Shown piece after piece: positions 1 through 64,000 of a stretch of 64,000 bases of DNA (position 1 is the first letter of the stretch; each line of letters opens with the position of its first letter). The notes beneath the pieces are model-generated. The model had not been told where the DNA came from. It saw nothing but the letters and a program-made list of their open reading frames with translations, and made no database searches. The position numbers were made by a program, and so were the translations under genes. The stretch comes from Pseudobutyrivibrio ruminis CF1b (lineage in GTDB: Bacteria; Bacillota; Clostridia; Lachnospirales; Lachnospiraceae), in the NCBI RefSeq assembly GCF_000424005.1, contig NZ_AUJB01000013.1:124001-188000 (forward strand). The letters are read 5' to 3'.

Positions 1-86
1 ATTTGCCAGCCAATGCAGCAGCTTTTAGGACATTTGTCGGCTATACACTTAAAGGCGTCGAAGCCTGCTTGTTTTCTATAAATCAT
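1..86 (-). CDS. fliB: FliB-type flagellin lysine-N-methylase, N-terminal part only (runs off the left edge)
   Basis: Read on the minus strand, ATG at 86-84 opens MIYRKQAGFDAFKCIADKCP followed by a KSCCIGWQ stretch. A Cys, then CPxxCC and GW near the N-terminus is the hallmark of FliB-family proteins, radical-SAM-like enzymes that methylate lysines of flagellin. A good Shine-Dalgarno (AAAGGAG, complement of 93-99) precedes the ATG. Only 28 codons are visible, so catalytic completeness cannot be judged. Diverges from the phosphatase gene at 192. Family assignment rests on the cysteine pattern alone. Confidence 0.6.
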   Translation of the reverse strand, partial: MIYRKQAGFDAFKCIADKCPKSCCIGWQ

Positions 87-191
87 ATTTTTCTCCTTTA
101 TACTCAACCTATTATATACAATAAATTTGAAAAAACTTTATTTTAATGTTACTTTATAGGGCAGTGAAGAAAAGAATTATGAGGTAACACA

Positions 192-863
192 TTGAGAGTT
201 TTATTATTACGCCACGGTCAGACGGATTTAAACGTACAAAAAAGACTTCAGGGCAGCTCAGATATCCCTTTGAATGAAAGAGGAAGAGAGCAGGCCAGAG
301 AATCCCATGAGTTTGCAAAAGCAAATGATTTGATTCCTACAAGAATTATTTCCAGCCCACTTGGACGTGCAATCGAAACTGGAGCTATTTTTGCAGGTAT
401 TGATATTAGCAGCTTTAAAGAAAAAGAGATTTCTGCTGATTATAAGCCAGCTGAGATAGAGTTAGATGATAATTTAATAGAAATGGCTTTTGGTGTTTGC
501 GAGCAGAGAAATATGGGTGAGGAGAATCCGGCTTTCTTACATGAATGCTTTGACACTCCAGCGGCTTACAGACCACCAGAAGGTGGTGAGAGCTACGATG
601 AAGTTGTTGCCCGTGCAGGTGCTGTTGTTGAGCGCATTCGCAGCATGATTTCATCTGGTGAGCTTAAGGAAGATGATACACTTCTTCTCGTAAGTCATGG
701 TGCTCTCAGCCATGCTATCTTTGAATACGTAAAGAAGACTGCCAGAGAGAACTATTGGGATGTGGACTTCAATAATTGTGCAATAGCCGAGTTGCTTATA
801 GGTGCAGACAGAAGCCAGGATGATTACAGATTCATATCAGATGGGTTTGAGAAGAACTGGTGA
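192..863 (+). CDS. Histidine phosphatase family protein (phosphoglycerate mutase-like)
   Basis: 223 residues. The N-terminal LLLRHGQTDLN motif holds the phospho-accepting histidine of the histidine phosphatase superfamily, and LLLVSHGALSHAI near residue 165 supplies the second catalytic histidine. RIISSPLGRAIETG in between is the usual substrate-pocket region. Cytoplasmic, with no signal peptide. The start is TTG at 192, with GAGG at 181-184 seven bases upstream; no in-frame ATG gives a better fit. Substrate cannot be told from sequence: this family includes cofactor-dependent phosphoglycerate mutases and many small-molecule phosphatases, and 223 residues with no further signature favours a general phosphatase. 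It is followed closely by a DUF4250 gene. Confidence 0.85.
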   Translation: MRVLLLRHGQTDLNVQKRLQGSSDIPLNERGREQARESHEFAKANDLIPTRIISSPLGRAIETGAIFAGIDISSFKEKEISADYKPAEIELDDNLIEMAFGVCEQRNMGEENPAFLHECFDTPAAYRPPEGGESYDEVVARAGAVVERIRSMISSGELKEDDTLLLVSHGALSHAIFEYVKKTARENYWDVDFNNCAIAELLIGADRSQDDYRFISDGFEKNW

Positions 864-890
864 TAATATAAATTTTTAGGGGTACAGAAA

Positions 891-1067
891 ATGAAATTTC
901 CAAAAGACCCAGTGATGCTGCTTTCTGTAGTGAATACAGCATTGAGGGATTATTATAAGAGTTTTGATGCTTTGGTAGAGGATAACGAAGTGGATGGTGA
1001 TGATATCGTGGCAAGACTTGCCAGTATTGACTATCACTATGATCCGGTTAAGAATCAGTTTAAGTAG
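891..1067 (+). CDS. DUF4250 domain protein (58 aa)
   Basis: A small complete gene. ATG at 891 follows AGGGG (878-882) and the frame ends with TAG at 1065-1067. The protein begins MKFPKDPVMLLSVVNTALRD and ends DYHYDPVKNQFK. The DPVMLLSVVN..LRDyY..fDaL pattern, and a short length near 60, match the DUF4250 family common in Clostridia, whose function is unknown. It sits between the phosphatase and the CapA-like gene with short gaps (27 and 9 bases), so the three probably form one transcript. Confidence 0.8.
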   Translation: MKFPKDPVMLLSVVNTALRDYYKSFDALVEDNEVDGDDIVARLASIDYHYDPVKNQFK

Positions 1068-1076
1068 AGGATGAGT

Positions 1077-2246
1077 ATGAAAAAGTTTTTCGCAGCATTA
1101 ATTAAAACATTATTGGTCTTGATTCTGGTTCTTGCGGCAGCATGGTACGCCTTTGGTTCAGATGGCCCATTTGCAGAGCAGGGACAGCAGATTTTTGCAG
1201 AGCTTCAGGGGCAGACAGCTGTAGTCGAAGAACAGCCGGAAGAGATTCCTGAAACAAACATGGAAGAGACTGTTCAGGAAGAGGCGGCAGCCATAGTTCC
1301 TGAGCCTTCATCAGAAGAGCTGACTACAAAGATTGTATTCACAGGTGATGTGGAGCTTAGCGAGTATGTTCAGTCAAATTACAGTGCAGCAGGTGCAGAT
1401 GGTGTGGTAGCTCCAGAAATCAAAGAATTGATGACAAATGCCACATTTACAATGATTAACAACGAGTTTTGTTTCTCAGAGAGAGGCCAGAAGGCTCCTG
1501 ACAAGCAGTACACCTTCAGGGTTAATCCATCTTATGTAAGTTTGTTTAATGACCTGGGTGTGGACATTGCTGGTCTCGCAAACAATCATGTGTTGGACTT
1601 TGGCCGCGATGCTCTCACAGATACATTCACAACACTTACAAATGCAGGGATTGATTACACTGGCGCAGGCAACAGTCTTGAGGATGCCAGCAAGCTTATC
1701 GTAAAGACGGATGCAAAGGGACGCACATATGGATTCCTTGCAGCCAGCCATGTTATTCCTGTTGGAAGCTGGAATGTTTTAAATGCACAGCCAGGTGAGT
1801 TCTGCTTCTATGATGAGACAGATTTATTAAATGCTATCAAGGCAGCAGATTCACAGGTGGACTATCTTTTTGTTATGGTTCACTGGGGCGTGGAGCACAC
1901 TACAGACCTTACAGATTATCAGCCAAATGATGGTCATAAGTTTATAGATGCGGGAGCAGATGCTGTTATCGGAATGCACAGCCACTGCCTCCAGCCAGTA
2001 GAAATGTACAATGGCAAGCCAATCTTTTACAGTCTTGGAAATTTCATCTTCAACCAGACAATTAAATCTGGTGGCGGCGGAGCAGTAGAGTTTGCGGTAG
2101 ATGAAAATGACAATGTAACTTATCGAATCATCCCTATCACAGCAAGCGGTGCCTGCACCAGAATCGACCCATCAGGCTACAGCTATGTTGAAAGGATTTC
2201 AAGCAATGTGGCTGTTGATGAAAATGGATACATCACAGTTAAATAA
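1077..2246 (+). CDS. CapA family (PGA_cap) metallophosphatase-like protein, membrane-anchored
   Basis: 389 residues from ATG at 1077. An in-frame ATG at 1071 lies only one base from the ribosome site AGAGG (1066-1070), so 1077, six bases away, is the better start. Residues about 4-27 are a hydrophobic signal anchor, followed by an acidic Glu/Pro-rich linker to about residue 80. The globular part has the CapA metal-site motifs: IVFTGDVELS, INNEFCFS, GLANNHVLDFG, MVHWGVEH and GMHSHCLQPVE, then FYSLGNFIFNQ. CapA/YwtB-type proteins act outside the membrane in polymer or lipid metabolism; the specific substrate is unknown. No cap or pgs biosynthesis genes are nearby, so a capsule role is not supported. 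Confidence 0.85.
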   Translation: MKKFFAALIKTLLVLILVLAAAWYAFGSDGPFAEQGQQIFAELQGQTAVVEEQPEEIPETNMEETVQEEAAAIVPEPSSEELTTKIVFTGDVELSEYVQSNYSAAGADGVVAPEIKELMTNATFTMINNEFCFSERGQKAPDKQYTFRVNPSYVSLFNDLGVDIAGLANNHVLDFGRDALTDTFTTLTNAGIDYTGAGNSLEDASKLIVKTDAKGRTYGFLAASHVIPVGSWNVLNAQPGEFCFYDETDLLNAIKAADSQVDYLFVMVHWGVEHTTDLTDYQPNDGHKFIDAGADAVIGMHSHCLQPVEMYNGKPIFYSLGNFIFNQTIKSGGGGAVEFAVDENDNVTYRIIPITASGACTRIDPSGYSYVERISSNVAVDENGYITVK

Positions 2247-2458
2247 TAAAAAGGCTAGTAATAGTTTCGTCCAATAAGTGAGTAATAATTGACAATAAAT
2301 TAACAAAAATACAAAAAAGTACAAAATCAAAAACAATGCTCAAAACCACTGTTTTTTCATAAAAAAGTAGTATTATAACTTATGGTTTCAAAAAACTAAC
2401 ACCAAAGCACTATGTGCGAAAGGTTAATATACTTAAAGAAAGAAAAGAGGAAATTAAA

Positions 2459-3442
2459 ATGGCAGGATTTGGAGCATTAATTGACATCCTTAAAAAGGAT
2501 CCTAAGAAAATCGTTTTTACAGAGGGTACAGACCCACGAATTATTGAAGCATCAAGCCGTCTTCTTGGTTCAGATTTCCTTCAGCCAATTCTTATTGGTA
2601 AGGAGTCAGAGATTAAGGAAGCTGCAGAGGATGCTGGTTTTAACATCCGCGGTGCAGTTATCATCGATCCAGAGAACTATGACAGATTTGATGAGATGTG
2701 CGAGCTTTTCTGCGAACTTAGAAAGTCTAAGGGTGTTACAATGGAGCAGGCTGCTAAGACCTGTAGACAGGCTAACTACTTCGGTACAATGCTTGTAAAG
2801 ATGGGTGTTGCTGATGCACTTCTTGGTGGTGCTACATACTCTACAGCTGATACTGTTCGTCCAGCACTTCAGGTTATTAAGACAAAGCCAGGCAACAGCA
2901 TCGTATCTTCATGCTTCATCATGGTTCGTAACCATGCAACAGGTGATCGTGAAGTTCTTGCAATGGGTGATTGCGCTATTAACATTAAGCCTACAGCTGA
3001 GGAGCTTGCAGAGATCGCAGGCGAGACAGCAGCTTGTGCTAAGATCTTCGGTATTGATCCAAAGATCGCTATGCTTTCATACTCAACACTTGGCTCAGGA
3101 AAGGGCGAGGATGTTGACAAGATGAACCAGGCAACAAAGCTTGCTAAGGAAAGATATCCTGAGCTTGATATCGATGGAGAGCTTCAGTTTGATGCTGCAG
3201 TTTCACCACGTGTTGCTAAGACAAAGTGCCCAGGCTCACCAGTAGCTGGTCACGCTAACACATTCATCTTCCCAGATATCAACGCTGGTAACATCGGTTA
3301 CAAGATTGCACAGCGTCTTGGTGGATTCGATGCATACGGACCAATCCTTCTTGGACTTAACGCACCAATCAACGACTTATCAAGAGGATGTAATGCACAG
3401 GAAGTTTACTCAATGGCTATCATTACAGCTGCACTTGCTTAA
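2459..3442 (+). CDS. pta: Phosphate acetyltransferase
   Basis: 327 residues. Converts acetyl-CoA and phosphate to acetyl phosphate, the first step of acetate formation. The whole protein matches the PTA/PTB family: KIVFTEGTDPRIIEASSRLL near the start, ADALLGGATYSTADTVRPAL in the middle and PVAGHANTFIFPDINAGNIG, then GPILLGLNAPINDLSRG near the end. Length and the C-terminal motif favour Pta over phosphate butyryltransferase. The frame is open upstream to a GTG at 2414, but ATG at 2459 with AGAGG at 2446-2450 gives the normal N-terminus MAGFGALIDI. The partner ackA is not adjacent. The upstream 2247-2458 region is AT-rich and contains no gene; TATTAT at 2371 may be its -10 but no good -35 was found. 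Confidence 0.95.
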   Translation: MAGFGALIDILKKDPKKIVFTEGTDPRIIEASSRLLGSDFLQPILIGKESEIKEAAEDAGFNIRGAVIIDPENYDRFDEMCELFCELRKSKGVTMEQAAKTCRQANYFGTMLVKMGVADALLGGATYSTADTVRPALQVIKTKPGNSIVSSCFIMVRNHATGDREVLAMGDCAINIKPTAEELAEIAGETAACAKIFGIDPKIAMLSYSTLGSGKGEDVDKMNQATKLAKERYPELDIDGELQFDAAVSPRVAKTKCPGSPVAGHANTFIFPDINAGNIGYKIAQRLGGFDAYGPILLGLNAPINDLSRGCNAQEVYSMAIITAALA

Positions 3443-3447
3443 TTTTA

Positions 3448-3476
3448 TTGAGATTTCAACCTTCCCCTATTATACT
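3448..3476 (+). promoter_or_regulatory. Promoter for recJ, nested in the pta terminator
   Basis: TTGAGA (3448-3453), 17-base spacer, TATACT (3471-3476). The -10 falls in the loop of the hairpin at 3458-3487. Start of transcription would be about 3483, inside the 3' arm, so transcripts from here cannot form the terminator. Prediction from sequence only. Confidence 0.55.
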
Positions 3477-3491
3477 AGGGGGAGGTTTTTT
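3458..3491 (+). terminator. Intrinsic terminator after pta
   Basis: Arms AACCTTCCCCTA (3458-3469) and TAGGGGGAGGTT (3476-3487) give a 12-bp stem with one G-T pair, loop TTATAC, then a run of six T. Confidence 0.9.
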
Positions 3492-3517
3492 ATTATCATT
3501 ATTTTTGGAGATAATTT

Positions 3518-5284
3518 ATGAGTAAATGGATATTACAAAGAAAAGCTGCGGATTATGCAGGCCTTAGCGCAAAGTTGGGAGTAGACCCAGTTATAGTGCG
3601 TCTCATGGTTAACCGTGGCCTTAGCACATATGAGGAGATGAAAGAATATCTTCACCCTACTTTAAATCATTTTCCTGATCCACATCTTTTCGCAGACATG
3701 GATTTGGCCTGTGAGCTTCTGATGGAAGCCATTGACGAAGGGATAAAAATCAGAGTTGTTGGCGACTATGACGTAGACGGAATCATGTCTACCTACATTC
3801 TTACATCAGCCATCAGAGAAGCAGGCGGTGACGTGGACTATGCAGTTCCCCACAGAATGGTGGATGGATACGGAATCAATCCTGATATGGTTCAGCAGGC
3901 TTATGACGATGGTGTAGGATTTATTATCACCTGTGACAATGGTATTGCAGCTGCACCAGCTATAGAACTTGCCAAGGAGCTTGGTATGACTTTCGTGGTT
4001 ACAGACCACCATGAGGTACCATTTGAGCTGGCAGAAGATGGAGAGACAAAAATTCAAAATCTACCTGAGGCAGATGCGGTTGTTGATCCAAAGCGAGATG
4101 ATTGTAATTATCCATTCAAGGGAATATGCGGCGCTCAGGTAGCATGGAAGCTGGCTGAGGTTCTCTTTGAATTCCTGGGCCTTGAAAAAGAGGCTTCAGA
4201 TAAATACCTTCAGTTTGCGGCTATTGCCACTGTATGTGATGTTATGGAGCTGAAGGGCGAAAATCGTTCCACTGTTTACCATGGAATCAAAGCCATAGAA
4301 GCTACTGATAACATTGGTATCAATGCACTTTTAGCCAGAAATGAACTTAAGGGAAAGCCTATCGGCTGTTACCACCTTGGATTCATCATCGGTCCATGCC
4401 TTAATGCCAGTGGTCGTCTTGATACAGCAGGTCGCGCCATCGAGCTTCTTATGGAAGAGGATCAGGGCAAGGCACTTTCCATGGCCAATGAGCTGGTGGA
4501 GCTCAATTCTCAGAGAAAGAACTTGACTCAGCTTGGTATCGACAAAGCCAGAGACATGATTGAAAACAGTGACCTTAATAAGGATCGTGTTCTGGTAATC
4601 TACATTCCAGAGCTTCACGAGAGTCTTGCAGGTATTGTTGCAGGCAGAATAAGAGAAAACTACAGCAAGCCGGTGCTTGTTATTACTGATGCAGAAGATG
4701 GCGCAAAGGGAAGTGGACGTTCAATCCCAGCTTACAATATGTTTGAAGAGCTCACAGGAGTGAAAGATGTATTTACGAAATTCGGTGGTCATCCAATGGC
4801 TGCTGGTGTTTCTCTTCCTAAGGAGAAGATTGATGAGCTTCGCACCCGCCTTAACGAGCGATGCACTCTTACAGAGGATGATATGCAGGAGGTAATCAAA
4901 ATAGATTGCGACATGCCTCTTTCATATATTTCTGAAGAGCTGGTGGATTCTATTGATATGCTGGCGCCTTTTGGTACCGGAAATACGAAACCGCTTTTTG
5001 CTCTTAAAAATGTTCCGATTCTCAAGGCTGCCTACATCGGCAAAGAAGGCCAGTACCTTAGACTTACTGTTGGGACTGAAAATGGAAACGTCATGACTGC
5101 CATGATGTTTAGAAATGTACCTGAGTTTGAGGCTGCCGTAAATACGAAATACGGTGCTGATGCCTGGAGCAAGGTATGTGCTGGACAGGATACTGGAGTG
5201 AAGATGGATATCATCTATGAACCATCTATAAATGAGTTCCGTGGAAACCGCAGCATCCAGATTTTGGTTGAAAATTTTAAGTAA
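3518..5284 (+). CDS. recJ: Single-stranded-DNA-specific exonuclease RecJ
   Basis: 588 residues. RecJ degrades single-stranded DNA 5' to 3' in recombination and repair. DHH-family motifs are in order: VVGDYDVDGIMSTYILT (about 86-102), TCDNGIAA (about 144), VVTDHHE (about 164) and the DHHA1 region ending with GSGRSIPAYNMFEELTG and KFGGHPMAAGVSLP (about 400-430). A C-terminal OB-like part follows. The N-terminus SKWILQRK is typical of clostridial RecJ. The length is normal. ATG at 3518 follows TTGGAG. Its own promoter appears to lie in the upstream terminator. All metal-binding residues are present, so it should be active. Confidence 0.93.
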   Translation: MSKWILQRKAADYAGLSAKLGVDPVIVRLMVNRGLSTYEEMKEYLHPTLNHFPDPHLFADMDLACELLMEAIDEGIKIRVVGDYDVDGIMSTYILTSAIREAGGDVDYAVPHRMVDGYGINPDMVQQAYDDGVGFIITCDNGIAAAPAIELAKELGMTFVVTDHHEVPFELAEDGETKIQNLPEADAVVDPKRDDCNYPFKGICGAQVAWKLAEVLFEFLGLEKEASDKYLQFAAIATVCDVMELKGENRSTVYHGIKAIEATDNIGINALLARNELKGKPIGCYHLGFIIGPCLNASGRLDTAGRAIELLMEEDQGKALSMANELVELNSQRKNLTQLGIDKARDMIENSDLNKDRVLVIYIPELHESLAGIVAGRIRENYSKPVLVITDAEDGAKGSGRSIPAYNMFEELTGVKDVFTKFGGHPMAAGVSLPKEKIDELRTRLNERCTLTEDDMQEVIKIDCDMPLSYISEELVDSIDMLAPFGTGNTKPLFALKNVPILKAAYIGKEGQYLRLTVGTENGNVMTAMMFRNVPEFEAAVNTKYGADAWSKVCAGQDTGVKMDIIYEPSINEFRGNRSIQILVENFK

Positions 5285-5333
5285 TTGTATTCGATTTTGT
5301 GTAAAAAAATCTATTTTTTAAATCCTGATTCTA

Positions 5334-5342
5334 TGATAAAAT
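5334..5342 (+). promoter_or_regulatory. Extended -10 for the phosphofructokinase gene
   Basis: TGATAAAAT is an extended -10 (TGN plus TAAAAT). No good -35 was found. Transcription would start near 5349, part way into the left arm of the hairpin at 5341-5373, leaving only a weak AT-rich remnant of that hairpin. Confidence 0.45.
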
Positions 5343-5381
5343 CCTCCTTATAGAAATTCTTTATAGGGAGGATATTTTTTT
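5341..5381 (+). terminator. Hairpin plus T-run between recJ and pfp, with the pfp ribosome site in its 3' arm
   Basis: A 14-bp stem (5341-5354 with 5360-5373, two G-T pairs) closes a five-base loop and is followed by seven T directly before the pfp ATG. It fits an intrinsic terminator for recJ. The 3' arm contains GGGAGGAT, the only ribosome site for pfp, so the hairpin would also hide that site in any read-through RNA. Confidence 0.75.
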
Positions 5382-6599
5382 ATGGGAAATGTTCTTGTAG
5401 CTCAATCAGGTGGCCCAACAGTGGCTATCAACGCCAGTCTTGCTGGTGTTATCGAGGGTACCCTTGGTTCTAGATATGACAAGATATATGGCTCGATCAA
5501 TGGCATTCTTGGAATTAAGAATGACAATGTTATTGACCTCACTTCTGTCGTAGCTAACGACCCTCGTTTCCTGAAGCGTCTTAAGACTACTCCTGCAATG
5601 TATCTTGGCTCTTGCCGATTCAAACTCCCTGGTGTGGATTCTAATGATCCTATCTATGATTCCCTTTTTGACCAATTTAAAAAGTATGATATTGAGGCAT
5701 TTTTCTACATAGGTGGAAATGATTCAATGGATACAGTAGATAAGCTTTCTGCTTATGCTGCTAAAATTGACTCAAAAATCAGATTCGTAGGTGTACCAAA
5801 GACTGTTGATAACGATCTTTGTGTAACAGACCATACACCAGGTTTTGGTTCTGCAGCAAAATACATTGCTACTTCTACAATGGAAGTAATCTTTGATGCT
5901 CAGATTTATGACAATCCAAGTGTCACAATTATTGAGGTTATGGGAAGAGATGCCGGATGGCTTACAGCAGCTACAGCTCTTGCGAAGAATGAGTGCTGCG
6001 ACGGCCCAGATCTTATCTATCTGCCAGAGGTTCCATTTGACAGAGATAAGTTTATCGATGATTTGGCTAACCTTCTCAAGGAGAAGAACAACATCGTCGT
6101 TGCTGTTTCAGAGGGAATCAGAGATGCTCATGGAGAGTATATCTCTGCTGCCACTGGTACACTGGACAACTTTGGACATGCACAGCTTTCAGGCGCAGGA
6201 AAGACTTTAGAGTACCTTGTTAAAGATAAATTGGGGGTTAAGGTTCGCTCTATCGAAGTCAATGTCCTTCAGCGTGCAGCTGCTCATATGTCCAGCCTTA
6301 CAGATATCAACGAGTCAGAAGCTATCGGCAAGAAGGCAGTTGATATTGCAGAAGAGGGCGTTACAGGCGCAATGGTAACAATGGAGCGCATCAGTAATGC
6401 ACCTTATGAAATTAAGCTTAATTATGCGAAGATTCATGATATTGCCAATGAGGCTAAGGAAGTGCCACAGGATTGGATTAATCCTGAGCACAATGGTGTA
6501 ACCTCTGATATGGTGATGTACCTGAAGCCACTTGTAATTGGACTTCCAGATGTGGAGTACAAGGACGGACTTCCAGTGTATGTCTCTCGCGAAAACTAA
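5382..6599 (+). CDS. pfp: 6-phosphofructokinase, PPi-dependent type
   Basis: 405 residues. Phosphorylates fructose 6-phosphate in glycolysis. N-terminal LVAQSGGPTVAINASL is the phospho-donor loop. GGNDS at 111-115 carries Asp114 where ATP-dependent enzymes have Gly (GGDGS), and PKTVDND at 139-145 has Lys140 where ATP enzymes have Gly. These two positions are the established markers of PPi-dependent PFK, so pyrophosphate is the likely donor and the reaction reversible. MGRDAGWLTA (about 187) is the sugar-phosphate site. Length near 400 fits the short clostridial PPi-PFK group. The final four bases overlap the convergent small gene at 6596-6880. Confidence 0.88.
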   Translation: MGNVLVAQSGGPTVAINASLAGVIEGTLGSRYDKIYGSINGILGIKNDNVIDLTSVVANDPRFLKRLKTTPAMYLGSCRFKLPGVDSNDPIYDSLFDQFKKYDIEAFFYIGGNDSMDTVDKLSAYAAKIDSKIRFVGVPKTVDNDLCVTDHTPGFGSAAKYIATSTMEVIFDAQIYDNPSVTIIEVMGRDAGWLTAATALAKNECCDGPDLIYLPEVPFDRDKFIDDLANLLKEKNNIVVAVSEGIRDAHGEYISAATGTLDNFGHAQLSGAGKTLEYLVKDKLGVKVRSIEVNVLQRAAAHMSSLTDINESEAIGKKAVDIAEEGVTGAMVTMERISNAPYEIKLNYAKIHDIANEAKEVPQDWINPEHNGVTSDMVMYLKPLVIGLPDVEYKDGLPVYVSREN

Positions 6600-6880
6600 A
6601 TAACATTTAATTGTAATCTGTTGTAGTCTCTTTCCTCTAAAAGATAGAGGACGCGACGTGCGTGAGAGTACTGGGTGCGATTGATGGAAATAACACAGAC
6701 TTTATTGGCGCCGTGATAAATTCTTCTTCTGAAGAATGGAACACGGTGCCAATTTTTTGAAAATGGTACCGACTGCTCCAGTAAGAGCTCGGAAGTACGA
6801 TTGGATACGATGCGATTAGTAGTCTCGCAGAGAACGATATCTTTGCCGCAATTCTTGGATATCTTAGGTTTTCTTTTCAT
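6596..6880 (-). CDS. Small basic protein of unknown function, partner of the XRE gene
   Basis: 94 residues from ATG at 6880, chosen because AAAGG lies at good distance; a 100-residue frame from 6898 lacks a ribosome site. I do not recognise the family. It is basic, with RVPFFRRRIYHGANKVCVISINRTQYSHARRVL in the C-terminal half, here quoted only in part: RVPFFRRRIYHG and CVISINRTQYSHARR. No membrane segment or signal peptide. It starts 22 bases after the stop of the XRE regulator gene on the same strand and is presumably co-transcribed with it. A toxin-like or regulator-modulating role is possible from the arrangement alone. It overlaps the end of pfp by four bases. Confidence 0.55.
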   Translation of the reverse strand: MKRKPKISKNCGKDIVLCETTNRIVSNRTSELLLEQSVPFSKNWHRVPFFRRRIYHGANKVCVISINRTQYSHARRVLYLLEERDYNRLQLNVI

Positions 6881-6902
6881 TTCTAAATAACCTTTCATAA
6901 CA

Positions 6903-7148
6903 TTAATTCACTTGAATTTCTATTTTTTTGCCCATGGAATCAGCAACTTTAACGAGAAAGTCCAGAGATGGATTGTATTTGCCACTTTCCATTCGGGAGA
7001 TGTTGGATTTTTTGGTGCCTGCTCTCTCGGCAACTGCCTCCTGAGTGAGATGCAGGGAATGTCTGGTGTCACGAAGCTGCTGGGCGATGGAATGACGCGC
7101 CTCCAGAGCCTGGGGTGTGACAACTCCATCAGAATAACGATTCTTCAT
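6903..7148 (-). CDS. XRE-family helix-turn-helix regulator
   Basis: 81 residues. The helix-turn-helix covers about residues 18-75: SIAQQLRDTRHSLHLTQEAV, then AERAGTKKSNISRMESGKYNPSLDFLVKVAD. This is the Cro/CI type and resembles HigA/XRE antitoxin-type regulators. ATG at 7148 is preceded by AGGTGA. An 18-bp perfect palindrome lies inside its promoter (7169-7186), so it very probably represses itself and the downstream 94-residue gene. No HigB/RelE-type toxin was recognised next to it. Confidence 0.85.
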   Translation of the reverse strand: MKNRYSDGVVTPQALEARHSIAQQLRDTRHSLHLTQEAVAERAGTKKSNISRMESGKYNPSLDFLVKVADSMGKKIEIQVN

Positions 7149-7161
7149 AGTTCACCTCATG

Positions 7162-7190
7162 CTTATAAGTTATCATATATGATAACACAA
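7162..7190 (-). promoter_or_regulatory. Promoter of the XRE gene
   Basis: On the minus strand TTGTGT (7190-7185), a 17-base spacer and TATAAG (7167-7162). The spacing is ideal, and the operator palindrome occupies most of the spacer. Confidence 0.7.
7169..7186. promoter_or_regulatory. Perfect 18-bp palindromic operator
   Basis: GTTATCATATATGATAAC reads the same on both strands. It lies between the -35 and -10 of the XRE gene, the usual position of an autorepressor site. Binding by the XRE protein is inferred from position and from the resemblance to operators of HigA-type regulators. Confidence 0.8.
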
Positions 7191-7348
7191 AGCAATGGAC
7201 TTCACAATAAAATCAAGGAATTATTTGAGAAAAATAGAAGATTAGTAGCCCTTTTTTATGAGGGACAAATGAGCTATAATCTTAAATGGAGATTTTTTAA
7301 AACCAGAAAGATTTTTACTAGATGAAAATATAGATTTGGAGGGAGCTT

Positions 7349-8614
7349 ATGGTTGGCAAAAAACAACGTTTCAAAACAGTAGTCTTAATTATTTTTCTTG
7401 CAGTGGTTATTGTAGGCGGCGTTTTTGCTGTTAGTTATTTTAAAGGTGGAGTGACATTCCCATGGCAGGTTGTAACATCGGAGCAGGAAGCTGAGCCGGT
7501 GGCAGAGGAGCCAGCTAAAGAAGAGCCTAAGCTTGTAGTGAAGGAAAAGGCTGATGAAGATAAGGCTAAAAAGGAAGAGGAGCTGAAGAAAGCCAAGGAA
7601 GAGGCAGATAAAAAGGCCAAAGAAGAAGCTGAAAAGAAGGCTGAAGAAGATGCTAAAAATGCTGTAGTTAAGACTGAAAAAAAATTGGATTATGCTAGTG
7701 CTCTTTATGTAGAGGATGGAAAGCTTATTGATACAGCTGGAAATGAGATAGCACTCACTGGTGTTAGCTCAAATAGTATTAATGAGTATCCTGATTATGT
7801 TTCAGCTGATGCCATCAGGGCGCTCAGGGATAACTGGGGTATCAACGTAATCAGACTTGCTATGTACACCAGCGATTACAACGGTTATTGTGTAGGCGGC
7901 AAGGATAATCAGGAAAAGCTCAAGGGTGTCATCGACGAAGCTGTTAAGGCAGCTACTGAAAACGAAATGTACGTCATTTTAGACTGGCATACATTAAACG
8001 ATGCAGATCCAAATGAATACAAATCAGAGGCTATCCAGTTCTTTGGTGAAATGGTTCGTAAATACGAATCTAATGAAAATGTGATTTATGAGATATGCAA
8101 CGAGCCTAGTGGTGATACTACATGGGATGATATTCGTAAATACGCTAATGAGGTTATTCCTGTGATAAAGCGTATTGATGGAGATGCACTTATTTTAGTT
8201 GGAACTCCAGATGGTTGTACAGATTTAGATTCTGTTTTGGAGAACCCACTTGATTTTGGAAATATCATGTATACATATCATTTTAATGCTGGAATAGATA
8301 AATCCAGTCAGAGAAATGCCCTTACAAATGCGCTGGAAGATGGACTTCCTGTTTTCATTTCTCAGTATAGCTATGTAGAGTCTAATGGAGATGTTAATAA
8401 GCATGAGGCATCCAGATGGAATGATACAATAGATGATTATGGCCTTTCATCTGTTATTTGGAACCTGTCCAATACTTATGATGGCTGTGCACTTGTTGAT
8501 AATGGTTGTGAGAAGTTTTATGATTTCACAAATGAGGATTTATCTGCTCAAGGGCAGTATTTCATAGATAGAATTAATAGTTTAGATAGGAGAAATAGAA
8601 GTAATGACAACTAA
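7349..8614 (+). CDS. Membrane-anchored GH5-family (cellulase-like) protein with altered catalytic nucleophile
   Basis: 421 residues. Residues about 9-31 are a signal anchor. About 45-115 is a charged Glu/Ala/Lys-rich helical linker. The rest is a GH5 TIM barrel: GINVIRLAMYTSDYNG, YVILDWHTLNDADPNEY, VIYEICNEPSG with acid/base Glu252, MYTYHFNAG, and VIWNLSNTYDG. The strand that normally reads PVFVSEYG/PIFVTEWG reads PVFISQYS here: Gln339 (CAG at 8363-8365) replaces the nucleophile Glu. Hydrolysis should be abolished or strongly changed, so it may be a cell-surface binding or sensing protein. GGAGGGAG precedes ATG at 7349. TATAAT at 7275-7280 may be the -10. The last 11 bases overlap the aminopeptidase P gene. 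Confidence 0.85.
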   Translation: MVGKKQRFKTVVLIIFLAVVIVGGVFAVSYFKGGVTFPWQVVTSEQEAEPVAEEPAKEEPKLVVKEKADEDKAKKEEELKKAKEEADKKAKEEAEKKAEEDAKNAVVKTEKKLDYASALYVEDGKLIDTAGNEIALTGVSSNSINEYPDYVSADAIRALRDNWGINVIRLAMYTSDYNGYCVGGKDNQEKLKGVIDEAVKAATENEMYVILDWHTLNDADPNEYKSEAIQFFGEMVRKYESNENVIYEICNEPSGDTTWDDIRKYANEVIPVIKRIDGDALILVGTPDGCTDLDSVLENPLDFGNIMYTYHFNAGIDKSSQRNALTNALEDGLPVFISQYSYVESNGDVNKHEASRWNDTIDDYGLSSVIWNLSNTYDGCALVDNGCEKFYDFTNEDLSAQGQYFIDRINSLDRRNRSNDN

Positions 8615-10397
8615 CGAGAAAATCGCAGCATTGCGTGATTTAATGAGGGAGAGAGGAATTGATATGTACCTCATCCCAACAGACGATTTTCACTCATCAG
8701 AATATGTAGGAGAGCACTTTAAGGCACGTAGCTTTATCACAGGCTTTACAGGCTCAGCAGGTACAGCAGTTATCACTTTAAAGGAAGCTCATCTTTGGGC
8801 TGACGGACGTTATTTCGTTCAGGCTGCAAAGCAGATTGCAGATTCAGAGGTTATTTTGGAGCGAATGGGTGAGCCAGGAGTTCCTGAGGTAGAAGAGTTC
8901 ATCGAGCAGAATTTTGTTGATGGAGGATGCCTTGGTTTTGATGGTCGTTGTGTTTCAGCTAAGAATGCAGCGAAGTATTTTGAAATTGCTACAAAGAAGG
9001 GCGGAGAGCTTGCCACTTCAGAGGATTTGGTTGATAAGATCTGGACAGACAGACCAGTTCTTCCAAAGGCTACTACATGGGTACTTGAGGATCAGTTCTC
9101 AGGTGAGACTATGGAGTCTAAGATTGCCCGTATCCGTGAAGAGATGAAAAAGAAAAGTGCTGATGCTCATTTACTTACAGCACTTTACGATATCGCATAT
9201 ACGTTAAACATCAGAGGAAATGATATTGCAAACGTTCCAGTTTTCCTTTCATTCCTCATTATCACAGATGACAGTGTTATCCTCTTTACTGACACTACAA
9301 ACTGGCCAGAAGAGGTTATGAGCTATCTCAATGACAAGGGTGTTAAGCTTTACCCTTACGATATGGTTTACCACTATCTTCAGAGTGCTGACATGGCAGA
9401 CAGAAGAGTTCTTCTTGACCAGTCAATCGTAAATTACAACATGATTAAGGCTCTAGAGGGTTCAGCAAAGATTATCGATGGAAAGAATCCATCAGAGCTT
9501 ATGCGAGCTATCAAAAATGAGACTGAAATCAAGAATACAAAGTGGGCTCATGTAAAAGATGGTGTTGCATGCACAAAGGCTATTAAGTGGATTAAGGAAA
9601 ATGTTGGTAAGGTACCAATGACTGAAATCACTGCTTCAGATTATTATGAGGCTCGCCGCAAGGAGCAGGAGAATTTTGTGGATCTTTCATTCGGTACAAT
9701 CTCAGCTTACGGACCAAACGCTGCAATGATGCACTATAGCGCAAAGGCTGGCTCAGAGGCTACACTTAAGCCAGAGGGCTTCCTCCTTGTAGATTCAGGT
9801 GCTCATTTCCTTGAGGGTACTACAGATATCACACGAACAATCGCTCTTGGTGAGCTTACACAGCAGATGAAAGAGTACTACACAGTAGTTCTTCGTTGCC
9901 ACTTAAGACTTCTTGCAGCCAACTTCCCTAAGGGAGTTACAGGAGCAAACCTTGATATTCTTTCTCGTGGCCCAGTTTGGGATATGGGACTTGATTATCG
10001 TTGTGGTACAGGTCATGGTGTAGGTCACATCTTAAATGTTCACGAAGGACCAAACCGTTTCCACTGGAGAGTTCTTAAGGGACAGAATTCTGCTGAGATT
10101 CAGCCAGGTATGATTACTACAGATGAGCCAGGTCTTTACATTGAGGATGGCTTCGGAATCCGTATCGAGAACGAGCTCCTTTGTGTTGCAGGTGAGACTA
10201 CAGAGTACGGAGAATTCCGTCACTTCGAGGCTATCACATACTGCCCAATCGACCTTGATCCAGTTATCCCAGAGATGATGACTGAGGCAGAGAAGAAGAC
10301 ACTCAACGAGTATCATAAGCTTGTTCGCGAAACATTAAAGCCATACCTTAGCGATGAAGAAAACGCATGGCTCGCAAAAGAGACTAGGGAGATTTAA
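8604..10397 (+). CDS. Aminopeptidase P family protein (Xaa-Pro aminopeptidase, M24B)
   Basis: 597 residues. Removes N-terminal residues that precede proline; cytoplasmic. The long eukaryote-like three-domain form: two creatinase-like N-terminal domains (about 1-310), the M24 pita-bread catalytic domain (about 315-530) and a C-terminal M24_C tail. Metal ligands are visible: LLVDSGAHFLEGTTDITRTI (two Asp), GTGHGVGHILNVHEGP (His) and TDEPGLYIEDG plus IRIENELL (two Glu). ATG at 8604 lies inside the end of the GH5-like gene, with AGGAG upstream. Its stop codon overlaps the polA start by one base, suggesting translational coupling. Confidence 0.93.
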   Translation: MTTNEKIAALRDLMRERGIDMYLIPTDDFHSSEYVGEHFKARSFITGFTGSAGTAVITLKEAHLWADGRYFVQAAKQIADSEVILERMGEPGVPEVEEFIEQNFVDGGCLGFDGRCVSAKNAAKYFEIATKKGGELATSEDLVDKIWTDRPVLPKATTWVLEDQFSGETMESKIARIREEMKKKSADAHLLTALYDIAYTLNIRGNDIANVPVFLSFLIITDDSVILFTDTTNWPEEVMSYLNDKGVKLYPYDMVYHYLQSADMADRRVLLDQSIVNYNMIKALEGSAKIIDGKNPSELMRAIKNETEIKNTKWAHVKDGVACTKAIKWIKENVGKVPMTEITASDYYEARRKEQENFVDLSFGTISAYGPNAAMMHYSAKAGSEATLKPEGFLLVDSGAHFLEGTTDITRTIALGELTQQMKEYYTVVLRCHLRLLAANFPKGVTGANLDILSRGPVWDMGLDYRCGTGHGVGHILNVHEGPNRFHWRVLKGQNSAEIQPGMITTDEPGLYIEDGFGIRIENELLCVAGETTEYGEFRHFEAITYCPIDLDPVIPEMMTEAEKKTLNEYHKLVRETLKPYLSDEENAWLAKETREI

Positions 10398-13102
10398 TGA
10401 GCAAATTACTTTTAATCGATGGCCATAGTATTGCAAATCGCGCATTCTATGGTTTGCCAGATCTTACTAATAGCCAGGGTGAGCACACCGGTGCCATCTT
10501 TGGCTTCATAAACATGATGTTAAAGTTCATCGATGATGAACAGCCAGATAACTTTGCAGTGGCATTTGACGTTCATGCCCCTACCTTCAGACACAAGATG
10601 TTTGAGGCGTACAAGGGCACCAGAAAGCCAATGGTTCCAGAGCTTAAGGAGCAGATTCCCCGTATTCAGGAAATGCTTAAAGCTATGGGCGTTCCAGTTG
10701 TCACCATGGAAGGCTGGGAGGCCGATGATATCCTCGGCACCCTCGCCAGAATTGGTGAAGAGAAGGGATTTGATGTTACCATTGTTTCCGGAGACCGTGA
10801 CCTTCTTCAGCTTGCCACTGACAAGGTCAAAATTTCCATCCCTAAGACAAAGAAGGGTGGAACAGAAATCGAGAACTACTTTGCAGCGGATGTTAAGGAG
10901 GCCTATGGCGTTACTCCTAAGCAGTTCATCGATGTAAAAGCACTTCAGGGAGATACTTCTGATAATATTCCAGGTGTTGAGGGTATTGGCCCTAAAACTG
11001 CACAGACATGGATTGCCCAGTACGGTTCTATTGAGGAATGCCATGCTCATGTTGATGAGATGAAGAAGGGTAAAGTTGTTCAGAATTTCATCGACCAGTG
11101 GGATATTGCTGTGCTTTCAAAGGAGCTTGCCACTATCAATGTAAATGCTCCAATAGAGCTGGAGGAAGGCAGTACAAAGCTTGATAATCTCTTTACAGAG
11201 GAGGCATATCTTCTCTGCAAGCGCTACGAGCTTAAGAAGCTTCTTCCTAGATTTGAAGCATCTACAACTACAAAGGTTCAGGATAATACAGCAGAGACTT
11301 TTAAACGTATATACGATTTGGCAGAGGTGGAGGATTTCTTCGCTGAGCTTAAAAAGTCTGGCAAGGATTTTGTTGGTGCCAGCATCATGGCTGGTGAGGA
11401 CAGACGCATAAAGGGTGCCGCACTTTCTGTCGGTGATTCTACAGTTTACGTAGACTGTGCTGGTTTTATCACACCAGATTATCTTGGTCACAAGCTTATT
11501 GAAATCAGTAAGGCAGGAGTGAAGCTTTGCTTCTGGGATTTAAAGAATGCCATGCATTTGATTTATGAGCTTATGAGTTCAGAAGAAAAGCAGGCAGCTT
11601 TAGATAAAGGTGGAAAAGCAGAGATTTTCCCTACAGCTGTTGATGTTGCTGTAGCAGCTTATCTTTTAAATCCTACAAAGAATGCTTACACAGCAGATGA
11701 TGTTGCCAGCGAAATGCTTGGCATTATCATTCCAGCTCAGGCTGATTTATTTGGAAAGACAAAGCTTAATGTAGCCCTTGAGGATGACAGCTTTATTGAT
11801 AAGGTTACTACCTATGCATGCTACAATGCTTACGTTGCATTCGCAGCATTTGAAAAGGTTATTGCACAGATAAAAGAGGAAGGAATGCTTGATATTTATG
11901 AGAATATCGAGATGCCTCTTGTGTACACACTTTTCGATATGGAGCTTCAGGGTATTGCCATGGATAAGGATGCACTGGCTGAATATGGCAATCGCCTTTC
12001 AATTCGTATAAACGAATTAGAGCAGAGCATCTATTCTCAGGCTGGTGAAGAATTCAATATTAATTCTCCAAAGCAGCTTGGTGTAATACTTTTTGAAAAA
12101 ATGGGAATAGAAGGTGGAAAGAAGACAAAGACAGGATATTCTACCGCAGCAGACGTGTTAGAAGAACTTTCTGCCACAAACCCTATAATATGTGATATAT
12201 TAGAATACAGACAGTTAGCTAAACTTAAGAGTACTTATGCAGATGGATTGGCTGCCTGTGTTGATGAGGATGGAAGAATTCGTTCTACCTTCATGCAGAC
12301 AGTTACTGCCACAGGACGTATCAGTTCAACTGAGCCAAACTTACAGAACATTCCTATCAGAATGGAACTTGGAAGAGAAATCAGAAAGGTATTCTATCCA
12401 AAGGATGGATGCATATTCCTTGACGCTGATTATTCTCAGATTGAGCTCAGAGTTCTTGCTCATATGTCCGGTGATGATAATCTTATCGGTGCTTTCAAGG
12501 CTGGCCAGGACATTCACCGTTCTACAGCATCACTTGTATTTAACACACCATTTGATGAGGTTACAGATATTCAGAGACGCAGAGCAAAGGCTGTAAACTT
12601 CGGTATTGTCTATGGTATCAGTGCATTCGGACTTGCTAAGGATATTGGCGTAGGACGAAAGGAAGCACAGGAGTACATTGATAACTACTTTGTAGCATAT
12701 CCAAAGATGCATGAGTTTTTGGAAGGACTTAAAACAGATGGTAAGGAAAAGGGATATGTCACCACTATGTATGGTAGACGTCGTCCTATTCCAGAGCTTT
12801 CATCATCAAACTTTATGACCCGCCAGTTTGGTGAGAGAGTAGCCATGAATTCACCTATTCAGGGAACAGCAGCAGATATCATTAAGATTGCCATGGTCAA
12901 CGTCCATGACAGACTTCTCAAAGAAGGACTTAAATCAAAGCTTCTTCTTCAGGTTCACGATGAGCTTCTTGTGGAGGCACTTGAGTCAGAGCGCGCACAG
13001 GTTGAAAAGCTTATTGCAGAGGAGATGGAAAATGCAGCTAAGCTTGCTGTGGACTTAGAAATTGATATGAATTCTGGAAAGACATGGGCTGAAGCACACT
13101 AA
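10397..13102 (+). CDS. polA: DNA polymerase I
   Basis: 901 residues. Gap filling and primer removal. The N-terminal 5'-3' exonuclease (1-290) begins LLLIDGHSIANRAFYGL and contains EGWEADDILGTLA and GDRDLLQLA. The middle 3'-5' exonuclease-like domain (about 310-490) lacks the DxE metal motif: the equivalent strand reads DFVGASIMAGEDRR, so proofreading should be absent, as in many Firmicutes. The polymerase domain has motif A DADYSQIELRVLAH, motif B RRRAKAVNFGIVYG and motif C QVHDELL. Length is normal. ATG overlaps the aminopeptidase stop codon. Confidence 0.97.
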   Translation: MSKLLLIDGHSIANRAFYGLPDLTNSQGEHTGAIFGFINMMLKFIDDEQPDNFAVAFDVHAPTFRHKMFEAYKGTRKPMVPELKEQIPRIQEMLKAMGVPVVTMEGWEADDILGTLARIGEEKGFDVTIVSGDRDLLQLATDKVKISIPKTKKGGTEIENYFAADVKEAYGVTPKQFIDVKALQGDTSDNIPGVEGIGPKTAQTWIAQYGSIEECHAHVDEMKKGKVVQNFIDQWDIAVLSKELATINVNAPIELEEGSTKLDNLFTEEAYLLCKRYELKKLLPRFEASTTTKVQDNTAETFKRIYDLAEVEDFFAELKKSGKDFVGASIMAGEDRRIKGAALSVGDSTVYVDCAGFITPDYLGHKLIEISKAGVKLCFWDLKNAMHLIYELMSSEEKQAALDKGGKAEIFPTAVDVAVAAYLLNPTKNAYTADDVASEMLGIIIPAQADLFGKTKLNVALEDDSFIDKVTTYACYNAYVAFAAFEKVIAQIKEEGMLDIYENIEMPLVYTLFDMELQGIAMDKDALAEYGNRLSIRINELEQSIYSQAGEEFNINSPKQLGVILFEKMGIEGGKKTKTGYSTAADVLEELSATNPIICDILEYRQLAKLKSTYADGLAACVDEDGRIRSTFMQTVTATGRISSTEPNLQNIPIRMELGREIRKVFYPKDGCIFLDADYSQIELRVLAHMSGDDNLIGAFKAGQDIHRSTASLVFNTPFDEVTDIQRRRAKAVNFGIVYGISAFGLAKDIGVGRKEAQEYIDNYFVAYPKMHEFLEGLKTDGKEKGYVTTMYGRRRPIPELSSSNFMTRQFGERVAMNSPIQGTAADIIKIAMVNVHDRLLKEGLKSKLLLQVHDELLVEALESERAQVEKLIAEEMENAAKLAVDLEIDMNSGKTWAEAH

Positions 13103-13184
13103 GTGCTTTCCCGTCTTCCATGGAATTTATATATATTTTAATAGGGAGAGTATAAAGCATCATTGTATTAGGAGGATATTGAAA

Positions 13185-14111
13185 ATGTTTCCAAGAAAAC
13201 AAATCAAAGCAAATGCCAGAGCTGCTTTATCAGCTAATTACTGGCCAGTAGTTGGTTACCCACTTTTATTGGGGTTATTGTTAGTTGTGATTATGGTAGT
13301 TTTAGCCATTGGGCCAATTCTTTCATTAGGCGGGCTTCCTGATGCATCTTCAATTGCAACAACTGAGGCTGCTCTAGCAAAAAATCTCGGCACAACACTT
13401 TTGACAGATACTGTATCTATTCTTTTATCAGTATTCTTTATTAATGTTTTAGCTGCAGGCGAGCTATTTTTCTACTACAAGTTCTACAGTGGTTCAAGAG
13501 GAGATTTTGGTACTTTCTTTGAAGGTTTCAAGAATGGTCTCTACTTACACGTAGTTGGTGGCATGTTCCTTATGTCATTGTTTATTTCACTTTGGTCTTT
13601 GATATTTGTTCTTCCAGGAACAATACTTGCAGTTATCGGTTTTACATCATTAATGCTTACAGGTTCTGGTGAAGTAATGTTTATTATTGGTGCCATTCTG
13701 TATATTGCTGGTATCGTTTTAGCTTTTGTTAAGGCATATCAGTACAGCATGATTCCATACCTTCTCATTGACAAGCCAGAATTCACAGTTAGTGATTGCT
13801 TCAACATGACAAAGAAGATGACAAAGGGAAATAAGTGGAACCTTTTTGTATTAGATCTTTCATTCATCGGATGGATTTTACTTTCATTCTTAACAGTTTT
13901 CATCCTTGCAATCTTCTATGTAGGTCCATACATGAGACTTGCATCAGCTGGCGCTTATGATTACCTTAAGAGAATTCATATGCCTGAGGCAACAGAGGGA
14001 CCAGTATTTCAGTCAGCTTCTTATGAGGCAGATTATGCTTCTGTTGAACAGCCAGCAGATAACACTGGTACATTAAACAACACAACAAATGATGATATTT
14101 TTGACGAGTAA
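13185..14111 (+). CDS. DUF975 family integral membrane protein
   Basis: 308 residues from ATG at 13185, nine bases after GGAGG (13171-13175); a TTG at 13179 is too close to that site. The protein starts MFPRKQIKANARAALSANYW, the standard opening of DUF975 proteins, followed by about six hydrophobic segments (about 25-48, 80-105, 120-150, 155-185, 225-250) and a polar, Asn/Asp-rich tail. DUF975 is a Firmicutes membrane family without assigned function. It is followed after three bases by coaE. Confidence 0.85.
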   Translation: MFPRKQIKANARAALSANYWPVVGYPLLLGLLLVVIMVVLAIGPILSLGGLPDASSIATTEAALAKNLGTTLLTDTVSILLSVFFINVLAAGELFFYYKFYSGSRGDFGTFFEGFKNGLYLHVVGGMFLMSLFISLWSLIFVLPGTILAVIGFTSLMLTGSGEVMFIIGAILYIAGIVLAFVKAYQYSMIPYLLIDKPEFTVSDCFNMTKKMTKGNKWNLFVLDLSFIGWILLSFLTVFILAIFYVGPYMRLASAGAYDYLKRIHMPEATEGPVFQSASYEADYASVEQPADNTGTLNNTTNDDIFDE

Positions 14112-14114
14112 TAT

Positions 14115-14702
14115 ATGAAATTTATTGGAATTACAGGGGGCATCGGCGCTGGCAAAAGCACGGTGCTCTCTTTATTAAAAGAAAATTTTAATTGTAAAGT
14201 GGTGCTGGCAGATGAGGTGGCAGCACAGCTTATGACAAGTGGTCATAAGTGTTTTGACGAGGTAGTAGCATTGAATTGGCCTACCTCTATTTTGGATGAA
14301 TCGGGAGAAATAGACAGACCTCTTATGGCAAAGTACATGTTTGCAGACGATGAGCTTTTAAGTGGAGTAAATGCCATAGTTCATCCAGCTGTGGAGAAAG
14401 AAGTACTAAATCAGGTAGAAGAGGAAAAAGAAAAGCACAATATAGAGTATTTTTTCTTAGAAGCTGCATTGCTCATAGAATGTGGATATGGTAAACTTGT
14501 GGATGAGATGTGGTATATTTATGCAAGCCCTGAGGTTCGTGAAATCAGGCTTATGGAATCCAGGGGTTACTCAAAAGAACGCATTGCAAATACCTTTAAA
14601 GTTCAGCGCAGCGACGCCAGCTTTAGAGAGCATTGCGACCATGTTATAGACAATAGTGGCACCGAAGAAGAGACATTGTCTCAACTTAGGGCCTTGCTAT
14701 AA
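14115..14702 (+). CDS. coaE: Dephospho-CoA kinase
   Basis: 195 residues. Last step of coenzyme A synthesis: ATP-dependent phosphorylation of dephospho-CoA. The P-loop ITGGIGAGKST is at residues 5-15, followed by VVLADEVAAQLM (substrate Asp) and FLEAALLIECGYGKLVDEMWYI, the central CoaE region. RLMESRGYSKERIANTF is the lid, with IDNSGTEEE near the end. Length is typical. The start lies three bases after the DUF975 stop, so the ribosome site is inside that gene's end. Confidence 0.95.
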   Translation: MKFIGITGGIGAGKSTVLSLLKENFNCKVVLADEVAAQLMTSGHKCFDEVVALNWPTSILDESGEIDRPLMAKYMFADDELLSGVNAIVHPAVEKEVLNQVEEEKEKHNIEYFFLEAALLIECGYGKLVDEMWYIYASPEVREIRLMESRGYSKERIANTFKVQRSDASFREHCDHVIDNSGTEEETLSQLRALL

Positions 14703-14725
14703 ATGATAAAAAGGGGATTTTTACT

Positions 14726-16819
14726 ATGGAAAAGAAGGACATTGTTTTTGGCTTAGATATTGGTACAAGAAATGTCATCGGTACAGTTGGCTGCCTGGAA
14801 GGGGATGAATTTCATGTCATCGCCCAGACGTTACGTGAGCACGATACACGTGCCATGCTGGACGGACAGATTCACGATATAGGTCGAGTTGGCGCCACAT
14901 GTGACGAGGTTAAAAAGGAGCTTGAAAGTATGACAGGCCTCACACTTACAGAGGTTTGTATAGCTGCCGCTGGTCGTGTGCTCCGTACCATTACCACACA
15001 CGTTGATTTGGAATTCCCAGAGGAGACTGTTGTTTCTGGTGAGGATTTACATACTCTTGACATGCTTGGAATCGAGCAGGCAGGTAAGGAAATCAAAGGC
15101 GGTGCCGAGGACGATAAATACAAGTTCTTCTGCGTAGGTTATTCTACGGTCAGATATTATCTTAATGGAGATGCATTCTCATCTCTTGAGGATCACAAGG
15201 CCGATGTTATCGGTGAGGATATCATCGTTACCTTCCTTCCAGAGGATGTAGTAGATGGTCTTTATGCTGCTGTTGGCAAAGCTGGTCTTACAGTTGCCAA
15301 TCTTACATTGGAGCCTATTGCAGCTATTAACGTTGCTATTCCACAGAATTTCAGAATGCTTAATATTGCCCTTATCGATGTGGGCGCAGGTACATCCGAT
15401 ATCTGTGTCACAAGAGACGGAAGTATCATTGCTTACGGCATGATTCCTATGGCTGGTGATGAGCTTACTGAGGTTCTGGTTCATGAATATCTTGTTGATT
15501 TTGCTACTGCAGAACAGATTAAGAGAGCTTCGACAGAAGGTGGAGATATCACATACGAGGATATCATGGGCATCAGCCACACCATCAAATCTGAGGAAGT
15601 TTACAAGCTCACTAATCCTATTATGGAAAAGATTGCAACTGAGGTTGCATCAAAGATTAAGGAGCTCAATGGAGACAAATCTGTTTCAGCAGCTTTCGTT
15701 GTTGGTGGAGGCGGAAAGATTCATGGCTTCACCGAGGCACTTGCCAAGGATTTGGATATCGTCGCTGAACGTGTTGCTCTTCGCGGTGAAGAGGTTATGA
15801 AGAACGTTGTCTTCGAACAGGATGACATTAAGAAGGATTCCCTTCTTGTTACTCCAATTGGTATCTGCCTGAATTACTATGAGACAAAGAACAACTTCAT
15901 CATGATTCACTTTAACGGTGAGATGATGAAGCTTTACGATAATGGACAGCTTACAATTGTGGATGCTGCTATGCAGGCAGGTTTCTCAGCTGAGCAGTTG
16001 TTCCCACGACGTGGAAAGGAAATCAATTTCACAGTCAATGGCATATCACGTATGATTCGTGGTATCGAGGGCGAGTCTGCAGTTGTAAAGATGAATGGAA
16101 AGCCAGTTGGAATTAATACTCCACTGGAGTTCAACTGTGATGTGGAGTTTGTTCCTTCTACTGTTGGCGCAGGTGGCAATGGCACTATCGCTGATTTAGA
16201 GGAATTCACTACAGAGTATCTGTATTTCACAGTTTGTGGACACAGAGTAAAGTGTCCTAAATTTGTTGAGGTTAATGGCTCTATGGAGCCACCTACATAT
16301 TCAGTTAAGGATGGAGATGTTATTGAAACACGTCCATTCTATACAGTTGGTCAGTTGGCAGAGTTTATGGACGTGACCATCGATGATCGATATGAGATTC
16401 TTGTTAATCATCGTCCATCAAGCCTTGAGTCCCTTGTTTACGAGAACTTCGTTATCGATTGGACTACCACCACTCCAGTGGCCTATGCAGGAGATTATCT
16501 TGCAGAGGAAGGTGAAGGCATGCCAGAGGATTACGACATTGATGTTGCACCAGAGACCATCACAGACGTTCACACCAAGATGAAGGATGAAGCCACAGAG
16601 CTTCCAATCACCATCAATGGAAAGAAGAGAGTGCTTTGTGGAAAGAAGGATTACATCTTTGTAGATATCTACAATGTAATCAACTTCGATCCTAATGAGA
16701 GCAATGGACGTCCACTCATTACAAAGATTAATGGACATAAGTGCGGTTATTCTGATGAGCTTCATGAGAATGATCAAGTGGAAGTGTATTGGGATAATGG
16801 TGCTTTAAACCGAGCCTAA
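14726..16819 (+). CDS. FtsA/PilM-type actin-like ATPase with a long C-terminal extension
   Basis: 697 residues. The first ~380 form an actin-fold ATPase of the FtsA/PilM kind: FGLDIGTRNVIGTVG (phosphate 1), LIDVGAGTSDICVTRDGSI (phosphate 2) and AAFVVGGGGKIHGF (adenosine). The remaining ~310 residues are not part of normal FtsA (about 420). They contain repeated small beta-rich units that begin with lines such as INFTVNGISRMIRG, HRVKCPKFVEVNGS, YEILVNHRPSSLE and LPITINGKKRVLCG and look ubiquitin- or TGS-like. No FtsA C-terminal amphipathic helix is obvious. ftsZ is not adjacent. The role is probably in cell division or envelope organisation, but that is inference. Confidence 0.75.
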   Translation: MEKKDIVFGLDIGTRNVIGTVGCLEGDEFHVIAQTLREHDTRAMLDGQIHDIGRVGATCDEVKKELESMTGLTLTEVCIAAAGRVLRTITTHVDLEFPEETVVSGEDLHTLDMLGIEQAGKEIKGGAEDDKYKFFCVGYSTVRYYLNGDAFSSLEDHKADVIGEDIIVTFLPEDVVDGLYAAVGKAGLTVANLTLEPIAAINVAIPQNFRMLNIALIDVGAGTSDICVTRDGSIIAYGMIPMAGDELTEVLVHEYLVDFATAEQIKRASTEGGDITYEDIMGISHTIKSEEVYKLTNPIMEKIATEVASKIKELNGDKSVSAAFVVGGGGKIHGFTEALAKDLDIVAERVALRGEEVMKNVVFEQDDIKKDSLLVTPIGICLNYYETKNNFIMIHFNGEMMKLYDNGQLTIVDAAMQAGFSAEQLFPRRGKEINFTVNGISRMIRGIEGESAVVKMNGKPVGINTPLEFNCDVEFVPSTVGAGGNGTIADLEEFTTEYLYFTVCGHRVKCPKFVEVNGSMEPPTYSVKDGDVIETRPFYTVGQLAEFMDVTIDDRYEILVNHRPSSLESLVYENFVIDWTTTTPVAYAGDYLAEEGEGMPEDYDIDVAPETITDVHTKMKDEATELPITINGKKRVLCGKKDYIFVDIYNVINFDPNESNGRPLITKINGHKCGYSDELHENDQVEVYWDNGALNRA

Positions 16820-16831
16820 TATGCATAATAG

Positions 16832-16916
16832 GGGGGACCCCGAAGGGGGAGAACCTGTTTGCCACAGCGCGCCCTTGCCGAAGGCAATTATAATGGGCGC
16901 TGCTTTCCCGTTTTTT
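16832..16916 (+). terminator. Structured intergenic region with probable terminator after the FtsA-like gene
   Basis: A small CCCC-GAA-GGGG hairpin (about 16838-16848) is followed by nested inverted repeats: CAGCGCGCCC (16865-16874) with GGGCGCTG (16895-16902) and an inner TTGCC-GAA-GGCAA. Six T follow at 16911-16916, eight bases past the stem. TATAAT at 16889-16894 lies in the loop next to the right arm and may be the -10 for the downstream gene. No known riboswitch class was recognised. Confidence 0.5.
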
Positions 16917-16947
16917 GGAAATTTTATAGAAAGTAGATATATTTATA

Positions 16948-17748
16948 ATGGATTTTTTTAGTATTGCAAGTGGTAGCAGCGGTAACTGCATTTGTGTTGG
17001 AGACGACAGCACACATGTAATGATCGATGCAGGTATTTCAGGAAAGCGCATAGAGGCGGGGATGAACAAATATGATTACACCACCGCCGATATGGCAGGG
17101 CTTCTGGTGACTCACGAGCATTCAGATCACGTATCTGGGCTTGGAGTCATCGCCCGCAAATACCATATACCGATTTACGCTACTGCTCCTACCATCAGAG
17201 CAATACGTTCTATGAAAAGTCTCGGGGTTGTAGATGACACACTTTTCAATGTCATCAAGCCTGACGAGGATTTCTCTATAGGTAGTCTTAAGATTCACCC
17301 ATTTCGTATTAGCCATGATGCGGCAGACCCAGTTGCATATCGTATAGAAAATGATAATTCTAAGGTTGCAGTATGTACTGACTTAGGTTATTATGATGCC
17401 TATATTGTTGATAATTTAACAAATTTGGATGCTCTTTTGCTTGAAGCAAATCATGATATCCACATGTTGGAGGTTGGTTCATATCCTTATCCACTTAAAC
17501 AGCGTATTTTAGGAAATTATGGACATCTTTCCAATGAGGCAAGTGGAAAGCTTCTCAGTCAGATTTTACATGACGATATGAAGCATATTTTCTTGGGTCA
17601 TCTCAGTCACGAAAACAACTATCCAGATTTGGCATATGAGACAGTACGCCTTGAGGTAACCATGGATCAAAGTACACCGTACAACGCTGCGGACTTTGAC
17701 ATCACAGTGGCATCCCGTTCAGAGGTATCAGAAAAAATTACATTATAA
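16948..17748 (+). CDS. MBL-fold metallo-hydrolase (YycJ/WalJ-like)
   Basis: 266 residues. It opens MDFFSIASGSSGNCICVGDD, typical of the YycJ (WalJ) group. The metal motif HxHxDH is THEHSDHVSGL (about 53-63), with FRISHDAADPVAYRI and VAVCTDLGYYDAY supplying further ligands and FLGHLSHENNYPDLA the last His. YycJ-like proteins are thought to be nucleases connected with DNA repair or replication timing. The ribosome site is weak (AAAGTAG, 16 bases upstream), so the exact start is slightly uncertain, though the N-terminus aligns well. It is the first gene of a run with the ACT and DUF711 genes. Confidence 0.88.
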   Translation: MDFFSIASGSSGNCICVGDDSTHVMIDAGISGKRIEAGMNKYDYTTADMAGLLVTHEHSDHVSGLGVIARKYHIPIYATAPTIRAIRSMKSLGVVDDTLFNVIKPDEDFSIGSLKIHPFRISHDAADPVAYRIENDNSKVAVCTDLGYYDAYIVDNLTNLDALLLEANHDIHMLEVGSYPYPLKQRILGNYGHLSNEASGKLLSQILHDDMKHIFLGHLSHENNYPDLAYETVRLEVTMDQSTPYNAADFDITVASRSEVSEKITL

Positions 17749-17759
17749 GGAGAATTCTT

Positions 17760-18035
17760 ATGGAAAACAAAGTTATTATTACCGTGGTTGGTAAAGACAC
17801 AGTTGGAATTATTGCTCGCATCTGCACTTACTTAGCAGGGAGCGGAGTTAATGTCTTAGATATTACACAGACTATTGTTCAAGGATTCTTCAACATGATG
17901 ATGATTGTAGATATTAATGCTGCAACAAAGTCTTTTGATGATGTGCAGAAGGATCTTGAGACTCTCGGTGAGGAAATCGGAGTTCAGATTAAGGCTCAAA
18001 AAGAAGACATCTTTAACGCTATGCACAGACTTTAG
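17760..18035 (+). CDS. ACT domain-containing protein (UPF0237)
   Basis: 91 residues, a single ACT domain: KVIITVVGKDTVGIIARICTYLA, then GVNVLDITQTIVQGFFNMMMIVD. The VGKDxxGIIA loop is the ligand-binding turn of GcvR-like ACT proteins. The gene sits directly upstream of the DUF711 gene, a pairing conserved across Firmicutes, so it probably senses an amino acid or related metabolite for its partner. AAGGAG precedes the ATG. Confidence 0.92.
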   Translation: MENKVIITVVGKDTVGIIARICTYLAGSGVNVLDITQTIVQGFFNMMMIVDINAATKSFDDVQKDLETLGEEIGVQIKAQKEDIFNAMHRL

Positions 18036-18044
18036 GAGGCATCC

Positions 18045-19409
18045 ATGGTAAATTTACAGGAAGTATTAGAAACTAATAAGATGGTGGAGGAGCAGACACT
18101 TGATGTCCGCACAATCACAATCGGTATCAGCCTTCTTGAGTGCATCGACTCAGATTTAAAGAAGGTAAATGAAAACGTATACAACCGCATCACTACAGTT
18201 GCGAAGGATCTTGATAAGGTTGCAAAGGAAATCGAAAGAGATTACGGTATTCCAATCGTTAACCGTCGTATTTCAGTTACACCTATCGCCCTTATCGGTG
18301 GTGCTGCTTGCAAGAAGCCAGAGGATTTCGTTACACTGGCTCATACACTTGACCGCGCAGCTGAGGCTGTCGGTGCTAATCTTATCGGTGGTTATTCAGC
18401 TCTTGTTTCAAAGGGTATGACTACAGCAGATGAGATGCTTATTCGTTCAATTCCACAGGCTCTTTGCGAGACACAGAGAGTTTGTAGTTCAGTAAATCTT
18501 GCTTCTACAAAGACTGGTATCAATATGGATGCTGTTCGCCTTATGGGAGACATTCTTCTTCAGGTGGCAGATCGTTCTAAAGACAGAGATTCAGTTGACT
18601 GCATGAAGCTCGTAGTATTCTGTAACGCGCCAGATGACAACCCATTCATGGCTGGTGCATTCCACGGTGTTACTGAGGCAGATGCTATTATCAACGTTGG
18701 TGTTTCAGGACCTGGTGTTGTTAAGAAGGCACTTGAGCAGGTTCGTGGAGAGAGCTTCGAGGTTCTCTGTGAGACAATCAAGAAGACAGCATTCAAGGTT
18801 ACACGTGTTGGTCAGCTTGTTGCACAGGAAGCTTCTAAGCGTCTTGGCATTCCATTTGGTATTATCGATTTATCACTTGCACCTACTCCAGCTATTGGAG
18901 ATTCAGTTGCAGATATTCTTTGTGAGATTGGTCTTGAGTATGCTGGTGCTCCAGGCACTACAGCGGCTCTTGCAATGCTTAACGATCAGGTTAAGAAGGG
19001 CGGCGTTATGGCCAGCTCATACGTAGGTGGACTTTCAGGTGCATTCATTCCTGTATCTGAGGATCAGGGTATGATTAATTCTGTTGAGGCCGGTGCAATC
19101 ACACTTGAAAAGCTTGAAGCTATGACATGTGTTTGCTCAGTTGGTCTTGATATGATTGCTATCCCAGGGGACACACCTGCTACTACAATCTCAGGAATGA
19201 TTGCAGATGAGATGGCTCTTGGTATGGTAAACCAGAAGACTACAGCAGCCCGCCTTATCCCAGTTATCGGCAAGGGTGTTGGCGACACAGTAGAGTTTGG
19301 TGGATTATTTGGTTATGCACCTATCATGCCTGTTAATAAGTTCTCTTGTGCAGATTTCATCAATCGTCAGGGACGTATCCCTGCACCTATTCATTCATTT
19401 AAGAATTAA
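18045..19409 (+). CDS. DUF711 / PFL family protein (UPF0210)
   Basis: 454 residues. Matches UPF0210 along its length: [18 protein letters not shown] near the N-terminus, [70 protein letters not shown], then [18 protein letters not shown]. The family has a pyruvate-formate-lyase-like barrel but no glycyl radical loop is visible, and its reaction is unknown. It follows the ACT gene after nine bases, with AGGAGG in the gap. A strong terminator follows at 19463. Residues QVADRSKDR (about 173-181) are also encoded, with only third-base changes, at 20516-20542. Confidence 0.92.
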
Positions 19410-19462
19410 ATTTGATAGGAAATGCTTTTGGTTTTTAAAATTATAAATTGAATGACATATAT

Positions 19463-19494
19463 GGCTAATGAGGTAATACTCATTGGCCTTTTTT
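19463..19494 (+). terminator. Intrinsic terminator after the DUF711 gene
   Basis: GGCTAATGAG (19463-19472), loop GTAATA region, CTCATTGGCC (19479-19488), one G-T pair in ten, followed by six T. Confidence 0.9.
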
Positions 19495-19519
19495 AGTTTT
19501 CCTGTTTCTAGCTATTGGC

Positions 19520-19665
19520 TTTATCGCAAATTAATGAAAGTATGCGGAGCTCCAAGGTTCTCGCGATAAAATATTTCTCAATAATGCTCTGTTATACAAA
19601 AATGAGGTATATTTTTATCGCGGCGAAACCGAGCTATGCGGGATAGAGAGAGGTCTAGTGATAAA
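19520..19665 (+). repeat. Two tandem hairpins of matched design
   Basis: Copy 1: TTTATCGC (19520-19527), 35-base loop, GCGATAAA (19563-19570). Copy 2: TTTATCGC (19614-19621), 36-base loop, GTGATAAA (19658-19665; one G-U pair as RNA). In both, TATGCGG begins exactly 13 bases into the loop, and both loops have an AGGT.CT segment near the end. The two copies are otherwise diverged, as expected of a conserved structure rather than a recent duplication. Confidence 0.6.
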
Positions 19666-19691
19666 TCTTATTTAATAAAGAAAAAAAAGGG

Positions 19692-19705
19692 GTGATTTTT
19701 ATCAC
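19692..19705. promoter_or_regulatory. Short palindrome GTGAT-TTTT-ATCAC
   Basis: A 5-bp perfect inverted repeat with four-base centre, 70 bases upstream of the 19775 gene. Its spacing resembles Crp/Fnr-type sites, but it differs from the palindrome beside the Crp/Fnr gene in this window. Confidence 0.3.
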
Positions 19706-19774
19706 ATTGAGTCTCCAAAGCTGTATAAAATCGTTAACTTGCGATAATATATATTCTGTGGGGGTTTGAATTAG

Positions 19775-20509
19775 ATGGAAAGAACTGGAATTGAAGAAGG
19801 TTTTGTCTTGGTGAGAGATTTTCATAGAGAGTACTTTGGCGGCAATCAGGGATGGTTTTCAGAAGATGACAGGCCTAAGGTAAATAAATATGGCTGTGGA
19901 ATCATAGCAGCGGTGAATACTTATTTGTATCTGGCGGGTATTACCAGAGTGACTAAAAATGGTTACATGAGTCTGGTGGATGAGTTTGTCAGGATGTATC
20001 CACTTTCCAGACTGTGCCTGAATATAGGTCTTGGCGTGCTTCCATGGCAGATGTCCTCTTATATAAAACGAAAGTGCAGGGCTGCTGGAATTAAGGTAGA
20101 GCCAGATTGGCAGGGACGAAGGGGTGTTGGAAATCTGTATGAAAAAATGAAGCAGGCACTCTCAGAAGATACCCCAGTTATATGGGCCTTCTATAACCTG
20201 AAGCCATCTCACAAAATCCAGTTCTACAAATATATTAATGGTGAGTTTAGGGATACCTATCTGGATCAGCACGACATGGAGCACAGATATGATGATGTGA
20301 ACAGCCATTATGTTACTGTTACTGCCGTGTTTGAATCTGAGAAAGATGGAAAGCTGCAGCGGTGGGTGGAGATATCTTCCTGGGGATCAAAATATTATGT
20401 TAATTATGATGAGTACAAGAACTTTGTTAGAAACGCAGGAGGAATACTTAATCCCTTAAATTTGGTTAATGCATATTGCTCGAATATTTTAATTATAAAA
20501 AAGCGATAA
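19775..20509 (+). CDS. Papain-like (C39-like) cysteine peptidase fold protein
   Basis: 244 residues, family not firmly recognised. NKYGCGIIAAVNTYLYLAG places Cys41 at the start of a helix, as in C39/papain-type peptidases. NSHYVTVTAVF gives a candidate catalytic His178, and EISSWGSKYYVNYDEY matches the papain-fold SWG strand, although Ser202 stands where Asn or Asp is usual. No signal peptide or membrane segment, so it acts in the cytoplasm or is exported by an unknown route. No ABC exporter or bacteriocin precursor is adjacent. The ribosome site is poor (GGGGG 12 bases upstream). The last codons fall in a 30-base sequence repeated after the xylanase gene. Confidence 0.6.
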   Translation: MERTGIEEGFVLVRDFHREYFGGNQGWFSEDDRPKVNKYGCGIIAAVNTYLYLAGITRVTKNGYMSLVDEFVRMYPLSRLCLNIGLGVLPWQMSSYIKRKCRAAGIKVEPDWQGRRGVGNLYEKMKQALSEDTPVIWAFYNLKPSHKIQFYKYINGEFRDTYLDQHDMEHRYDDVNSHYVTVTAVFESEKDGKLQRWVEISSWGSKYYVNYDEYKNFVRNAGGILNPLNLVNAYCSNILIIKKR

Positions 20510-20514
20510 CAATT
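20485..20514 (+). repeat. 30-base direct repeat, left copy
   Basis: TATTTTAATT, A, TAAAAAAGCGATAACAATT. It covers the last codons (ILIIKKR-stop) of the peptidase-like gene. The copy at 22861-22890 differs at one base. The two copies bracket the xylanase gene, 2.35 kb apart. Confidence 0.8.
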
Positions 20515-20515
20515 T

Positions 20516-20545
20516 CAGGTGGCGGATCGTTCAAAGGATAGATAA
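20516..20545 (+). pseudogene. Possible relic of a DUF711-gene copy
   Basis: In frame this reads QVADRSKDR then a stop (TAA). The intact gene encodes the same nine residues at 18561-18587. The 27 bases differ at four sites, all third codon positions and all silent. Too short to be certain; chance similarity is not excluded. Confidence 0.35.
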
Positions 20546-20577
20546 AACCTTCCTCATAGTGAGGAGGTTTTTTTTTC
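20545..20577 (+). terminator. Intrinsic terminator after the peptidase-like gene
   Basis: AACCTTCCTCA, loop TAG, TGAGGAGGTT with a small bulge, followed by a run of nine T. Confidence 0.85.
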
Positions 20578-20585
20578 TTACGAAT

Positions 20586-20653
20586 AGCAACTTTTAGGTA
20601 TTCAAAAGCAATTTTTGATAAGAGCAACTTTTGGGGCGTTGTTAGAATATAAT
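20586..20653 (+). promoter_or_regulatory. Xylanase promoter region with three direct repeats
   Basis: AGCAACTTTT (20586-20595), AGCAATTTTT (20607-20616) and AGCAACTTTT (20623-20632) precede TATAAT at 20648-20653. There is no good -35; the third repeat takes its place. Direct repeats about two helix turns apart just upstream of a -10 are typical of an activator-dependent promoter. The activator is unknown. Confidence 0.55.
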
Positions 20654-20670
20654 TGCACGAACAATATAAT

Positions 20671-20717
20671 AATGCGTAATATCGGACATCTGCGGCGAAA
20701 TAGTCCGAATATGCATT
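20671..20717 (+). promoter_or_regulatory. Leader hairpin of the xylanase mRNA
   Basis: Core arms TCGGAC (20682-20687) and GTCCGA (20703-20708) extend imperfectly outward to AATGC/GCATT. The loop contains TGCGGCGAAA. It lies between the predicted transcription start (about 20660) and the ribosome site at 20738, so it should be in the 5' leader. Confidence 0.5.
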
Positions 20718-20751
20718 AAGTATGGCAACAATTTACAAAAGGAGAAGATGT

Positions 20752-22800
20752 ATGAAAAAATTCAAAATCAGAAAACTGATGGCAAGAGTACTGGCACTTG
20801 CCTTAGTTTTCGGCACATTTTTTATGGCGTCTAAGGTAGATGTCAGCGCTGCCAGCTACAATTTAATGGAGACCTATGGAGCAAAATATGGGTACTCTGG
20901 AAACTGTGTGCATACACACATGCTTAGGGATTCAAGAATTGTAAATGCAATCAAAAAGGATTCCAATATAGTAACACTTGGTAATGAAATGAAGCCTGAT
21001 TACCTTTTGGGAAGTAGACAGGCAACTCTTATTTCGGTTGATGAAGCAAAGCGTCTTGGTTACTATATTCCTTCAAATTACAAAGAGCGTTTTGTCCCAA
21101 AAATTGATTTTAGAACAGTTGATGAAGCAGTAAAAATTTGCTATGAGAATGGTCTTAAGATGAGAGGTCATACTCTTGTATGGCATTCACAGACCCCAAC
21201 CTGGCTATTCAGAGAGAATTATTCAGGAAATGGCAGATTTGTAAATACAGCTACTATGGATGCTCGTCTTGAGTTTTATGTTAAGTCTGTAATGGGACAT
21301 TTCTATTCAGGCAAATACGGTAGCACACTGGTATATTGGGATGTGTGCAATGAGACACTTCATGCTCAGAATTCTGGTTGGGAAGCTGTTTACGGAAGCA
21401 ACAAGACAAACGCAGTATATGTAAAGAAAGCTTTTAATTACGCATATCAGGTACTTGAGCAGTACAAGCTTACAAATTCAGTTAAGCTTTTCTACAACGA
21501 CTACAATACATACATGGAAGTCAATGATGTGATAAAATTAGTAAACTACATCAATCAGGGGAAGAAGGTTTGTGCGGGTGTAGGCATGCAGTCACATCTT
21601 GGAACAGGCTTTCCTTCAGTAGATTATTATACAAATGCACTTAACTCATTCCTTCGTGCAGGATTTGAAGTGCAGATTACAGAGCTTGATATCACAAACA
21701 AAGGCGATTATGATTTGAACAATTACGCATATCGCCTGTTTAAAAATATTAACGCCGCAAAAAAGAATGGTGGAAACATTTCATGTATCACATGGTGGGG
21801 ACCATCAGATGCAGAGACATGGATTAGAAATGAAAAGCCACTTATCTGGTCAAATATTGGTGTTGCAAAGCCAGCCTATGATGAAGTTGTAAAGGCATTT
21901 ACAGAGACATTTGGTAATCCTGGTTCATTTACACCACAACCAACGATTACACCACAGCCAACGCCAACCCCTACACCATCTGGACAAAACGTAAATACGA
22001 ATTCAACAGCACATATTGATGATGGCTGGTATTATTTAAAGAATACAAATTCACAGAAGTATCTTACAGTTGAAGGTGATTCAGCTAAGGCTGGTGCAAA
22101 TGTTTGTATTGGAACAGGAAGAGGCCTTGATGGTCAAAAATGGTATGTTAGGAATACAAATGACGGATATATTACCCTCACATCTAAGCTTGGTGACTTC
22201 ATGCTTGATGTAGCAAATGGTTCTGCTGAAGATGGTGCAAATATTGGTATTTACAATGCATATGGCGGAGATGCTCAGAAGTTCTTATTAAAGAATACCA
22301 AGACAAATGGTGTTTATACTATTGCTACAAAGTCTTCTAAGGAAGTGCGTTACATTGATGTTTATGAGCACAAAAAAGTTGAAGGCACCAATGTATGTCA
22401 GTGGTTATATTATGGCAATCCAAATCAGGAATGGGTATTTGAGAAGGTAGCTGAGCAGTCAGTTACACCTCAGCCAACACCAGTTCCAACACCAGTTCCA
22501 CAGCCAGCAGTTAAGGGATTAGAGCTTAGTTATACAATCAATAACTGGGGAAGCGGCTATCAGGTAAGCTATAAGATTTCTAATGCCACAGGAAACACAG
22601 TTAACGGATGGACATTAAAGGTAAATAAGAATCAGGTAAACATCGATTCTAGCTGGAATGTAAAGGTCACAACAAGTGGTGATTATTATGTAATCACACC
22701 GGTTGACTGGAACGCAAGCATTGCAAATGGAGGAAGTATCGAGTTTGGCAGCGTAGGCGTAGGCCAGATAGGAAACTCATTTGATTATGTATTAGAGTAA
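20752..22800 (+). CDS. Secreted GH10 endo-1,4-beta-xylanase with CBM13-like and CBM2-like modules
   Basis: 682 residues from ATG at 20752 (AAAGGAG at 20738-20744); an upstream in-frame ATG at 20722 lacks a ribosome site and would spoil the signal peptide. Signal peptide 1-34 ends near VSAAS. The GH10 domain (about 36-388) contains MRGHTLVWHSQTPTWL, acid/base Glu201 in YWDVCNETLH, nucleophile Glu311 in VQITELDI and CITWWGPSDAETW. A Pro/Thr linker leads to a ricin-type beta-trefoil (about 422-565: DGWYYLKNTNSQKYL, GQKWYVRN, NQEWVFEKV). A second Pro/Thr linker leads to a CBM2-like domain (about 583-682: LSYTINNWGSGYQVSY, VNGWTLKV). All catalytic residues are present. It hydrolyses xylan outside the cell, with cellulose and xylan anchoring by the modules. 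Confidence 0.95.
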   Translation: MKKFKIRKLMARVLALALVFGTFFMASKVDVSAASYNLMETYGAKYGYSGNCVHTHMLRDSRIVNAIKKDSNIVTLGNEMKPDYLLGSRQATLISVDEAKRLGYYIPSNYKERFVPKIDFRTVDEAVKICYENGLKMRGHTLVWHSQTPTWLFRENYSGNGRFVNTATMDARLEFYVKSVMGHFYSGKYGSTLVYWDVCNETLHAQNSGWEAVYGSNKTNAVYVKKAFNYAYQVLEQYKLTNSVKLFYNDYNTYMEVNDVIKLVNYINQGKKVCAGVGMQSHLGTGFPSVDYYTNALNSFLRAGFEVQITELDITNKGDYDLNNYAYRLFKNINAAKKNGGNISCITWWGPSDAETWIRNEKPLIWSNIGVAKPAYDEVVKAFTETFGNPGSFTPQPTITPQPTPTPTPSGQNVNTNSTAHIDDGWYYLKNTNSQKYLTVEGDSAKAGANVCIGTGRGLDGQKWYVRNTNDGYITLTSKLGDFMLDVANGSAEDGANIGIYNAYGGDAQKFLLKNTKTNGVYTIATKSSKEVRYIDVYEHKKVEGTNVCQWLYYGNPNQEWVFEKVAEQSVTPQPTPVPTPVPQPAVKGLELSYTINNWGSGYQVSYKISNATGNTVNGWTLKVNKNQVNIDSSWNVKVTTSGDYYVITPVDWNASIANGGSIEFGSVGVGQIGNSFDYVLE

Positions 22801-22814
22801 TAATGGAAAAGTAT

Positions 22815-22860
22815 ATTGGCATGTGGATGCAGGGCCTACTCCCTGCATCCACATGCCAAT
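22815..22860 (+). terminator. 20-bp perfect hairpin after the xylanase gene
   Basis: Positions 22815-22834 and 22841-22860 are perfectly complementary (arms start ATTGGCATGTGG and end CACATGCCAAT) with loop CCTACT. The following TATTTTAATT is T-rich but not a clean T-run. The hairpin ends exactly where the 30-base repeat begins. Confidence 0.75.
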
Positions 22861-22890
22861 TATTTTAATTGTAAAAAAGCGATAACAATT
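22861..22890 (+). repeat. 30-base direct repeat, right copy
   Basis: Matches 20485-20514 at 29 of 30 positions (G in place of A at 22871). Here it is non-coding but would read IVKKR-stop in the matching frame, like the tail of the peptidase-like gene. Confidence 0.8.
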
Positions 22891-22907
22891 ACTTCATTCT
22901 TTTAGGG

Positions 22908-22913
22908 TATAAT
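22908..22913 (+). promoter_or_regulatory. -10 element TATAAT upstream of the siroheme-type gene
   Basis: A consensus TATAAT 34 bases upstream of the ATG at 22947. The region where a -35 should be is the right copy of the 30-base repeat and does not match the consensus. Confidence 0.45.
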
Positions 22914-22946
22914 GCTAATCAGTGGGAGTATTTACGAGGAGGAGTT

Positions 22947-23519
22947 ATGGCATTTTTTCCAATGTTTATAGACTTAACTGGGGCAAATTGTTTGGTAATT
23001 GGTAGTACTGATGCAGTACTTAGAAGGTCTGATGCGCTTTTGGATTTTGGGGCAAAAGTAATGGTAAAGACAAAGGACGAATTTACACCGGGTGACATAC
23101 AGGGCTGTAAAATGGTTCTTGTTGATACAGATGATGAGGAAATCAATTTGCAGATTTCCATGATGTGCAAGGATGCTGGTATTCCAGTAAATATTGTTGG
23201 AAAGCCAAATCTTGGTACCTTTAGTTTCCCTTCTTACCTAAAAGAGGGCAATTTGGTAGGCGCTTTCTCAAGCAGCGGACACAGCAATGCTTTGGCAAAA
23301 TTCCTTGTAAATAAAGAGAAGGAAGTTCTTACACCAAAGCTTGGTGAACTGAATGAGATGTTAGGGAAATGGAAACAACCTATCGAGGAACTGTTTCCGC
23401 AAAAGTCTGCTCAGAATAGTGCCTTTGAGCAGCTTATTGATTATGCACTTTGTTATGATGGTATTCCTACGGACGAAGAGGTGGAAGAGCTTCTTGGTGC
23501 CATTAGTATGACTTTATAA
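22947..23519 (+). CDS. Precorrin-2 dehydrogenase / sirohydrochlorin ferrochelatase-like protein (CysG-N/Met8 type)
   Basis: 190 residues. FFPMFIDLTGANCLVIGSTDAVLRR is the N-terminal NAD-binding strand-turn of the siroheme synthase N-domain, and VNIVGKPNLGTFSFPSYLKEGNLVGAFSSSGHSNALAKFL (quoted in pieces: GTFSFPSYLKEG, AFSSSGHSNALAK) is the active-site region with the family's S-x-G-x-S-pALA motif. The dinucleotide loop is GSTDA rather than the usual GGGxVA, so cofactor binding may be altered. No other siroheme or cobalamin genes are near; it is followed after 19 bases by a response regulator gene. AGGAGG precedes the ATG. Confidence 0.8.
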   Translation: MAFFPMFIDLTGANCLVIGSTDAVLRRSDALLDFGAKVMVKTKDEFTPGDIQGCKMVLVDTDDEEINLQISMMCKDAGIPVNIVGKPNLGTFSFPSYLKEGNLVGAFSSSGHSNALAKFLVNKEKEVLTPKLGELNEMLGKWKQPIEELFPQKSAQNSAFEQLIDYALCYDGIPTDEEVEELLGAISMTL

Positions 23520-23538
23520 ACCCTTTGTGGAGGTTTTT

Positions 23539-24300
23539 ATGGGGCAGAATCAGATAATGATATTGGGGGATAAAGATTCTTTTATCATTAGGGTTTTAAC
23601 TAAAAAACTTACCGATGCATCTTTAGATGTGATTAACACCCCGATGGATGTGGAGGAAATAGATAAGCACTGGGCGGATACTGCCCTTGTGACCTTTTAC
23701 ATGGAAAAGGATGAAAGACTGCCTGAGGATATTAAGACATTTCTGATAGACAGGTTGGAGGATGATGATAAAAGATTAATTTTTATAGGCGAACCAATTG
23801 ATGTTGCTGCAGCCGAAGAAGGTTTTCCAGGACATCTTATTTATAGAAAACTGTCCCGTCCGCTTGATTACGATGAATATATTTCCTGTGTCAACTCGTA
23901 CAACAAACAGGCCAGTGCAGGAGAGCTGAAAAAACGAATTCTTGTGGTTGATGATGACGTTAATTTCCTGAATGTTATGAGAGAATGGCTTGAGAAAGAT
24001 TATAAGATTTCCATGGCCACATCTGGAATGCGCGCACTGAGGTGGCTTGCTTCCAACAAAGTGGATTTGATTTTACTTGATTACGAAATGCCTGTAACTG
24101 ATGGGCACCAGGTGTTGGAAATGCTCAGGTCAGAAGAAGATACAAAGGATATTCCAGTTATTTTCCTTACAGGAAATGACAGTAAAGAGACTGTAATGTC
24201 GGTGGTAAATTTAAAGCCACAGGGATATTTTTTGAAGACTATGCCAAGGGAGGAATTTTTAAATAAGATAAAGGTATTTTTCCTGGAAAGAGCTGTATAG
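23539..24300 (+). CDS. Response regulator: degenerate receiver plus intact receiver, no output domain
   Basis: 253 residues from ATG at 23539, five bases after GGAGG (23529-23533); a GTG at 23527 overlaps that site. Residues about 131-253 are a complete receiver: ILVVDDDVNF (acidic pair), phospho-acceptor Asp181 in LILLDYEMPVTDG, FLTGND (Thr) and YFLKTMP (Lys). Residues 1-125 have similar length and strand pattern (IMILGDKDSF, LIFIGEP, YRKLSRP) but lack a phospho-acceptor and look like a pseudo-receiver. No DNA-binding domain is present, so output is through another protein. It lies 16 bases before the hybrid kinase gene and is the likely phosphorelay partner. Confidence 0.88.
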   Translation: MGQNQIMILGDKDSFIIRVLTKKLTDASLDVINTPMDVEEIDKHWADTALVTFYMEKDERLPEDIKTFLIDRLEDDDKRLIFIGEPIDVAAAEEGFPGHLIYRKLSRPLDYDEYISCVNSYNKQASAGELKKRILVVDDDVNFLNVMREWLEKDYKISMATSGMRALRWLASNKVDLILLDYEMPVTDGHQVLEMLRSEEDTKDIPVIFLTGNDSKETVMSVVNLKPQGYFLKTMPREEFLNKIKVFFLERAV

Positions 24301-24316
24301 TCAGCAGGGGTATGAT

Positions 24317-27300
24317 ATGGGTATTAAGAAAATTTGTAGTATGACAGGTGTTGTGGCATTGCTGGTTACATGCCTTTTATCTATAAATATTGATACCCAG
24401 GCAGGTGAAGCCAAGGATGTAAAAAGTACAAAAGTTGGTGGCGGTTACGCCGTTACAGGTGAATTGGGCGATACCAGCTATATGGCAGAAATCTACGACG
24501 CCACAAATAGTCTGCCAGCCTCAGAGTCTAACTTTATCCTTGCTGATAATGAAGGATATATGTGGCTTTGTGGCTACAGTGGAGTAATAAAATTTGATGG
24601 ATCCTCTTTTGTCAAACAGGATACTTCTGAAGGTATGACAAATGGAAGAGTAATCTTTCAGGATTCAAAAGGTAAGATATGGGTCGGCACAAATGACAAC
24701 GGAGTAGTTGTTATTGATGATGGTGTGCGGACCCATTTTACGTTTGAGGAAGGCTTGCCTTCTTCATCTATCAGAACATTTGCCGAGGATGATGAGGGGA
24801 ATGTTTTCATAGGAACCACTCAGGGAATAGCCTATGTTACTCCTGAAATGAAGGTGGTTAATTTTGATTGTGATTTATTAAATACACAGCGTATTCTTAG
24901 ATTATCAACCGGTAAGGGTGGCATCATTTATGGCTACACAAAAAAAGGTGATATATTTTCTGTTGAATCTAAAAAACTAACATCATTTTATAAGAATGGT
25001 CATCTGGGCATAAATAAGATTACTAACGTCTATGCCGATCCAATCAATGAAGGAAAAGCATACATAGGAACCGAGTACGGTTATTTGTACTATGGCAACT
25101 TTGGAACCACATTGAAATCACTTGAGGAGATATCATTATCCCCTCTTAAATCTGTGAAATGGATAACTGAAGAGTGTGGTTATATCTGGGTGGCTTCAGA
25201 GACAGAGGTCGGATATATAAATCAAATTCATCGTTTTGTTCTCGTTGATAAACTGCCTTTAAACAGTTCGATTGAAATGTTTACATCAGATTATCAGGGA
25301 AATCTTTGGTTTGCCTCTTCAAGACAGGGTGTAATGAAAATAGTTGCTAATAATTTCATTAACTACACTGAAAAGGCAGGCATTGAGGATAGGGTAGTTA
25401 ATGCTACCTGTTATCACAAAGGCACATTGTATGTGGGTACTGATGAAGGACTGTACATTATTGATAAAAATTTAAGGCCTGTAACGAATGAAATGACAGA
25501 ATTTATTGGAGACAATAGGGTTAGATGCATTATTGATGATGAAGACGGAAATGTCTGGTTTGCTGTTTTCTCAAACAATATGGGCTTAATTCGCCTGTCT
25601 GCAAATGGAGAAATTTCATCTTTTAGAACCCATGATGGATTACCTAGTAATGAAATCAGATGCCTGAGGAACGGATTTAATGGAAATATTCTGGTAGGAA
25701 CCAATGAAGGAGTAGCCATTATTAACGATGGAGAATTAACTCTTTCTATGAATGGAGAGATATTAAAAACACCAGTTGTCCTTGATTTATTGGAATTAGA
25801 AGATGGAACCCTATACGTGGCAACTGACGGTGATGGCATCTATGTCATAAAGGATGGCGTACAGATAGATAGAATTGGACATGATGAGGGACTTACCAGT
25901 GATGTTGTCATGAGAATGAATAAGGATTCCCAGAGGGATGTTATATGGATTACAACATCCAATTCCATAGAATATATGAAAGACGGGAAAATCACTAACG
26001 TCTCAACATTTCCTTACACTCACAATTTTGATATCTATTCGGACAATGATGATGAACTTTGGATATTGGCGTCCTGTGGTATTTTTAGTGTTCCTGTACA
26101 ACAGATGCTGGATGACAAGGTTACAGATTACAGAGAATATAACCTGGCAAATGGGCTAACCAGTATGCCTATAGCCAATGAACGAAGCGACATAGATGTT
26201 TACGGAAACCTCTATGTAGCAGGAATGACAGGCGTAAGTAAAGTAAATATTAATCGCTATCATGATGCTAATTGCGACGTGCGAGTGGGAATCGCCTCAG
26301 TTACTTGTGATGATGTAAAACTTGAACCAGATGAGACTGGAACCTACGTGATTCCTCCAGATGTCAACCGTATTCAGATTAGTCCTGCTGTTATGGATTA
26401 CTCTATGATGAATCCTGTAGTTAAGGTATTTTTTGATAAAGTTGGTGATGGAGGTATGACTTCACAGCGAAGCCAACTTCATACATTGGATTACACGGGG
26501 CTTAAATATGGGGATTATGTACTGCATATCCAGATTCTTGATAATGTCACAGGAGAAATAAGGCAGGATGAGACCTTTAAATTTATTAAGCAGCCAAGAT
26601 TATTTGAACGTACCAGCGTGAGAATACTATTGATATTTTTGCTTGCAGCAGCTGTTGCCTTTATAGTATGGAGAATCATGACTGGAACAGTTATCAGAAG
26701 GCAGTACGTTGAGATTCAGATGGCAAAGGATGAGGCTGAACGTGCCAACACTGCAAAATCCAGATTCCTTGCAAATATGTCCCATGAAATCAGAACTCCT
26801 ATTAATACTATTATGGGTATGAATGAAATCATTCTTAGGGAGGATACAGAAGGTGTTCCTAAATCCTATTTTATGTCGGTGGTGAACTGCTCCCTGGATA
26901 TTAGAAATGCAGCAGAATCTCTTCTTGGGCTGATTAATGAAATCCTGGATATATCTAAGATTGAATCAGGAAAAATGCATCTGGTTGAGCAGGAATATGA
27001 GCCTGAAGAACAATTAAGATCCATTATTTCTATGATTAAAGTTAAAAGCCAACAGAAGGATTTGACATTTGATTGGGAGATAGATAACAAGTTGCCTAAA
27101 AAGCTTTATGGTGATGCAGGCAAGGTGAAACAGATAATATTGAATCTTCTCACAAATGCAGTGAAATATACTGAGCAGGGTGGATTCACACTTAAGGTAA
27201 CAGTGGAGAGTAAATCTGCAGAAGATTGTGCAGTTCGTATATCCGTTAAAGATACGGGAATTGGTGTAAAGACAGAGGATTTAGACAAACTCTTCACAGC

Positions 27301-28549
27301 ATACGAAAGACTGGATGAGGAAAAGAACAGTTCTATTCAGGGTACGGGACTTGGACTTGATATCTCAAGACGTTTTGCTGAGCTGATGAATGGCAAGCTT
27401 TGGTGCGAGAGTGAATATGGAAAAGGCTCTGAGTTTATTTTCACATTCAGTCAGAAAGTAGTGGATGCTGATGGTATAGGAGAGTTTAAAGAGCATGAAG
27501 AGTATGTTGCCAAGGGACCTTATGTTCCAAAGTTCTATGCTCCTGATGCAAAGGTGCTGGTTGTAGACGATAACACGATGAACCTGGCTGTTTTTAAGGG
27601 GCTTATAAAACCAACAAAGGTACAGGTTGAAACTGCTACCAGTGGTTTGGAATGTTTGGAAAAAGTAAAGTCAGGTAATTACGATATCGTCTTTCTGGAT
27701 CACATGATGCCAGGAATGGATGGCCTGGAGACATTTATAAAGCTTAGAGAAATCAACAAGGATGTTCCTGTATATGCCCTTACTGCAAACACCATGACTG
27801 ATCCGTATAAGTTCTATGAGTCTAAGGGATTTAATGGATATCTTGCAAAGCCAATTGATACTGAGGAGCTGGAATATACAATGATGTATCAGTTAGGTGA
27901 TAAGATAACTGAACGTCCAGCATCAGAGCTTGAAAAGCAGACTTCTGATGAATTCCCAGAGAATATGGCCTGGATAAAGGAGGTTGATGGAATTTCCATC
28001 GAGGATGGTATAAAGGGTTCTGGAGGAATTAATGCATTTATTAACAGTATAGAGCTGTTTTTTGATACAATAGATGAAAACACCAAGGTGTTGGAAGATG
28101 CATATAATGATGGTGACTTTAAGCTTTATACTATTAAGACTCATGCACTGAAATCTTCAGCCAGAATTACTGGTGCCATGGAGCTTTCAGCTTTTGCCGA
28201 GAAAATGGAAAAGGCTGGAAAGTCTGATGACATTGACTACATAACAGCTCATCATGAAAAACTACTGAACCAGTACAGGCTTTTTAAGGATAAGCTTAAA
28301 CCAATAAAAGATATTTCTGCTGATTCATCAGAGGATAATGATTTGCCTGAGGTTCCAGAAAATAAACTGGCAGGAGCATACTCTGCCATGAGAGAAATCG
28401 TTCCTCAGATGGATCATGAAATGATGGAAATGATTATTTCAGAACTGAAGGAATATAAGCTTCCTGCAGAGGATGCAGAAAAGATTGATAGTGTATCAAA
28501 GATGGTTAAGCGATTTGACTGGGATGGTATAGAGGAATTACTAAAATAA
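24317..28549 (+). CDS. Hybrid sensor kinase with extracellular beta-propeller, receiver and Hpt domains
   Basis: 1410 residues. A signal peptide (about 1-27) leads to about 640 residues of two-component propeller repeats (GYMWLCGYSGVIKFDG, GKIWVGTNDNGVVVID, GNVWFAVFSNN and others), then a Y_Y_Y-like beta domain (about 655-760) and one membrane helix (about 770-790). Inside the cell: HisKA with His823 in NMSHEIRTPINTIMG, HATPase with NLLTNAVKYTEQGG, DTGIGV and GTGLGLDISRRFAELM, receiver with Asp1128 in VFLDHMMPGMDG, and Hpt with His1276 in IKTHALKSSARI. This resembles the polysaccharide-sensing HTCS of Bacteroidetes but has no AraC domain. All phosphorelay residues are present. The ligand is unknown; the xylanase gene lies 1.5 kb upstream. 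Confidence 0.92.
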   Translation: MGIKKICSMTGVVALLVTCLLSINIDTQAGEAKDVKSTKVGGGYAVTGELGDTSYMAEIYDATNSLPASESNFILADNEGYMWLCGYSGVIKFDGSSFVKQDTSEGMTNGRVIFQDSKGKIWVGTNDNGVVVIDDGVRTHFTFEEGLPSSSIRTFAEDDEGNVFIGTTQGIAYVTPEMKVVNFDCDLLNTQRILRLSTGKGGIIYGYTKKGDIFSVESKKLTSFYKNGHLGINKITNVYADPINEGKAYIGTEYGYLYYGNFGTTLKSLEEISLSPLKSVKWITEECGYIWVASETEVGYINQIHRFVLVDKLPLNSSIEMFTSDYQGNLWFASSRQGVMKIVANNFINYTEKAGIEDRVVNATCYHKGTLYVGTDEGLYIIDKNLRPVTNEMTEFIGDNRVRCIIDDEDGNVWFAVFSNNMGLIRLSANGEISSFRTHDGLPSNEIRCLRNGFNGNILVGTNEGVAIINDGELTLSMNGEILKTPVVLDLLELEDGTLYVATDGDGIYVIKDGVQIDRIGHDEGLTSDVVMRMNKDSQRDVIWITTSNSIEYMKDGKITNVSTFPYTHNFDIYSDNDDELWILASCGIFSVPVQQMLDDKVTDYREYNLANGLTSMPIANERSDIDVYGNLYVAGMTGVSKVNINRYHDANCDVRVGIASVTCDDVKLEPDETGTYVIPPDVNRIQISPAVMDYSMMNPVVKVFFDKVGDGGMTSQRSQLHTLDYTGLKYGDYVLHIQILDNVTGEIRQDETFKFIKQPRLFERTSVRILLIFLLAAAVAFIVWRIMTGTVIRRQYVEIQMAKDEAERANTAKSRFLANMSHEIRTPINTIMGMNEIILREDTEGVPKSYFMSVVNCSLDIRNAAESLLGLINEILDISKIESGKMHLVEQEYEPEEQLRSIISMIKVKSQQKDLTFDWEIDNKLPKKLYGDAGKVKQIILNLLTNAVKYTEQGGFTLKVTVESKSAEDCAVRISVKDTGIGVKTEDLDKLFTAYERLDEEKNSSIQGTGLGLDISRRFAELMNGKLWCESEYGKGSEFIFTFSQKVVDADGIGEFKEHEEYVAKGPYVPKFYAPDAKVLVVDDNTMNLAVFKGLIKPTKVQVETATSGLECLEKVKSGNYDIVFLDHMMPGMDGLETFIKLREINKDVPVYALTANTMTDPYKFYESKGFNGYLAKPIDTEELEYTMMYQLGDKITERPASELEKQTSDEFPENMAWIKEVDGISIEDGIKGSGGINAFINSIELFFDTIDENTKVLEDAYNDGDFKLYTIKTHALKSSARITGAMELSAFAEKMEKAGKSDDIDYITAHHEKLLNQYRLFKDKLKPIKDISADSSEDNDLPEVPENKLAGAYSAMREIVPQMDHEMMEMIISELKEYKLPAEDAEKIDSVSKMVKRFDWDGIEELLK

Positions 28550-28570
28550 CATTGAAAAGGGGACTGAATA

Positions 28571-29602
28571 ATGAGATATCCAGAATACTTAAAAGAGAAT
28601 GGAACCATTGGTCTTGTGGCACCATCATTTGGCTGCTCAGTTGATCCATACAAAAGCTGTCTTGAGGCAGCTGAAAAAAGATTTGAAGGTATGGGCTACA
28701 AAATTGTAGAGGGGCCTAACTGTCGCAAGAATGAAGGAATAGGAATCAGTTCCACCCCTGAGAACTGTGGAAAAGAGCTGACAGAATATTACTGCAGTGG
28801 TGATAATGATATGCTTATCACCTGTGGTGGTGGCGAGCTGATGTGCGAGTCTCTTGATTATGTGGATTTTGAAGCAGTAAAATCAGCCAAGCCAAAGTGG
28901 TACATGGGGTATTCCGACAATACGAATTTCACTTTTTTACTTAACACCATTTGTGACGTGGCTTCCATTTATGGACCAAGCATTGGTGCCTTCGGAATGG
29001 AAAAGCTTGAGCCAGCACTTATTGATGCCATAGATATTTTCACTGGAAAGAAGCAGGAGGTTTCAGGCTTTGATAAATTTGAGCTGGAATCGTTAAAGGA
29101 TGAGGAGCATCCATTTGTGGGTTACAATCTCACAGAGAAAAAAGAGCTTCGTCTTTTTATGGGGGAAGCTGAGGTGAATCGTGTTCCTGAGTTTTCTGGA
29201 ATTATCACAGGTGGATGTCTGGATTGTCTGGCTAATCTTGTGGGAACAAAGTACGATAAGGTAGCTGAATTCAATGAAAGATATAAGGACCAGGGTGTGG
29301 TATGGTTCCTTGAAGCCTGCGATTTAAATGTTATGTCAATTCGTAGAGCACTCTGGAATCTGGACAGAGCAGGATGGTTTAAAAATGCAAAGGGATTTAT
29401 CATTGGACGCCCACTTTGTGCGTGGAAGCAGGAGATGATGGGACTGGACCAGTACAACGCAGTCACAGGAATCCTTGGAAAATATAATGTACCTATCGTG
29501 ATGGATGCAGATGTGGGGCATCTGGCGCCAGCGATGCCTATCGTATCGGGTTCGCTTACCACCGTGTCCGTTGGTGAGAATATAACCATAAAGTATAAAT
29601 AA
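28571..29602 (+). CDS. S66 family peptidase (LD-carboxypeptidase / MccF-like)
   Basis: 343 residues. TIGLVAPSFGCSVDPYKS opens the family fold, and GYSDNTNFTFLLN carries the nucleophile Ser of S66 enzymes (GxSD). ITGGCLDCLANLVGTKYD, VVWFLEACDLNVMSIRRALW (general-base Glu) and VMDADVGHLAPAMPIVSG (His) complete the site. S66 members cut the LD-bond of murein tetrapeptides (LdcA) or inactivate microcin C-type peptide-nucleotides (MccF); longer proteins with this spacing are often annotated as MccF-like. There is no signal peptide. It follows the hybrid kinase gene after 21 bases with AAAGGGG as ribosome site. Confidence 0.88.
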   Translation: MRYPEYLKENGTIGLVAPSFGCSVDPYKSCLEAAEKRFEGMGYKIVEGPNCRKNEGIGISSTPENCGKELTEYYCSGDNDMLITCGGGELMCESLDYVDFEAVKSAKPKWYMGYSDNTNFTFLLNTICDVASIYGPSIGAFGMEKLEPALIDAIDIFTGKKQEVSGFDKFELESLKDEEHPFVGYNLTEKKELRLFMGEAEVNRVPEFSGIITGGCLDCLANLVGTKYDKVAEFNERYKDQGVVWFLEACDLNVMSIRRALWNLDRAGWFKNAKGFIIGRPLCAWKQEMMGLDQYNAVTGILGKYNVPIVMDADVGHLAPAMPIVSGSLTTVSVGENITIKYK

Positions 29603-29636
29603 TTGTCAAAAAACTTACCCTCTTTTTCTTGAATTT

Positions 29637-29645
29637 TGATATAAT
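29637..29645 (+). promoter_or_regulatory. Extended -10 for the dha genes
   Basis: TGATATAAT (TGN plus TATAAT) 38 bases before the dhaL ATG. TTACCC upstream is a poor -35 at non-ideal spacing. Confidence 0.55.
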
Positions 29646-29683
29646 TAAGGTATCGAAATTTTGAGGAGAAGGGGGAATTTTTT

Positions 29684-30304
29684 ATGTCTACTAGAGTCTA
29701 TGATTGCTTGAAGTCTATCGCAGAGAAAATAATTGAAAACAAAGATTTTCTCACTGATTTAGATCGAGAAATTGGTGACGCTGACCATGGTGTAAATATG
29801 GCCAGAGGCTTCCAGGCGGTTATCGAAAAAGTTGATCCAGAGGATGCGGATATCGGAAATGCGTTAAAGAAGACAGGTATGACGCTGTTGTCTACTGTTG
29901 GTGGTGCATCAGGTCCTTTGTATGGAACAGCTTACATGGAGGCAGCAAAGGTGTTTGCAGGTAAAACTGAAGTTAATGGGGATGACTTCAAGGCTGCAAT
30001 GGAAGCTGCCATAGCTGGAATCCAGAAACGTGGTCATGCAGAAAAAGGGGAAAAGACAATGCTTGATGCATTAATGCCAGCCACGGATGTTTTATCAGAG
30101 AAGCTTGCTGGGGGAGCAAGCCTTGTTGATGCACTTACAGATGCCTGTGTAGCTGCAAATGAAGGTATAGAGTTTACCAAGACTATAGCTGCTACCAAGG
30201 GACGTGCCAGCTATTTGGGAGACCGCAGCATCGGTCATCAGGACCCAGGTGCTACATCTCTTACAATGACATTGGAAACCATCAGAGATTTCCTTAAGTC
30301 ATAA
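29684..30304 (+). CDS. dhaL: Dihydroxyacetone kinase ADP-binding subunit DhaL
   Basis: 206 residues. DhaL carries tightly bound ADP that is rephosphorylated by DhaM and passes phosphate to dihydroxyacetone on DhaK. DREIGDADHGVNMARGF (about 24-40) holds the Asp residues that bind magnesium-ADP, GGASGPLYGTAYMEAAK the phosphate-binding loop and KGRASYLGDRSIGHQDPGA the C-terminal loop. Length is normal. AGGAGAAGGGGG precedes the ATG. It is the first of three genes in the order L, M, K. Confidence 0.95.
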   Translation: MSTRVYDCLKSIAEKIIENKDFLTDLDREIGDADHGVNMARGFQAVIEKVDPEDADIGNALKKTGMTLLSTVGGASGPLYGTAYMEAAKVFAGKTEVNGDDFKAAMEAAIAGIQKRGHAEKGEKTMLDALMPATDVLSEKLAGGASLVDALTDACVAANEGIEFTKTIAATKGRASYLGDRSIGHQDPGATSLTMTLETIRDFLKS

Positions 30305-30339
30305 CGTATATACGAATTAACAAACATGGGGGATTTGTT

Positions 30340-30732
30340 ATGGTAGGACTTGTTTTAGTATCCCACAGCCCAAAGATAGCTGAGGGATTAAAGGATTTGA
30401 CTTCTGAGATAGCTGCCACACATAAGGGGATTGTTGCAGCAGGGGGCTTGGAGGACGGATCTATTGGCACAGATGCAATTCGTATTTCCGAAGCAATCCG
30501 TCAGGCAAATGATGGAGATGGCGTGGTGGTTTTGGCTGATTTGGGAAGCGGAGTAATGAGCTCTGAAACTGCCATCGAACTTTTAGAGGACGAGGACATC
30601 AAGGTGAAACTTGCAGATGCGCCAATTGTAGAAGGCACTATTGCAGCGGCAGTAAGCGCCATGGTGGGCAGCGACCTGGAGGCTGTCCTAAAGGCGGCAG
30701 AAGATTGCCGTGGTGCAAAGAAAATACCTTAG
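30340..30732 (+). CDS. dhaM: PTS-dependent dihydroxyacetone phosphotransferase subunit DhaM (EIIA-Man-like)
   Basis: 130 residues, only the EIIA-like domain. VGLVLVSHSPKIAEGL places the phosphorylated His at residue 9. DGVVVLADLGSGVMSSE and VEGTIAAAVSAMVGSDLE are typical. It takes phosphate from PTS HPr and gives it to DhaL-ADP. The long E. coli form has HPr and EI-like domains as well; this is the short Firmicutes form. A 35-base gap separates it from dhaL. Confidence 0.95.
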   Translation: MVGLVLVSHSPKIAEGLKDLTSEIAATHKGIVAAGGLEDGSIGTDAIRISEAIRQANDGDGVVVLADLGSGVMSSETAIELLEDEDIKVKLADAPIVEGTIAAAVSAMVGSDLEAVLKAAEDCRGAKKIP

Positions 30733-30748
30733 GAGGAGGAATTTTATT

Positions 30749-31744
30749 ATGAAGAAACTTATTAATGGGGTTGATAACATCGTTGATGAGATGCTTGAAG
30801 GTATGGTGGCAGCTTACCCACAGTACATCAAAAGACTTGATGGTTTTGATGTTGTTGTAAGAGCAGGGGGCTCTAATGGTAAGGTTGCGCTTGTATCTGG
30901 CGGTGGTAGTGGACATGAGCCAGCACACGGTGGCTATGTTGGTAAAGGAATGCTTGATGGCGCTATTGCCGGTGCAGTATTTACATCTCCTACACCAGAT
31001 CAGGTCTATGAGGCAATCAAGGCTGCAGATGGTGGCAAGGGTGTTCTTCTTGTAATCAAGAATTACACAGGTGATGTTATGAACTTCGAGATGGCGGCTG
31101 ATATGGCCCGTGACGAGGGTATCGAGGTTGATCAGGTTATCACAGCAGATGATGTTGCTGTTGAAAATAGTACATGGACAACTGGACGTCGTGGTATCGC
31201 AGGTACCATTTTCGTTCATAAGATTGCCGGCGCATGTGCTGAAGCTGGTGGCAGCTTAGGTGATGTTAAGCGTGTTGCTGAGAAGGTTATCGCTAATGTA
31301 CGTTCAATGGGTATGGCTGTAGATGCATGTACAGTTCCTGCAGCTGGAAAGCCTAGCTTTGATTTGGCTGAGGACGAAATCGAAATCGGTATCGGTATCC
31401 ATGGTGAGCCTGGTGTAAACCGTGAGAAGATTGGCACAGTAAATGAAATTGCTGATAAGCTTTTAAATAAGATTTTTGCTGAGGGCATTTACAACTCCGG
31501 TGATGAAGTTGCTGTTATGGTAAATGGCATGGGCGGAACACCTTTGATGGAGCTCTTTGTAGCCAACAAACATGTTAAGGAAGTTCTTGATGGAAAGGGA
31601 ATCAAAATTCATAAAACTCTTGTAGGAAACTACATGACATCACTTGATATGGAAGGATTTTCAATAACATTGTTAAAGGTAGATGATGAGCTTAAGAAAC
31701 TTCTTGATGCTCCTGCAGATACACCTGCATTTGTACAAGTATAA
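30749..31744 (+). CDS. dhaK: Dihydroxyacetone kinase substrate-binding subunit DhaK
   Basis: 331 residues from ATG at 30749 with AGGAGGAGG at 30731-30739; the frame stays open upstream into dhaM but has no better start. It binds dihydroxyacetone covalently through a His. SGGGSGHEPAHGGYVGKGML (about 44-63), FTSPTPDQVYEAIKA, VIKNYTGDVMNFEMA and GIGIHGEPG (substrate His) are the family signatures. With DhaL and DhaM it makes DHAP, used in glycolysis; the methylglyoxal synthase at 37822 uses the same product. No dhaR/dhaS regulator or glycerol dehydrogenase is near. Confidence 0.96.
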   Translation: MKKLINGVDNIVDEMLEGMVAAYPQYIKRLDGFDVVVRAGGSNGKVALVSGGGSGHEPAHGGYVGKGMLDGAIAGAVFTSPTPDQVYEAIKAADGGKGVLLVIKNYTGDVMNFEMAADMARDEGIEVDQVITADDVAVENSTWTTGRRGIAGTIFVHKIAGACAEAGGSLGDVKRVAEKVIANVRSMGMAVDACTVPAAGKPSFDLAEDEIEIGIGIHGEPGVNREKIGTVNEIADKLLNKIFAEGIYNSGDEVAVMVNGMGGTPLMELFVANKHVKEVLDGKGIKIHKTLVGNYMTSLDMEGFSITLLKVDDELKKLLDAPADTPAFVQV

Positions 31745-31755
31745 TTCATAATTAT

Positions 31756-31784
31756 TTGTTATAATATATGGGAGGTGGTAAATG
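31756..31784 (+). promoter_or_regulatory. Possible amidase promoter within the dhaK terminator
   Basis: Two options: TATAAT at 31760-31765 just before the stem, or TTGTTA (31756-31761), 17 bases, TAAATG (31779-31784) with an upstream TG, whose -10 is exactly the hairpin loop. Either would serve the gene at 31821. Confidence 0.35.
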
Positions 31785-31799
31785 CCATCTCCCATTTTT
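31769..31799 (+). terminator. Intrinsic terminator after dhaK
   Basis: TGGGAGGTGG (31769-31778), loop TAAATG, CCATCTCCCA (31785-31794), ten pairs with one G-T, then TTTTT. The ATG in the loop at 31782 opens the longest frame for the next gene but is not a plausible start. Confidence 0.9.
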
Positions 31800-31820
31800 A
31801 ATTTTTGCGGGGCACAATTT

Positions 31821-32639
31821 ATGAAGAGAAAAACAAAGCGCATCATTTGCATAGCACTTATATATACATTGTTTTGTCTTGTGGCAGTGCTTTTGAAGGG
31901 AATAGTTGATATCCGTTCAGAGGCGGAGCCAATTGAGAATCTTGAGGAAGAGAGTAGTGTACAGGAAGCGGAATTAGTTACTGAGCCTGTGATTGAAGTT
32001 ATCACTCCAGGTTCAGGTCATGTGGTTTGTATTGATGCTGGTCATCAGCAGCGTGCAGATATGAAGAAGGAGCCTATTGGTCCAGAGGCCACCAAGAAAA
32101 AGCCGAGGGTTGATGGCGGAACTACAGGAAAATATACAGGTGTCACAGAATATCAGTTGAATCTTGATATTGCACTTAAGGTTCAAAAAGAACTGGAGAA
32201 TCGTGGATATACAGTTGTTATGACCCGTACCACTAATGATGTCAATATCAGCAACAGCGAGCGTTCCATCATAGCAAATGAGGCTAAGGCAGAAGCCTTT
32301 GTTAGGATTCATGCGGATGGCTCTGACGACAGTAAGGTTCATGGGGCGTCTGCGGTTTGTCAAACCAAAGATAATCCATACAATGGTAACCTATATGAGA
32401 GCAGCAGAAAGCTTTCAGACTGTGTTTTAGATGGGTTGGTTACTTCTGCCGGATGTAAAAAGCGTCAGGTTATAGAGGTGGATTCCATGTCTGGAATCAA
32501 TTGGAGTCAGGTACCTACCACTATTATAGAGGTGGGGTATTTGTCTAACAAAGATGAGGAAGCGAAGCTTGTTACAGATGACTATCAGCAACTTATAGCT
32601 AAGGGTATTGCTGATGGCCTGGACAATTATTTTAACTAG
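31821..32639 (+). CDS. N-acetylmuramoyl-L-alanine amidase (Amidase_3)
   Basis: 272 residues. ATG at 31821 gives MKRKTKRIICIALIYTLFCL, a normal signal anchor, whereas the frame's first ATG (31782) lies in a terminator loop. Ribosome site GGGG at 31809-31812. The Amidase_3 zinc ligands are visible: VCIDAGHQ (His), GVTEYQLNLDIALKV (Glu) and FVRIHADGSDD (His), with catalytic Glu in TIIEVGYLSNKDE. It cuts the bond between N-acetylmuramic acid and the stem peptide outside the membrane. There is no SH3 or SPOR wall-binding domain; the anchor should hold it at the membrane. Confidence 0.93.
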   Translation: MKRKTKRIICIALIYTLFCLVAVLLKGIVDIRSEAEPIENLEEESSVQEAELVTEPVIEVITPGSGHVVCIDAGHQQRADMKKEPIGPEATKKKPRVDGGTTGKYTGVTEYQLNLDIALKVQKELENRGYTVVMTRTTNDVNISNSERSIIANEAKAEAFVRIHADGSDDSKVHGASAVCQTKDNPYNGNLYESSRKLSDCVLDGLVTSAGCKKRQVIEVDSMSGINWSQVPTTIIEVGYLSNKDEEAKLVTDDYQQLIAKGIADGLDNYFN

Positions 32640-32678
32640 ATTTGGTTTTTCATAATCTTATTTTATTATCTACATAGA

Positions 32679-32779
32679 AAATACACTATTAAAGTTGCAA
32701 AACATGGTAAAATCCCAGTAAGCATGCGATTCTTTAATTCTAGGGAGAGTTTGTAACTATCGGTAGTGTATTTTTTTTT
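32679..32779 (+). terminator. Long-loop hairpin with T-run before the chemoreceptor gene
   Basis: AAATACACTA (32679-32688) pairs with TAGTGTATTT (32764-32773) and is followed by nine T (32771-32779). The 75-base loop contains TGGTAAAAT (32705-32713, extended -10) and a CCC/GGG inner pairing. It may terminate RNA from the amidase gene, or be a leader attenuator of the chemoreceptor gene. No known riboswitch was recognised. Confidence 0.6.
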
Positions 32780-32791
32780 GTGGAGGTTTAT

Positions 32792-34774
32792 ATGCAAAAT
32801 AAAGGTATTCTTTCTAGTGTTAAAACCAAATTGATTATCACAATGGTTGTTCTTGCTGCAGTGCCGCTTCTTACTGCCACAACTATTAATTATGTCAGAA
32901 CAACCACAAAGGCGAAGGCTGAGGCTAAAATAACACTTGCCTGGTCTGCATGGTTCCTCGAAAGCGAGATAAATAAAATATTCGCTGAGACGGAATTATC
33001 TATGAAATCTCTGGCATCATCCCCAGGAACAATTGAATATGTTAAGTCTGGTAAAAACGGTGCTCAGTTAAAACACCAGATGGATATAATTAATGCCTAT
33101 TTCAATGATGGAAATGCCATTACACTTTCTGATGCAACGGGAAAGATGATTTTTAGAAGTGATGGAGGAGAACTGTCAGATATTTCTCAGAGAGATTACT
33201 GGAAGAATGCTATGAAGGGAAATACCGCCACATCTACAGTAATGACCAGTTCATCAACAGGAAAGAGATCGGTTTGTATTGCTGTTCCTGTTTATGATGT
33301 GAGTGGCAGTGTTGTTATTGGCGTTTTACATAGAAGTTTTGATTTATCTAAATTCAGAGATATTTTGGGTGAAGATGGTGAAGAGGCGTTTTTGGTTGAT
33401 TTTGAGGGAACTCTGGCATCCCATGCTTTCTATGACATAGCAGTAGATGATGAGCCTGTTAGTTTTGCATCATCTCCATATATAACCTCAGATCTTGAAA
33501 GTGATACTTACATTAGTAATGCCAGTGGTACACCTACCTATGTTTCGTATGTAAGAGAGCCAATTACTGGATATATTATTTGTGATGCACTAGCCATTTC
33601 TGCAGTTACTGCTGAAGCCAGAACCGCAGCTATGACAAATATTATTTTTGGAGTAATTCTGCTTGCAATAGCAGCTGTGTTGGCATACCTGCAGGCACTT
33701 AGCTTCACTACACCAATTCTTGCAGTAAATGGAGCATTGGCAAAGCTTGCTGATGGTGTCTTTGAGAAAATTGATAAATACACAAACCGTACAGACGAAT
33801 TTGGTGAGATTGTTAACAACACAAACAGCTTGATAGATAAGCTTTCTACCATTGTTGGACACATTAAGAATTCTTCACATACGGTTGCAAATTCTTCTGA
33901 TGAGCTTTCAACTATGGCAGATCAGATTGCCAAAACTACAGAGACAGTTGCAAATTCTGTACAGCATATTGCAAGCGGTGCTGTGCAGCAGTCCGAGGAT
34001 ATTCAGTCAGCGGCAGAAGGAACCAATAAGATTACTGATGCAGTAGGAAGTGTACAGGATTCTACTGTGGAGATGACAGAGCTGGCCAAGAGAATGAAGG
34101 AGGCATCAGAGGCATCTACAGCATCCCTTGATGTTCTTCAAAATACAAGTGGTGAGATGACCACAAAGATTGATGAGATTTCCACAAGGATTTCATCTAC
34201 ACAGAATGCAGTTTCAAATATCAACGAGCGAGTTGAGGGAATTGCAGGCATTGCATCCCAGACAAATCTTCTTTCTCTTAATGCTTCTATTGAGGCAGCC
34301 AGAGCTGGTGAGATGGGTAAGGGATTCGCAGTAGTTGCTGAGGAAATCAGAAAGCTTGCTGATGATTCTGACAGCCTTGCTTCTGAAATCAGAGCGGAGA
34401 TGGATGCTTTGCTTCAGGAAGCTGAGCAGGCAGTTAATGCAGCCACTCAGGTTATGGAAGGAAATGCTGAGCAGCAGAAAGCTCTGTCTAAGACCTTCGA
34501 ATCTGTTCAGGGAATGCTTCAGGATATTGAGGATACTGTACGAAGTGTAGCTAGAATATCAGATGAGGCACAAACTTGCGTAGATTCAAATTCAGTAGTA
34601 GCAAATGCGATGACATCATTGTCAGCTATTTCTGAAGAAAATGCAGCTTCTTCAGAAACTACAGGTGCTTCTGTTGAAGAGCTTTCAGCTACAGTAAGTA
34701 CACTTGCTGATTCAGCCGCAAACCTCAAAGATATTGCAGAACAGCTTAATGAAGAAATGAAGTTCTTCAAATAA
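32792..34774 (+). CDS. Methyl-accepting chemotaxis protein with Cache-type sensor domain
   Basis: 660 residues from ATG at 32792 (GGAGG at 32782-32786); a GTG at 32780 overlaps that site. TM1 is about 12-30, a double-Cache-like extracellular domain is about 35-275 ([39 protein letters not shown], both quoted in part), TM2 about 280-302, then HAMP and a methyl-accepting coiled coil. The hairpin tip is [20 protein letters not shown] then [18 protein letters not shown], which binds CheA and CheW. It senses a small extracellular ligand, not identifiable here. No che genes are adjacent. It fits with the flagellin methylase gene at the left edge in a motile cell. Confidence 0.95.
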
Positions 34775-34786
34775 CGCATAAACGAA

Positions 34787-34815
34787 TTGAAAAGAAATGT
34801 GTCATTGGGTACAAT
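34787..34815 (+). promoter_or_regulatory. Promoter for the ABC ATPase gene, nested in the chemoreceptor terminator
   Basis: TTGAAA (34787-34792), 17-base spacer, TACAAT (34810-34815). The -10 is in the loop of the hairpin 34795-34834 and transcription would start near 34822, just before the 3' arm. Confidence 0.6.
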
Positions 34816-34837
34816 CTAACCTGATGACACATTTTTT
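34795..34837 (+). terminator. Intrinsic terminator after the chemoreceptor gene
   Basis: AAATGTGTCAT (34795-34805) pairs perfectly with ATGACACATTT (34824-34834), 18-base loop, followed by further T. Confidence 0.85.
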
Positions 34838-34849
34838 ATTGGGGGAATT

Positions 34850-35434
34850 ATGACAATAATACTTGAAAACATCTGCAAATCCTACGGGGAAGCGCAGGTC
34901 TTAGATAATTACAATCTCACAGTAGAGTGGGGCCGTGCCTACTGCCTTACAGGTCCAGCAGATTGCGGCAAATCTACAATCCTAAAAATATTCATGGGCC
35001 TGGAAAAACCAGACAGTGGCCAGATTCACAGAATGGGAGATTACAAATATCCTACACTTCAAAGTGCTTATGTATCACAGGCAGATGCAAATCTGGTAAT
35101 GAAAAAGAATGCCATCTGGAATGTTAAGAAGGTTCACAGATGGGCAAGCAAAGGCAGAGCCATTGAAGAACTTTCAAAATTTATTACAGCAGAAAGACAG
35201 ACTATCCCGGTGAGTGAGCTGACACCTGTGGAACGCAGATTTGTAGAGATTGTCAGAGCACTTTTTGTTCCTGCAGATTTCATTGTATTGGATGAACCAT
35301 TTGAGGGAATGAATGAGGAAGAGCGTGAAAAGGCTAAGGCATACATCTTAGAGATTCGTGGTACACGTCCACTTCTTATGGCTACTAGAAACACTGAGGG
35401 TGTGGATTTTGCCAAGGTTATTAACTTAGGATAA
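34850..35434 (+). CDS. Degenerate ABC-type ATPase, no permease nearby
   Basis: 194 residues. ILENICKSYGEAQVLDNYNL and Walker A GPADCGKST (about 36-44) are clear, as is Walker B DFIVLDEPFEGMNEEE (about 143-158). The signature LSGGQ is replaced by SELTPVERRFVEIVRALF, and the H-loop reads LLMATRNTEG with no His at the usual place. Both changes should impair normal dimeric ATP hydrolysis. The Q-loop region (YVSQADANLV) is present. It is shorter than usual ATPase subunits (about 230). It starts 12 bases after a terminator that appears to contain its promoter, and the next gene is a membrane methyltransferase. Its target is unknown. Confidence 0.8.
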   Translation: MTIILENICKSYGEAQVLDNYNLTVEWGRAYCLTGPADCGKSTILKIFMGLEKPDSGQIHRMGDYKYPTLQSAYVSQADANLVMKKNAIWNVKKVHRWASKGRAIEELSKFITAERQTIPVSELTPVERRFVEIVRALFVPADFIVLDEPFEGMNEEEREKAKAYILEIRGTRPLLMATRNTEGVDFAKVINLG

Positions 35435-35453
35435 TTTCATAAGGGGGTTGAGT

Positions 35454-36125
35454 ATGGAAAAGAAACTTATTGTTCAGGCACTTGTAAAGGTTGTTTGCGG
35501 CATTGTTTTGTTGGGCTTGTTGCTATTTGTACCTGCAGGCACATTGAATTACAGGCAGGGATGGTTTTTTATGGCAATCCTTTTTATACCGATGATCGTA
35601 GCAGGCTTTGTCATGATGTTTAAGTGCCCAGAGCTTTTGAAAAAGCGCCTAAATGTAAAAGAAGAACAGTCGGAACAAAGAACAGTAATCATGCTCAGTG
35701 GACTTATGTTTATTGCTGCATTTTCAGTGGCAGGTTTGAATTTTAGATTTGGCTGGTTGATTCTGCCAGACTGGGTTACATATCTTTTTACAGTAGTATT
35801 TTTGATAGCCTACTTATTGTATGCAGAGGTGCTTAGAGAGAATGAGTATTTATCCCGCACTGTGGAGGTGCAGGAAAATCAGAAGGTGGTGGACACTGGC
35901 CTTTATGGAGTAGTGCGCCATCCAATGTACATGACCACATTGTTACTTTTCCTTTCTATGCCGTTGGTACTTGGCTCTTTATTTTCATTTGTAATTATGC
36001 TTGTGTACATTCCAATTATCAGCAAGAGAATTCACAATGAAGAGCAGGTGTTGGCAGAGGGCCTGGCAGGCTATAGGGAGTATATGGAAAAGGTGAAATA
36101 TCGGGTAATACCATTTATTTGGTAA
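35454..36125 (+). CDS. Isoprenylcysteine carboxyl methyltransferase-like (ICMT/PEMT family) membrane protein
   Basis: 223 residues from ATG at 35454, six bases after AAGGGGG; a TTG at 35448 is too close. About five hydrophobic segments (about 8-26, 33-55, 75-95, 100-120, 160-190). VVDTGLYGVVRHPMYMTTLL and the C-terminal NEEQVLAEGLAGYREYMEKV, followed by YRVIPFIW, are the SAM-binding signatures of the ICMT/PEMT family. Bacterial members are of uncertain substrate: lipids, phospholipid heads or small thiols. It follows the ABC-type gene after 19 bases and may be co-transcribed with the next two genes. Confidence 0.85.
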   Translation: MEKKLIVQALVKVVCGIVLLGLLLFVPAGTLNYRQGWFFMAILFIPMIVAGFVMMFKCPELLKKRLNVKEEQSEQRTVIMLSGLMFIAAFSVAGLNFRFGWLILPDWVTYLFTVVFLIAYLLYAEVLRENEYLSRTVEVQENQKVVDTGLYGVVRHPMYMTTLLLFLSMPLVLGSLFSFVIMLVYIPIISKRIHNEEQVLAEGLAGYREYMEKVKYRVIPFIW

Positions 36126-36149
36126 ATATATATTTATGAGGAGATTTAA

Positions 36150-36602
36150 ATGACAGATTACAAATTACTTACAGAACAGATGAAGGCACTTGCAGAGGAT
36201 GAGAAATGGTTCGTTCCAGTGATGTCCAATGCATCAGCTATTCTTTACGACAATATGGAAGACCTTAACTGGGCAGGTTTTTACATTATGAGAGATGGCG
36301 CTCTTGTACTTGGTCCATTTCAGGGAAAGGTTGCCTGCATCAATATCCCAGTTGGTAAGGGTGTTTGCGGCACAGCAGTAGCAAAGGATGAAACACAGCT
36401 TGTTGAGGATGTTCACCAGTTCCCAGGTCACATTGCCTGCGACAGTGCATCAAACTCAGAAATCGTAGTTCCTATTCACAAGGATGGTAAGGTCGTAGCA
36501 GTGCTCGACATCGACAGCCCTAAGCTTGCAAGATTTAATCAGGATGACAAGGCTGGCTTAGAGGAATTTGTAAAGGCAATCGAGGAAGTAATTTATTTCT
36601 AG
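36150..36602 (+). CDS. GAF-domain free methionine-(R)-sulfoxide reductase
   Basis: 150 residues, one GAF domain. NWAGFYIMRDGALVLGPFQG, GKGVCGTAVA, HIACDSASNSEIVVPI and VLDIDSPKLARF are the fRMsr (YebR/MsrC) pattern, with the two conserved active-site cysteines (in VCGTAV and IACDSAS) present; the first cysteine of the enzyme, in KVACIN, is also present. It reduces free Met-(R)-sulfoxide, an oxidative repair function. AGGAG precedes the ATG. The next gene is an AlkD-type repair protein. Confidence 0.93.
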   Translation: MTDYKLLTEQMKALAEDEKWFVPVMSNASAILYDNMEDLNWAGFYIMRDGALVLGPFQGKVACINIPVGKGVCGTAVAKDETQLVEDVHQFPGHIACDSASNSEIVVPIHKDGKVVAVLDIDSPKLARFNQDDKAGLEEFVKAIEEVIYF

Positions 36603-36622
36603 CTGATAAATCGGGGGGCATT

Positions 36623-37309
36623 ATGATTACAGAAGAAATCAAGGCAGAGCTTTTTAAGCTTCAAGATACAGCGTACAGAGATTTTCAGTCAAAGCTCATT
36701 CCTACAGTGGGAGTGGAGTATTTTATCGGGGTCAGGACTCCAGAACTGCGCAAGCTGGCAAAGACTTTTGCCAAGCGCCCAGATGTAGATGAGTTCTTGC
36801 AGCAGCTGCCCCACGATTATTTTGACGAGAATCAGCTCCACGCATTTATCCTATCTGAGATGAAGGATTATGAGAAATGTGTGGAAAAGCTTCAGAAATT
36901 CCTGCCGTATGTGAATAACTGGGCTACCTGTGATCAAATGTCTCCAAAGATTTTTAAAAAGCATAAGTCTGAGCTTCTTCCAATAATTGACCAGTGGATT
37001 GCATCAGGGGAGACATACACTATTCGCTTTGGAATTGGCATGCTGATGGAGCACTTTTTGGATGAGGATTTTGATTTAGCTTATCCTGAGAAGGTGGCGG
37101 CAGTGCGCTCAGAAGAATATTATGTAAATATGATGATTGCATGGTATTTTGCCACAGCCCTTGCCAAGCAGTACGATTTCATCCTTCCTTTTATTGAGAA
37201 TAAGAAGCTTGACACCTGGTGTCACAACAAGGCCATCCAAAAATCAGTTGAAAGCTACAGAATCACTCCAGAGCAGAAGGAGTACTTGAAGAGTTTGAAG
37301 ATTAAGTAA
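36623..37309 (+). CDS. AlkD-like DNA alkylation repair protein
   Basis: 228 residues, all-helical HEAT-repeat protein. GVRTPELRKLAKTFAKRPDV, DENQLHAFILSEMKDYEKCV, VNNWATCDQMSPKIF, YTIRFGIGMLMEHFLDEDF and YYVNMMIAWYFATALAKQYD are in the order of the AlkD family, including the Trp, Asp and Arg-rich segments used for DNA. AlkD enzymes excise alkylated purines; many clostridial homologues are uncharacterised. GGGGG precedes the ATG. Last gene of the run from 34850; no clear terminator was found after it. Confidence 0.9.
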   Translation: MITEEIKAELFKLQDTAYRDFQSKLIPTVGVEYFIGVRTPELRKLAKTFAKRPDVDEFLQQLPHDYFDENQLHAFILSEMKDYEKCVEKLQKFLPYVNNWATCDQMSPKIFKKHKSELLPIIDQWIASGETYTIRFGIGMLMEHFLDEDFDLAYPEKVAAVRSEEYYVNMMIAWYFATALAKQYDFILPFIENKKLDTWCHNKAIQKSVESYRITPEQKEYLKSLKIK

Positions 37310-37403
37310 TTTATTTGATAATTCTCATGGAAAAATAGCTGAGAAAAATGACAGGAAGATGTTGCCAAATTTTGGAAGTTCTTGCCAAACGCGGTGAATT
37401 AAG

Positions 37404-37432
37404 TTGACGCTTTCGATTAATCATGATAGATT
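37404..37432 (+). promoter_or_regulatory. Promoter of the 37498 gene
   Basis: TTGACG (37404-37409), 17-base spacer ending in TGA, TAGATT (37427-37432): good -35, ideal spacing and an extended -10. Upstream, TTGCCAAA occurs twice (37363 and 37383 areas) with an inverted TTTGG between, which may be a regulator site. Confidence 0.7.
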
Positions 37433-37497
37433 ACCCCGGTCGCAAAAAGTTATATTATGTAACGGAATGGTAATGTGGTTTTAGAAAGGTTATTCGA

Positions 37498-37800
37498 ATG
37501 TTATCTAAGAAGTCTTTTGAGGAAGTTATTGAGGCAATGAATGATGCTGAGAAAGAGGCATTGTATAGAGCACTTTTAAAATATAAGGCTAAAAAGGACG
37601 TTTATAATTTACTTCAGAATAGATTACCTGCTATGATAGAAGGAGCAGAGGAGGAATTGTTATTATCTTTCTGCGAGAAAATTGCTGATATTTATGCATA
37701 CAGCAATCATGGCGAGGAAGACCCAAGCTATTGGATTAGTCTTGAGGATTTAATTCGTTGTCACTGTGATGAGCTCTTCGCAGCTTGTAACGCAGCATAA
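37498..37800 (+). CDS. Small acidic protein of unknown function (100 aa)
   Basis: No family recognised. Mostly helical: SFEEVIEAMNDAEKEALYRA, then LLKYKAKKDVYNLLQNRL. The C-terminal DLIRCHCDELFAACNAA has three Cys and a His and could bind metal. AAAGG lies eight bases before the ATG, and a strong promoter is at 37404-37432, so it is very probably expressed. mgsA follows after 21 bases, so the two are likely one transcript. Confidence 0.75.
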   Translation: MLSKKSFEEVIEAMNDAEKEALYRALLKYKAKKDVYNLLQNRLPAMIEGAEEELLLSFCEKIADIYAYSNHGEEDPSYWISLEDLIRCHCDELFAACNAA

Positions 37801-37821
37801 TTTAACATACGGAGGGGTTAT

Positions 37822-38289
37822 ATGGAGGAGAAGATTACACTTACTATTGGGAGACAAAAAAATATCGCTTTAATCGCTCATGATGGAAAAAAGGCTACAC
37901 TGATTCAGTGGTGTGAGGACAATAAAGATATTTTAAAGAATCATTTTCTTTGTGGTACAGGTACCACAGCAAGAATGGTTTCTGATAAGACGGGCCTTAC
38001 TGTAAAAGGTTACAATTCAGGTCCACTTGGTGGCGACCAGCAGATTGGAGCAAAGGTTGTAGAGGGAAGAATTGATTTGATTATTTTCTTCTCAGATCCT
38101 CTTTCAGCACAGCCTCATGATCCAGATGTAAAGGCACTTACCAGAATCGCACAGGTTTATGATATTCCTATTGCGGTAAACAAGGCATCTGCTGATTTCA
38201 TGATTAGATCGTCATTTATGGATGAGCCATATGATCATGATGTAATTAATTGGCAGAAGAACATCTCAGAAAGAGCAAATACATTATAA
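37822..38289 (+). CDS. mgsA: Methylglyoxal synthase
   Basis: 155 residues. Converts DHAP to methylglyoxal and phosphate, a bypass relieving sugar-phosphate build-up. IALIAHDGKKATLIQWCEDN contains the His of the active-site pocket, LCGTGTTARMV the phosphate loop, SGPLGGDQQIGAKVVEGRID the catalytic Asp and FFSDPLSAQPHDPDVKAL the family motif. Length is typical. The preferred substrate DHAP is also the product of DhaKLM coded at 29684-31744. Ribosome site GGAGG. Confidence 0.96.
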   Translation: MEEKITLTIGRQKNIALIAHDGKKATLIQWCEDNKDILKNHFLCGTGTTARMVSDKTGLTVKGYNSGPLGGDQQIGAKVVEGRIDLIIFFSDPLSAQPHDPDVKALTRIAQVYDIPIAVNKASADFMIRSSFMDEPYDHDVINWQKNISERANTL

Positions 38290-38295
38290 AAAATT

Positions 38296-38330
38296 ACCCT
38301 GCAAGATTTAGGTCCTGCAGGGTTTTGTTT
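38296..38330. terminator. Bidirectional terminator between mgsA and bioY
   Basis: ACCCTGCA (38296-38303), 12-base loop, TGCAGGGT (38316-38323). TTTTGTTT follows on the + strand and AATTTTTTAT on the - strand. Confidence 0.85.
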
Positions 38331-38889
38331 ACTCTATTATTCTTTTGAAGGCTGGAATAATTTGAGCCACTACAACAGCTTTTAACAAATCTAATGGAAT
38401 GAATGGGACAAATCCTGTGAGGAAAGCTGTCTTTAAATCATAGCTCATAGTAGCTTTTAGATAAAACATTCCAACAAAATCTATTATCAAAACTCCGATG
38501 ATGGCACATACTGTGTACCAGAAGCGGTTATATCTTTTGCCACGAATCAGTGGAAGAATCACAAGTACAATAGGGAAAGCCCAAGTGTAGGCTCCGTAAG
38601 GTGCAATTAAATATCCGATGCCACTGCCGCCACCGATAAATACTGGCAGCCCCACAACTCCAAGAAGGAACCATACAAGCCCGATTAAGAATGATTCTGT
38701 CACTGGAAATAAAAGTGCAATTAAGAATACCACAAAGTTCATCATTGTAATCTTTGGTGCCATAGGTAGTGGAGTTGGAATGCTAAGGTATGCTGATATG
38801 CAGAGAATAGCTGCGAATAAGCTGCATAAAACCAGACGTTTTGTAGGCAGTAGCTGCTTTGTGTTTGTATTAATGCTTGTGTTATCCAT
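38329..38889 (-). CDS. bioY: Biotin ECF transporter substrate-binding protein BioY
   Basis: 186 residues, six membrane segments. ISAYLSIPTPLPMAPKITMM (quoted near residue 30), LVWFLLGVVGLPVFIGG and GIGYLIAPYGAYTWAFP are BioY signatures, and the loop VVGLPVF..GGSGIGYL forms the biotin site. It works with a shared ECF energy module, not encoded here. Divergent from bioB with a BirA operator between them. This gives uptake of biotin alongside the last synthesis step. Confidence 0.95.
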   Translation of the reverse strand: MDNTSINTNTKQLLPTKRLVLCSLFAAILCISAYLSIPTPLPMAPKITMMNFVVFLIALLFPVTESFLIGLVWFLLGVVGLPVFIGGGSGIGYLIAPYGAYTWAFPIVLVILPLIRGKRYNRFWYTVCAIIGVLIIDFVGMFYLKATMSYDLKTAFLTGFVPFIPLDLLKAVVVAQIIPAFKRIIE

Positions 38890-38930
38890 AATTTAGTCCC
38901 CCTAAGTAGTTTATTGAAATAACAATAATG

Positions 38931-38959
38931 ATAATAATTGAGTGACTGTTAATTGTCAA
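38931..38959 (-). promoter_or_regulatory. bioY promoter
   Basis: On the minus strand TTGACA (38959-38954), 17-base spacer, TATTAT (38936-38931). The -35 is inside the left half of the BirA operator. Confidence 0.8.
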
Positions 38960-38987
38960 CCTGTAATTAGATAATAGTTGACAATTA
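38950..38987. promoter_or_regulatory. BirA operator between bioY and bioB
   Basis: TAATTGTCAAC (38950-38960), 16-base spacer, GTTGACAATTA (38977-38987): perfect 11-base inverted arms. This is the known arrangement of Firmicutes BirA sites (TTGTnAAC-N15/16-GTTnACAA). Each arm contains the -35 of one divergent promoter, so holo-BirA would shut off both genes. Confidence 0.88.
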
Positions 38988-39005
38988 TTTTTTTATAATT
39001 ATCAT
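38978..39005 (+). promoter_or_regulatory. bioB promoter
   Basis: TTGACA (38978-38983), 16-base spacer, TATCAT (39000-39005). The -35 is inside the right half of the BirA operator. Confidence 0.7.
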
Positions 39006-39042
39006 TTACATAGATTGAGTTCTTGTGAAGGGAGACTAACTA

Positions 39043-40020
39043 ATGGATATTAAAGAATTGACACAAAGAATTATTGAAGGGGGAAGTATCACAAGGGAAG
39101 AGGCGCTTGAACTTGTGGAGGCTCCATTGGAGGAGCTATGCAGCGGTGCAGATGAATTGAGAAGACACTTTAATGGTGATGTATTTGATATGTGCGCCAT
39201 AATGAGCGTAAAGGGTGGTAGATGTTCAGAAAATTGTAAATTCTGCGCTCAGTCCAGTTGTTCAAAAGCTGATATTGATACCTTTGAAGTACGAGATGCA
39301 GAATATGTTGCAGCTGATGCAAAGGCTCATTCAGGAAAGGGGATTGCTCATTATTGTCAGGTATCTTCAGGCAGAAGATTGAACAAATCAGAGGTGGCAC
39401 AGATATGTGAAAACGTAAAAAGAATTGTTGCAGAAACTGATATGGCACCTTGTATTTCATTAGGGCTGATTGATAAAGAAGATTTGCTGGCTTTAAAGGC
39501 AGCCGGTGTTCAGCGTGTTCACAACAATATTGAGACCAGCCCAGAATATTTCAAGAAAGTTTGTAGTACGCATACAACTGATGAAAAAATTGAATATATG
39601 AAGCTGGTACATGAAGTAGGACTTGAATTATGTAGTGGTGGCATATTTGGAATAGGCGAGACATGGTCAGATAGAATTGATATGGCATTTGCTCTTGTAG
39701 AGATTCAGCCTGATTCTGTACCTATCAACATTCTAAAGCCTATAAAGGGCACACCTATGGAGGACAGGGATCGACTAAGTAAAGATGAGGTTCGTCGCAT
39801 CATTGCTATCTTTAAATATATTCTTCCTAAAGCTTCCATCAGGTTTGCAGCAGGAAGAGATTACCTGGATGATACTGGTATAGCATGTTTCAAGGGCGGC
39901 AGTAATGCGACAATTACTGGAAACATGCTTACTGTGAAGGGGATATCTATCGAGGAGGATTTGCAAACAATTGAGGGACTGGGATACAGTTTGTATCGCA
40001 AAGAACCGAAGATATGCTGA
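39043..40020 (+). CDS. bioB: Biotin synthase
   Basis: 325 residues. Radical SAM enzyme that inserts sulfur into dethiobiotin. GGRCSENCKFCAQSS has the CxxxCxxC cluster motif. YCQVSSGRR, CISLGLI, RVHNNIETSPEYF and SGGIFGIGET follow in order, and FAAGRDYL supplies the Arg of the second cluster site. Length and motifs are complete. GGGAG precedes the ATG. No bioA, bioD or bioF is near, so the cell may convert imported dethiobiotin or rely on genes elsewhere. Confidence 0.96.
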   Translation: MDIKELTQRIIEGGSITREEALELVEAPLEELCSGADELRRHFNGDVFDMCAIMSVKGGRCSENCKFCAQSSCSKADIDTFEVRDAEYVAADAKAHSGKGIAHYCQVSSGRRLNKSEVAQICENVKRIVAETDMAPCISLGLIDKEDLLALKAAGVQRVHNNIETSPEYFKKVCSTHTTDEKIEYMKLVHEVGLELCSGGIFGIGETWSDRIDMAFALVEIQPDSVPINILKPIKGTPMEDRDRLSKDEVRRIIAIFKYILPKASIRFAAGRDYLDDTGIACFKGGSNATITGNMLTVKGISIEEDLQTIEGLGYSLYRKEPKIC

Positions 40021-40148
40021 TAGTAGGTAACCTTGCGATAATAGAAACTGGAGTGGAGCTATAATTCAAATAGATTTATCGTCAAATTTAAAAATTCGTT
40101 GATTAAAAGAACTCTATTAGCTATAATCCCATTAACTGAAGGAAATAA

Positions 40149-41471
40149 GTGGGATTAAGTATTATGAAGAAAAAAACTATTTTAAAAAGATTGCTTAAGT
40201 TGATAATCGTAATAGTGATACTAGTGCTGGTAGTATTTTTAGGCTATCAACTTTTCATCAATCCATATCGTGGAACTGCAGAGAATTTTATTGCTTCATT
40301 GCCAGTGGAATCTGAACTTACTGAAAAGCAGGTGCTTGAAGATATTGATTACACCATCGGAAAGCTTAGAGAAAGGCATCCTGCATGGCTTGAGGATGAT
40401 AACAAGAATGTTGCCGCTGTGGAAGATGCATATAAAACCGAGAGACAGCAAGTCATTGATGATGGTGTGGATACCTACACCGTTATTGATGAGTGGAGAA
40501 TTATAGGCAGAATCATGCATCAGCTCTATGATGGACATTCTAGAATTTCTTACATGGATGACGATGCATATTATATTGAGGATTTCACCCAGTTAAAGGA
40601 GCTTGGACTGCCAGCGGAAATAAATGGTATCCCAACAGAGAAGATTGTAGATGATTATTTAGAAATCTTTCAGTACGAACGTGAAGAGTATGCCAGAGCA
40701 TGCGTTGATTATTTTATAGAAAACGAATCATGTCTTGAATGGGTAGGTGTGGACACCTCTGATGGAGTACGATTTACCTACGATACAGAAGAAGGAAAAA
40801 AGGATTATCACTATTCATTTGTGCCATATGAACAGGTGAAAGGTGCTGAAGAAGATGATGATGATGAGTGGGTCAGCTATAAAATAGATGAGAGTTCTAA
40901 TACTGCTGTTTTTACCTTGGAAGAATGTAACTACAATGATTATTATGAGAGCACTCTAGAGGGCTTCTTTAATCAGGTTAATGAGAAGGAAATTGGAAAT
41001 ATAATTGTTGATTTACGTGGTAACGGGGGTGGTAATTCCTATGTAGCAGATGCATTTTTACAGTATCTAGATATAGATGGTTATGACGGCTGGAGTAGTG
41101 ATGTGAGATACGGGGATTTTCTCATCCATAATGAACCTTACCATGTAGATATTCAGAAAAAGGAAAATGCCTTTTCGGGAAATATATATGTGCTCACAGA
41201 CGTTTATACCTATAGTGCTGCCATGGATTTTACAATGCTGATTTCGGACAATCATCTAGGAACTGTTATTGGTGAGGCATCTGGAAATCTTCCAGATGCC
41301 TACGGAGATATTCTGAGATTTTCTTTGCCAAATTCTAAGCTGGGCCTGACAATCTCTTATAAAAATTGGCATAGAATAGATCAAAGCAAAAAAGGAGAGC
41401 CAATTGAGCCAGACTACATCTGTGACCCAAAGGAGGCTCTCAGTAAAGCAAAACAATTGATTAGTGACTAA
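40149..41471 (+). CDS. S41 family peptidase (C-terminal processing protease-like), membrane-anchored
   Basis: 440 residues from GTG at 40149 (AAGGA five bases upstream); an ATG at 40164 has no good ribosome site. Residues about 12-36 form a signal anchor. The core has IIVDLRGNGGGNSYVADAFL, YVLTDVYTYSAAMDF with catalytic Ser356, and LGTVIGEASGNLPDAYGD, the S41 signatures. The usual catalytic Lys is not obvious at the CtpA spacing, so it is closer to the retinol-binding-like S41 group without a PDZ domain. Acts outside the membrane. Convergent with the DUF438 gene and overlapping it by 11 bases. Confidence 0.88.
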   Translation: MGLSIMKKKTILKRLLKLIIVIVILVLVVFLGYQLFINPYRGTAENFIASLPVESELTEKQVLEDIDYTIGKLRERHPAWLEDDNKNVAAVEDAYKTERQQVIDDGVDTYTVIDEWRIIGRIMHQLYDGHSRISYMDDDAYYIEDFTQLKELGLPAEINGIPTEKIVDDYLEIFQYEREEYARACVDYFIENESCLEWVGVDTSDGVRFTYDTEEGKKDYHYSFVPYEQVKGAEEDDDDEWVSYKIDESSNTAVFTLEECNYNDYYESTLEGFFNQVNEKEIGNIIVDLRGNGGGNSYVADAFLQYLDIDGYDGWSSDVRYGDFLIHNEPYHVDIQKKENAFSGNIYVLTDVYTYSAAMDFTMLISDNHLGTVIGEASGNLPDAYGDILRFSLPNSKLGLTISYKNWHRIDQSKKGEPIEPDYICDPKEALSKAKQLISD

Positions 41472-42486
41472 AATGTTTCTCGGCAAATCCCATAGGTTGG
41501 ACACATTCCAGAGTGCCCACATAATTGTGTTTTTTGTCGCGAACAGCCATATATTTTATTAATACAGGCTGGTTATCACGGCTGCTCCAGATATCAATGC
41601 AGTCTCTATTGCCAGCCTTGAAATCAGCAATTATAGAACGAACCATAGGTTCAAACTTAGGAGGATGACAGGTATAAACCTCTCTATCAAGAGCTGTAAG
41701 AGGTCGCTTGAAAAGTTTCATGTCATCGCCATCATTAAAGTATCTATTTACATCATTTTCATCAACAAATGTAAGCTCAATTGGAATGGTGTTAAGCATA
41801 GCATCTAATTGATATGGAGTAAGCTGACCTGATGGGAGATCAATCATGTCTCCAGTCTGAGACAAATCCTTAACGTTTTTCTTTGGGGTAGCTTTCTCCC
41901 ATAATGGACGCTTTCCAATAAGACAAGGCTTATAATCATCAAAATCTCTGGCGATATCAGCCCATTCTTCCTCTGAAAAGTTCTTTGCACAAAGAGGGAA
42001 GATGATGTTCTCCTCTTTATAGAGCATGTCTTCGGCTTTTGTGACAACTACATCAAGTCTTTCGTTCCAAGTACTGTCTTCTATAAGTGAAGGGAAATCC
42101 TTTGCACTGTTAGACAGTGCTTTCATTTCATCACGAATTTCATCGTCCACAGTCCACATAATATCAGTGGGACCTACAAAATGATATTTAAGCTTGAGAA
42201 GAGGATAGAGTAAATCTCCTTTTTCAGCATAGTGGATAGATAATTCTCTAGCCTTGTCCAAAGCTGTAATTAGATTCTCACGGCTTTCCATAGCAGCTCT
42301 AAGTTCCTTAAGAGCTATTGAAATAGCTTCATTTTCAAGTGCAAATATGTTAAGTGGATGATTCTCTATTTGCTTGAGAGCAAGATACTGTTCATCAGCT
42401 CCATCCTGTCTCTTCAAGGGCACAGCATTCACCTTTGAACCTATTCCCATTCCTACATTTTCAGCTTTATCAATTCTTTTTTCCAT
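41461..42486 (-). CDS. DUF438 domain protein: hemerythrin-like plus PAS-like domain
   Basis: 341 residues. Residues about 25-180 are a hemerythrin-like four-helix region: QIENHPLNIFALENEAI, LSIHYAEKGDLLYPLL, EDMLYKEENIIFPLC supply the His and Glu iron ligands. About 210-335 is the PAS-like domain: LDAMLNTIPIELTFVDENDV, NRYFNDGDDMKLFKR, REVYTCHPPKFEPMV, and WSSRDNQPVLIKYMAV. DUF438 proteins are found with nitric-oxide and oxygen stress genes and may be di-iron sensors or NO reductase-like repair proteins (RIC-like). It overlaps the Crp/Fnr gene by 17 bases, with AAGGAAGGAAA as ribosome site, so the two are one operon facing away from hcp. Confidence 0.9.
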   Translation of the reverse strand: MEKRIDKAENVGMGIGSKVNAVPLKRQDGADEQYLALKQIENHPLNIFALENEAISIALKELRAAMESRENLITALDKARELSIHYAEKGDLLYPLLKLKYHFVGPTDIMWTVDDEIRDEMKALSNSAKDFPSLIEDSTWNERLDVVVTKAEDMLYKEENIIFPLCAKNFSEEEWADIARDFDDYKPCLIGKRPLWEKATPKKNVKDLSQTGDMIDLPSGQLTPYQLDAMLNTIPIELTFVDENDVNRYFNDGDDMKLFKRPLTALDREVYTCHPPKFEPMVRSIIADFKAGNRDCIDIWSSRDNQPVLIKYMAVRDKKHNYVGTLECVQPMGFAEKHFSH

Positions 42487-43150
42487 GATTTCCTTCCTTT
42501 ACGATAAATGTATCCTTATCAAAATCTATAATTCCATCATCCCTCATTTTTGAGAGCTCTCGTATCATCGCGCTACGATTTACAGATAAATATTCTGCAA
42601 GAGCCACTCTTGAAAGAGGAGAGTTAACATATTTAGAATTCTGCTCCTGTGACAGCTGTGAAATATAAGCTAAAAGCTTTTCACGGATGCTTCCCTTTGA
42701 TAGAACTTCTATCTTATTAAGGAACTTTTGATTTTTTGTTCCCAATAGGTGAAACAGATTTGTAGCAATCTGAGCATGAAAACCGCAGGCATTAGGGCAT
42801 GAGTGAATTATGTTAGAGGCTGCAAGGAATAAGACTTTTGTATTTTCTGCAGCTTTAAATATCACCGATGAAGAAACTTCTTTTTGAACAGCAAAGCTTT
42901 CTCCAAACAATTCGCCAGGCCCAAAGAAGGTAAATAGAGTGTTATTACCCCAAATATCGTTCTTTATCATATGGACACTTCCATATAGAACGATACCTAC
43001 ATAAGGAATATGGTCTGTTTCCATATATATGGTCTGTCCCTTTTTGAACTCTTTTTTGAAAGATCTGATGCAGACTAACAGTTTGTCCAAATCAGCTCCT
43101 TTAATATTTTCAAAAAGCTCAACATCGTTATAACTAATTTCATTATTCAT
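42470..43150 (-). CDS. Crp/Fnr family regulator, probably HcpR-like
   Basis: 226 residues from ATG at 43150 (AGGTGA upstream); an earlier ATG at 43171 is weaker. An N-terminal cyclic-nucleotide-type beta barrel (about 15-140: IYMETDHIPYVGIVLYGSVH, FGPGELFGESFAV) is followed by a helix-turn-helix (about 180-215: PLSRVALAEYLSVNRSAMIR). There is no N-terminal FNR cysteine cluster, but Cys in LLVCIRSF and SCPNACGF could hold a cofactor. It is divergent from hcp with a perfect palindrome between them, the arrangement of HcpR, a regulator of hydroxylamine/NO response. It should control hcp and itself. Confidence 0.88.
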   Translation of the reverse strand: MNNEISYNDVELFENIKGADLDKLLVCIRSFKKEFKKGQTIYMETDHIPYVGIVLYGSVHMIKNDIWGNNTLFTFFGPGELFGESFAVQKEVSSSVIFKAAENTKVLFLAASNIIHSCPNACGFHAQIATNLFHLLGTKNQKFLNKIEVLSKGSIREKLLAYISQLSQEQNSKYVNSPLSRVALAEYLSVNRSAMIRELSKMRDDGIIDFDKDTFIVKEGNHGKKN

Positions 43151-43198
43151 AGCGTTCACCTGCCTATCCATATACTACCTAAATAATACGATGGGAAG

Positions 43199-43214
43199 AG
43201 TTGCATTTGCAACT
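43199..43214. promoter_or_regulatory. Palindromic Crp/Fnr-type operator
   Basis: AGTTGCA-TT-TGCAACT: perfect 7-base arms. For hcp a -10-like TAAAGT at 43236-43241 would put the site at about -41 (activator position). For the regulator gene, TATTAT on the minus strand (43188-43183) would put it over the -35 (repressor position). Confidence 0.75.
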
Positions 43215-43281
43215 ATTTGCGATTGAATTATGGTTTAAAGTGCTGTCCATGAACGAAAACAAGTTTCAAAGGAGTCAAACA

Positions 43282-44922
43282 ATGGAAAATAAAATGTTTT
43301 GTTATCAATGTCAGGAAACAGCTGGATGTAGCGGTTGTACTATGTCTGGAGTTTGTGGAAAGAAGCCAGAGGTTGCTAATCTTCAGGATTTATTAGTGTA
43401 TGTTACTAAGGGACTTTCTGCTGTAACAACTGCACTTCGCAATGATGGCAAGGAAGTATCAGAAAATATCAATCACCTTGTATCAGTAAATCTTTTTACT
43501 ACTATTACAAACGCAAATTTTGATTATTATGCGATTTCAGAAAAAATCAGAGAGACTATTTTTGTTAAGGAGCAGTTGTTAGGTGAGCTTAGCGAGGATG
43601 TAAAAGCTAATCTTCCAGAGGCTGCGCTTTGGACAGGCACAGAAGATGAATTTGATGCAAAGGCTAAGACTGTAGGTATTCTTTCTACAGAAAATGAGGA
43701 TATTCGTTCACTTAGAGAGCTTATTACTTATGGTCTCAAGGGACTTGCAGCTTATTCAAAGCATGCGAATGCACTTCTTAGAGATAATGAAGAGGTTGAT
43801 GCATTTTTGCAGAAGGCCCTTGCAGATACACTTGATGATAGTCTTTCAGTAGATGATTTGGTTGCGCTTACTTTAGAAGCTGGCAAATACGGTGTGGCAG
43901 GAATGGCACTTCTTGATGAAGCAAACACAGCTGCCTATGGAAATCCAGAAATCACACAGGTAAATATTGGAGTAAGAAATAATCCAGGTATTCTTATTTC
44001 AGGTCACGATCTTAGGGATTTGGAGATGCTTTTAGAGCAGACGAAGGGAACGGGAGTAGATGTTTATACTCACTCAGAGATGCTTCCTGCTCATTATTAT
44101 CCATTTTTCAAGAAGTACGATAATTTTGCAGGCAATTATGGTAATGCATGGTGGAAGCAGAAGGAAGAATTTGCAAGCTTCAACGGTCCAATTCTTATGA
44201 CAACAAACTGTATCGTGCCACCTGCTGATTCTTATAAGGACAGAATGTTTACAACTGGAGCATGTGGATATCCAGGTTGTAAGCATATTGACAGTGAGTA
44301 TGGCCAGACTAAGGATTTCTCAGAAATTATTGAAATGGCTAAAAAGTGTGATGCTCCAACTGAAATTGAGACAGGTACCATTACAGGTGGATTCGCACAT
44401 GAGCAGGTATTTGCTCTTGCTGATACAGTGGTTGATGCTGTAAAGAGTGGTGCTATTAAGAAGTTTGTAGTTATGGCAGGCTGCGATGGACGTTCGAAGA
44501 GCAGAAGCTACTATTCAGAATTTGCGCAGGCGCTTCCAAAGGATACGGTAATTCTTACAGCAGGTTGTGCTAAGTACAAGTATAACAAGCTTGACTTAGG
44601 AGATATAGGAGGAATTCCAAGAGTACTAGATGCAGGTCAGTGTAATGATTCTTATTCACTTGCACTTATTGCTCTTAAACTTAAGGAAGTATTCGAGCTT
44701 GATGATGTAAATGATCTTCCAATTGTTTACAACATTTCTTGGTATGAGCAAAAGGCAGTAATTGTCCTTTTAGCACTTCTTTACCTTGGCGTAAAGAATA
44801 TTCACCTTGGACCAACACTTCCAGCCTTTCTTTCACCAAATGTTGCCAATGTTTTGGTTGAGAACTTTGGCATTGCTGGAATTACAACTGTAGAAGATGA
44901 CATCAAGACTTTAATTGGCTAG
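43282..44922 (+). CDS. hcp: Hydroxylamine reductase (hybrid-cluster protein)
   Basis: 546 residues from ATG at 43282 with AAAGGAG at 43268-43274; the frame is open upstream to 43201 but without a ribosome site. [20 protein letters not shown] then CGKKPE is the N-terminal four-cysteine cluster (Cys7, 10, 19, 25). Ligands of the hybrid 4Fe-2O-2S cluster are in [29 protein letters not shown] and [23 protein letters not shown], and the final [15 protein letters not shown]. It reduces hydroxylamine and nitric oxide and can act in protein S-nitrosylation. Divergent from the Crp/Fnr gene and probably its target. Confidence 0.96.
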
Positions 44923-44933
44923 GAGGATAGAAG

Positions 44934-45524
44934 ATGAGCGCATTTTTAGGACCAATTCATTCACTTATGTACAACAGAATCATAACCATGCAACAGGTTA
45001 TTAATGCTCTTGCTGAATTATCCAAGGCCGAGGGTTGGAATGCAAACGTGGATAATTATGTTATACAAGAGTTTCCGCCAATAGAAGAGGTTGTAGATTT
45101 AAGTAATATCCATGCATCCTTGTTTGGTATGGTGGATGGAGCAGAAAAGAGATTTGCAGGTATTGTATCAGCTATTGCAAAAGAGAACAGTGACAGATTG
45201 GAAAAGATAAAAGCTACTGTTAAATCCGCAGGCGAATCCATGAAAATTGAAGGTGTAAAAAGCCCAGAGGAAGCATGTGCTAGACTACAGGAAATCTTGC
45301 TAGATGGTATGCCTTGCGATAGAGCCTCTATGGTGAATCAGTACGCTGATGGAAGCTGTGAAATCATAAGAACAATGGATCTTCATTCCAGCTACTTTGA
45401 GGAAGCAGGCTTTGATAGGGATTTATACTATCAGTTATTAAAGTCATTTGTGACAGGATTATTTGCTGATTCTGAAGTTAAAATTTCTGGTGATGTCATG
45501 CATACTATAGCAATTTATATGTAG
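44934..45524 (+). CDS. Unknown protein linked to hcp (196 aa)
   Basis: No firmly known domain. It starts MSAFLGPIHSLMYNRIITMQ, is mostly helical and has no signal peptide. Possible ligand residues are His9, His60 in NIHASLFG, Cys in DGMPCDRASMV and His in MDLHSSYFEEA. It starts 11 bases after hcp with GGAGGA, so it is in the hcp operon and under the same control. A role in nitrosative-stress sensing or hybrid-cluster support is inferred from context only. Confidence 0.75.
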   Translation: MSAFLGPIHSLMYNRIITMQQVINALAELSKAEGWNANVDNYVIQEFPPIEEVVDLSNIHASLFGMVDGAEKRFAGIVSAIAKENSDRLEKIKATVKSAGESMKIEGVKSPEEACARLQEILLDGMPCDRASMVNQYADGSCEIIRTMDLHSSYFEEAGFDRDLYYQLLKSFVTGLFADSEVKISGDVMHTIAIYM

Positions 45525-45567
45525 AACAAATATCCATAGGATACTTTGTAGATTTTTCATATAAGTT

Positions 45568-45804
45568 GTGTATAATTTTTTCGAAGAGTTCGTATATATT
45601 AGATTATTAATTGAGTTTGTTAGAATGCTTGTTAAGCACTCTATGAATACAATCATCGAAGTATTGATATTTGCAATAGCAAGAGGAATAGTTGCAGGTC
45701 ATGAAGAGTCTCTAAGTATGCTTATCAGAGTCTTGGCTATAGCATTATTGTTATTCTGTAGAAAGTATCTATTCAAAGAATTTGATTTTGAAGAAGAGGA
45801 ATAA
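45568..45804 (+). CDS. Small membrane protein, PsiE-like, possibly truncated
   Basis: 78 codons from a GTG at 45568, but no ribosome site fits it and TATAAT (45571-45576) overlaps it. An internal ATG at 45625 is an alternative start. The segment TIIEVLIFAIARGIVAG and the hydrophobic VLAIALLLFCRKYLF resemble the C-terminal half of PsiE-type (phosphate-starvation-inducible) membrane proteins, which are about twice as long. The acidic tail DFEEEE and an intact terminator follow. It may be a decayed gene or a short homologue. Confidence 0.4.
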   Translation: MYNFFEEFVYIRLLIEFVRMLVKHSMNTIIEVLIFAIARGIVAGHEESLSMLIRVLAIALLLFCRKYLFKEFDFEEEE

Positions 45805-45810
45805 TATCAG

Positions 45811-45836
45811 GCCCTGAGAAAATCTCAGGGCTATTT
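45811..45836 (+). terminator. Intrinsic terminator after the PsiE-like gene
   Basis: GCCCTGAGA (45811-45819), loop AAA, TCTCAGGGC (45823-45831), nine perfect pairs, followed by TATTTTC. Confidence 0.85.
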
Positions 45837-45858
45837 TCAGTTATGACCAGAGGGTTAT

Positions 45859-45890
45859 AAAATTGTCAACTAAGTATAGTTGACAATTTT
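45859..45890. repeat. BirA-operator-like inverted repeat at the end of birA
   Basis: AAAATTGTCAAC (45859-45870), eight-base spacer, GTTGACAATTTT (45879-45890). The arms share AATTGTCAAC/GTTGACAATT with the bio operator, but the spacer is 8 rather than 16. It spans the last codons and stop codon of birA. Confidence 0.75.
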
Positions 45891-46664
45891 GTTCATTATC
45901 GCTGCTGCCAGCTGATTCTTTGTGATGGTATTCTTACCAGGAGCAAAAAGGCTGGTGGCAGTTTTTTTGATGTCTGCAGGAAAGGCAGAAATATCTGAAT
46001 CAAAATTGATGCCGATTCCTACGACAATCCACTGAACATCGCCAGTTTCAAATTCTGTGCCAGCTTCTGTGAGGATGCCGCAGATTTTCTTATCGTCTAT
46101 AAATAAATCATTGATTGGCTTGATTCTCGGACGTACACCTACTAAGGTCTCAATAGCATCACAAACAGCATTACCTGTCAAAGTTGTAATCGCATCTGGT
46201 TCTAAAGTAGAAAGATGTTCAGGCTTTAAGAGGATGCTCATATAAAGTCCGCCTTCAGGAGAATAGAAGGAGTGATCCTTTCTGCCACGGCCAGCGGTCT
46301 GTTCCTTGGCAAGGATAACTGTGCCATGTTCAGCTCCAGCAATGGCAGCTTCTTTTGCTAATCTGTTTGTAGATGTGGTGTTATCGTATATACGAATCAT
46401 CTCAGGCTCAGCCTGATAAATTTCCTTAAGCGAATCATCTAAATAGGAAATAATCCCAGCAGAAGACAAAATATCATTGTTATCAGCAAGCTTATAGCCC
46501 TTATTGCTAACAGCATCTATAGAATATCCAGCTTTTCTAAGCTCATTTATAGCTTTCCAGATGGCATTACGAGAAAGCCCAAGGCTAGTGGCAATTGCCT
46601 CACCCGAGGTGTAACTATCTTTATTATTTTCAAGAAATTCCAGTACTTTGTCTTTTGAACTCAT
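45870..46664 (-). CDS. birA: Biotin-[acetyl-CoA-carboxylase] ligase and biotin repressor
   Basis: 264 residues. Residues 1-60 are a winged helix (KVLEFLENNKDSYTSGEAIA, TSLGLSRNAIWKAINELRKA), so this is the bifunctional type that also represses bio genes. The ligase domain has NTTSTNRLAKEAAI, the biotinyl-AMP loop GRGRKDHSFYSPEGGLYMSI and KPINDLFIDDKKICGIL, with VVGIGINFD at the adenylate site. It adds biotin to carboxylases and, as holo-BirA, should bind 38950-38987. AAGGGA precedes the ATG. Confidence 0.96.
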   Translation of the reverse strand: MSSKDKVLEFLENNKDSYTSGEAIATSLGLSRNAIWKAINELRKAGYSIDAVSNKGYKLADNNDILSSAGIISYLDDSLKEIYQAEPEMIRIYDNTTSTNRLAKEAAIAGAEHGTVILAKEQTAGRGRKDHSFYSPEGGLYMSILLKPEHLSTLEPDAITTLTGNAVCDAIETLVGVRPRIKPINDLFIDDKKICGILTEAGTEFETGDVQWIVVGIGINFDSDISAFPADIKKTATSLFAPGKNTITKNQLAAAIMNKIVNYT

Positions 46665-46689
46665 GTAGTTTCCCTTTGATTTATCACGT

Positions 46690-46794
46690 TAAAGTGTGAA
46701 AGTTTACTAACTCTTCTGCTATATTTTAGAAGTATTTAGTCTAATTTGTCAAAGATGTAAAAATGGGGTTCTCGTTCTTGAATTTCACACTTTA
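46690..46794. promoter_or_regulatory. Widely spaced inverted repeat between birA and leuB
   Basis: TAAAGTGTGAAA (46690-46701) and TTTCACACTTTA (46783-46794) are perfect inverted copies 81 bases apart. The right copy overlaps the likely leuB promoter (TTGAAT 46778-46783, 17 bases, TAAACT 46801-46806). A DNA-looping repressor pair or a long RNA stem is possible. Confidence 0.5.
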
Positions 46795-46841
46795 CTGTAT
46801 TAAACTATTAAAAATGGTTTTTATAAGGGAAGGATATTATC

Positions 46842-47942
46842 ATGACTTTCAATGTAGGCGTAATTAGAGGAGACGGAATTGGTCCAGAGATTGTTACAGA
46901 GGCTGTAAAGGTTCTCGATGCAATCGGTACAAAATTTGGACATGATTTTAAGTACACTGAAATTCTTATGGGTGGTTGCTCAATTGATGCTACTGGTGAG
47001 CCTCTCACTGATGATGCAATCAAGGCTGCCCTTGCAAGCGATGCTGTTCTTATGGGTTCAATCGGAGGAAATACTTCCACAAGCCCTTGGTACAAACTAC
47101 CAGCAGACAAGCGTCCGGAAGCAGGTCTGTTAAAGCTTCGTAAGAGTCTTAATCTATTCGCAAATCTTCGTCCAGCATATTTATATGATGAATTAAAGGA
47201 AGCTTGCCCACTTAGAGATGACATCATTGGCGACGGCTTCGATATGATGATTATGCGCGAGCTTACAGGCGGTCTTTACTTTGGAGAGCGTTCCACTGTA
47301 GAGGAGGACGGTCAGCTTGTGGCTAGAGACAGTCTTACTTATTCGGAAGGTGAGATTCGTCGTATTGCTAAGCGTGGTTTTGACATCGCCATGAAGCGCC
47401 GCAAGAAGGTTACTTCAGTTGATAAGGCAAACGTTCTTGATTCTTCACGTCTTTGGAGAAAGATTGTTGAGGAAGTTGCTGGGGATTATCCAGAAGTGGA
47501 GTACGAGCACATGCTGGTTGATAACTGTGCAATGCAGCTTGTGAAGAATCCTCGTCAGTTCGATGTAATCCTTACTGAGAACATGTTCGGAGATATTTTA
47601 AGTGATGAGGCATCTATGGTTACCGGTTCCATCGGAATGCTTTCATCAGCTTCATTAAATGATACAAAGTTTGGTCTTTATGAGCCATCAGGTGGTAGTG
47701 CTCCTGATATTGCAGGCCAGGGTATCGCAAACCCAATCGCTACCATTCTTTCAGCAGCTATGATGCTTCGCTATTCATTCGACTTGGATGCAGAAGCTGA
47801 TGCAATCGAGAAGGCTGTTAAGCAGGTGTTGAAAGATGGCTACCGCACCATCGATATCATGCCACAGGAAGAGGCAAAACGCTCGGCTGTGAAGCAGGTC
47901 GGTACCGTAGAAATGGGAGATTTAATCGTAGAAAGATTATAA
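46842..47942 (+). CDS. leuB: 3-isopropylmalate dehydrogenase
   Basis: 366 residues. Third step of leucine synthesis: NAD-dependent oxidative decarboxylation of 3-isopropylmalate. GVIRGDGIGPEIVTEAVKVL opens the family, RPEAGLLKLRKSLNLFANLR has the substrate Arg residues, DMMIMRELTGGLYFGER, ENMFGDILSDEASMVTGSIG and SGGSAPDIAGQGIANPIATI follow with the metal Asp and NAD site. Full length. It is the first gene of a run with ilvD and ilvB. leuA, leuC and leuD are not in the window. No T-box or leader peptide was seen upstream. Confidence 0.96.
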   Translation: MTFNVGVIRGDGIGPEIVTEAVKVLDAIGTKFGHDFKYTEILMGGCSIDATGEPLTDDAIKAALASDAVLMGSIGGNTSTSPWYKLPADKRPEAGLLKLRKSLNLFANLRPAYLYDELKEACPLRDDIIGDGFDMMIMRELTGGLYFGERSTVEEDGQLVARDSLTYSEGEIRRIAKRGFDIAMKRRKKVTSVDKANVLDSSRLWRKIVEEVAGDYPEVEYEHMLVDNCAMQLVKNPRQFDVILTENMFGDILSDEASMVTGSIGMLSSASLNDTKFGLYEPSGGSAPDIAGQGIANPIATILSAAMMLRYSFDLDAEADAIEKAVKQVLKDGYRTIDIMPQEEAKRSAVKQVGTVEMGDLIVERL

Positions 47943-47960
47943 ATTTGGAGGAGTTTAATA

Positions 47961-49631
47961 ATGAGAAGTGATAATGCCAGAGCTGGTATGCAGCAGGCAC
48001 CAGCAAGATCCTTATTCAATGCATTAGGATTTACTCAGGAAGAAATGAAAAAACCTATGGTTGGTATCGTATCTTCGTACAACGAGATAGTACCAGGCCA
48101 TATGAATATTGATAAAATTGTGGATGCTGTAAAGCTTGGTGTAGCTGAGGCAGGCGGTGTTCCAGTAGTTTTCCCAGCAATCGCAGTTTGTGACGGTATT
48201 GCTATGGGACATGTGGGAATGAAGTATTCCCTTGTAACTCGTGATTTGATTGCCGACTCTACAGAGTGTATGGCAATTGCTCATCAGTTTGATGCACTTG
48301 TTATGGTGCCAAACTGTGATAAGAACGTACCAGGACTTCTTATGGCAGCAGCCCGTCTTGATCTTCCTACAGTATTTGTATCAGGCGGCCCTATGCTTGC
48401 AGGTCATGTAGGTGGTCAGAAGCGTTCACTTTCTTCTATGTTTGAGGCTGTTGGTGCTCACGCAGCAGGCAACATGTCTGAGGAAGAAGTAGAAAACTTC
48501 GTAGAGAATGTTTGCCCAACATGCGGAAGCTGTTCAGGTATGTACACAGCCAATTCCATGAACTGCCTTACAGAGGCTCTTGGAATGGGACTTCGTGGAA
48601 ACGGCACAATCCCAGCAGTTTACTCAGAGAGAATTCGTCTTGCAAAGCATGCTGGTATGGCTGTTATGGATATGTATAACAAGGGCATCACAGCTCGTCA
48701 GATTATGACAAAAGATGCAATCCTTAATGCCCTTACAGTAGATATGGCACTTGGTTGCTCTACAAACTCAATGCTTCATCTTCCAGCAATTGCTCATGAG
48801 ATTGGCTTTGACTTTGATATTGAGTTTGCAAATCCTATTTCAGAGAAGACACCAAACCTTTGCCACCTTGCACCAGCAGGTCCTACATATATGGAAGACC
48901 TTAATGAGGCAGGCGGTGTTTGGGCAGTTATGAAGGAGCTTGCAGACATCGGACTTCTCAACACAGATTGTATGACAGTTACAGGCAAGACTGTAGGTGA
49001 GAATATTGCAAATGCAGTAAACAGAAACCCAGAGGTTATCAGACCTGTGGACAATCCATATACAAAGACTGGTGGACTTGCAGTCCTCAAGGGAAATCTT
49101 GCACCAGACGGCTCTGTTGTTAAGAGAAGTGCAGTTGTTCCAGAGATGCTTGTTCATGAAGGCCCAGCAAGAGTATTCGACAGCGAGGAAGATGCAATCG
49201 CAGCTATCAAGGGTGGAAAGATTGTGGCAGGCGACGTTGTAGTTATCCGCTACGAGGGACCTAAGGGGGGCCCTGGTATGAGAGAGATGCTCAATCCTAC
49301 ATCTGCAATCGCAGGTATGGGACTTGGCTCATCAGTTGCTCTCATTACAGATGGTCGTTTCTCAGGCGCCAGCCGTGGTGCTTCCATCGGACACGTTTCA
49401 CCAGAGGCAGCTGTAGGCGGACCTATCGCACTTGTTGAGGAAGGCGATATCATCGCAATCGATATTCCAAATTACTCTATGACTTTGAAGGTTTCAGACG
49501 AGGAGCTTGCAGCACGTAAGGCTAAGTGGCAGCCTCGCGAACCTAAGGTTACAACAGGTTATTTAAGAAGATACGCGGCCCAGGTTACTTCAGGAAATAG
49601 AGGTGCAATTTTACAGACACCGGAGGTTTAA
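47961..49631 (+). CDS. ilvD: Dihydroxy-acid dehydratase
   Basis: 556 residues. Dehydrates 2,3-dihydroxy acids in valine, leucine and isoleucine synthesis. Iron-sulfur ligands are visible in [10 protein letters not shown] and [30 protein letters not shown]-like N-terminus reads [40 protein letters not shown] is the C-terminal signature. Length and motifs are complete. GGAGGAG precedes the ATG and the ilvB start follows after two bases, so translation is probably coupled. Confidence 0.97.
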
Positions 49632-49633
49632 TA

Positions 49634-51304
49634 ATGTTATTAAGTGGTTCAGAAATAATTATAGAATGTTTAAAAGAGCAGGGAGTTGACACCGTATTCG
49701 GTTATCCAGGCGGTGCAATCCTCAATCTTTATGATGAGCTTTACAAGCACAGCGATGAGATTCATCACGTGCTTACAAGCCATGAGCAGGGGGCTGCTCA
49801 CGCAGCAGATGGTTATGCCCGCGCAACAGGTAAGGTTGGCGTGTGCTTTGCAACAAGTGGTCCGGGAGCAACAAACCTTGTAACAGGTATTGCTACAGCT
49901 CACATGGATTCAGTTCCTATTGTTGCACTTACATGCAATGTTACATTACCTCTTCTTGGTAAGGATTCTTTCCAGGAGATAGATATTGCAGGCATTACAA
50001 TGCCAATTACAAAGCACAATTTCATCGTTAAGGACATCAGTGATTTGGCTGAGACAATTCGCCGTGCATTCCTTATTGCAAAGAGCGGACGTCCAGGTCC
50101 TGTACTTATCGATGTTCCAAAGGATGTTACAGCTCCTACAAATAAATATGAGTACATGCCTATGAAGCCTATTCCAGCAGGAAGGGTTAAGAAGGACATC
50201 ACAGAGTCAGCGCTCAATGAAGCTGTAAAGCTTATTAAGAAATCAAAAAAGCCAGTTATATTCGTAGGTGGTGGTGCAGTTCTTGCAAATGCATCAAAGG
50301 ACCTTAAGAAGTTTGTAGAATTAGTTGATGCACCAGTATGTGACACACTTATGGGCAAAGGCGCATTCAACGGCACAGATGAGAGATACCTTGGCATGCT
50401 TGGCATGCATGGAACAAAGGCTTCAAACCTCAGCGTTTCAGATTGCGATTTACTTATCGCCATCGGAACAAGATTCTCAGACAGAGTTCTTGGAAATCCT
50501 GAGAAGTTTGCAAGCAAGGCAAAGATTCTTCAGTTTGATGTAGATCCAGCCGAGATTAATAAAAACATCATGACAGACCATGCAATCATCGGTGATGTTA
50601 AGGAGACTCTTTCAAGAATCAATAAGCTTCTTGAACAGCAGAGTCATGAGGCTTGGATGAAGAATGCAAAGGCACTTGTTGAGAAGTATCCTCTCACAAT
50701 TCCAAAGGAAGGTCTTTCTGGTCCATTTATCGTGGCAGAGGCTTACCGCCAGACAAAGGGTGATGCAATTATCGCTACAGAGGTTGGACAGCACCAGATG
50801 TGGGCAGCTCAGTTCTACAAATATAAGAAACCACATCAGCTTCTTACATCAGGCGGACTTGGAACAATGGGATATGGTCTTGGCGCAGCAATCGGTGCAA
50901 AGACAGGAAATCCAGATAAGACAGTTATCAACATAGCAGGTGATGGCTGCTTCAGAATGAACATGAACGAATTGGCAACAGCAAGCAGAGAAAAGTTGCC
51001 TCTTATAGAAATTGTTGTAAACAATCATGTACTTGGAATGGTTAGACAGTGGCAGACGTTGTTCTACAACAAACATTATTCAGCAACTGTGCTTGACGAC
51101 GGTGTGGATTATGTCAAGCTTGCAGAGGCTATGGGATGCACAGGCGTACGCGTAACAACTCAGGAGGAGTTCTCGAAGGCGTTATCGGAGGCACTTCGAT
51201 CCGATAAGCCAGTGCTGATTGACTGTATCATCGACAGTGATGAGAAGGTATGGCCAATGGTAGCACCGGGAGCACCTATAAATGAGTTTTTTAAAGAAGA
51301 TTAA
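49634..51304 (+). CDS. ilvB: Acetolactate synthase, large (catalytic) subunit
   Basis: 556 residues. Thiamine-diphosphate enzyme that condenses pyruvate to acetolactate. VFGYPGGAILNLYDELYK, the catalytic Glu in LTSHEQGAAHAADGYARATG, KDSFQEIDIAGITMPITKHN and the TPP motif GDGCFRMNMNELATA are all present, and VLGMVRQWQTLFYN is the quinone-like/FAD-region signature of biosynthetic AHAS. The small regulatory subunit ilvN is not adjacent, unlike many Firmicutes. The stop is followed by serC after 49 bases. Confidence 0.95.
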   Translation: MLLSGSEIIIECLKEQGVDTVFGYPGGAILNLYDELYKHSDEIHHVLTSHEQGAAHAADGYARATGKVGVCFATSGPGATNLVTGIATAHMDSVPIVALTCNVTLPLLGKDSFQEIDIAGITMPITKHNFIVKDISDLAETIRRAFLIAKSGRPGPVLIDVPKDVTAPTNKYEYMPMKPIPAGRVKKDITESALNEAVKLIKKSKKPVIFVGGGAVLANASKDLKKFVELVDAPVCDTLMGKGAFNGTDERYLGMLGMHGTKASNLSVSDCDLLIAIGTRFSDRVLGNPEKFASKAKILQFDVDPAEINKNIMTDHAIIGDVKETLSRINKLLEQQSHEAWMKNAKALVEKYPLTIPKEGLSGPFIVAEAYRQTKGDAIIATEVGQHQMWAAQFYKYKKPHQLLTSGGLGTMGYGLGAAIGAKTGNPDKTVINIAGDGCFRMNMNELATASREKLPLIEIVVNNHVLGMVRQWQTLFYNKHYSATVLDDGVDYVKLAEAMGCTGVRVTTQEEFSKALSEALRSDKPVLIDCIIDSDEKVWPMVAPGAPINEFFKED

Positions 51305-51353
51305 ATTTCTTCTTTAAATACGAGTAGTCTTATAGAAAAGGAGATTTAGTGTA

Positions 51354-52436
51354 ATGAGCAGAGTTTTCAATTTTAGTGCAGGACCAGCAGTATTGCCTGA
51401 GGAGGTTCTTAAGGAAGCAGCAGATGAAATGCTTGATTATAAGGGCTGTGGCATGTCAGTTATGGAGATGAGTCACCGTTCCAAGGTTTTCGACCAGATT
51501 ATCAAGGAAGCAGAGGCTGACATCAGAACTCTTATGAACATTCCAGATAACTACAAGGTTCTTTTCCTTCAGGGTGGAGCAAGCCAGCAGTTTGCAGCTG
51601 TTCCTATGAACCTTATGAAGAACAAGAAGGCTGGATATATTATCACGGGTCAGTGGGCTAAGAAGGCATATCAGGAAGCAAAGATGTATGGTGAGGCTGT
51701 AGAACTTGCATCCTCAGCTGATGAGACATTCAGCTACATTCCAGATTGTTCGGATCTTCCTATCACAGATGATATGGATTATGTATATATCTGTGAGAAC
51801 AACACAATCTACGGCACAAAGTTCAAAACTCTTCCAAATACAAAGGGTAAGGATTTGGTAGCAGACGTTAGCTCATGCTTCCTTTCTGAGCCAGTTGATG
51901 TTACAAAGTATGGCATCATCTATGGTGGTGTTCAGAAGAACGTTGGACCAGCAGGTATGGTTATCGTAATCATCCGTGAGGATCTTATCCGTGATGATGT
52001 TCTTCCAGGCACACCAACAATGCTTAAGTATAAGACACAGGCAGACAACGACAGCCTTTACAACACACCTCCATGCTACGATATCTACATCTGTGGTAAG
52101 GTGTTCAAGTGGCTTCTTAAGAATGGCGGACTTACAGCTATGAAGGAGCTCAATGAGAAGAAGGCTAAGATTTTATATGATTACCTTGATTCTTCAAAGC
52201 TTTTCAAGGGTACTGTTAGAAAGGAAGACCGTTCACTTATGAATGTTCCTTTTGTTACAGGAAACGAAGAGCTTGATGCTAAGTTTGTAAAGGAGGCTAC
52301 AGCAGCAGGTTTTGTAAACCTTAAGGGACACAGAACTGTTGGTGGTATGAGAGCTTCTATCTACAACGCAATGCCAATCGAGGGTGTCGAGAAGTTAGTT
52401 GAGTTTATGAAGAAGTTTGAGGAGGAAAATGCCTAA
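51354..52436 (+). CDS. serC: Phosphoserine aminotransferase
   Basis: 360 residues. PLP enzyme that makes phosphoserine from 3-phosphohydroxypyruvate. FNFSAGPAVLPEEVLKEAA is the N-terminal signature, LFLQGGASQQFAAVPMNL binds PLP phosphate, and YGGVQKNVGPAGMVIVIIRE holds the Schiff-base Lys. Complete. ATG at 51354 follows AAAAGGAG by 10 bases. It overlaps serA by one base (TAATG), so the pair is translationally coupled. Confidence 0.97.
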   Translation: MSRVFNFSAGPAVLPEEVLKEAADEMLDYKGCGMSVMEMSHRSKVFDQIIKEAEADIRTLMNIPDNYKVLFLQGGASQQFAAVPMNLMKNKKAGYIITGQWAKKAYQEAKMYGEAVELASSADETFSYIPDCSDLPITDDMDYVYICENNTIYGTKFKTLPNTKGKDLVADVSSCFLSEPVDVTKYGIIYGGVQKNVGPAGMVIVIIREDLIRDDVLPGTPTMLKYKTQADNDSLYNTPPCYDIYICGKVFKWLLKNGGLTAMKELNEKKAKILYDYLDSSKLFKGTVRKEDRSLMNVPFVTGNEELDAKFVKEATAAGFVNLKGHRTVGGMRASIYNAMPIEGVEKLVEFMKKFEEENA

Positions 52437-53599
52437 TGTATACATTTAATTGCTTAAATCCAATTTCTGACAAGGGCTTAGAGCTTTTCTCAACAGACTA
52501 TAAAAAGGTAGAGACAATCGGTGAGGCAGATGCTGTTCTTGTACGTTCAGCTGCTATGCACGACATCGAGCTTGGTGACAAGCTTTCATGTGTTGCCCGT
52601 GCCGGCGCCGGTGTAAACAATATTCCACTTGATAAGTGTGCTGAGGAAGGTATTGTTGTTTTCAATACTCCTGGTGCGAACGCAAATGGTGTTAAGGAGC
52701 TTGTTTTTGCAGGAATGCTTCTTGCAAGCCGTGACATCGTTGGTGGTATTAAGTGGGTTGAAGAAAACAAAGATGACGAGAACATCGGAAAGACAGCAGA
52801 GAAGGCTAAGAAGGCTTTTGCTGGTACTGAAATCGCTGGCAAGAAGCTTGGCGTTATCGGTCTTGGCGCAATCGGTGTAAAGGTTGCCAACGATGCTAAC
52901 CGTCTTGGTATGGAAGTTCTTGGCTATGATCCATACATCTCAGTAAATGCCGCTTGGAATCTTTCACGTAATGTAAAGCACGTTACTAACGTTGAGGACA
53001 TCTATAGAGAGTGCGATTTCATTACAGTTCATGTACCACTTCTTGATGCCACAAAGGGCATGATCAACAAAGAGGCTGTACAGCTTATGAAGAAGGGTGT
53101 TGTTATTCTTAACTTTGCCCGTGATCTTCTTGTTGACGAGAAGGCAGTTATCGATGGAATCGAGGCTGGTAAGGTACGTCATTACGTAACAGATTTTGCA
53201 AATCCTACAACAGCTGGTGTAAAGGGTGTTATCTGTACACCTCATCTTGGCGCTTCTACAGAGGAGGCTGAGGATAACTGTGCAGTTATGGCTGTTAAGG
53301 AAGTTATGGATTACATGGAGAATGGAAACATTACTCACTCTGTAAATTATCCTGACTGCGATATGGGAATCTGCACAGCAGAGTCTCGTGTAGCTATTCT
53401 TCACAAGAATAAGGCAGGTCTTATTGCTTCATTTACTACAATTCTTAGTAATGACAATGTAAACGTAGAAGATATGACAAACAAGAGCCGTGGCGACTAT
53501 GCATATACACTCCTGGATTTAGGCTCAAAGCTTAGCGATTCAGTTGTATCAGAAATCGAGAAGGTAGAAGGAGTAATAAAAGTAAGGGTGGTTAAATAA
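52436..53599 (+). CDS. serA: D-3-phosphoglycerate dehydrogenase with C-terminal ACT domain
   Basis: 387 residues. First step of serine synthesis. KLSCVARAGAGVNNIPLDKC is the substrate loop, LGVIGLGAIGVKVANDANRL the NAD site, NFARDLLVDEKA and CTPHLGASTEEAEDN hold the catalytic Arg/Glu/His set. Residues about 318-387 form an ACT domain (RVAILHKNKAGLIASFTTIL) for serine feedback. It is a shorter type of SerA without the extra intervening domain. DUF1015 follows after two bases. Confidence 0.95.
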   Translation: MYTFNCLNPISDKGLELFSTDYKKVETIGEADAVLVRSAAMHDIELGDKLSCVARAGAGVNNIPLDKCAEEGIVVFNTPGANANGVKELVFAGMLLASRDIVGGIKWVEENKDDENIGKTAEKAKKAFAGTEIAGKKLGVIGLGAIGVKVANDANRLGMEVLGYDPYISVNAAWNLSRNVKHVTNVEDIYRECDFITVHVPLLDATKGMINKEAVQLMKKGVVILNFARDLLVDEKAVIDGIEAGKVRHYVTDFANPTTAGVKGVICTPHLGASTEEAEDNCAVMAVKEVMDYMENGNITHSVNYPDCDMGICTAESRVAILHKNKAGLIASFTTILSNDNVNVEDMTNKSRGDYAYTLLDLGSKLSDSVVSEIEKVEGVIKVRVVK

Positions 53600-53601
53600 G
53601 G

Positions 53602-54837
53602 ATGGCGTTAATAGTACCATTTAAGGCTATACGTCCAACTAAGGAAGAGGCTGCTACTATAGCAGCCCTTCCTTATGATGTTTATAGCAGAAAAGAAGCT
53701 TATGAGAAGGTAAAAGAACAGCCTGGTTCCTTTCTGGCAATCGACAGACCGGAGACACAGTTTGCCGAGGATGTAGATATGTATTCTGACGCTGTTTATA
53801 ACAAGGCGGCAGAGATGCTTAATCAGTGGATTTCTGATGGCAGATTCATGCAGGACACTGATGACTTTTATTATGTTTACGAGCTGACAATGGATGGACG
53901 TTCTCAGACAGGTATAGTAGCCTGTGCATCCATTGACGATTATCAGAACTCAGTAATTAAAAAGCATGAGAACACCAGAGCAGAGAAGGAGCAGGACAGA
54001 ATCAGACATGTTGATACCTGTAGTGCTCAGACTGGTCCAATCTTTCTGGCATACAAGGCAGATTCCACAATCAGTGGAGTGGTTTCAAAGATAAAAAGCC
54101 GTCAGCCACAGTATGATTTTACAGCAGAAGATGGAATCAGACATCGCTGCTGGGTTATTGATAAGATGATGGATAAGGCTCTTATTGCAACAGCCTTTGA
54201 CAAGATGAATAGCATTTACATTGCTGACGGTCACCATCGTGCAGCCAGTGCTGTTAAAGTAGGATTAAAGAGAAGAGAAGATAATCCAGGCTACACTGGA
54301 AAAGAAGATTTCAATTTCTTCTTATCAGTTTTATTCCCAGATGAGGAACTTAAGATTTACGACTATAACAGAGTGGTAAAGGATTTAAATGGACTTGCTC
54401 CGGAAGAGCTATTAGAGGAGCTTGATTCAATCGTAGATATTGTTGAAACATCAGAATCTCCAATCAGACCTGCCAAAAAAGGTCAGTGGAGCATGCTTTT
54501 GGAAGGAACCTGGTATTTATGTCAGGTAAAGCCAGAGCTTATGGTAGATGACCCTGTTGAAGGTCTTGATGTATCACTTCTTCAGAATCTTGTTCTTGAG
54601 CCACTTTTAGGCATCCAGGATCCAAAGACTGACGACAGAATAGATTTCGTCGGTGGAATCAGAGGTCTTGAGGAGCTTGAAAGAAGATGCAACAGTGATT
54701 GTAAAATCGCATTTGCAATGTACCCAACAAGCATTCAGGAGCTTTTTGATGTGGCAGATGCAGGACTATTGATGCCTCCTAAAAGCACATGGTTTGAGCC
54801 AAAGTTACGTAGCGGATTGTTCATACATAAGATATAA
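53602..54837 (+). CDS. DUF1015 family protein
   Basis: 411 residues. LIVPFKAIRPTKEEAATIAA, LPYDVYSRKEAYEKVKEQPG, HENTRAEKEQDRIRHVDTCS and IYIADGHHRAASAVKVGLKR match DUF1015 along its length. The conserved DGHHR and NTR motifs suggest an active site but no reaction is proven; members often follow serA, and a kinase-like function has been suggested for serine metabolism in other species. It is the last gene of the serC-serA run and ends at a terminator. Confidence 0.9.
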   Translation: MALIVPFKAIRPTKEEAATIAALPYDVYSRKEAYEKVKEQPGSFLAIDRPETQFAEDVDMYSDAVYNKAAEMLNQWISDGRFMQDTDDFYYVYELTMDGRSQTGIVACASIDDYQNSVIKKHENTRAEKEQDRIRHVDTCSAQTGPIFLAYKADSTISGVVSKIKSRQPQYDFTAEDGIRHRCWVIDKMMDKALIATAFDKMNSIYIADGHHRAASAVKVGLKRREDNPGYTGKEDFNFFLSVLFPDEELKIYDYNRVVKDLNGLAPEELLEELDSIVDIVETSESPIRPAKKGQWSMLLEGTWYLCQVKPELMVDDPVEGLDVSLLQNLVLEPLLGIQDPKTDDRIDFVGGIRGLEELERRCNSDCKIAFAMYPTSIQELFDVADAGLLMPPKSTWFEPKLRSGLFIHKI

Positions 54838-54840
54838 AAA

Positions 54841-54876
54841 AACTCCCGACAGATTTAATTCTGCCGGGAGTTTTGC
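54841..54876. terminator. Bidirectional terminator after DUF1015
   Basis: AACTCCCG(A)CAG (54841-54852) with CTG(C)CGGGAGTT (54861-54872), eight-base loop, T-run on the + side and A-run (54836-54842) on the other, serving both convergent genes. Confidence 0.85.
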
Positions 54877-54878
54877 AT

Positions 54879-55940
54879 TTAATTATTACCTATTGGTTGT
54901 TCACGAAGTTCCTTTCGTGTCACAAGTATATCGTCCCAGTCTTTCACGATTGAAATATTGAAATCGGGCTCAATCTCATCGTAGAAGCCTTCACTTTCCA
55001 TGGTTTTTATAGCTTCGCCAATTTCTGTCATGTTAATTAATGAATCTTTTTCTCCAACTACAGCGGCACGGAACATTTCTCCTAGGTAATAGCACTGATG
55101 TATTTCTTTAAAGCTGCTGTACTGCTTCTGTAAGGCGAGATCCAGGTTATATACATATTCAAGGTACTCAGGAGTGCTTAAATACCAGGCGTCGTCGCTG
55201 AAAGTCACTACTCTTAACATTCGCATGTAGTCGTAGCCTGCCAGGCCGTTTTCTCCATATAAAGCATTCACGCAGGCAGCGGCTTTTACCTGGTAGAAAT
55301 AATCAGTAGAAATATCATTGTTTTTAAATGTCTCATCATCAATATCATCAACATTTTCAAAGGTAAAATCGTCGCCGTATGTGGTATTTATATATTCGAT
55401 GAGCTTTTTTGTGTCGGGATCATTTTGAATATAGGCACGGCATTTTGCCTGGTGACCATATTTAAGCATTTCCTCAATTGTTAATTTTGCAGAATCTCTG
55501 TCGGTTATTCCCCAGGCGCCCTCTAGAAAATCTTTGTTGTCAAACATTGATAATGTGGATTTTCCGAAAGCACCCAGACTGTCTTTGTATGTACGAAAGT
55601 CTTCCCAATATGCATAAAGTGAGGTTACGTGAGCTCCAAAAATATAGCAGCTACAATCCGCCTCTGCATAATAATATGGAGCAACAAGTTCAGAATCTGC
55701 GCCGCTACCATCAAAAGTTTCGTCATATGTGATTATAAGATTGCTATAGTCAGGGTTTTCTGTTCTTTCATAATCGGGTACGGCCTGTGGAGGAGTGACA
55801 GGCACTGTGTCTTCAGTAGAAGTGTCTGCATTTTCACCACTATCAGTAACGCTGTCAGTTATTCCACCACATCCCGAAAGAAAGCTTGTCAGCCCAATAG
55901 CTAATACAAGTGTTGATGTAACGATAAATTTATTTTTCAT
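54879..55940 (-). CDS. Lipoprotein with DUF1266-like region
   Basis: 353 residues. The signal peptide ends in a lipobox (SFLSGC, Cys24), followed by an acidic Ser/Thr linker to about residue 60. The remaining globular part contains WGITDRDSAKLTIEEMLKYG and GYDYMRMLRVVTFSDDAWYL, which resemble DUF1266 proteins of unknown role. It should be anchored on the outer face of the membrane. It is a single-gene unit, convergent with DUF1015 and divergent from mscS. No substrate-binding-protein features were recognised. Confidence 0.7.
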   Translation of the reverse strand: MKNKFIVTSTLVLAIGLTSFLSGCGGITDSVTDSGENADTSTEDTVPVTPPQAVPDYERTENPDYSNLIITYDETFDGSGADSELVAPYYYAEADCSCYIFGAHVTSLYAYWEDFRTYKDSLGAFGKSTLSMFDNKDFLEGAWGITDRDSAKLTIEEMLKYGHQAKCRAYIQNDPDTKKLIEYINTTYGDDFTFENVDDIDDETFKNNDISTDYFYQVKAAACVNALYGENGLAGYDYMRMLRVVTFSDDAWYLSTPEYLEYVYNLDLALQKQYSSFKEIHQCYYLGEMFRAAVVGEKDSLINMTEIGEAIKTMESEGFYDEIEPDFNISIVKDWDDILVTRKELREQPIGNN

Positions 55941-56023
55941 AATCTAAAATCCTTTCTAAAAAATAATGGATTTGTTGAAATTAAAGAGATTTTACCACAG
56001 GAATGTGAAAAAAATCGGAGCTA

Positions 56024-56032
56024 TGATATAAT
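56024..56032 (+). promoter_or_regulatory. Extended -10 for the mscS gene
   Basis: TGATATAAT: perfect TATAAT with an upstream TG, 33 bases before ATG at 56065. The -35 is weak. Confidence 0.6.
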
Positions 56033-56064
56033 AGTTAGGATTGTAATAATGGGAGGATAGTAAG

Positions 56065-56946
56065 ATGCTTTTATTAGAAGCAACACCAGTTATGCCAGAA
56101 GAAATAGTTGAAGAAATCCAAAAGGGTATTCTTCAGCAGCAGATAGAACAATTAATTCCAAAATTTTGGAGTTTTTTATGGTGTGCGGTACTTGCACTAG
56201 TTGTATTTATTATAGGTTCACAGATCATCAAGGGAATCATTAAGCTTTTTCACAAGGCTATGAATCTCCGTGATGTAGACCCAGGAGTAGAGACATTTCT
56301 GGAATCTGTTTTAAAATGGATTTTCTATATAATCTTAATCACTAGCATTCTCGGTCTGTTTGGAGTTACCACTACATCCATATCGGCTGCAGTTGCAGGT
56401 CTTGGTGTTACAATTGGTCTTGCTTTACAGGGAGCTCTTTCCAACTTCGCAGGCGGTGTGCTTATTCTTTTAATGCACCCATTCAGAGTTGGAGATTATA
56501 TTATCGAGCATGCAAGTGGCCAGGAAGGCAAGGTCGAGAAGATTAACATCATTTATACCACACTTAAAATGATCGATGGACGCATGGTTCAGATTCCTAA
56601 CGGTACACTTTCATCTGCATCTCTCACAAACTGTACTTCCATGACCAGAAGAATGTTTAATGAGACAGTAGGAATCAGCTATGACAGTGACATAAAGAAG
56701 GCTAAGGAAATAATGTTAGAGGTTGCTGAGAAGCAGGATCATCTTATTACATCGGAGCCTATTCAGACATTTGTTTCAGAACTTGGAGACAGCGCAGTTC
56801 AGATTGGACTTCGTTTTTGGGTCGAGACAGAATACTTCTGGCCTACAAAATGGGCTGTATTAGAAGAAATTAAAAATAGATTTGATAAAGCGGGTGTTGA
56901 GATCTGCTTTAATCAGTTAGATGTTCACATCAAGAAGGAGAGCTAA
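56065..56946 (+). CDS. Small-conductance mechanosensitive channel (MscS family)
   Basis: 293 residues. About three membrane segments: 36-60, 82-108 and the pore helix 111-135 (VAGLGVTIGLALQGALSNFA with the Gly/Ala packing pattern). The beta domain follows with LLMHPFRVGDYII and VQIPNGTLSSASLTNCTSM, the MscS signature. It opens on membrane tension and protects against hypo-osmotic shock. GGGAGG precedes the ATG. The M16 protease gene begins four bases after its stop. Confidence 0.93.
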   Translation: MLLLEATPVMPEEIVEEIQKGILQQQIEQLIPKFWSFLWCAVLALVVFIIGSQIIKGIIKLFHKAMNLRDVDPGVETFLESVLKWIFYIILITSILGLFGVTTTSISAAVAGLGVTIGLALQGALSNFAGGVLILLMHPFRVGDYIIEHASGQEGKVEKINIIYTTLKMIDGRMVQIPNGTLSSASLTNCTSMTRRMFNETVGISYDSDIKKAKEIMLEVAEKQDHLITSEPIQTFVSELGDSAVQIGLRFWVETEYFWPTKWAVLEEIKNRFDKAGVEICFNQLDVHIKKES

Positions 56947-56950
56947 CACG

Positions 56951-59857
56951 TTGAACAAAGCATACGAATTAATAAAGGAAGAAAAACTTGAGGGACTTGA
57001 TTCCCTTGGATTCATATTTGAACACAAGAAGACAAAAGCCAGAATTTGTTTTATTTCAAACGATGATGTAAACAAGGTATTTTATGTAGGGTTTAGAACA
57101 CCACCAAAAGATTCCACTGGTGTGGCACATATCGTTGAGCACACAGTACTTTGTGGTTCTGAAAAATATCCAGTTAAAGATCCATTCGTTGAATTGGTAA
57201 AGGGAAGTCTTAATACATTCCTTAATGCCATCACATATCCAGATAAAACTGTATATCCAATTGCCAGCACCAATGACAATGATTACATGAACCTCATTGA
57301 TGTTTATATGGATGCAGTTTTCCATCCAAACATCTACAAGTATCGTGAGATATTTGAGCAGGAGGGATGGCACTATGAGATGGAAGATGAGGACAGTGAT
57401 TTGACCATCAATGGTGTTGTTTACAACGAAATGAAGGGTGCATACTCTTCACCAGATGATGTTCTCAACCGTCAGATTTTGAATTCACTTTTCCCTGACA
57501 CTACTTACGCTATTGAGTCAGGCGGTGATCCAAAGGTTATTCCATCACTTACTTATGAGGATTTCCTTGCTTTCCACAGCAAGTATTATCATCCAAGTAA
57601 TTCATACATCTACATCTACGGCGATGTTGATATAGATGACCTTTTAGAATATTTAGATACAAAATATCTCCGCTACTACGACTATCTCGAGGTAGATTCT
57701 GAAATTCAGATGCAAAAGCCTTTTGATAAGCCAGTGGAGATTACACTTGACTATTCAATCGCTGCAGACCAGGATCCTGAGAACAACACATACCTTTCTT
57801 ACAATGTATGTATAGGCGATGTGTTAGATTCTAACATGTACCGTGCATTCGATATATTAAATTACGCTTTAGTTTCTGCTCCAGGCGCCCCATTATACCA
57901 GGCTCTCATTGATGCTAACATCGCTGAGGATGTTGAGTGTTCATTCGAGTCATCACAGCGTCAGATGTTCTTTAGCATTGTTGCAAGAGGTGCCAATGAG
58001 GAAGATAAGGATCGATTCGTTGAGATTATCGAGACTACATTGGAGAAAGAAATAAAGAAGGGTATCGACAAAAAGACTCTTTTTGCTGCTATTAACGGTG
58101 AGCAGTTTAGAGCAAGAGAGCTGGATTTTGGTAGTGCGCCAAAGGGACTTATCATCGGTCTTCAGCTTTTAGACAGCTGGCTTTATGATAAGAGTAGACC
58201 ATTCTTACATCTTCATTCTATTGAAGTTTTGGAGAAAATTAAATCTAGAGTTGAGAATGGATTATTTGATTACATTGCCGATGTTTACCTTTTATCAAAC
58301 AATCATAAGTCAATTGTTACACTTCGTCCTAAGCAGGGACTTACAGGCGCAGATGATGAAGAGTTGAGAAGACATCTGGCAGATGTAAAATCAAAGCTTT
58401 CAAAGGAAGAAATTAAGGAAATAGTTGAACATACAGCTTACCTGAAGGAATATCAGGAGACACCAAGTCCTAAAAAAGATTTGGAGAAGATTCCAATGCT
58501 TTCGCGTCTGGATCTTAAAAGAGAGGCTCGTCCAATCGACCTTTCAGTTCATGACGAAGATGGCACCACACTTCTTCACCATAAGGTAAGCACAAACGGA
58601 ATCCATTACTTCAATATGGTATTCGATATCAGTGATATTAGTGCTGAATGGCTTCCATATGTGTCAATGCTTGAGAGATTCATCGGATTAATGGATACAG
58701 AGCATTACACTTACACTGATTTTACAAACGAGATGTATCTCCACACAGGTGGAATTTCTACAAACACAGCTGTATATGAAGTGCTTGATTCACCTGATGA
58801 GTGCAGAGTTACTTTTGAAGTTCGTTCTAAGTTTATATATGATGAAGCAGATGCAGCCAAGGATTTGGCTATGGAGATGATTCTCCATTCTGATTTTTCC
58901 GATGAGAAGCGATTAAAGGAGCTTATCACAGCTGAAAAATCTCACATGGAATCAAACATCAGCTCACGTGGAAACATGATTGCAGCCACAAGAGCACGCT
59001 GTGGATTCTCAAAGAAGGCAGCTATTTCAGAAGCGGGAAGCGGAATTACATTCTATCGCTTCTTAGTGGACCTGGAAGAGAATTTTGATAGTAGAAAAGA
59101 AGAAGTTATATCTAAATTAAATTTATTAACTAAGTATATTTTCTCTAAATCAAGACTCATTGTTTCATCTACAGGAAAGGCTGAGGTCCTTAGCCAGGCC
59201 AAGAGACTTGCTGCTGAAATCAAACCATTATTATCTGAAGAGAGATACGATTTTGGTGGCTTTAAGTTTGAGGAGCACGAAGTAAAAGAGGCTCTTAAAG
59301 ATGCTTCACAGATTCAGTACGTTGCCATGGCTGGAGATTTCAGAAAAGCCGGGTATGAGTACAATGGAGCATTCAAAATTTTAAATACCATTCTTGGATA
59401 TGATTATTTCTGGATTAAGGTAAGAGTTCAGGGTGGTGCATATGGATGCAACATGAATTCAAGCCGACAGGGTGATTTGGTATTCGTTTCATATCGTGAT
59501 CCAAATCTTACAGAGACATTAAAGGTCTTTGAGGAGACAGGAGATTACCTTAGAAACTTCACCGCTGACGATAGAGATATGACAAAGTACATTATTGGTA
59601 CTGTCAGCGGAATGGATACACCACTCACTCCTTCACAGCGAGGACTCAGAGGTCTGAACTGCTACATGTCAGGCACCACATACGAGAATCTTCAGAAGGT
59701 ACGTAATGAGGTTCTTGATGCAACAGTAGAAGATATCAGAGCACTTGCCGCTCCTATCGATGCCGCAGTAGCCCAGCGTTATATATGTGTCGTAGGAAAC
59801 GAGAACGTGATAGAAGATAATAAAGAAATATTTAAAGAAATAAGTAGTTTATATTAA
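56951..59857 (+). CDS. M16C family zinc metalloprotease (presequence-protease-like)
   Basis: 968 residues from TTG at 56951 with AAGGAG at 56935-56940; the alternative ATG at 56921 lies within mscS and would add ten basic residues. HIVEHTVLCGSEKYPVKDPF contains the inverted zinc motif HxxEH (about 60), with the third ligand Glu about 75 residues further in NGVVYNEMKGAYSSPDD. The C-terminal half contains the RxxxY-type region (GGAYGCNMNSS). Four-domain organisation and length fit M16C (PreP, SPH). It degrades peptides in the cytoplasm or at the surface. Adjacent to era. Confidence 0.93.
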   Translation: MNKAYELIKEEKLEGLDSLGFIFEHKKTKARICFISNDDVNKVFYVGFRTPPKDSTGVAHIVEHTVLCGSEKYPVKDPFVELVKGSLNTFLNAITYPDKTVYPIASTNDNDYMNLIDVYMDAVFHPNIYKYREIFEQEGWHYEMEDEDSDLTINGVVYNEMKGAYSSPDDVLNRQILNSLFPDTTYAIESGGDPKVIPSLTYEDFLAFHSKYYHPSNSYIYIYGDVDIDDLLEYLDTKYLRYYDYLEVDSEIQMQKPFDKPVEITLDYSIAADQDPENNTYLSYNVCIGDVLDSNMYRAFDILNYALVSAPGAPLYQALIDANIAEDVECSFESSQRQMFFSIVARGANEEDKDRFVEIIETTLEKEIKKGIDKKTLFAAINGEQFRARELDFGSAPKGLIIGLQLLDSWLYDKSRPFLHLHSIEVLEKIKSRVENGLFDYIADVYLLSNNHKSIVTLRPKQGLTGADDEELRRHLADVKSKLSKEEIKEIVEHTAYLKEYQETPSPKKDLEKIPMLSRLDLKREARPIDLSVHDEDGTTLLHHKVSTNGIHYFNMVFDISDISAEWLPYVSMLERFIGLMDTEHYTYTDFTNEMYLHTGGISTNTAVYEVLDSPDECRVTFEVRSKFIYDEADAAKDLAMEMILHSDFSDEKRLKELITAEKSHMESNISSRGNMIAATRARCGFSKKAAISEAGSGITFYRFLVDLEENFDSRKEEVISKLNLLTKYIFSKSRLIVSSTGKAEVLSQAKRLAAEIKPLLSEERYDFGGFKFEEHEVKEALKDASQIQYVAMAGDFRKAGYEYNGAFKILNTILGYDYFWIKVRVQGGAYGCNMNSSRQGDLVFVSYRDPNLTETLKVFEETGDYLRNFTADDRDMTKYIIGTVSGMDTPLTPSQRGLRGLNCYMSGTTYENLQKVRNEVLDATVEDIRALAAPIDAAVAQRYICVVGNENVIEDNKEIFKEISSLY

Positions 59858-59867
59858 GAGGTAAAGT

Positions 59868-60776
59868 ATGAGTAATTTTAAATCGGGATTTGTAACTATA
59901 GTTGGTCGTCCAAATGTTGGTAAGAGTACTCTCATGAACCACATTATTGGGCAGAAGATTGCTATCACAAGCAACAAGCCACAGACAACCAGAAACCGCA
60001 TTCAGACTGTATATACAGATGAAGAGGTTGGACAGATTGTATTCCTTGATACACCAGGTATGCATCAGGCAAAGAATAAGCTTGGTGAGTACATGATGTC
60101 TGCAGCAAAGAGCACAATCAACGATGTTGATCTTATCTTATGGCTTATCGAACCTGACACAAAGGTTGGAGCAGGAGATAAGAAGATTGCAGAGCTCCTT
60201 TCCACAGTAGAGGCTCCTGTAATCCTTGTTATCAACAAAATTGACATGGCTGACGGTGCAAAGGTTGGTGAGACAATCCAGGCATTCAAGGATTTATGCG
60301 ATTTCATTGAGGTTGTTCCAGTTTCTGCTCTTCACGGAGAGGGATGCGACGATTTACTTTCAACTATCTTTAAGCATCTTCCAGAAGGCCCAGCTTTCTA
60401 TGATGAGGAGACAGTTACAAATCAGACTCTCAGAGAAATCACAGCTGAGATTATCAGAGAGAAATCACTCCATGCCCTTAACGATGAAGTTCCACACGGT
60501 ATTGCAATCGCAATTGACACCATGAAGGAGCGTCCAGGAAAAAGGGCTATGTGGGATATCGAAGCTACTATTATCTGCGAGAAGACATCTCACAAGGGCA
60601 TTATTATAGGAAAGGGCGGTGCCATGATTAAGAAGATTGGTACCAATTCCCGATACGAAATAGAAAAACTTTTAGATGCCAAGGTTAATCTTAAGCTTTT
60701 TGTTAAAGTTAAGAAGGATTGGCGAGACAGCGACTATGAGCTGAAGAATTTTGGATACAAAAAAGAGGACTTGTAA
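59868..60776 (+). CDS. era: GTPase Era
   Basis: 302 residues. Ras-like GTPase with RNA-binding KH domain for 16S rRNA processing and 30S assembly. G1 GRPNVGKSTLMNH, G2 QTTRNRI, G3 DTPGMHQA, G4 NKIDMADG and G5 SALHGEG are present. The KH domain has IIIGKGGAMIKKIGTNSRYE. Complete and normal length. recO follows after three bases, a conserved pair. Confidence 0.97.
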   Translation: MSNFKSGFVTIVGRPNVGKSTLMNHIIGQKIAITSNKPQTTRNRIQTVYTDEEVGQIVFLDTPGMHQAKNKLGEYMMSAAKSTINDVDLILWLIEPDTKVGAGDKKIAELLSTVEAPVILVINKIDMADGAKVGETIQAFKDLCDFIEVVPVSALHGEGCDDLLSTIFKHLPEGPAFYDEETVTNQTLREITAEIIREKSLHALNDEVPHGIAIAIDTMKERPGKRAMWDIEATIICEKTSHKGIIIGKGGAMIKKIGTNSRYEIEKLLDAKVNLKLFVKVKKDWRDSDYELKNFGYKKEDL

Positions 60777-60779
60777 TCA

Positions 60780-61505
60780 ATGGGACTTGTTACCCTTACT
60801 GGATTAGTGCTTTCCAGTTCTGATGTGGGAGAATTTGATAAGAGACTTGTGATTCTTACCAAAGAATCAGGCAGGGTGACAGCTTTTGCCAAGGGTGCAA
60901 GAAGGCCAAACAACCCTATGGTTGCCGCCTGTTCCCCATTTTGCTTCGGTACCTTCGAGGCATTTGAGGGAAGAAATTCCTATCACATTTCAAAAGCCAA
61001 TATTTCCAACTATTTCAGGGATTTGGTTTTGGATTACGAGAAGGTTTGTCTTGGCTCATATTTCCTGGAGGTAGCTGACTTTCTTTCTGTGGAAGGTGTT
61101 GATGAAAGGCACAGACTTGCCCTTTTGTACCAAAGTCTCAAGGCTTTGGAATCTGGAAAGTTTTCTTTAAGGTTGTTAAAGAACATTTACGATTTAAGAA
61201 CCTGGGTTATAGATGGAGAATATCCAAATGTATTCCAGTGCTGCAGTTGCGGGAAAAAGGAAAATCTTACTACATTTTCACTTAAGCGACATGGAATGTT
61301 ATGCCGCTCGTGTGGCAATCTTGAATCGGGCACAGATATATCAGGTTCCACCCTGTATGCCATGCAATTCATTGTTTCATCTAAGATAGAAAAGTTGTAT
61401 ACTTTTGTACTGAATAATGAAACGGAAGAAGAATTGACTAGAATTTTGTCCGCTTATCGATTAAACTATAGAGCGCACAAATACAAAAGCGAGGAATTTC
61501 TATGA
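60780..61505 (+). CDS. recO: DNA repair protein RecO
   Basis: 241 residues. Helps load RecA on SSB-coated DNA. The N-terminal OB fold (LTGLVLSSSDVGEFDKRLVI) is followed by helices and a zinc finger of the form CCSCGKKENL ... GMLCRSCG (about 158-182), as in Gram-positive RecO. It overlaps the next gene by four bases (ATGA). Confidence 0.92.
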   Translation: MGLVTLTGLVLSSSDVGEFDKRLVILTKESGRVTAFAKGARRPNNPMVAACSPFCFGTFEAFEGRNSYHISKANISNYFRDLVLDYEKVCLGSYFLEVADFLSVEGVDERHRLALLYQSLKALESGKFSLRLLKNIYDLRTWVIDGEYPNVFQCCSCGKKENLTTFSLKRHGMLCRSCGNLESGTDISGSTLYAMQFIVSSKIEKLYTFVLNNETEEELTRILSAYRLNYRAHKYKSEEFL

Positions 61506-62281
61506 CACAAAGAAGACCTGCTGGGGGAAAGGGCGGTATGCGTACCAGAAATACAGCCAGTCCAACAAGACAGGGGGTTGCCGCAAAAGAGCTTCAGGCA
61601 GCCAGACGTAAAAAAAGACAAAAAGAAGTTATGAGAAACCGTATCATCTTTGGTGTGATATGCGTTGGATTACTTGCACTTTTGGTTACTTTGGTAGTAA
61701 AGCTGGGTGGTGCATTACTTTCTTCGGGAGGAGCAGCAGACACCTCTACTATTACTTTTTCAAAGGATGGACAGATTACTTTCGAGGAAGTTGCAGACTT
61801 TGATACAGAGACTTACTCCAAGGCAGAATTTAAGAAATATACACGTGACCTGATTAAGAAATTTAATGAATCATATGGAGAGAAGTCCATTTCATTAAAG
61901 AGGATTACATATAGAAAAGGGCAGGTTTACATTAAAACTACCTATAAAGATGCTGATTGTTATGCAGCTTTTTCTTCTTACACCACTTATAATGGGTCCT
62001 ATGAGGGCGCAGTGTCAGCTGGATATGATTTTGCAGACACATTTTCTATAGTGGCAGAAGGAGCAAAGGCTTCAGGTCAGGCAGTAGATGCAGAAAGCAG
62101 TTTTGCAGGTTCTAAGGTAGCCATTGTTAAGGAAAATGTTAACGTAGTTGTTCCAGGTAAAATTACCTATGTTTCATCAGGTTCCACAGAGATTGTGAAC
62201 GATCATACAGTTAGCATTTCACAGGCTGATGGAAATAACGATGCTACAGATTTGGTATACATCGTATACACTGCTAAATAA
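61502..62281 (+). CDS. Unknown membrane-anchored protein downstream of recO
   Basis: 259 residues. A very basic N-terminus (about 1-45, RRPAGGKGGMRTRN, ARRKKRQKEVMRNR) is followed by one membrane segment (about 47-72: IIFGVICVGLLALLVTLVVK) and an extracytoplasmic beta-rich domain (about 80-259) of no known family. It would be type II in the membrane. Positional link to era-recO suggests a conserved core operon member; no function can be assigned. Confidence 0.8.
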   Translation: MTQRRPAGGKGGMRTRNTASPTRQGVAAKELQAARRKKRQKEVMRNRIIFGVICVGLLALLVTLVVKLGGALLSSGGAADTSTITFSKDGQITFEEVADFDTETYSKAEFKKYTRDLIKKFNESYGEKSISLKRITYRKGQVYIKTTYKDADCYAAFSSYTTYNGSYEGAVSAGYDFADTFSIVAEGAKASGQAVDAESSFAGSKVAIVKENVNVVVPGKITYVSSGSTEIVNDHTVSISQADGNNDATDLVYIVYTAK

Positions 62282-62320
62282 TAGAAATAAATATATTAAT
62301 ATAGAGAGGAAATAATACTT

Positions 62321-63718
62321 ATGGAAAAGACAATGGACAAAATCATTGCTCTTGCAAAAGCAAGAGGCTTTGTATATGCAGGCTCTGAGATTTACGGTGG
62401 TCTTGCTAATACATGGGATTACGGAAATCTTGGTGTCGAGCTCAAGAACAATGTTAAGAAGGCTTGGTGGCAGAAATTCGTTCAGGAGAATCCATACAAC
62501 GTTGGTGTTGACTGTGCTATTCTCATGAACCCACAGACATGGATTGCTTCAGGTCACCTTGGCTCATTCTCAGATCCACTTATGGATTGTAAGGAGTGCC
62601 ACGAGCGTTTCAGAGCTGACAAGATTATCGAAGATTTTGCAGCTGAGAACAACATCGAGCTTAAGGGCTCAGTTGATGGATGGACAAAGGAAGAGATGAA
62701 GGAGTTCATCGAGAGCAACAACGTTCCATGTCCTACATGTGGAAAGCACAACTTTACAGACATCCGTGAGTTCAACCTTATGTTCAAGACATTCCAGGGT
62801 GTTACTGAGGATGCTAAGAATACAGTATATCTTCGCCCAGAGACAGCTCAGGGTATTTTCGTAAACTTCAAGAATGTACAGCGTACATCTCGTAAGAAGG
62901 TTCCATTTGGTATCGGCCAGATTGGTAAGTCATTCCGTAACGAGATTACACCTGGTAACTTTACATTCCGTACACGTGAGTTTGAGCAGATGGAGCTTGA
63001 GTTCTTCTGCAAGCCAGGCTCACAGGATGAGTGGTTCCAGTACTGGAGAGGCTTCTGCCGTGATTGGCTCCTTAGCCTTGGCATGAAAGAGGATGAGATG
63101 CGTCTTCGCGACCACGATCCAGAAGAGCTTTCATTCTACTCTACAGGCACTACAGATATCGAGTTCTTATTCCCATTTGGATGGGGCGAGCTTTGGGGTA
63201 TTGCCAGCCGTACAGATTATGATCTTACACAGCATCAGAATGTATCAGGTCAGGATCTTACTTACTTCGATGATGAGACAAATGAGAAGTATTTACCATA
63301 CGTTATCGAGCCATCACTTGGTGCAGACCGTGTAGTACTTGCTTTCCTTTGCGCAGCATACGATGAGGAAGAAGTTGGTAAGGATGGAAAGAGCGATGTT
63401 CGTACAGTTCTTCGCTTCCACCCAGCACTTGCACCTGTTAAGATTGGTGTACTTCCACTTTCTAAGAAGCTTAATGAAGGCGCTGAGAAGATATTTGCAG
63501 AGCTTTCAAAGAAATACAATTGTGAATTTGATGACAGAGGAACTATCGGTAAGAGATATCGTCGTATGGACGAAATCGGAACACCATTCTGCATCACATA
63601 CGATTTCGACTCTGAGGAAGATAACATGGTTACAATTCGTCACCGTGATTCTATGGAGCAGGAGCGTATCGCTATCGCAGATTTAGATGCTTACTTTGCA
63701 GACAAGTTCACTTTCTAA
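62321..63718 (+). CDS. glyS: Glycyl-tRNA synthetase (alpha2 dimeric type)
   Basis: 465 residues. Class II enzyme charging tRNA-Gly. [20 protein letters not shown] is the N-terminal substrate region. A cysteine pair CKECHERF and CPTCGKHNF may bind zinc. Motif 2 [20 protein letters not shown] and motif 3 [17 protein letters not shown] are present, and the C-terminal anticodon domain starts at about 370. Complete. This is the single-chain form, not the glyQS pair. No T-box leader is seen upstream. Confidence 0.97.
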
Positions 63719-63739
63719 ATTAATAATTAATAATTAATA
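63719..63739 (+). repeat. Tandem 7-base repeat before the last gene
   Basis: ATTAATA occurs three times in direct succession just downstream of the glyS stop codon and just upstream of the ribosome site AAGGAGAG. Confidence 0.8.
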
Positions 63740-63753
63740 AGGAGAGAGATGCT

Positions 63754-64000
63754 ATGGAAAAAGTAAATGTTCAGGAAATCGATCTTGAAGATGTTAACTC
63801 TACAGAAGATTCAAAGCCAGAAGTCAGCGTAACATCTATCGAAATCGATAATGGTGAGGATTTATTACTATCACAGATTGATGCTTTTCGCGAGAAGGCT
63901 ACACAGCTTCAGCAGCTCATTATGGCAAAAGAACAGAAGGCTGCTGAGCTCGAGGCTCTTGTACAGGAAAAAGAGGCAATTAATCTTCAGCTTCAGGATG
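63754..64000 (+). CDS. Coiled-coil protein, 5' part only (runs off the right edge)
   Basis: ATG at 63754 follows AAGGAGAG. The visible 82 residues begin MEKVNVQEIDLEDVNSTEDS and continue into a strongly heptad-like helix (AFREKATQLQQLIMAKEQKA, AELEALVQEKEA). No family recognised. It is presumably co-transcribed with glyS. Confidence 0.7.
   Translation, partial: MEKVNVQEIDLEDVNSTEDSKPEVSVTSIEIDNGEDLLLSQIDAFREKATQLQQLIMAKEQKAAELEALVQEKEAINLQLQD

Follow-up and report, generated by a model that had tools for sequence, protein, structure and literature searches.

The closest described counterparts of the protein considered here are the Cel5A-type endoglucanases of GH5 subfamily 2, represented by structures from Bacillus agaradhaerens (1a3h and 1h5v), Bacillus subtilis (3pzt) and an ancestral Cel5A (6gjf). 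We take the canonical set of GH5 residues to be R, H, N, E, H, Y, E and W. Laboratory replacements of the nucleophile Glu by Gln are also available, one of them being T. fusca Cel5A E355Q (PDB entry 2ckr, titled as a complex), in which E355 is presumably the nucleophile. Another is MtGlu5 E393Q, described as inactive but still able to bind, and be stabilised by, CMC (PMC9063844). The window analysed in the current study, a stretch of 64,000 nucleotides from Pseudobutyrivibrio ruminis CF1b, encodes a protein with the same chemical change, which in both laboratory forms is a single introduced mutation. This protein shares with the Cel5A-type enzymes the fold, the acid/base Glu and the Arg, His, Asn, His and Trp residues, but its nucleophile is Gln, the Tyr of the YHFY motif is Asn, and two pocket His residues and a Lys have been lost. 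Compared to these enzymes, it also adds an N-terminal membrane anchor and a stalk.

A GH5 barrel with an altered active site

The features of the locus are listed below, where "Gln type" and "Glu type" refer to the residue at the nucleophile position.

7349..8614, + strand: Gln-type GH5_2-like surface protein, 421 aa, ATG start
7349..7468, + strand: N-terminal membrane anchor, hydrophobic segment at about residues 10-28
7469..7690, + strand: charged Glu/Lys/Ala stalk, helical at residues 74-104 in the model
7691..8578, + strand: GH5 (beta/alpha)8 head, residues ~115-410, block mean pLDDT at least 88
7772..7774, + strand: Asn142 replacing a pocket His (opposite the His of SSHG in 6gjf_A)
8102..8104, + strand: Glu252, the acid/base, retained in CNEP (orthologue and family counts)
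8285..8287, + strand: Asn313 replacing the conserved Tyr of YHFY (opposite the Tyr of HFYAG in 6gjf_A)
8297..8299, + strand: Asp317 replacing a pocket His (opposite the His of AGTH in 6gjf_A; Gln in the other five Gln types)
8363..8365, + strand: Gln339 (CAG) replacing the nucleophile Glu (alignment, orthologue and family counts)
8474..8476, + strand: Thr376 replacing a pocket Lys (the Lys after the Trp strand in 6gjf_A; Ser in the other five Gln types)
8604..10397, + strand: pepP-like M24 aminopeptidase, whose start overlaps the GH5 stop

The open reading frame is preceded by a GGAGG-like site (identified by eye), and its product belongs to GH5 by sequence, with a PF00150 match of 179.2 bits against a cut-off of 23.5 (E=1.5e-52, residues 128-375; Pfam). 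It belongs there by fold as well, since the AlphaFold2 model (mean pLDDT 85.7) contains a (beta/alpha)8 barrel for which Foldseek ranked 6gjf_A first (TMt ~0.92). The best PDB matches in both sequence and fold were Cel5A-type endoglucanases, with 36-39% identity to these structures among the best twelve Foldseek matches; 1egz and 1tvn, titled GH 5-2, were also matched. A Glu-type orthologue (L006) gave a model like that of the window protein. The N-terminal anchor and charged stalk proposed in the initial annotation are supported by both the sequence and the model; the first 45 residues contain no Cys, and the anchor is alike in Gln and Glu types. Flanking the gene are a phosphofructokinase-like gene (5382-6599, assigned by eye) on one side and, on the other, the pepP-like gene, which is the downstream neighbor in all 25 genus loci compared (L003-L027).

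Gln339 stands opposite the Glu of VTEWG in the GH5 endoglucanase 6gjf_A (alignment E=2.4e-66), and Glu252 is read directly and confirmed by the orthologue and family alignments; on both residues the initial annotation was correct. Six of the eight canonical residues (R169, H214, N251, E252, H311 and W371) are present and are invariant across 6 Gln-type proteins, 22 Glu-type proteins of the genus and 128 family proteins. The acid/base Glu in NEP is thus in place, but the nucleophile Glu on the last catalytic strand and the Tyr are missing, leaving the set incomplete. The replacement of this Tyr by Asn313 is the strongest second change and was absent from the initial annotation. In Cel5A numbering, residues 339, 313, 142, 317 and 376 presumably correspond to E228, Y202, H35, H206 and K267, respectively. 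In addition, the Trp/Tyr at 289 has been lost across the Gln clade and Trp146 in the window protein alone. We take the positions of His142, His317, Lys376 and Trp/Tyr289 to be glucan contacts in Cel5A-type enzymes, and the losses at 142, 317, 376 and 289, together with that of Trp146 in the window protein, would argue against binding of the same glucan.

The initial annotation had recognized that its interpretation depended on no other Glu taking the nucleophile position, and the alignment shows no replacement acid. Every column that is acidic in all six Gln types is also acidic in at least 7 of the 22 Glu types (the lowest being residue 133, acidic in 7 of 22), and a relocated nucleophile is ruled out because the Gln clade has no acid of its own. 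Of 142 columns that are near-invariant in the Glu-type orthologues, eight are lost throughout the six Gln types (127, 142, 275, 313, 317, 339, 341 and 376), 22 are mixed and the other 112 are preserved in every one. Five of these eight lost columns fall within a set of 14 pocket columns based on Cel5A (hypergeometric P=2e-4, a value that serves as a guide only, as the set was written after the losses were known). New states have become fixed in all six Gln types at 142, 289, 290, 313, 339 and 341. Counting departures from columns that are invariant in the other proteins, each Gln-type protein has 11-14 of 115, compared to 0-5 of 115-120 for Glu-type proteins.

Distribution of the Gln type in the genus and family

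An orthologue was found in 28 of the 29 genomes in the genus search, the only genome without a match being G014 (83% complete). Twenty-two of the orthologues are of the Glu type, to which the window protein is 49-65% identical, and six are of the Gln type, so the homologue search suggested in the initial annotation did recover relatives sharing the Glu-to-Gln change. The Gln-type genomes are the window's own, G028, G027 (locus L004, recorded as P. xylanivorans DSM 14809), G019 (L022, sp. 49), and G024 and G012, which correspond to the metagenome-assembled (MAG) loci L003 and L005, as judged from matching ORF lengths and identities. Gln339 and Asn313 occur together in all six, while Glu and Tyr occur in all 22 Glu-type proteins of the genus and in all 128 family homologues; the double loss is therefore seen in none of the 150 other proteins. 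The family census comprised 128 fetched homologues from outside the genus, among the matches listed in a search that drew 397 genomes from a larger family, and it left out G070 and the matches ranked below G098:C1.

The Gln codon is CAG in four genomes and CAA in two, and with six genomes and two codons a sequencing error is a very unlikely origin of Gln339. In a 54-row head tree built without the eight diagnostic columns, the six Gln types form one clade (support 100/97, with the bootstrap not fully settled) that requires a single change. The initial annotation had argued that the substitution was not accidental, and the occurrence of six genomes in one clade bears this out. However, its additional arguments fared less well: Tyr340, taken there as an unexpected replacement of Trp, is the usual residue in Glu types of the genus (20 of 22, with Cys in the other two) and lends no support, and Ser341 is weak evidence, with Ser present in 48 of the 128 Glu-bearing family homologues, even though within the genus every one of the 22 Glu types has kept Gly341 and none of the six Gln types has.

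Apparent exchange and selection of the head

The head appears to have been swapped as a cassette between Gln-type and Glu-type species at a fixed locus before pepP, judging from the disagreement between head and flanking sequences. The clearest case is L003, on a MAG contig, which seems to combine the flanks of a Glu-type species with the head of a Gln-type species. Here the 620 bases upstream of the gene agree with those of L010 (a Glu-type locus, P. ruminis AD2017) at 36-40 positions in each 40-base block, and the opening 260 bases of the gene do so at 33-40; compared to a second Glu-type locus, L007, the upstream stretch and the first 200 gene bases are 95-100% identical. From approximately base 341 to past the stop at 1320, the agreement is with the Gln-type L005 (35-40 of 40), after which the sequence again follows L010. 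The upstream junction lies in the stretch equivalent to the stalk (7469..7690) or at the start of the head. Synonymous divergence (dS) between L003 and L010 is 0.05 for PepP, 0.13 for PolA and 2.33 for the head, while between L003 and L005 the corresponding values are 0.97, 1.75 and 0.06; as a metagenome-assembled contig, L003 is a possible chimera, and L005 is also a MAG.

Exchange is also seen among records not labelled as MAGs, where the Glu-type L006 differs from L010 by a dS of 0.23 in the head, 0.81 in PepP and 1.68 in PolA. In a PepP tree of 26 rows (five of them Gln type, representing all but G028), the Gln type requires three changes, two or more of them forced by well-supported branches, compared to one in the head tree, and L006 is placed among four Gln types (support 100/100). 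The record of L006 is named Butyrivibrio fibrisolvens 16/4, yet genome kinship (G001) places it in the genus of the window and its PepP clusters with those of P. xylanivorans-type genomes, so that name and kinship disagree. Across 325 pairs, PepP identity tracks PolA (rho 0.70) better than it tracks the head (rho 0.35). The flanks can also disagree with each other (L003 and L007 have a dS of 0.10 in PepP and 0.72 in PolA), so recombination here extends beyond the head.

Within the window, a conservation scan of 53 ORFs found the GH5 gene to be the least conserved (64-65%) of those with full-length matches in the G027, G019 and G001 stretches, the next-lowest genes (192-863, 13179-14111 and 19775-20509) having 67-74% identity. 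An overlapping TTG-start ORF at 6912-7325 was excluded and judged spurious, as a helix-turn-helix gene occupies the opposite strand. This small Cro/C1-type gene (6903-7148, - strand; HTH_3 E=1.2e-12) is divergent from the GH5 gene, and the palindrome TTATCATATATGATAA at 7170-7185, between the two, is perhaps its operator. Downstream of it, a 100-aa ORF (6596-6898, - strand), whose identity is 93-94% in three relatives but lower, at 77%, in G028, has no Pfam match at E 0.01 and is a possible partner of the helix-turn-helix gene. The DUF975 membrane protein gene (13179-14111, + strand) is another fast-changing gene, with 67-70% identity to three relatives, compared to 89-97% in the same relatives for the adjacent polA and coaE. 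Compared to G028, it is only 27% identical, below the GH5 gene at 63%. Farther along the window are a GH10 xylanase with ricin-type lectin and CBM2 domains (20722-22800, + strand), which is 97% identical in the G019 stretch and without a match in the G027, G001 and G028 stretches fetched, and a 1410-aa hybrid two-component protein (24317-28549, + strand) with Reg_prop propeller, HisKA, HATPase, response regulator and Hpt domains.

Selection was estimated from pairwise Nei-Gojobori dN/dS on the head, for which many pairs are near dS saturation. Among Gln types, the ratio is 0.071-0.129 in 14 of 15 pairs and 0.20 in the closest pair (dS 0.06), while the Glu-type median is 0.135 (37 pairs with dS of 0.05-1.5). 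At low divergence, the Gln type has values of 0.071-0.20 (six pairs, dS <=0.64; the other nine have dS >1, near saturation) compared to 0.035-0.089 for the Glu type (eight pairs, dS <0.75), indicating that the Gln type is somewhat less constrained in this range. All six Gln-type genes retain full-length frames free of internal stops. Because dN/dS is 0.07-0.13 in 14 of 15 pairs, the gene is evidently being maintained, and these ratios indicate that the Gln-type protein is kept by purifying selection. Fast selection alone was rejected as the cause of head divergence, as head dS is also many-fold above that of the flanks in close pairs.

A possible but less likely alternative is that the head is a variable surface determinant, such as an adhesin or the target of a phage or bacteriocin, for which selection maintains allelic diversity; the loss of catalysis would then have been a tolerated by-product, with the activity itself not under selection. 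The many-fold excess of head over flank dS in close pairs such as L003 and L010 is consistent with this possibility, as is the position of the GH5 gene as the least conserved in the comparisons with G027, G019 and G001. However, dN/dS is low within both types, with no sign of diversifying selection at the level of residues; other window genes approach the same divergence, and the DUF975 gene exceeds it in the case of G028; and some close pairs, such as L020 and L026, have heads as close as their flanks.

Probable function of the Gln-type protein and comparison with known systems

The initial annotation had called the protein a pseudo-enzyme, and comparison of the sequences now makes this status well supported: catalytic residues have been lost (Gln and Asn313 in six of six Gln types and none of 150 others), while the fold persists in the AlphaFold2 model and purifying selection persists in dN/dS. 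A role in binding or sensing glucan, also raised in the initial annotation, is possible. We consider it probable that the Gln-type protein is a selected, non-hydrolytic, ligand-binding pseudo-cellulase of the cell surface, GH5_2-like in form, with a head that is mobile between species as a cassette. Under this model, a core locus of the genus would encode a membrane-anchored, stalked surface protein whose double-displacement machinery was lost once within the genus, through replacement of the nucleophile Glu by Gln and of the conserved Tyr by Asn. Because it retains the barrel, the acid/base Glu and the greater part of the canonical pocket, the protein may bind a glycan-like ligand in a remodelled cleft and leave it uncleaved, either tethering the cell to this ligand or sensing it. 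Recombination would then carry the Gln-type head from one species to another in place of the intact Glu-type one, the upstream breakpoint lying within the stalk or where the head begins and the downstream one shortly after the stop codon.

Binding without cutting seems most likely because retaining hydrolysis needs the Glu that has been lost and, by analogy, the MtGlu5 E393Q protein is inactive yet stabilised by CMC; its probable role is therefore to hold or sense a ligand, not to digest it. Since the residues contacting the substrate have also been altered, the ligand may no longer be cellulose; it has probably changed in the Gln clade, and cellulose itself is doubtful. If the Glu-type orthologues are active cellulases, as we assume, an intact cellulase head and a dead, re-tooled head could both be under selection and be swapped between species through recombination in the stalk, forming a trans-species polymorphism between digesting and holding or being targeted, a proposal that we offer tentatively. 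An intact GH5_2-like paralogue is present in the same genome as the window, but backup by an active paralogue cannot be a general explanation, because three of the six Gln-type genomes (G012, G024 and G028) have no second match in the genus search.

A change of chemistry in place of a loss of activity appears very unlikely. GH85 enzymes use substrate-assisted catalysis with Asn at the stabilising position, and by analogy N-acetylhexosamine glycans might be cleaved here by Glu252 with Gln339, Asn313 and Asn142 at the -1 site. Retention of the acid/base and five other canonical residues in all six proteins would suit such an enzyme, as would fixation of newly acquired amides at positions 142, 313 and 339, but the closest relatives and the fold are those of glucanases, and we know of no precedent for substrate-assisted catalysis in GH5. 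That the gene is a decaying remnant of a cellulase whose loss was neutral is scarcely credible: the absence of the nucleophile and several pocket residues and a dN/dS slightly above that of the Glu type at low divergence are what decay might produce, but intact frames in six of six genomes, low dN/dS in 14 of 15 pairs, a synonymous CAG/CAA change at a fixed Gln, six fixed new states and an apparent spread through recombination all speak against it.

The pseudo-cellulase reading has several implications. The locus offers a natural conversion of an enzyme to a pseudo-enzyme in six genomes, with active-type orthologues as controls, and the rumen bacteria concerned include the one recorded as P. 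xylanivorans DSM 14809. In a Pfam-based annotation pipeline, this gene would be labelled a cellulase. If heads are traded between species, a count of CAZyme genes would say little about fibre digestion, and the benefit of a non-cutting surface cellulase would become directly testable. A search of titles and abstract openings in the open-licence literature returned no report of a natural GH5 protein with a nucleophile Glu-to-Gln change or of this locus; the available portions of PMC7523725 and PMC8627218 mention neither the residue nor the locus, and those of PMC11205865 and PMC10071621 hold nothing decisive.

Compared to the Glu-type orthologues of 22 genus genomes, the window protein has the same position before pepP, the same anchor and the same stalk, but in the orthologues the nucleophile, Tyr and pocket residues are intact. 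The paralogue in the same genome (G000:C11:4074-4952, L002) has a GH5_2-like head (E=2.3e-49, 35% identity) in which the Glu, Tyr, His and Lys are intact, and it differs in having a secreted-type leader, a long Pro/Thr linker and a C-terminal CBM2-like domain (assigned by eye). Natural glycosidase pseudo-enzymes include the GH18 chi-lectins, heparanase 2 and the beetle GH28 pseudo-pectinases, in which the fold has been kept after catalytic loss, as here, but in other families. To our knowledge, none of these or other natural glycosidase pseudo-enzymes takes the form of a head cassette traded at a single locus. Inactive glycosidase folds are a known kind of protein, while the natural GH5_2-like form with both Glu-to-Gln and Tyr-to-Asn changes, kept by selection and apparently exchanged for the intact head through recombination, appears to be new within the open-licence literature searched.
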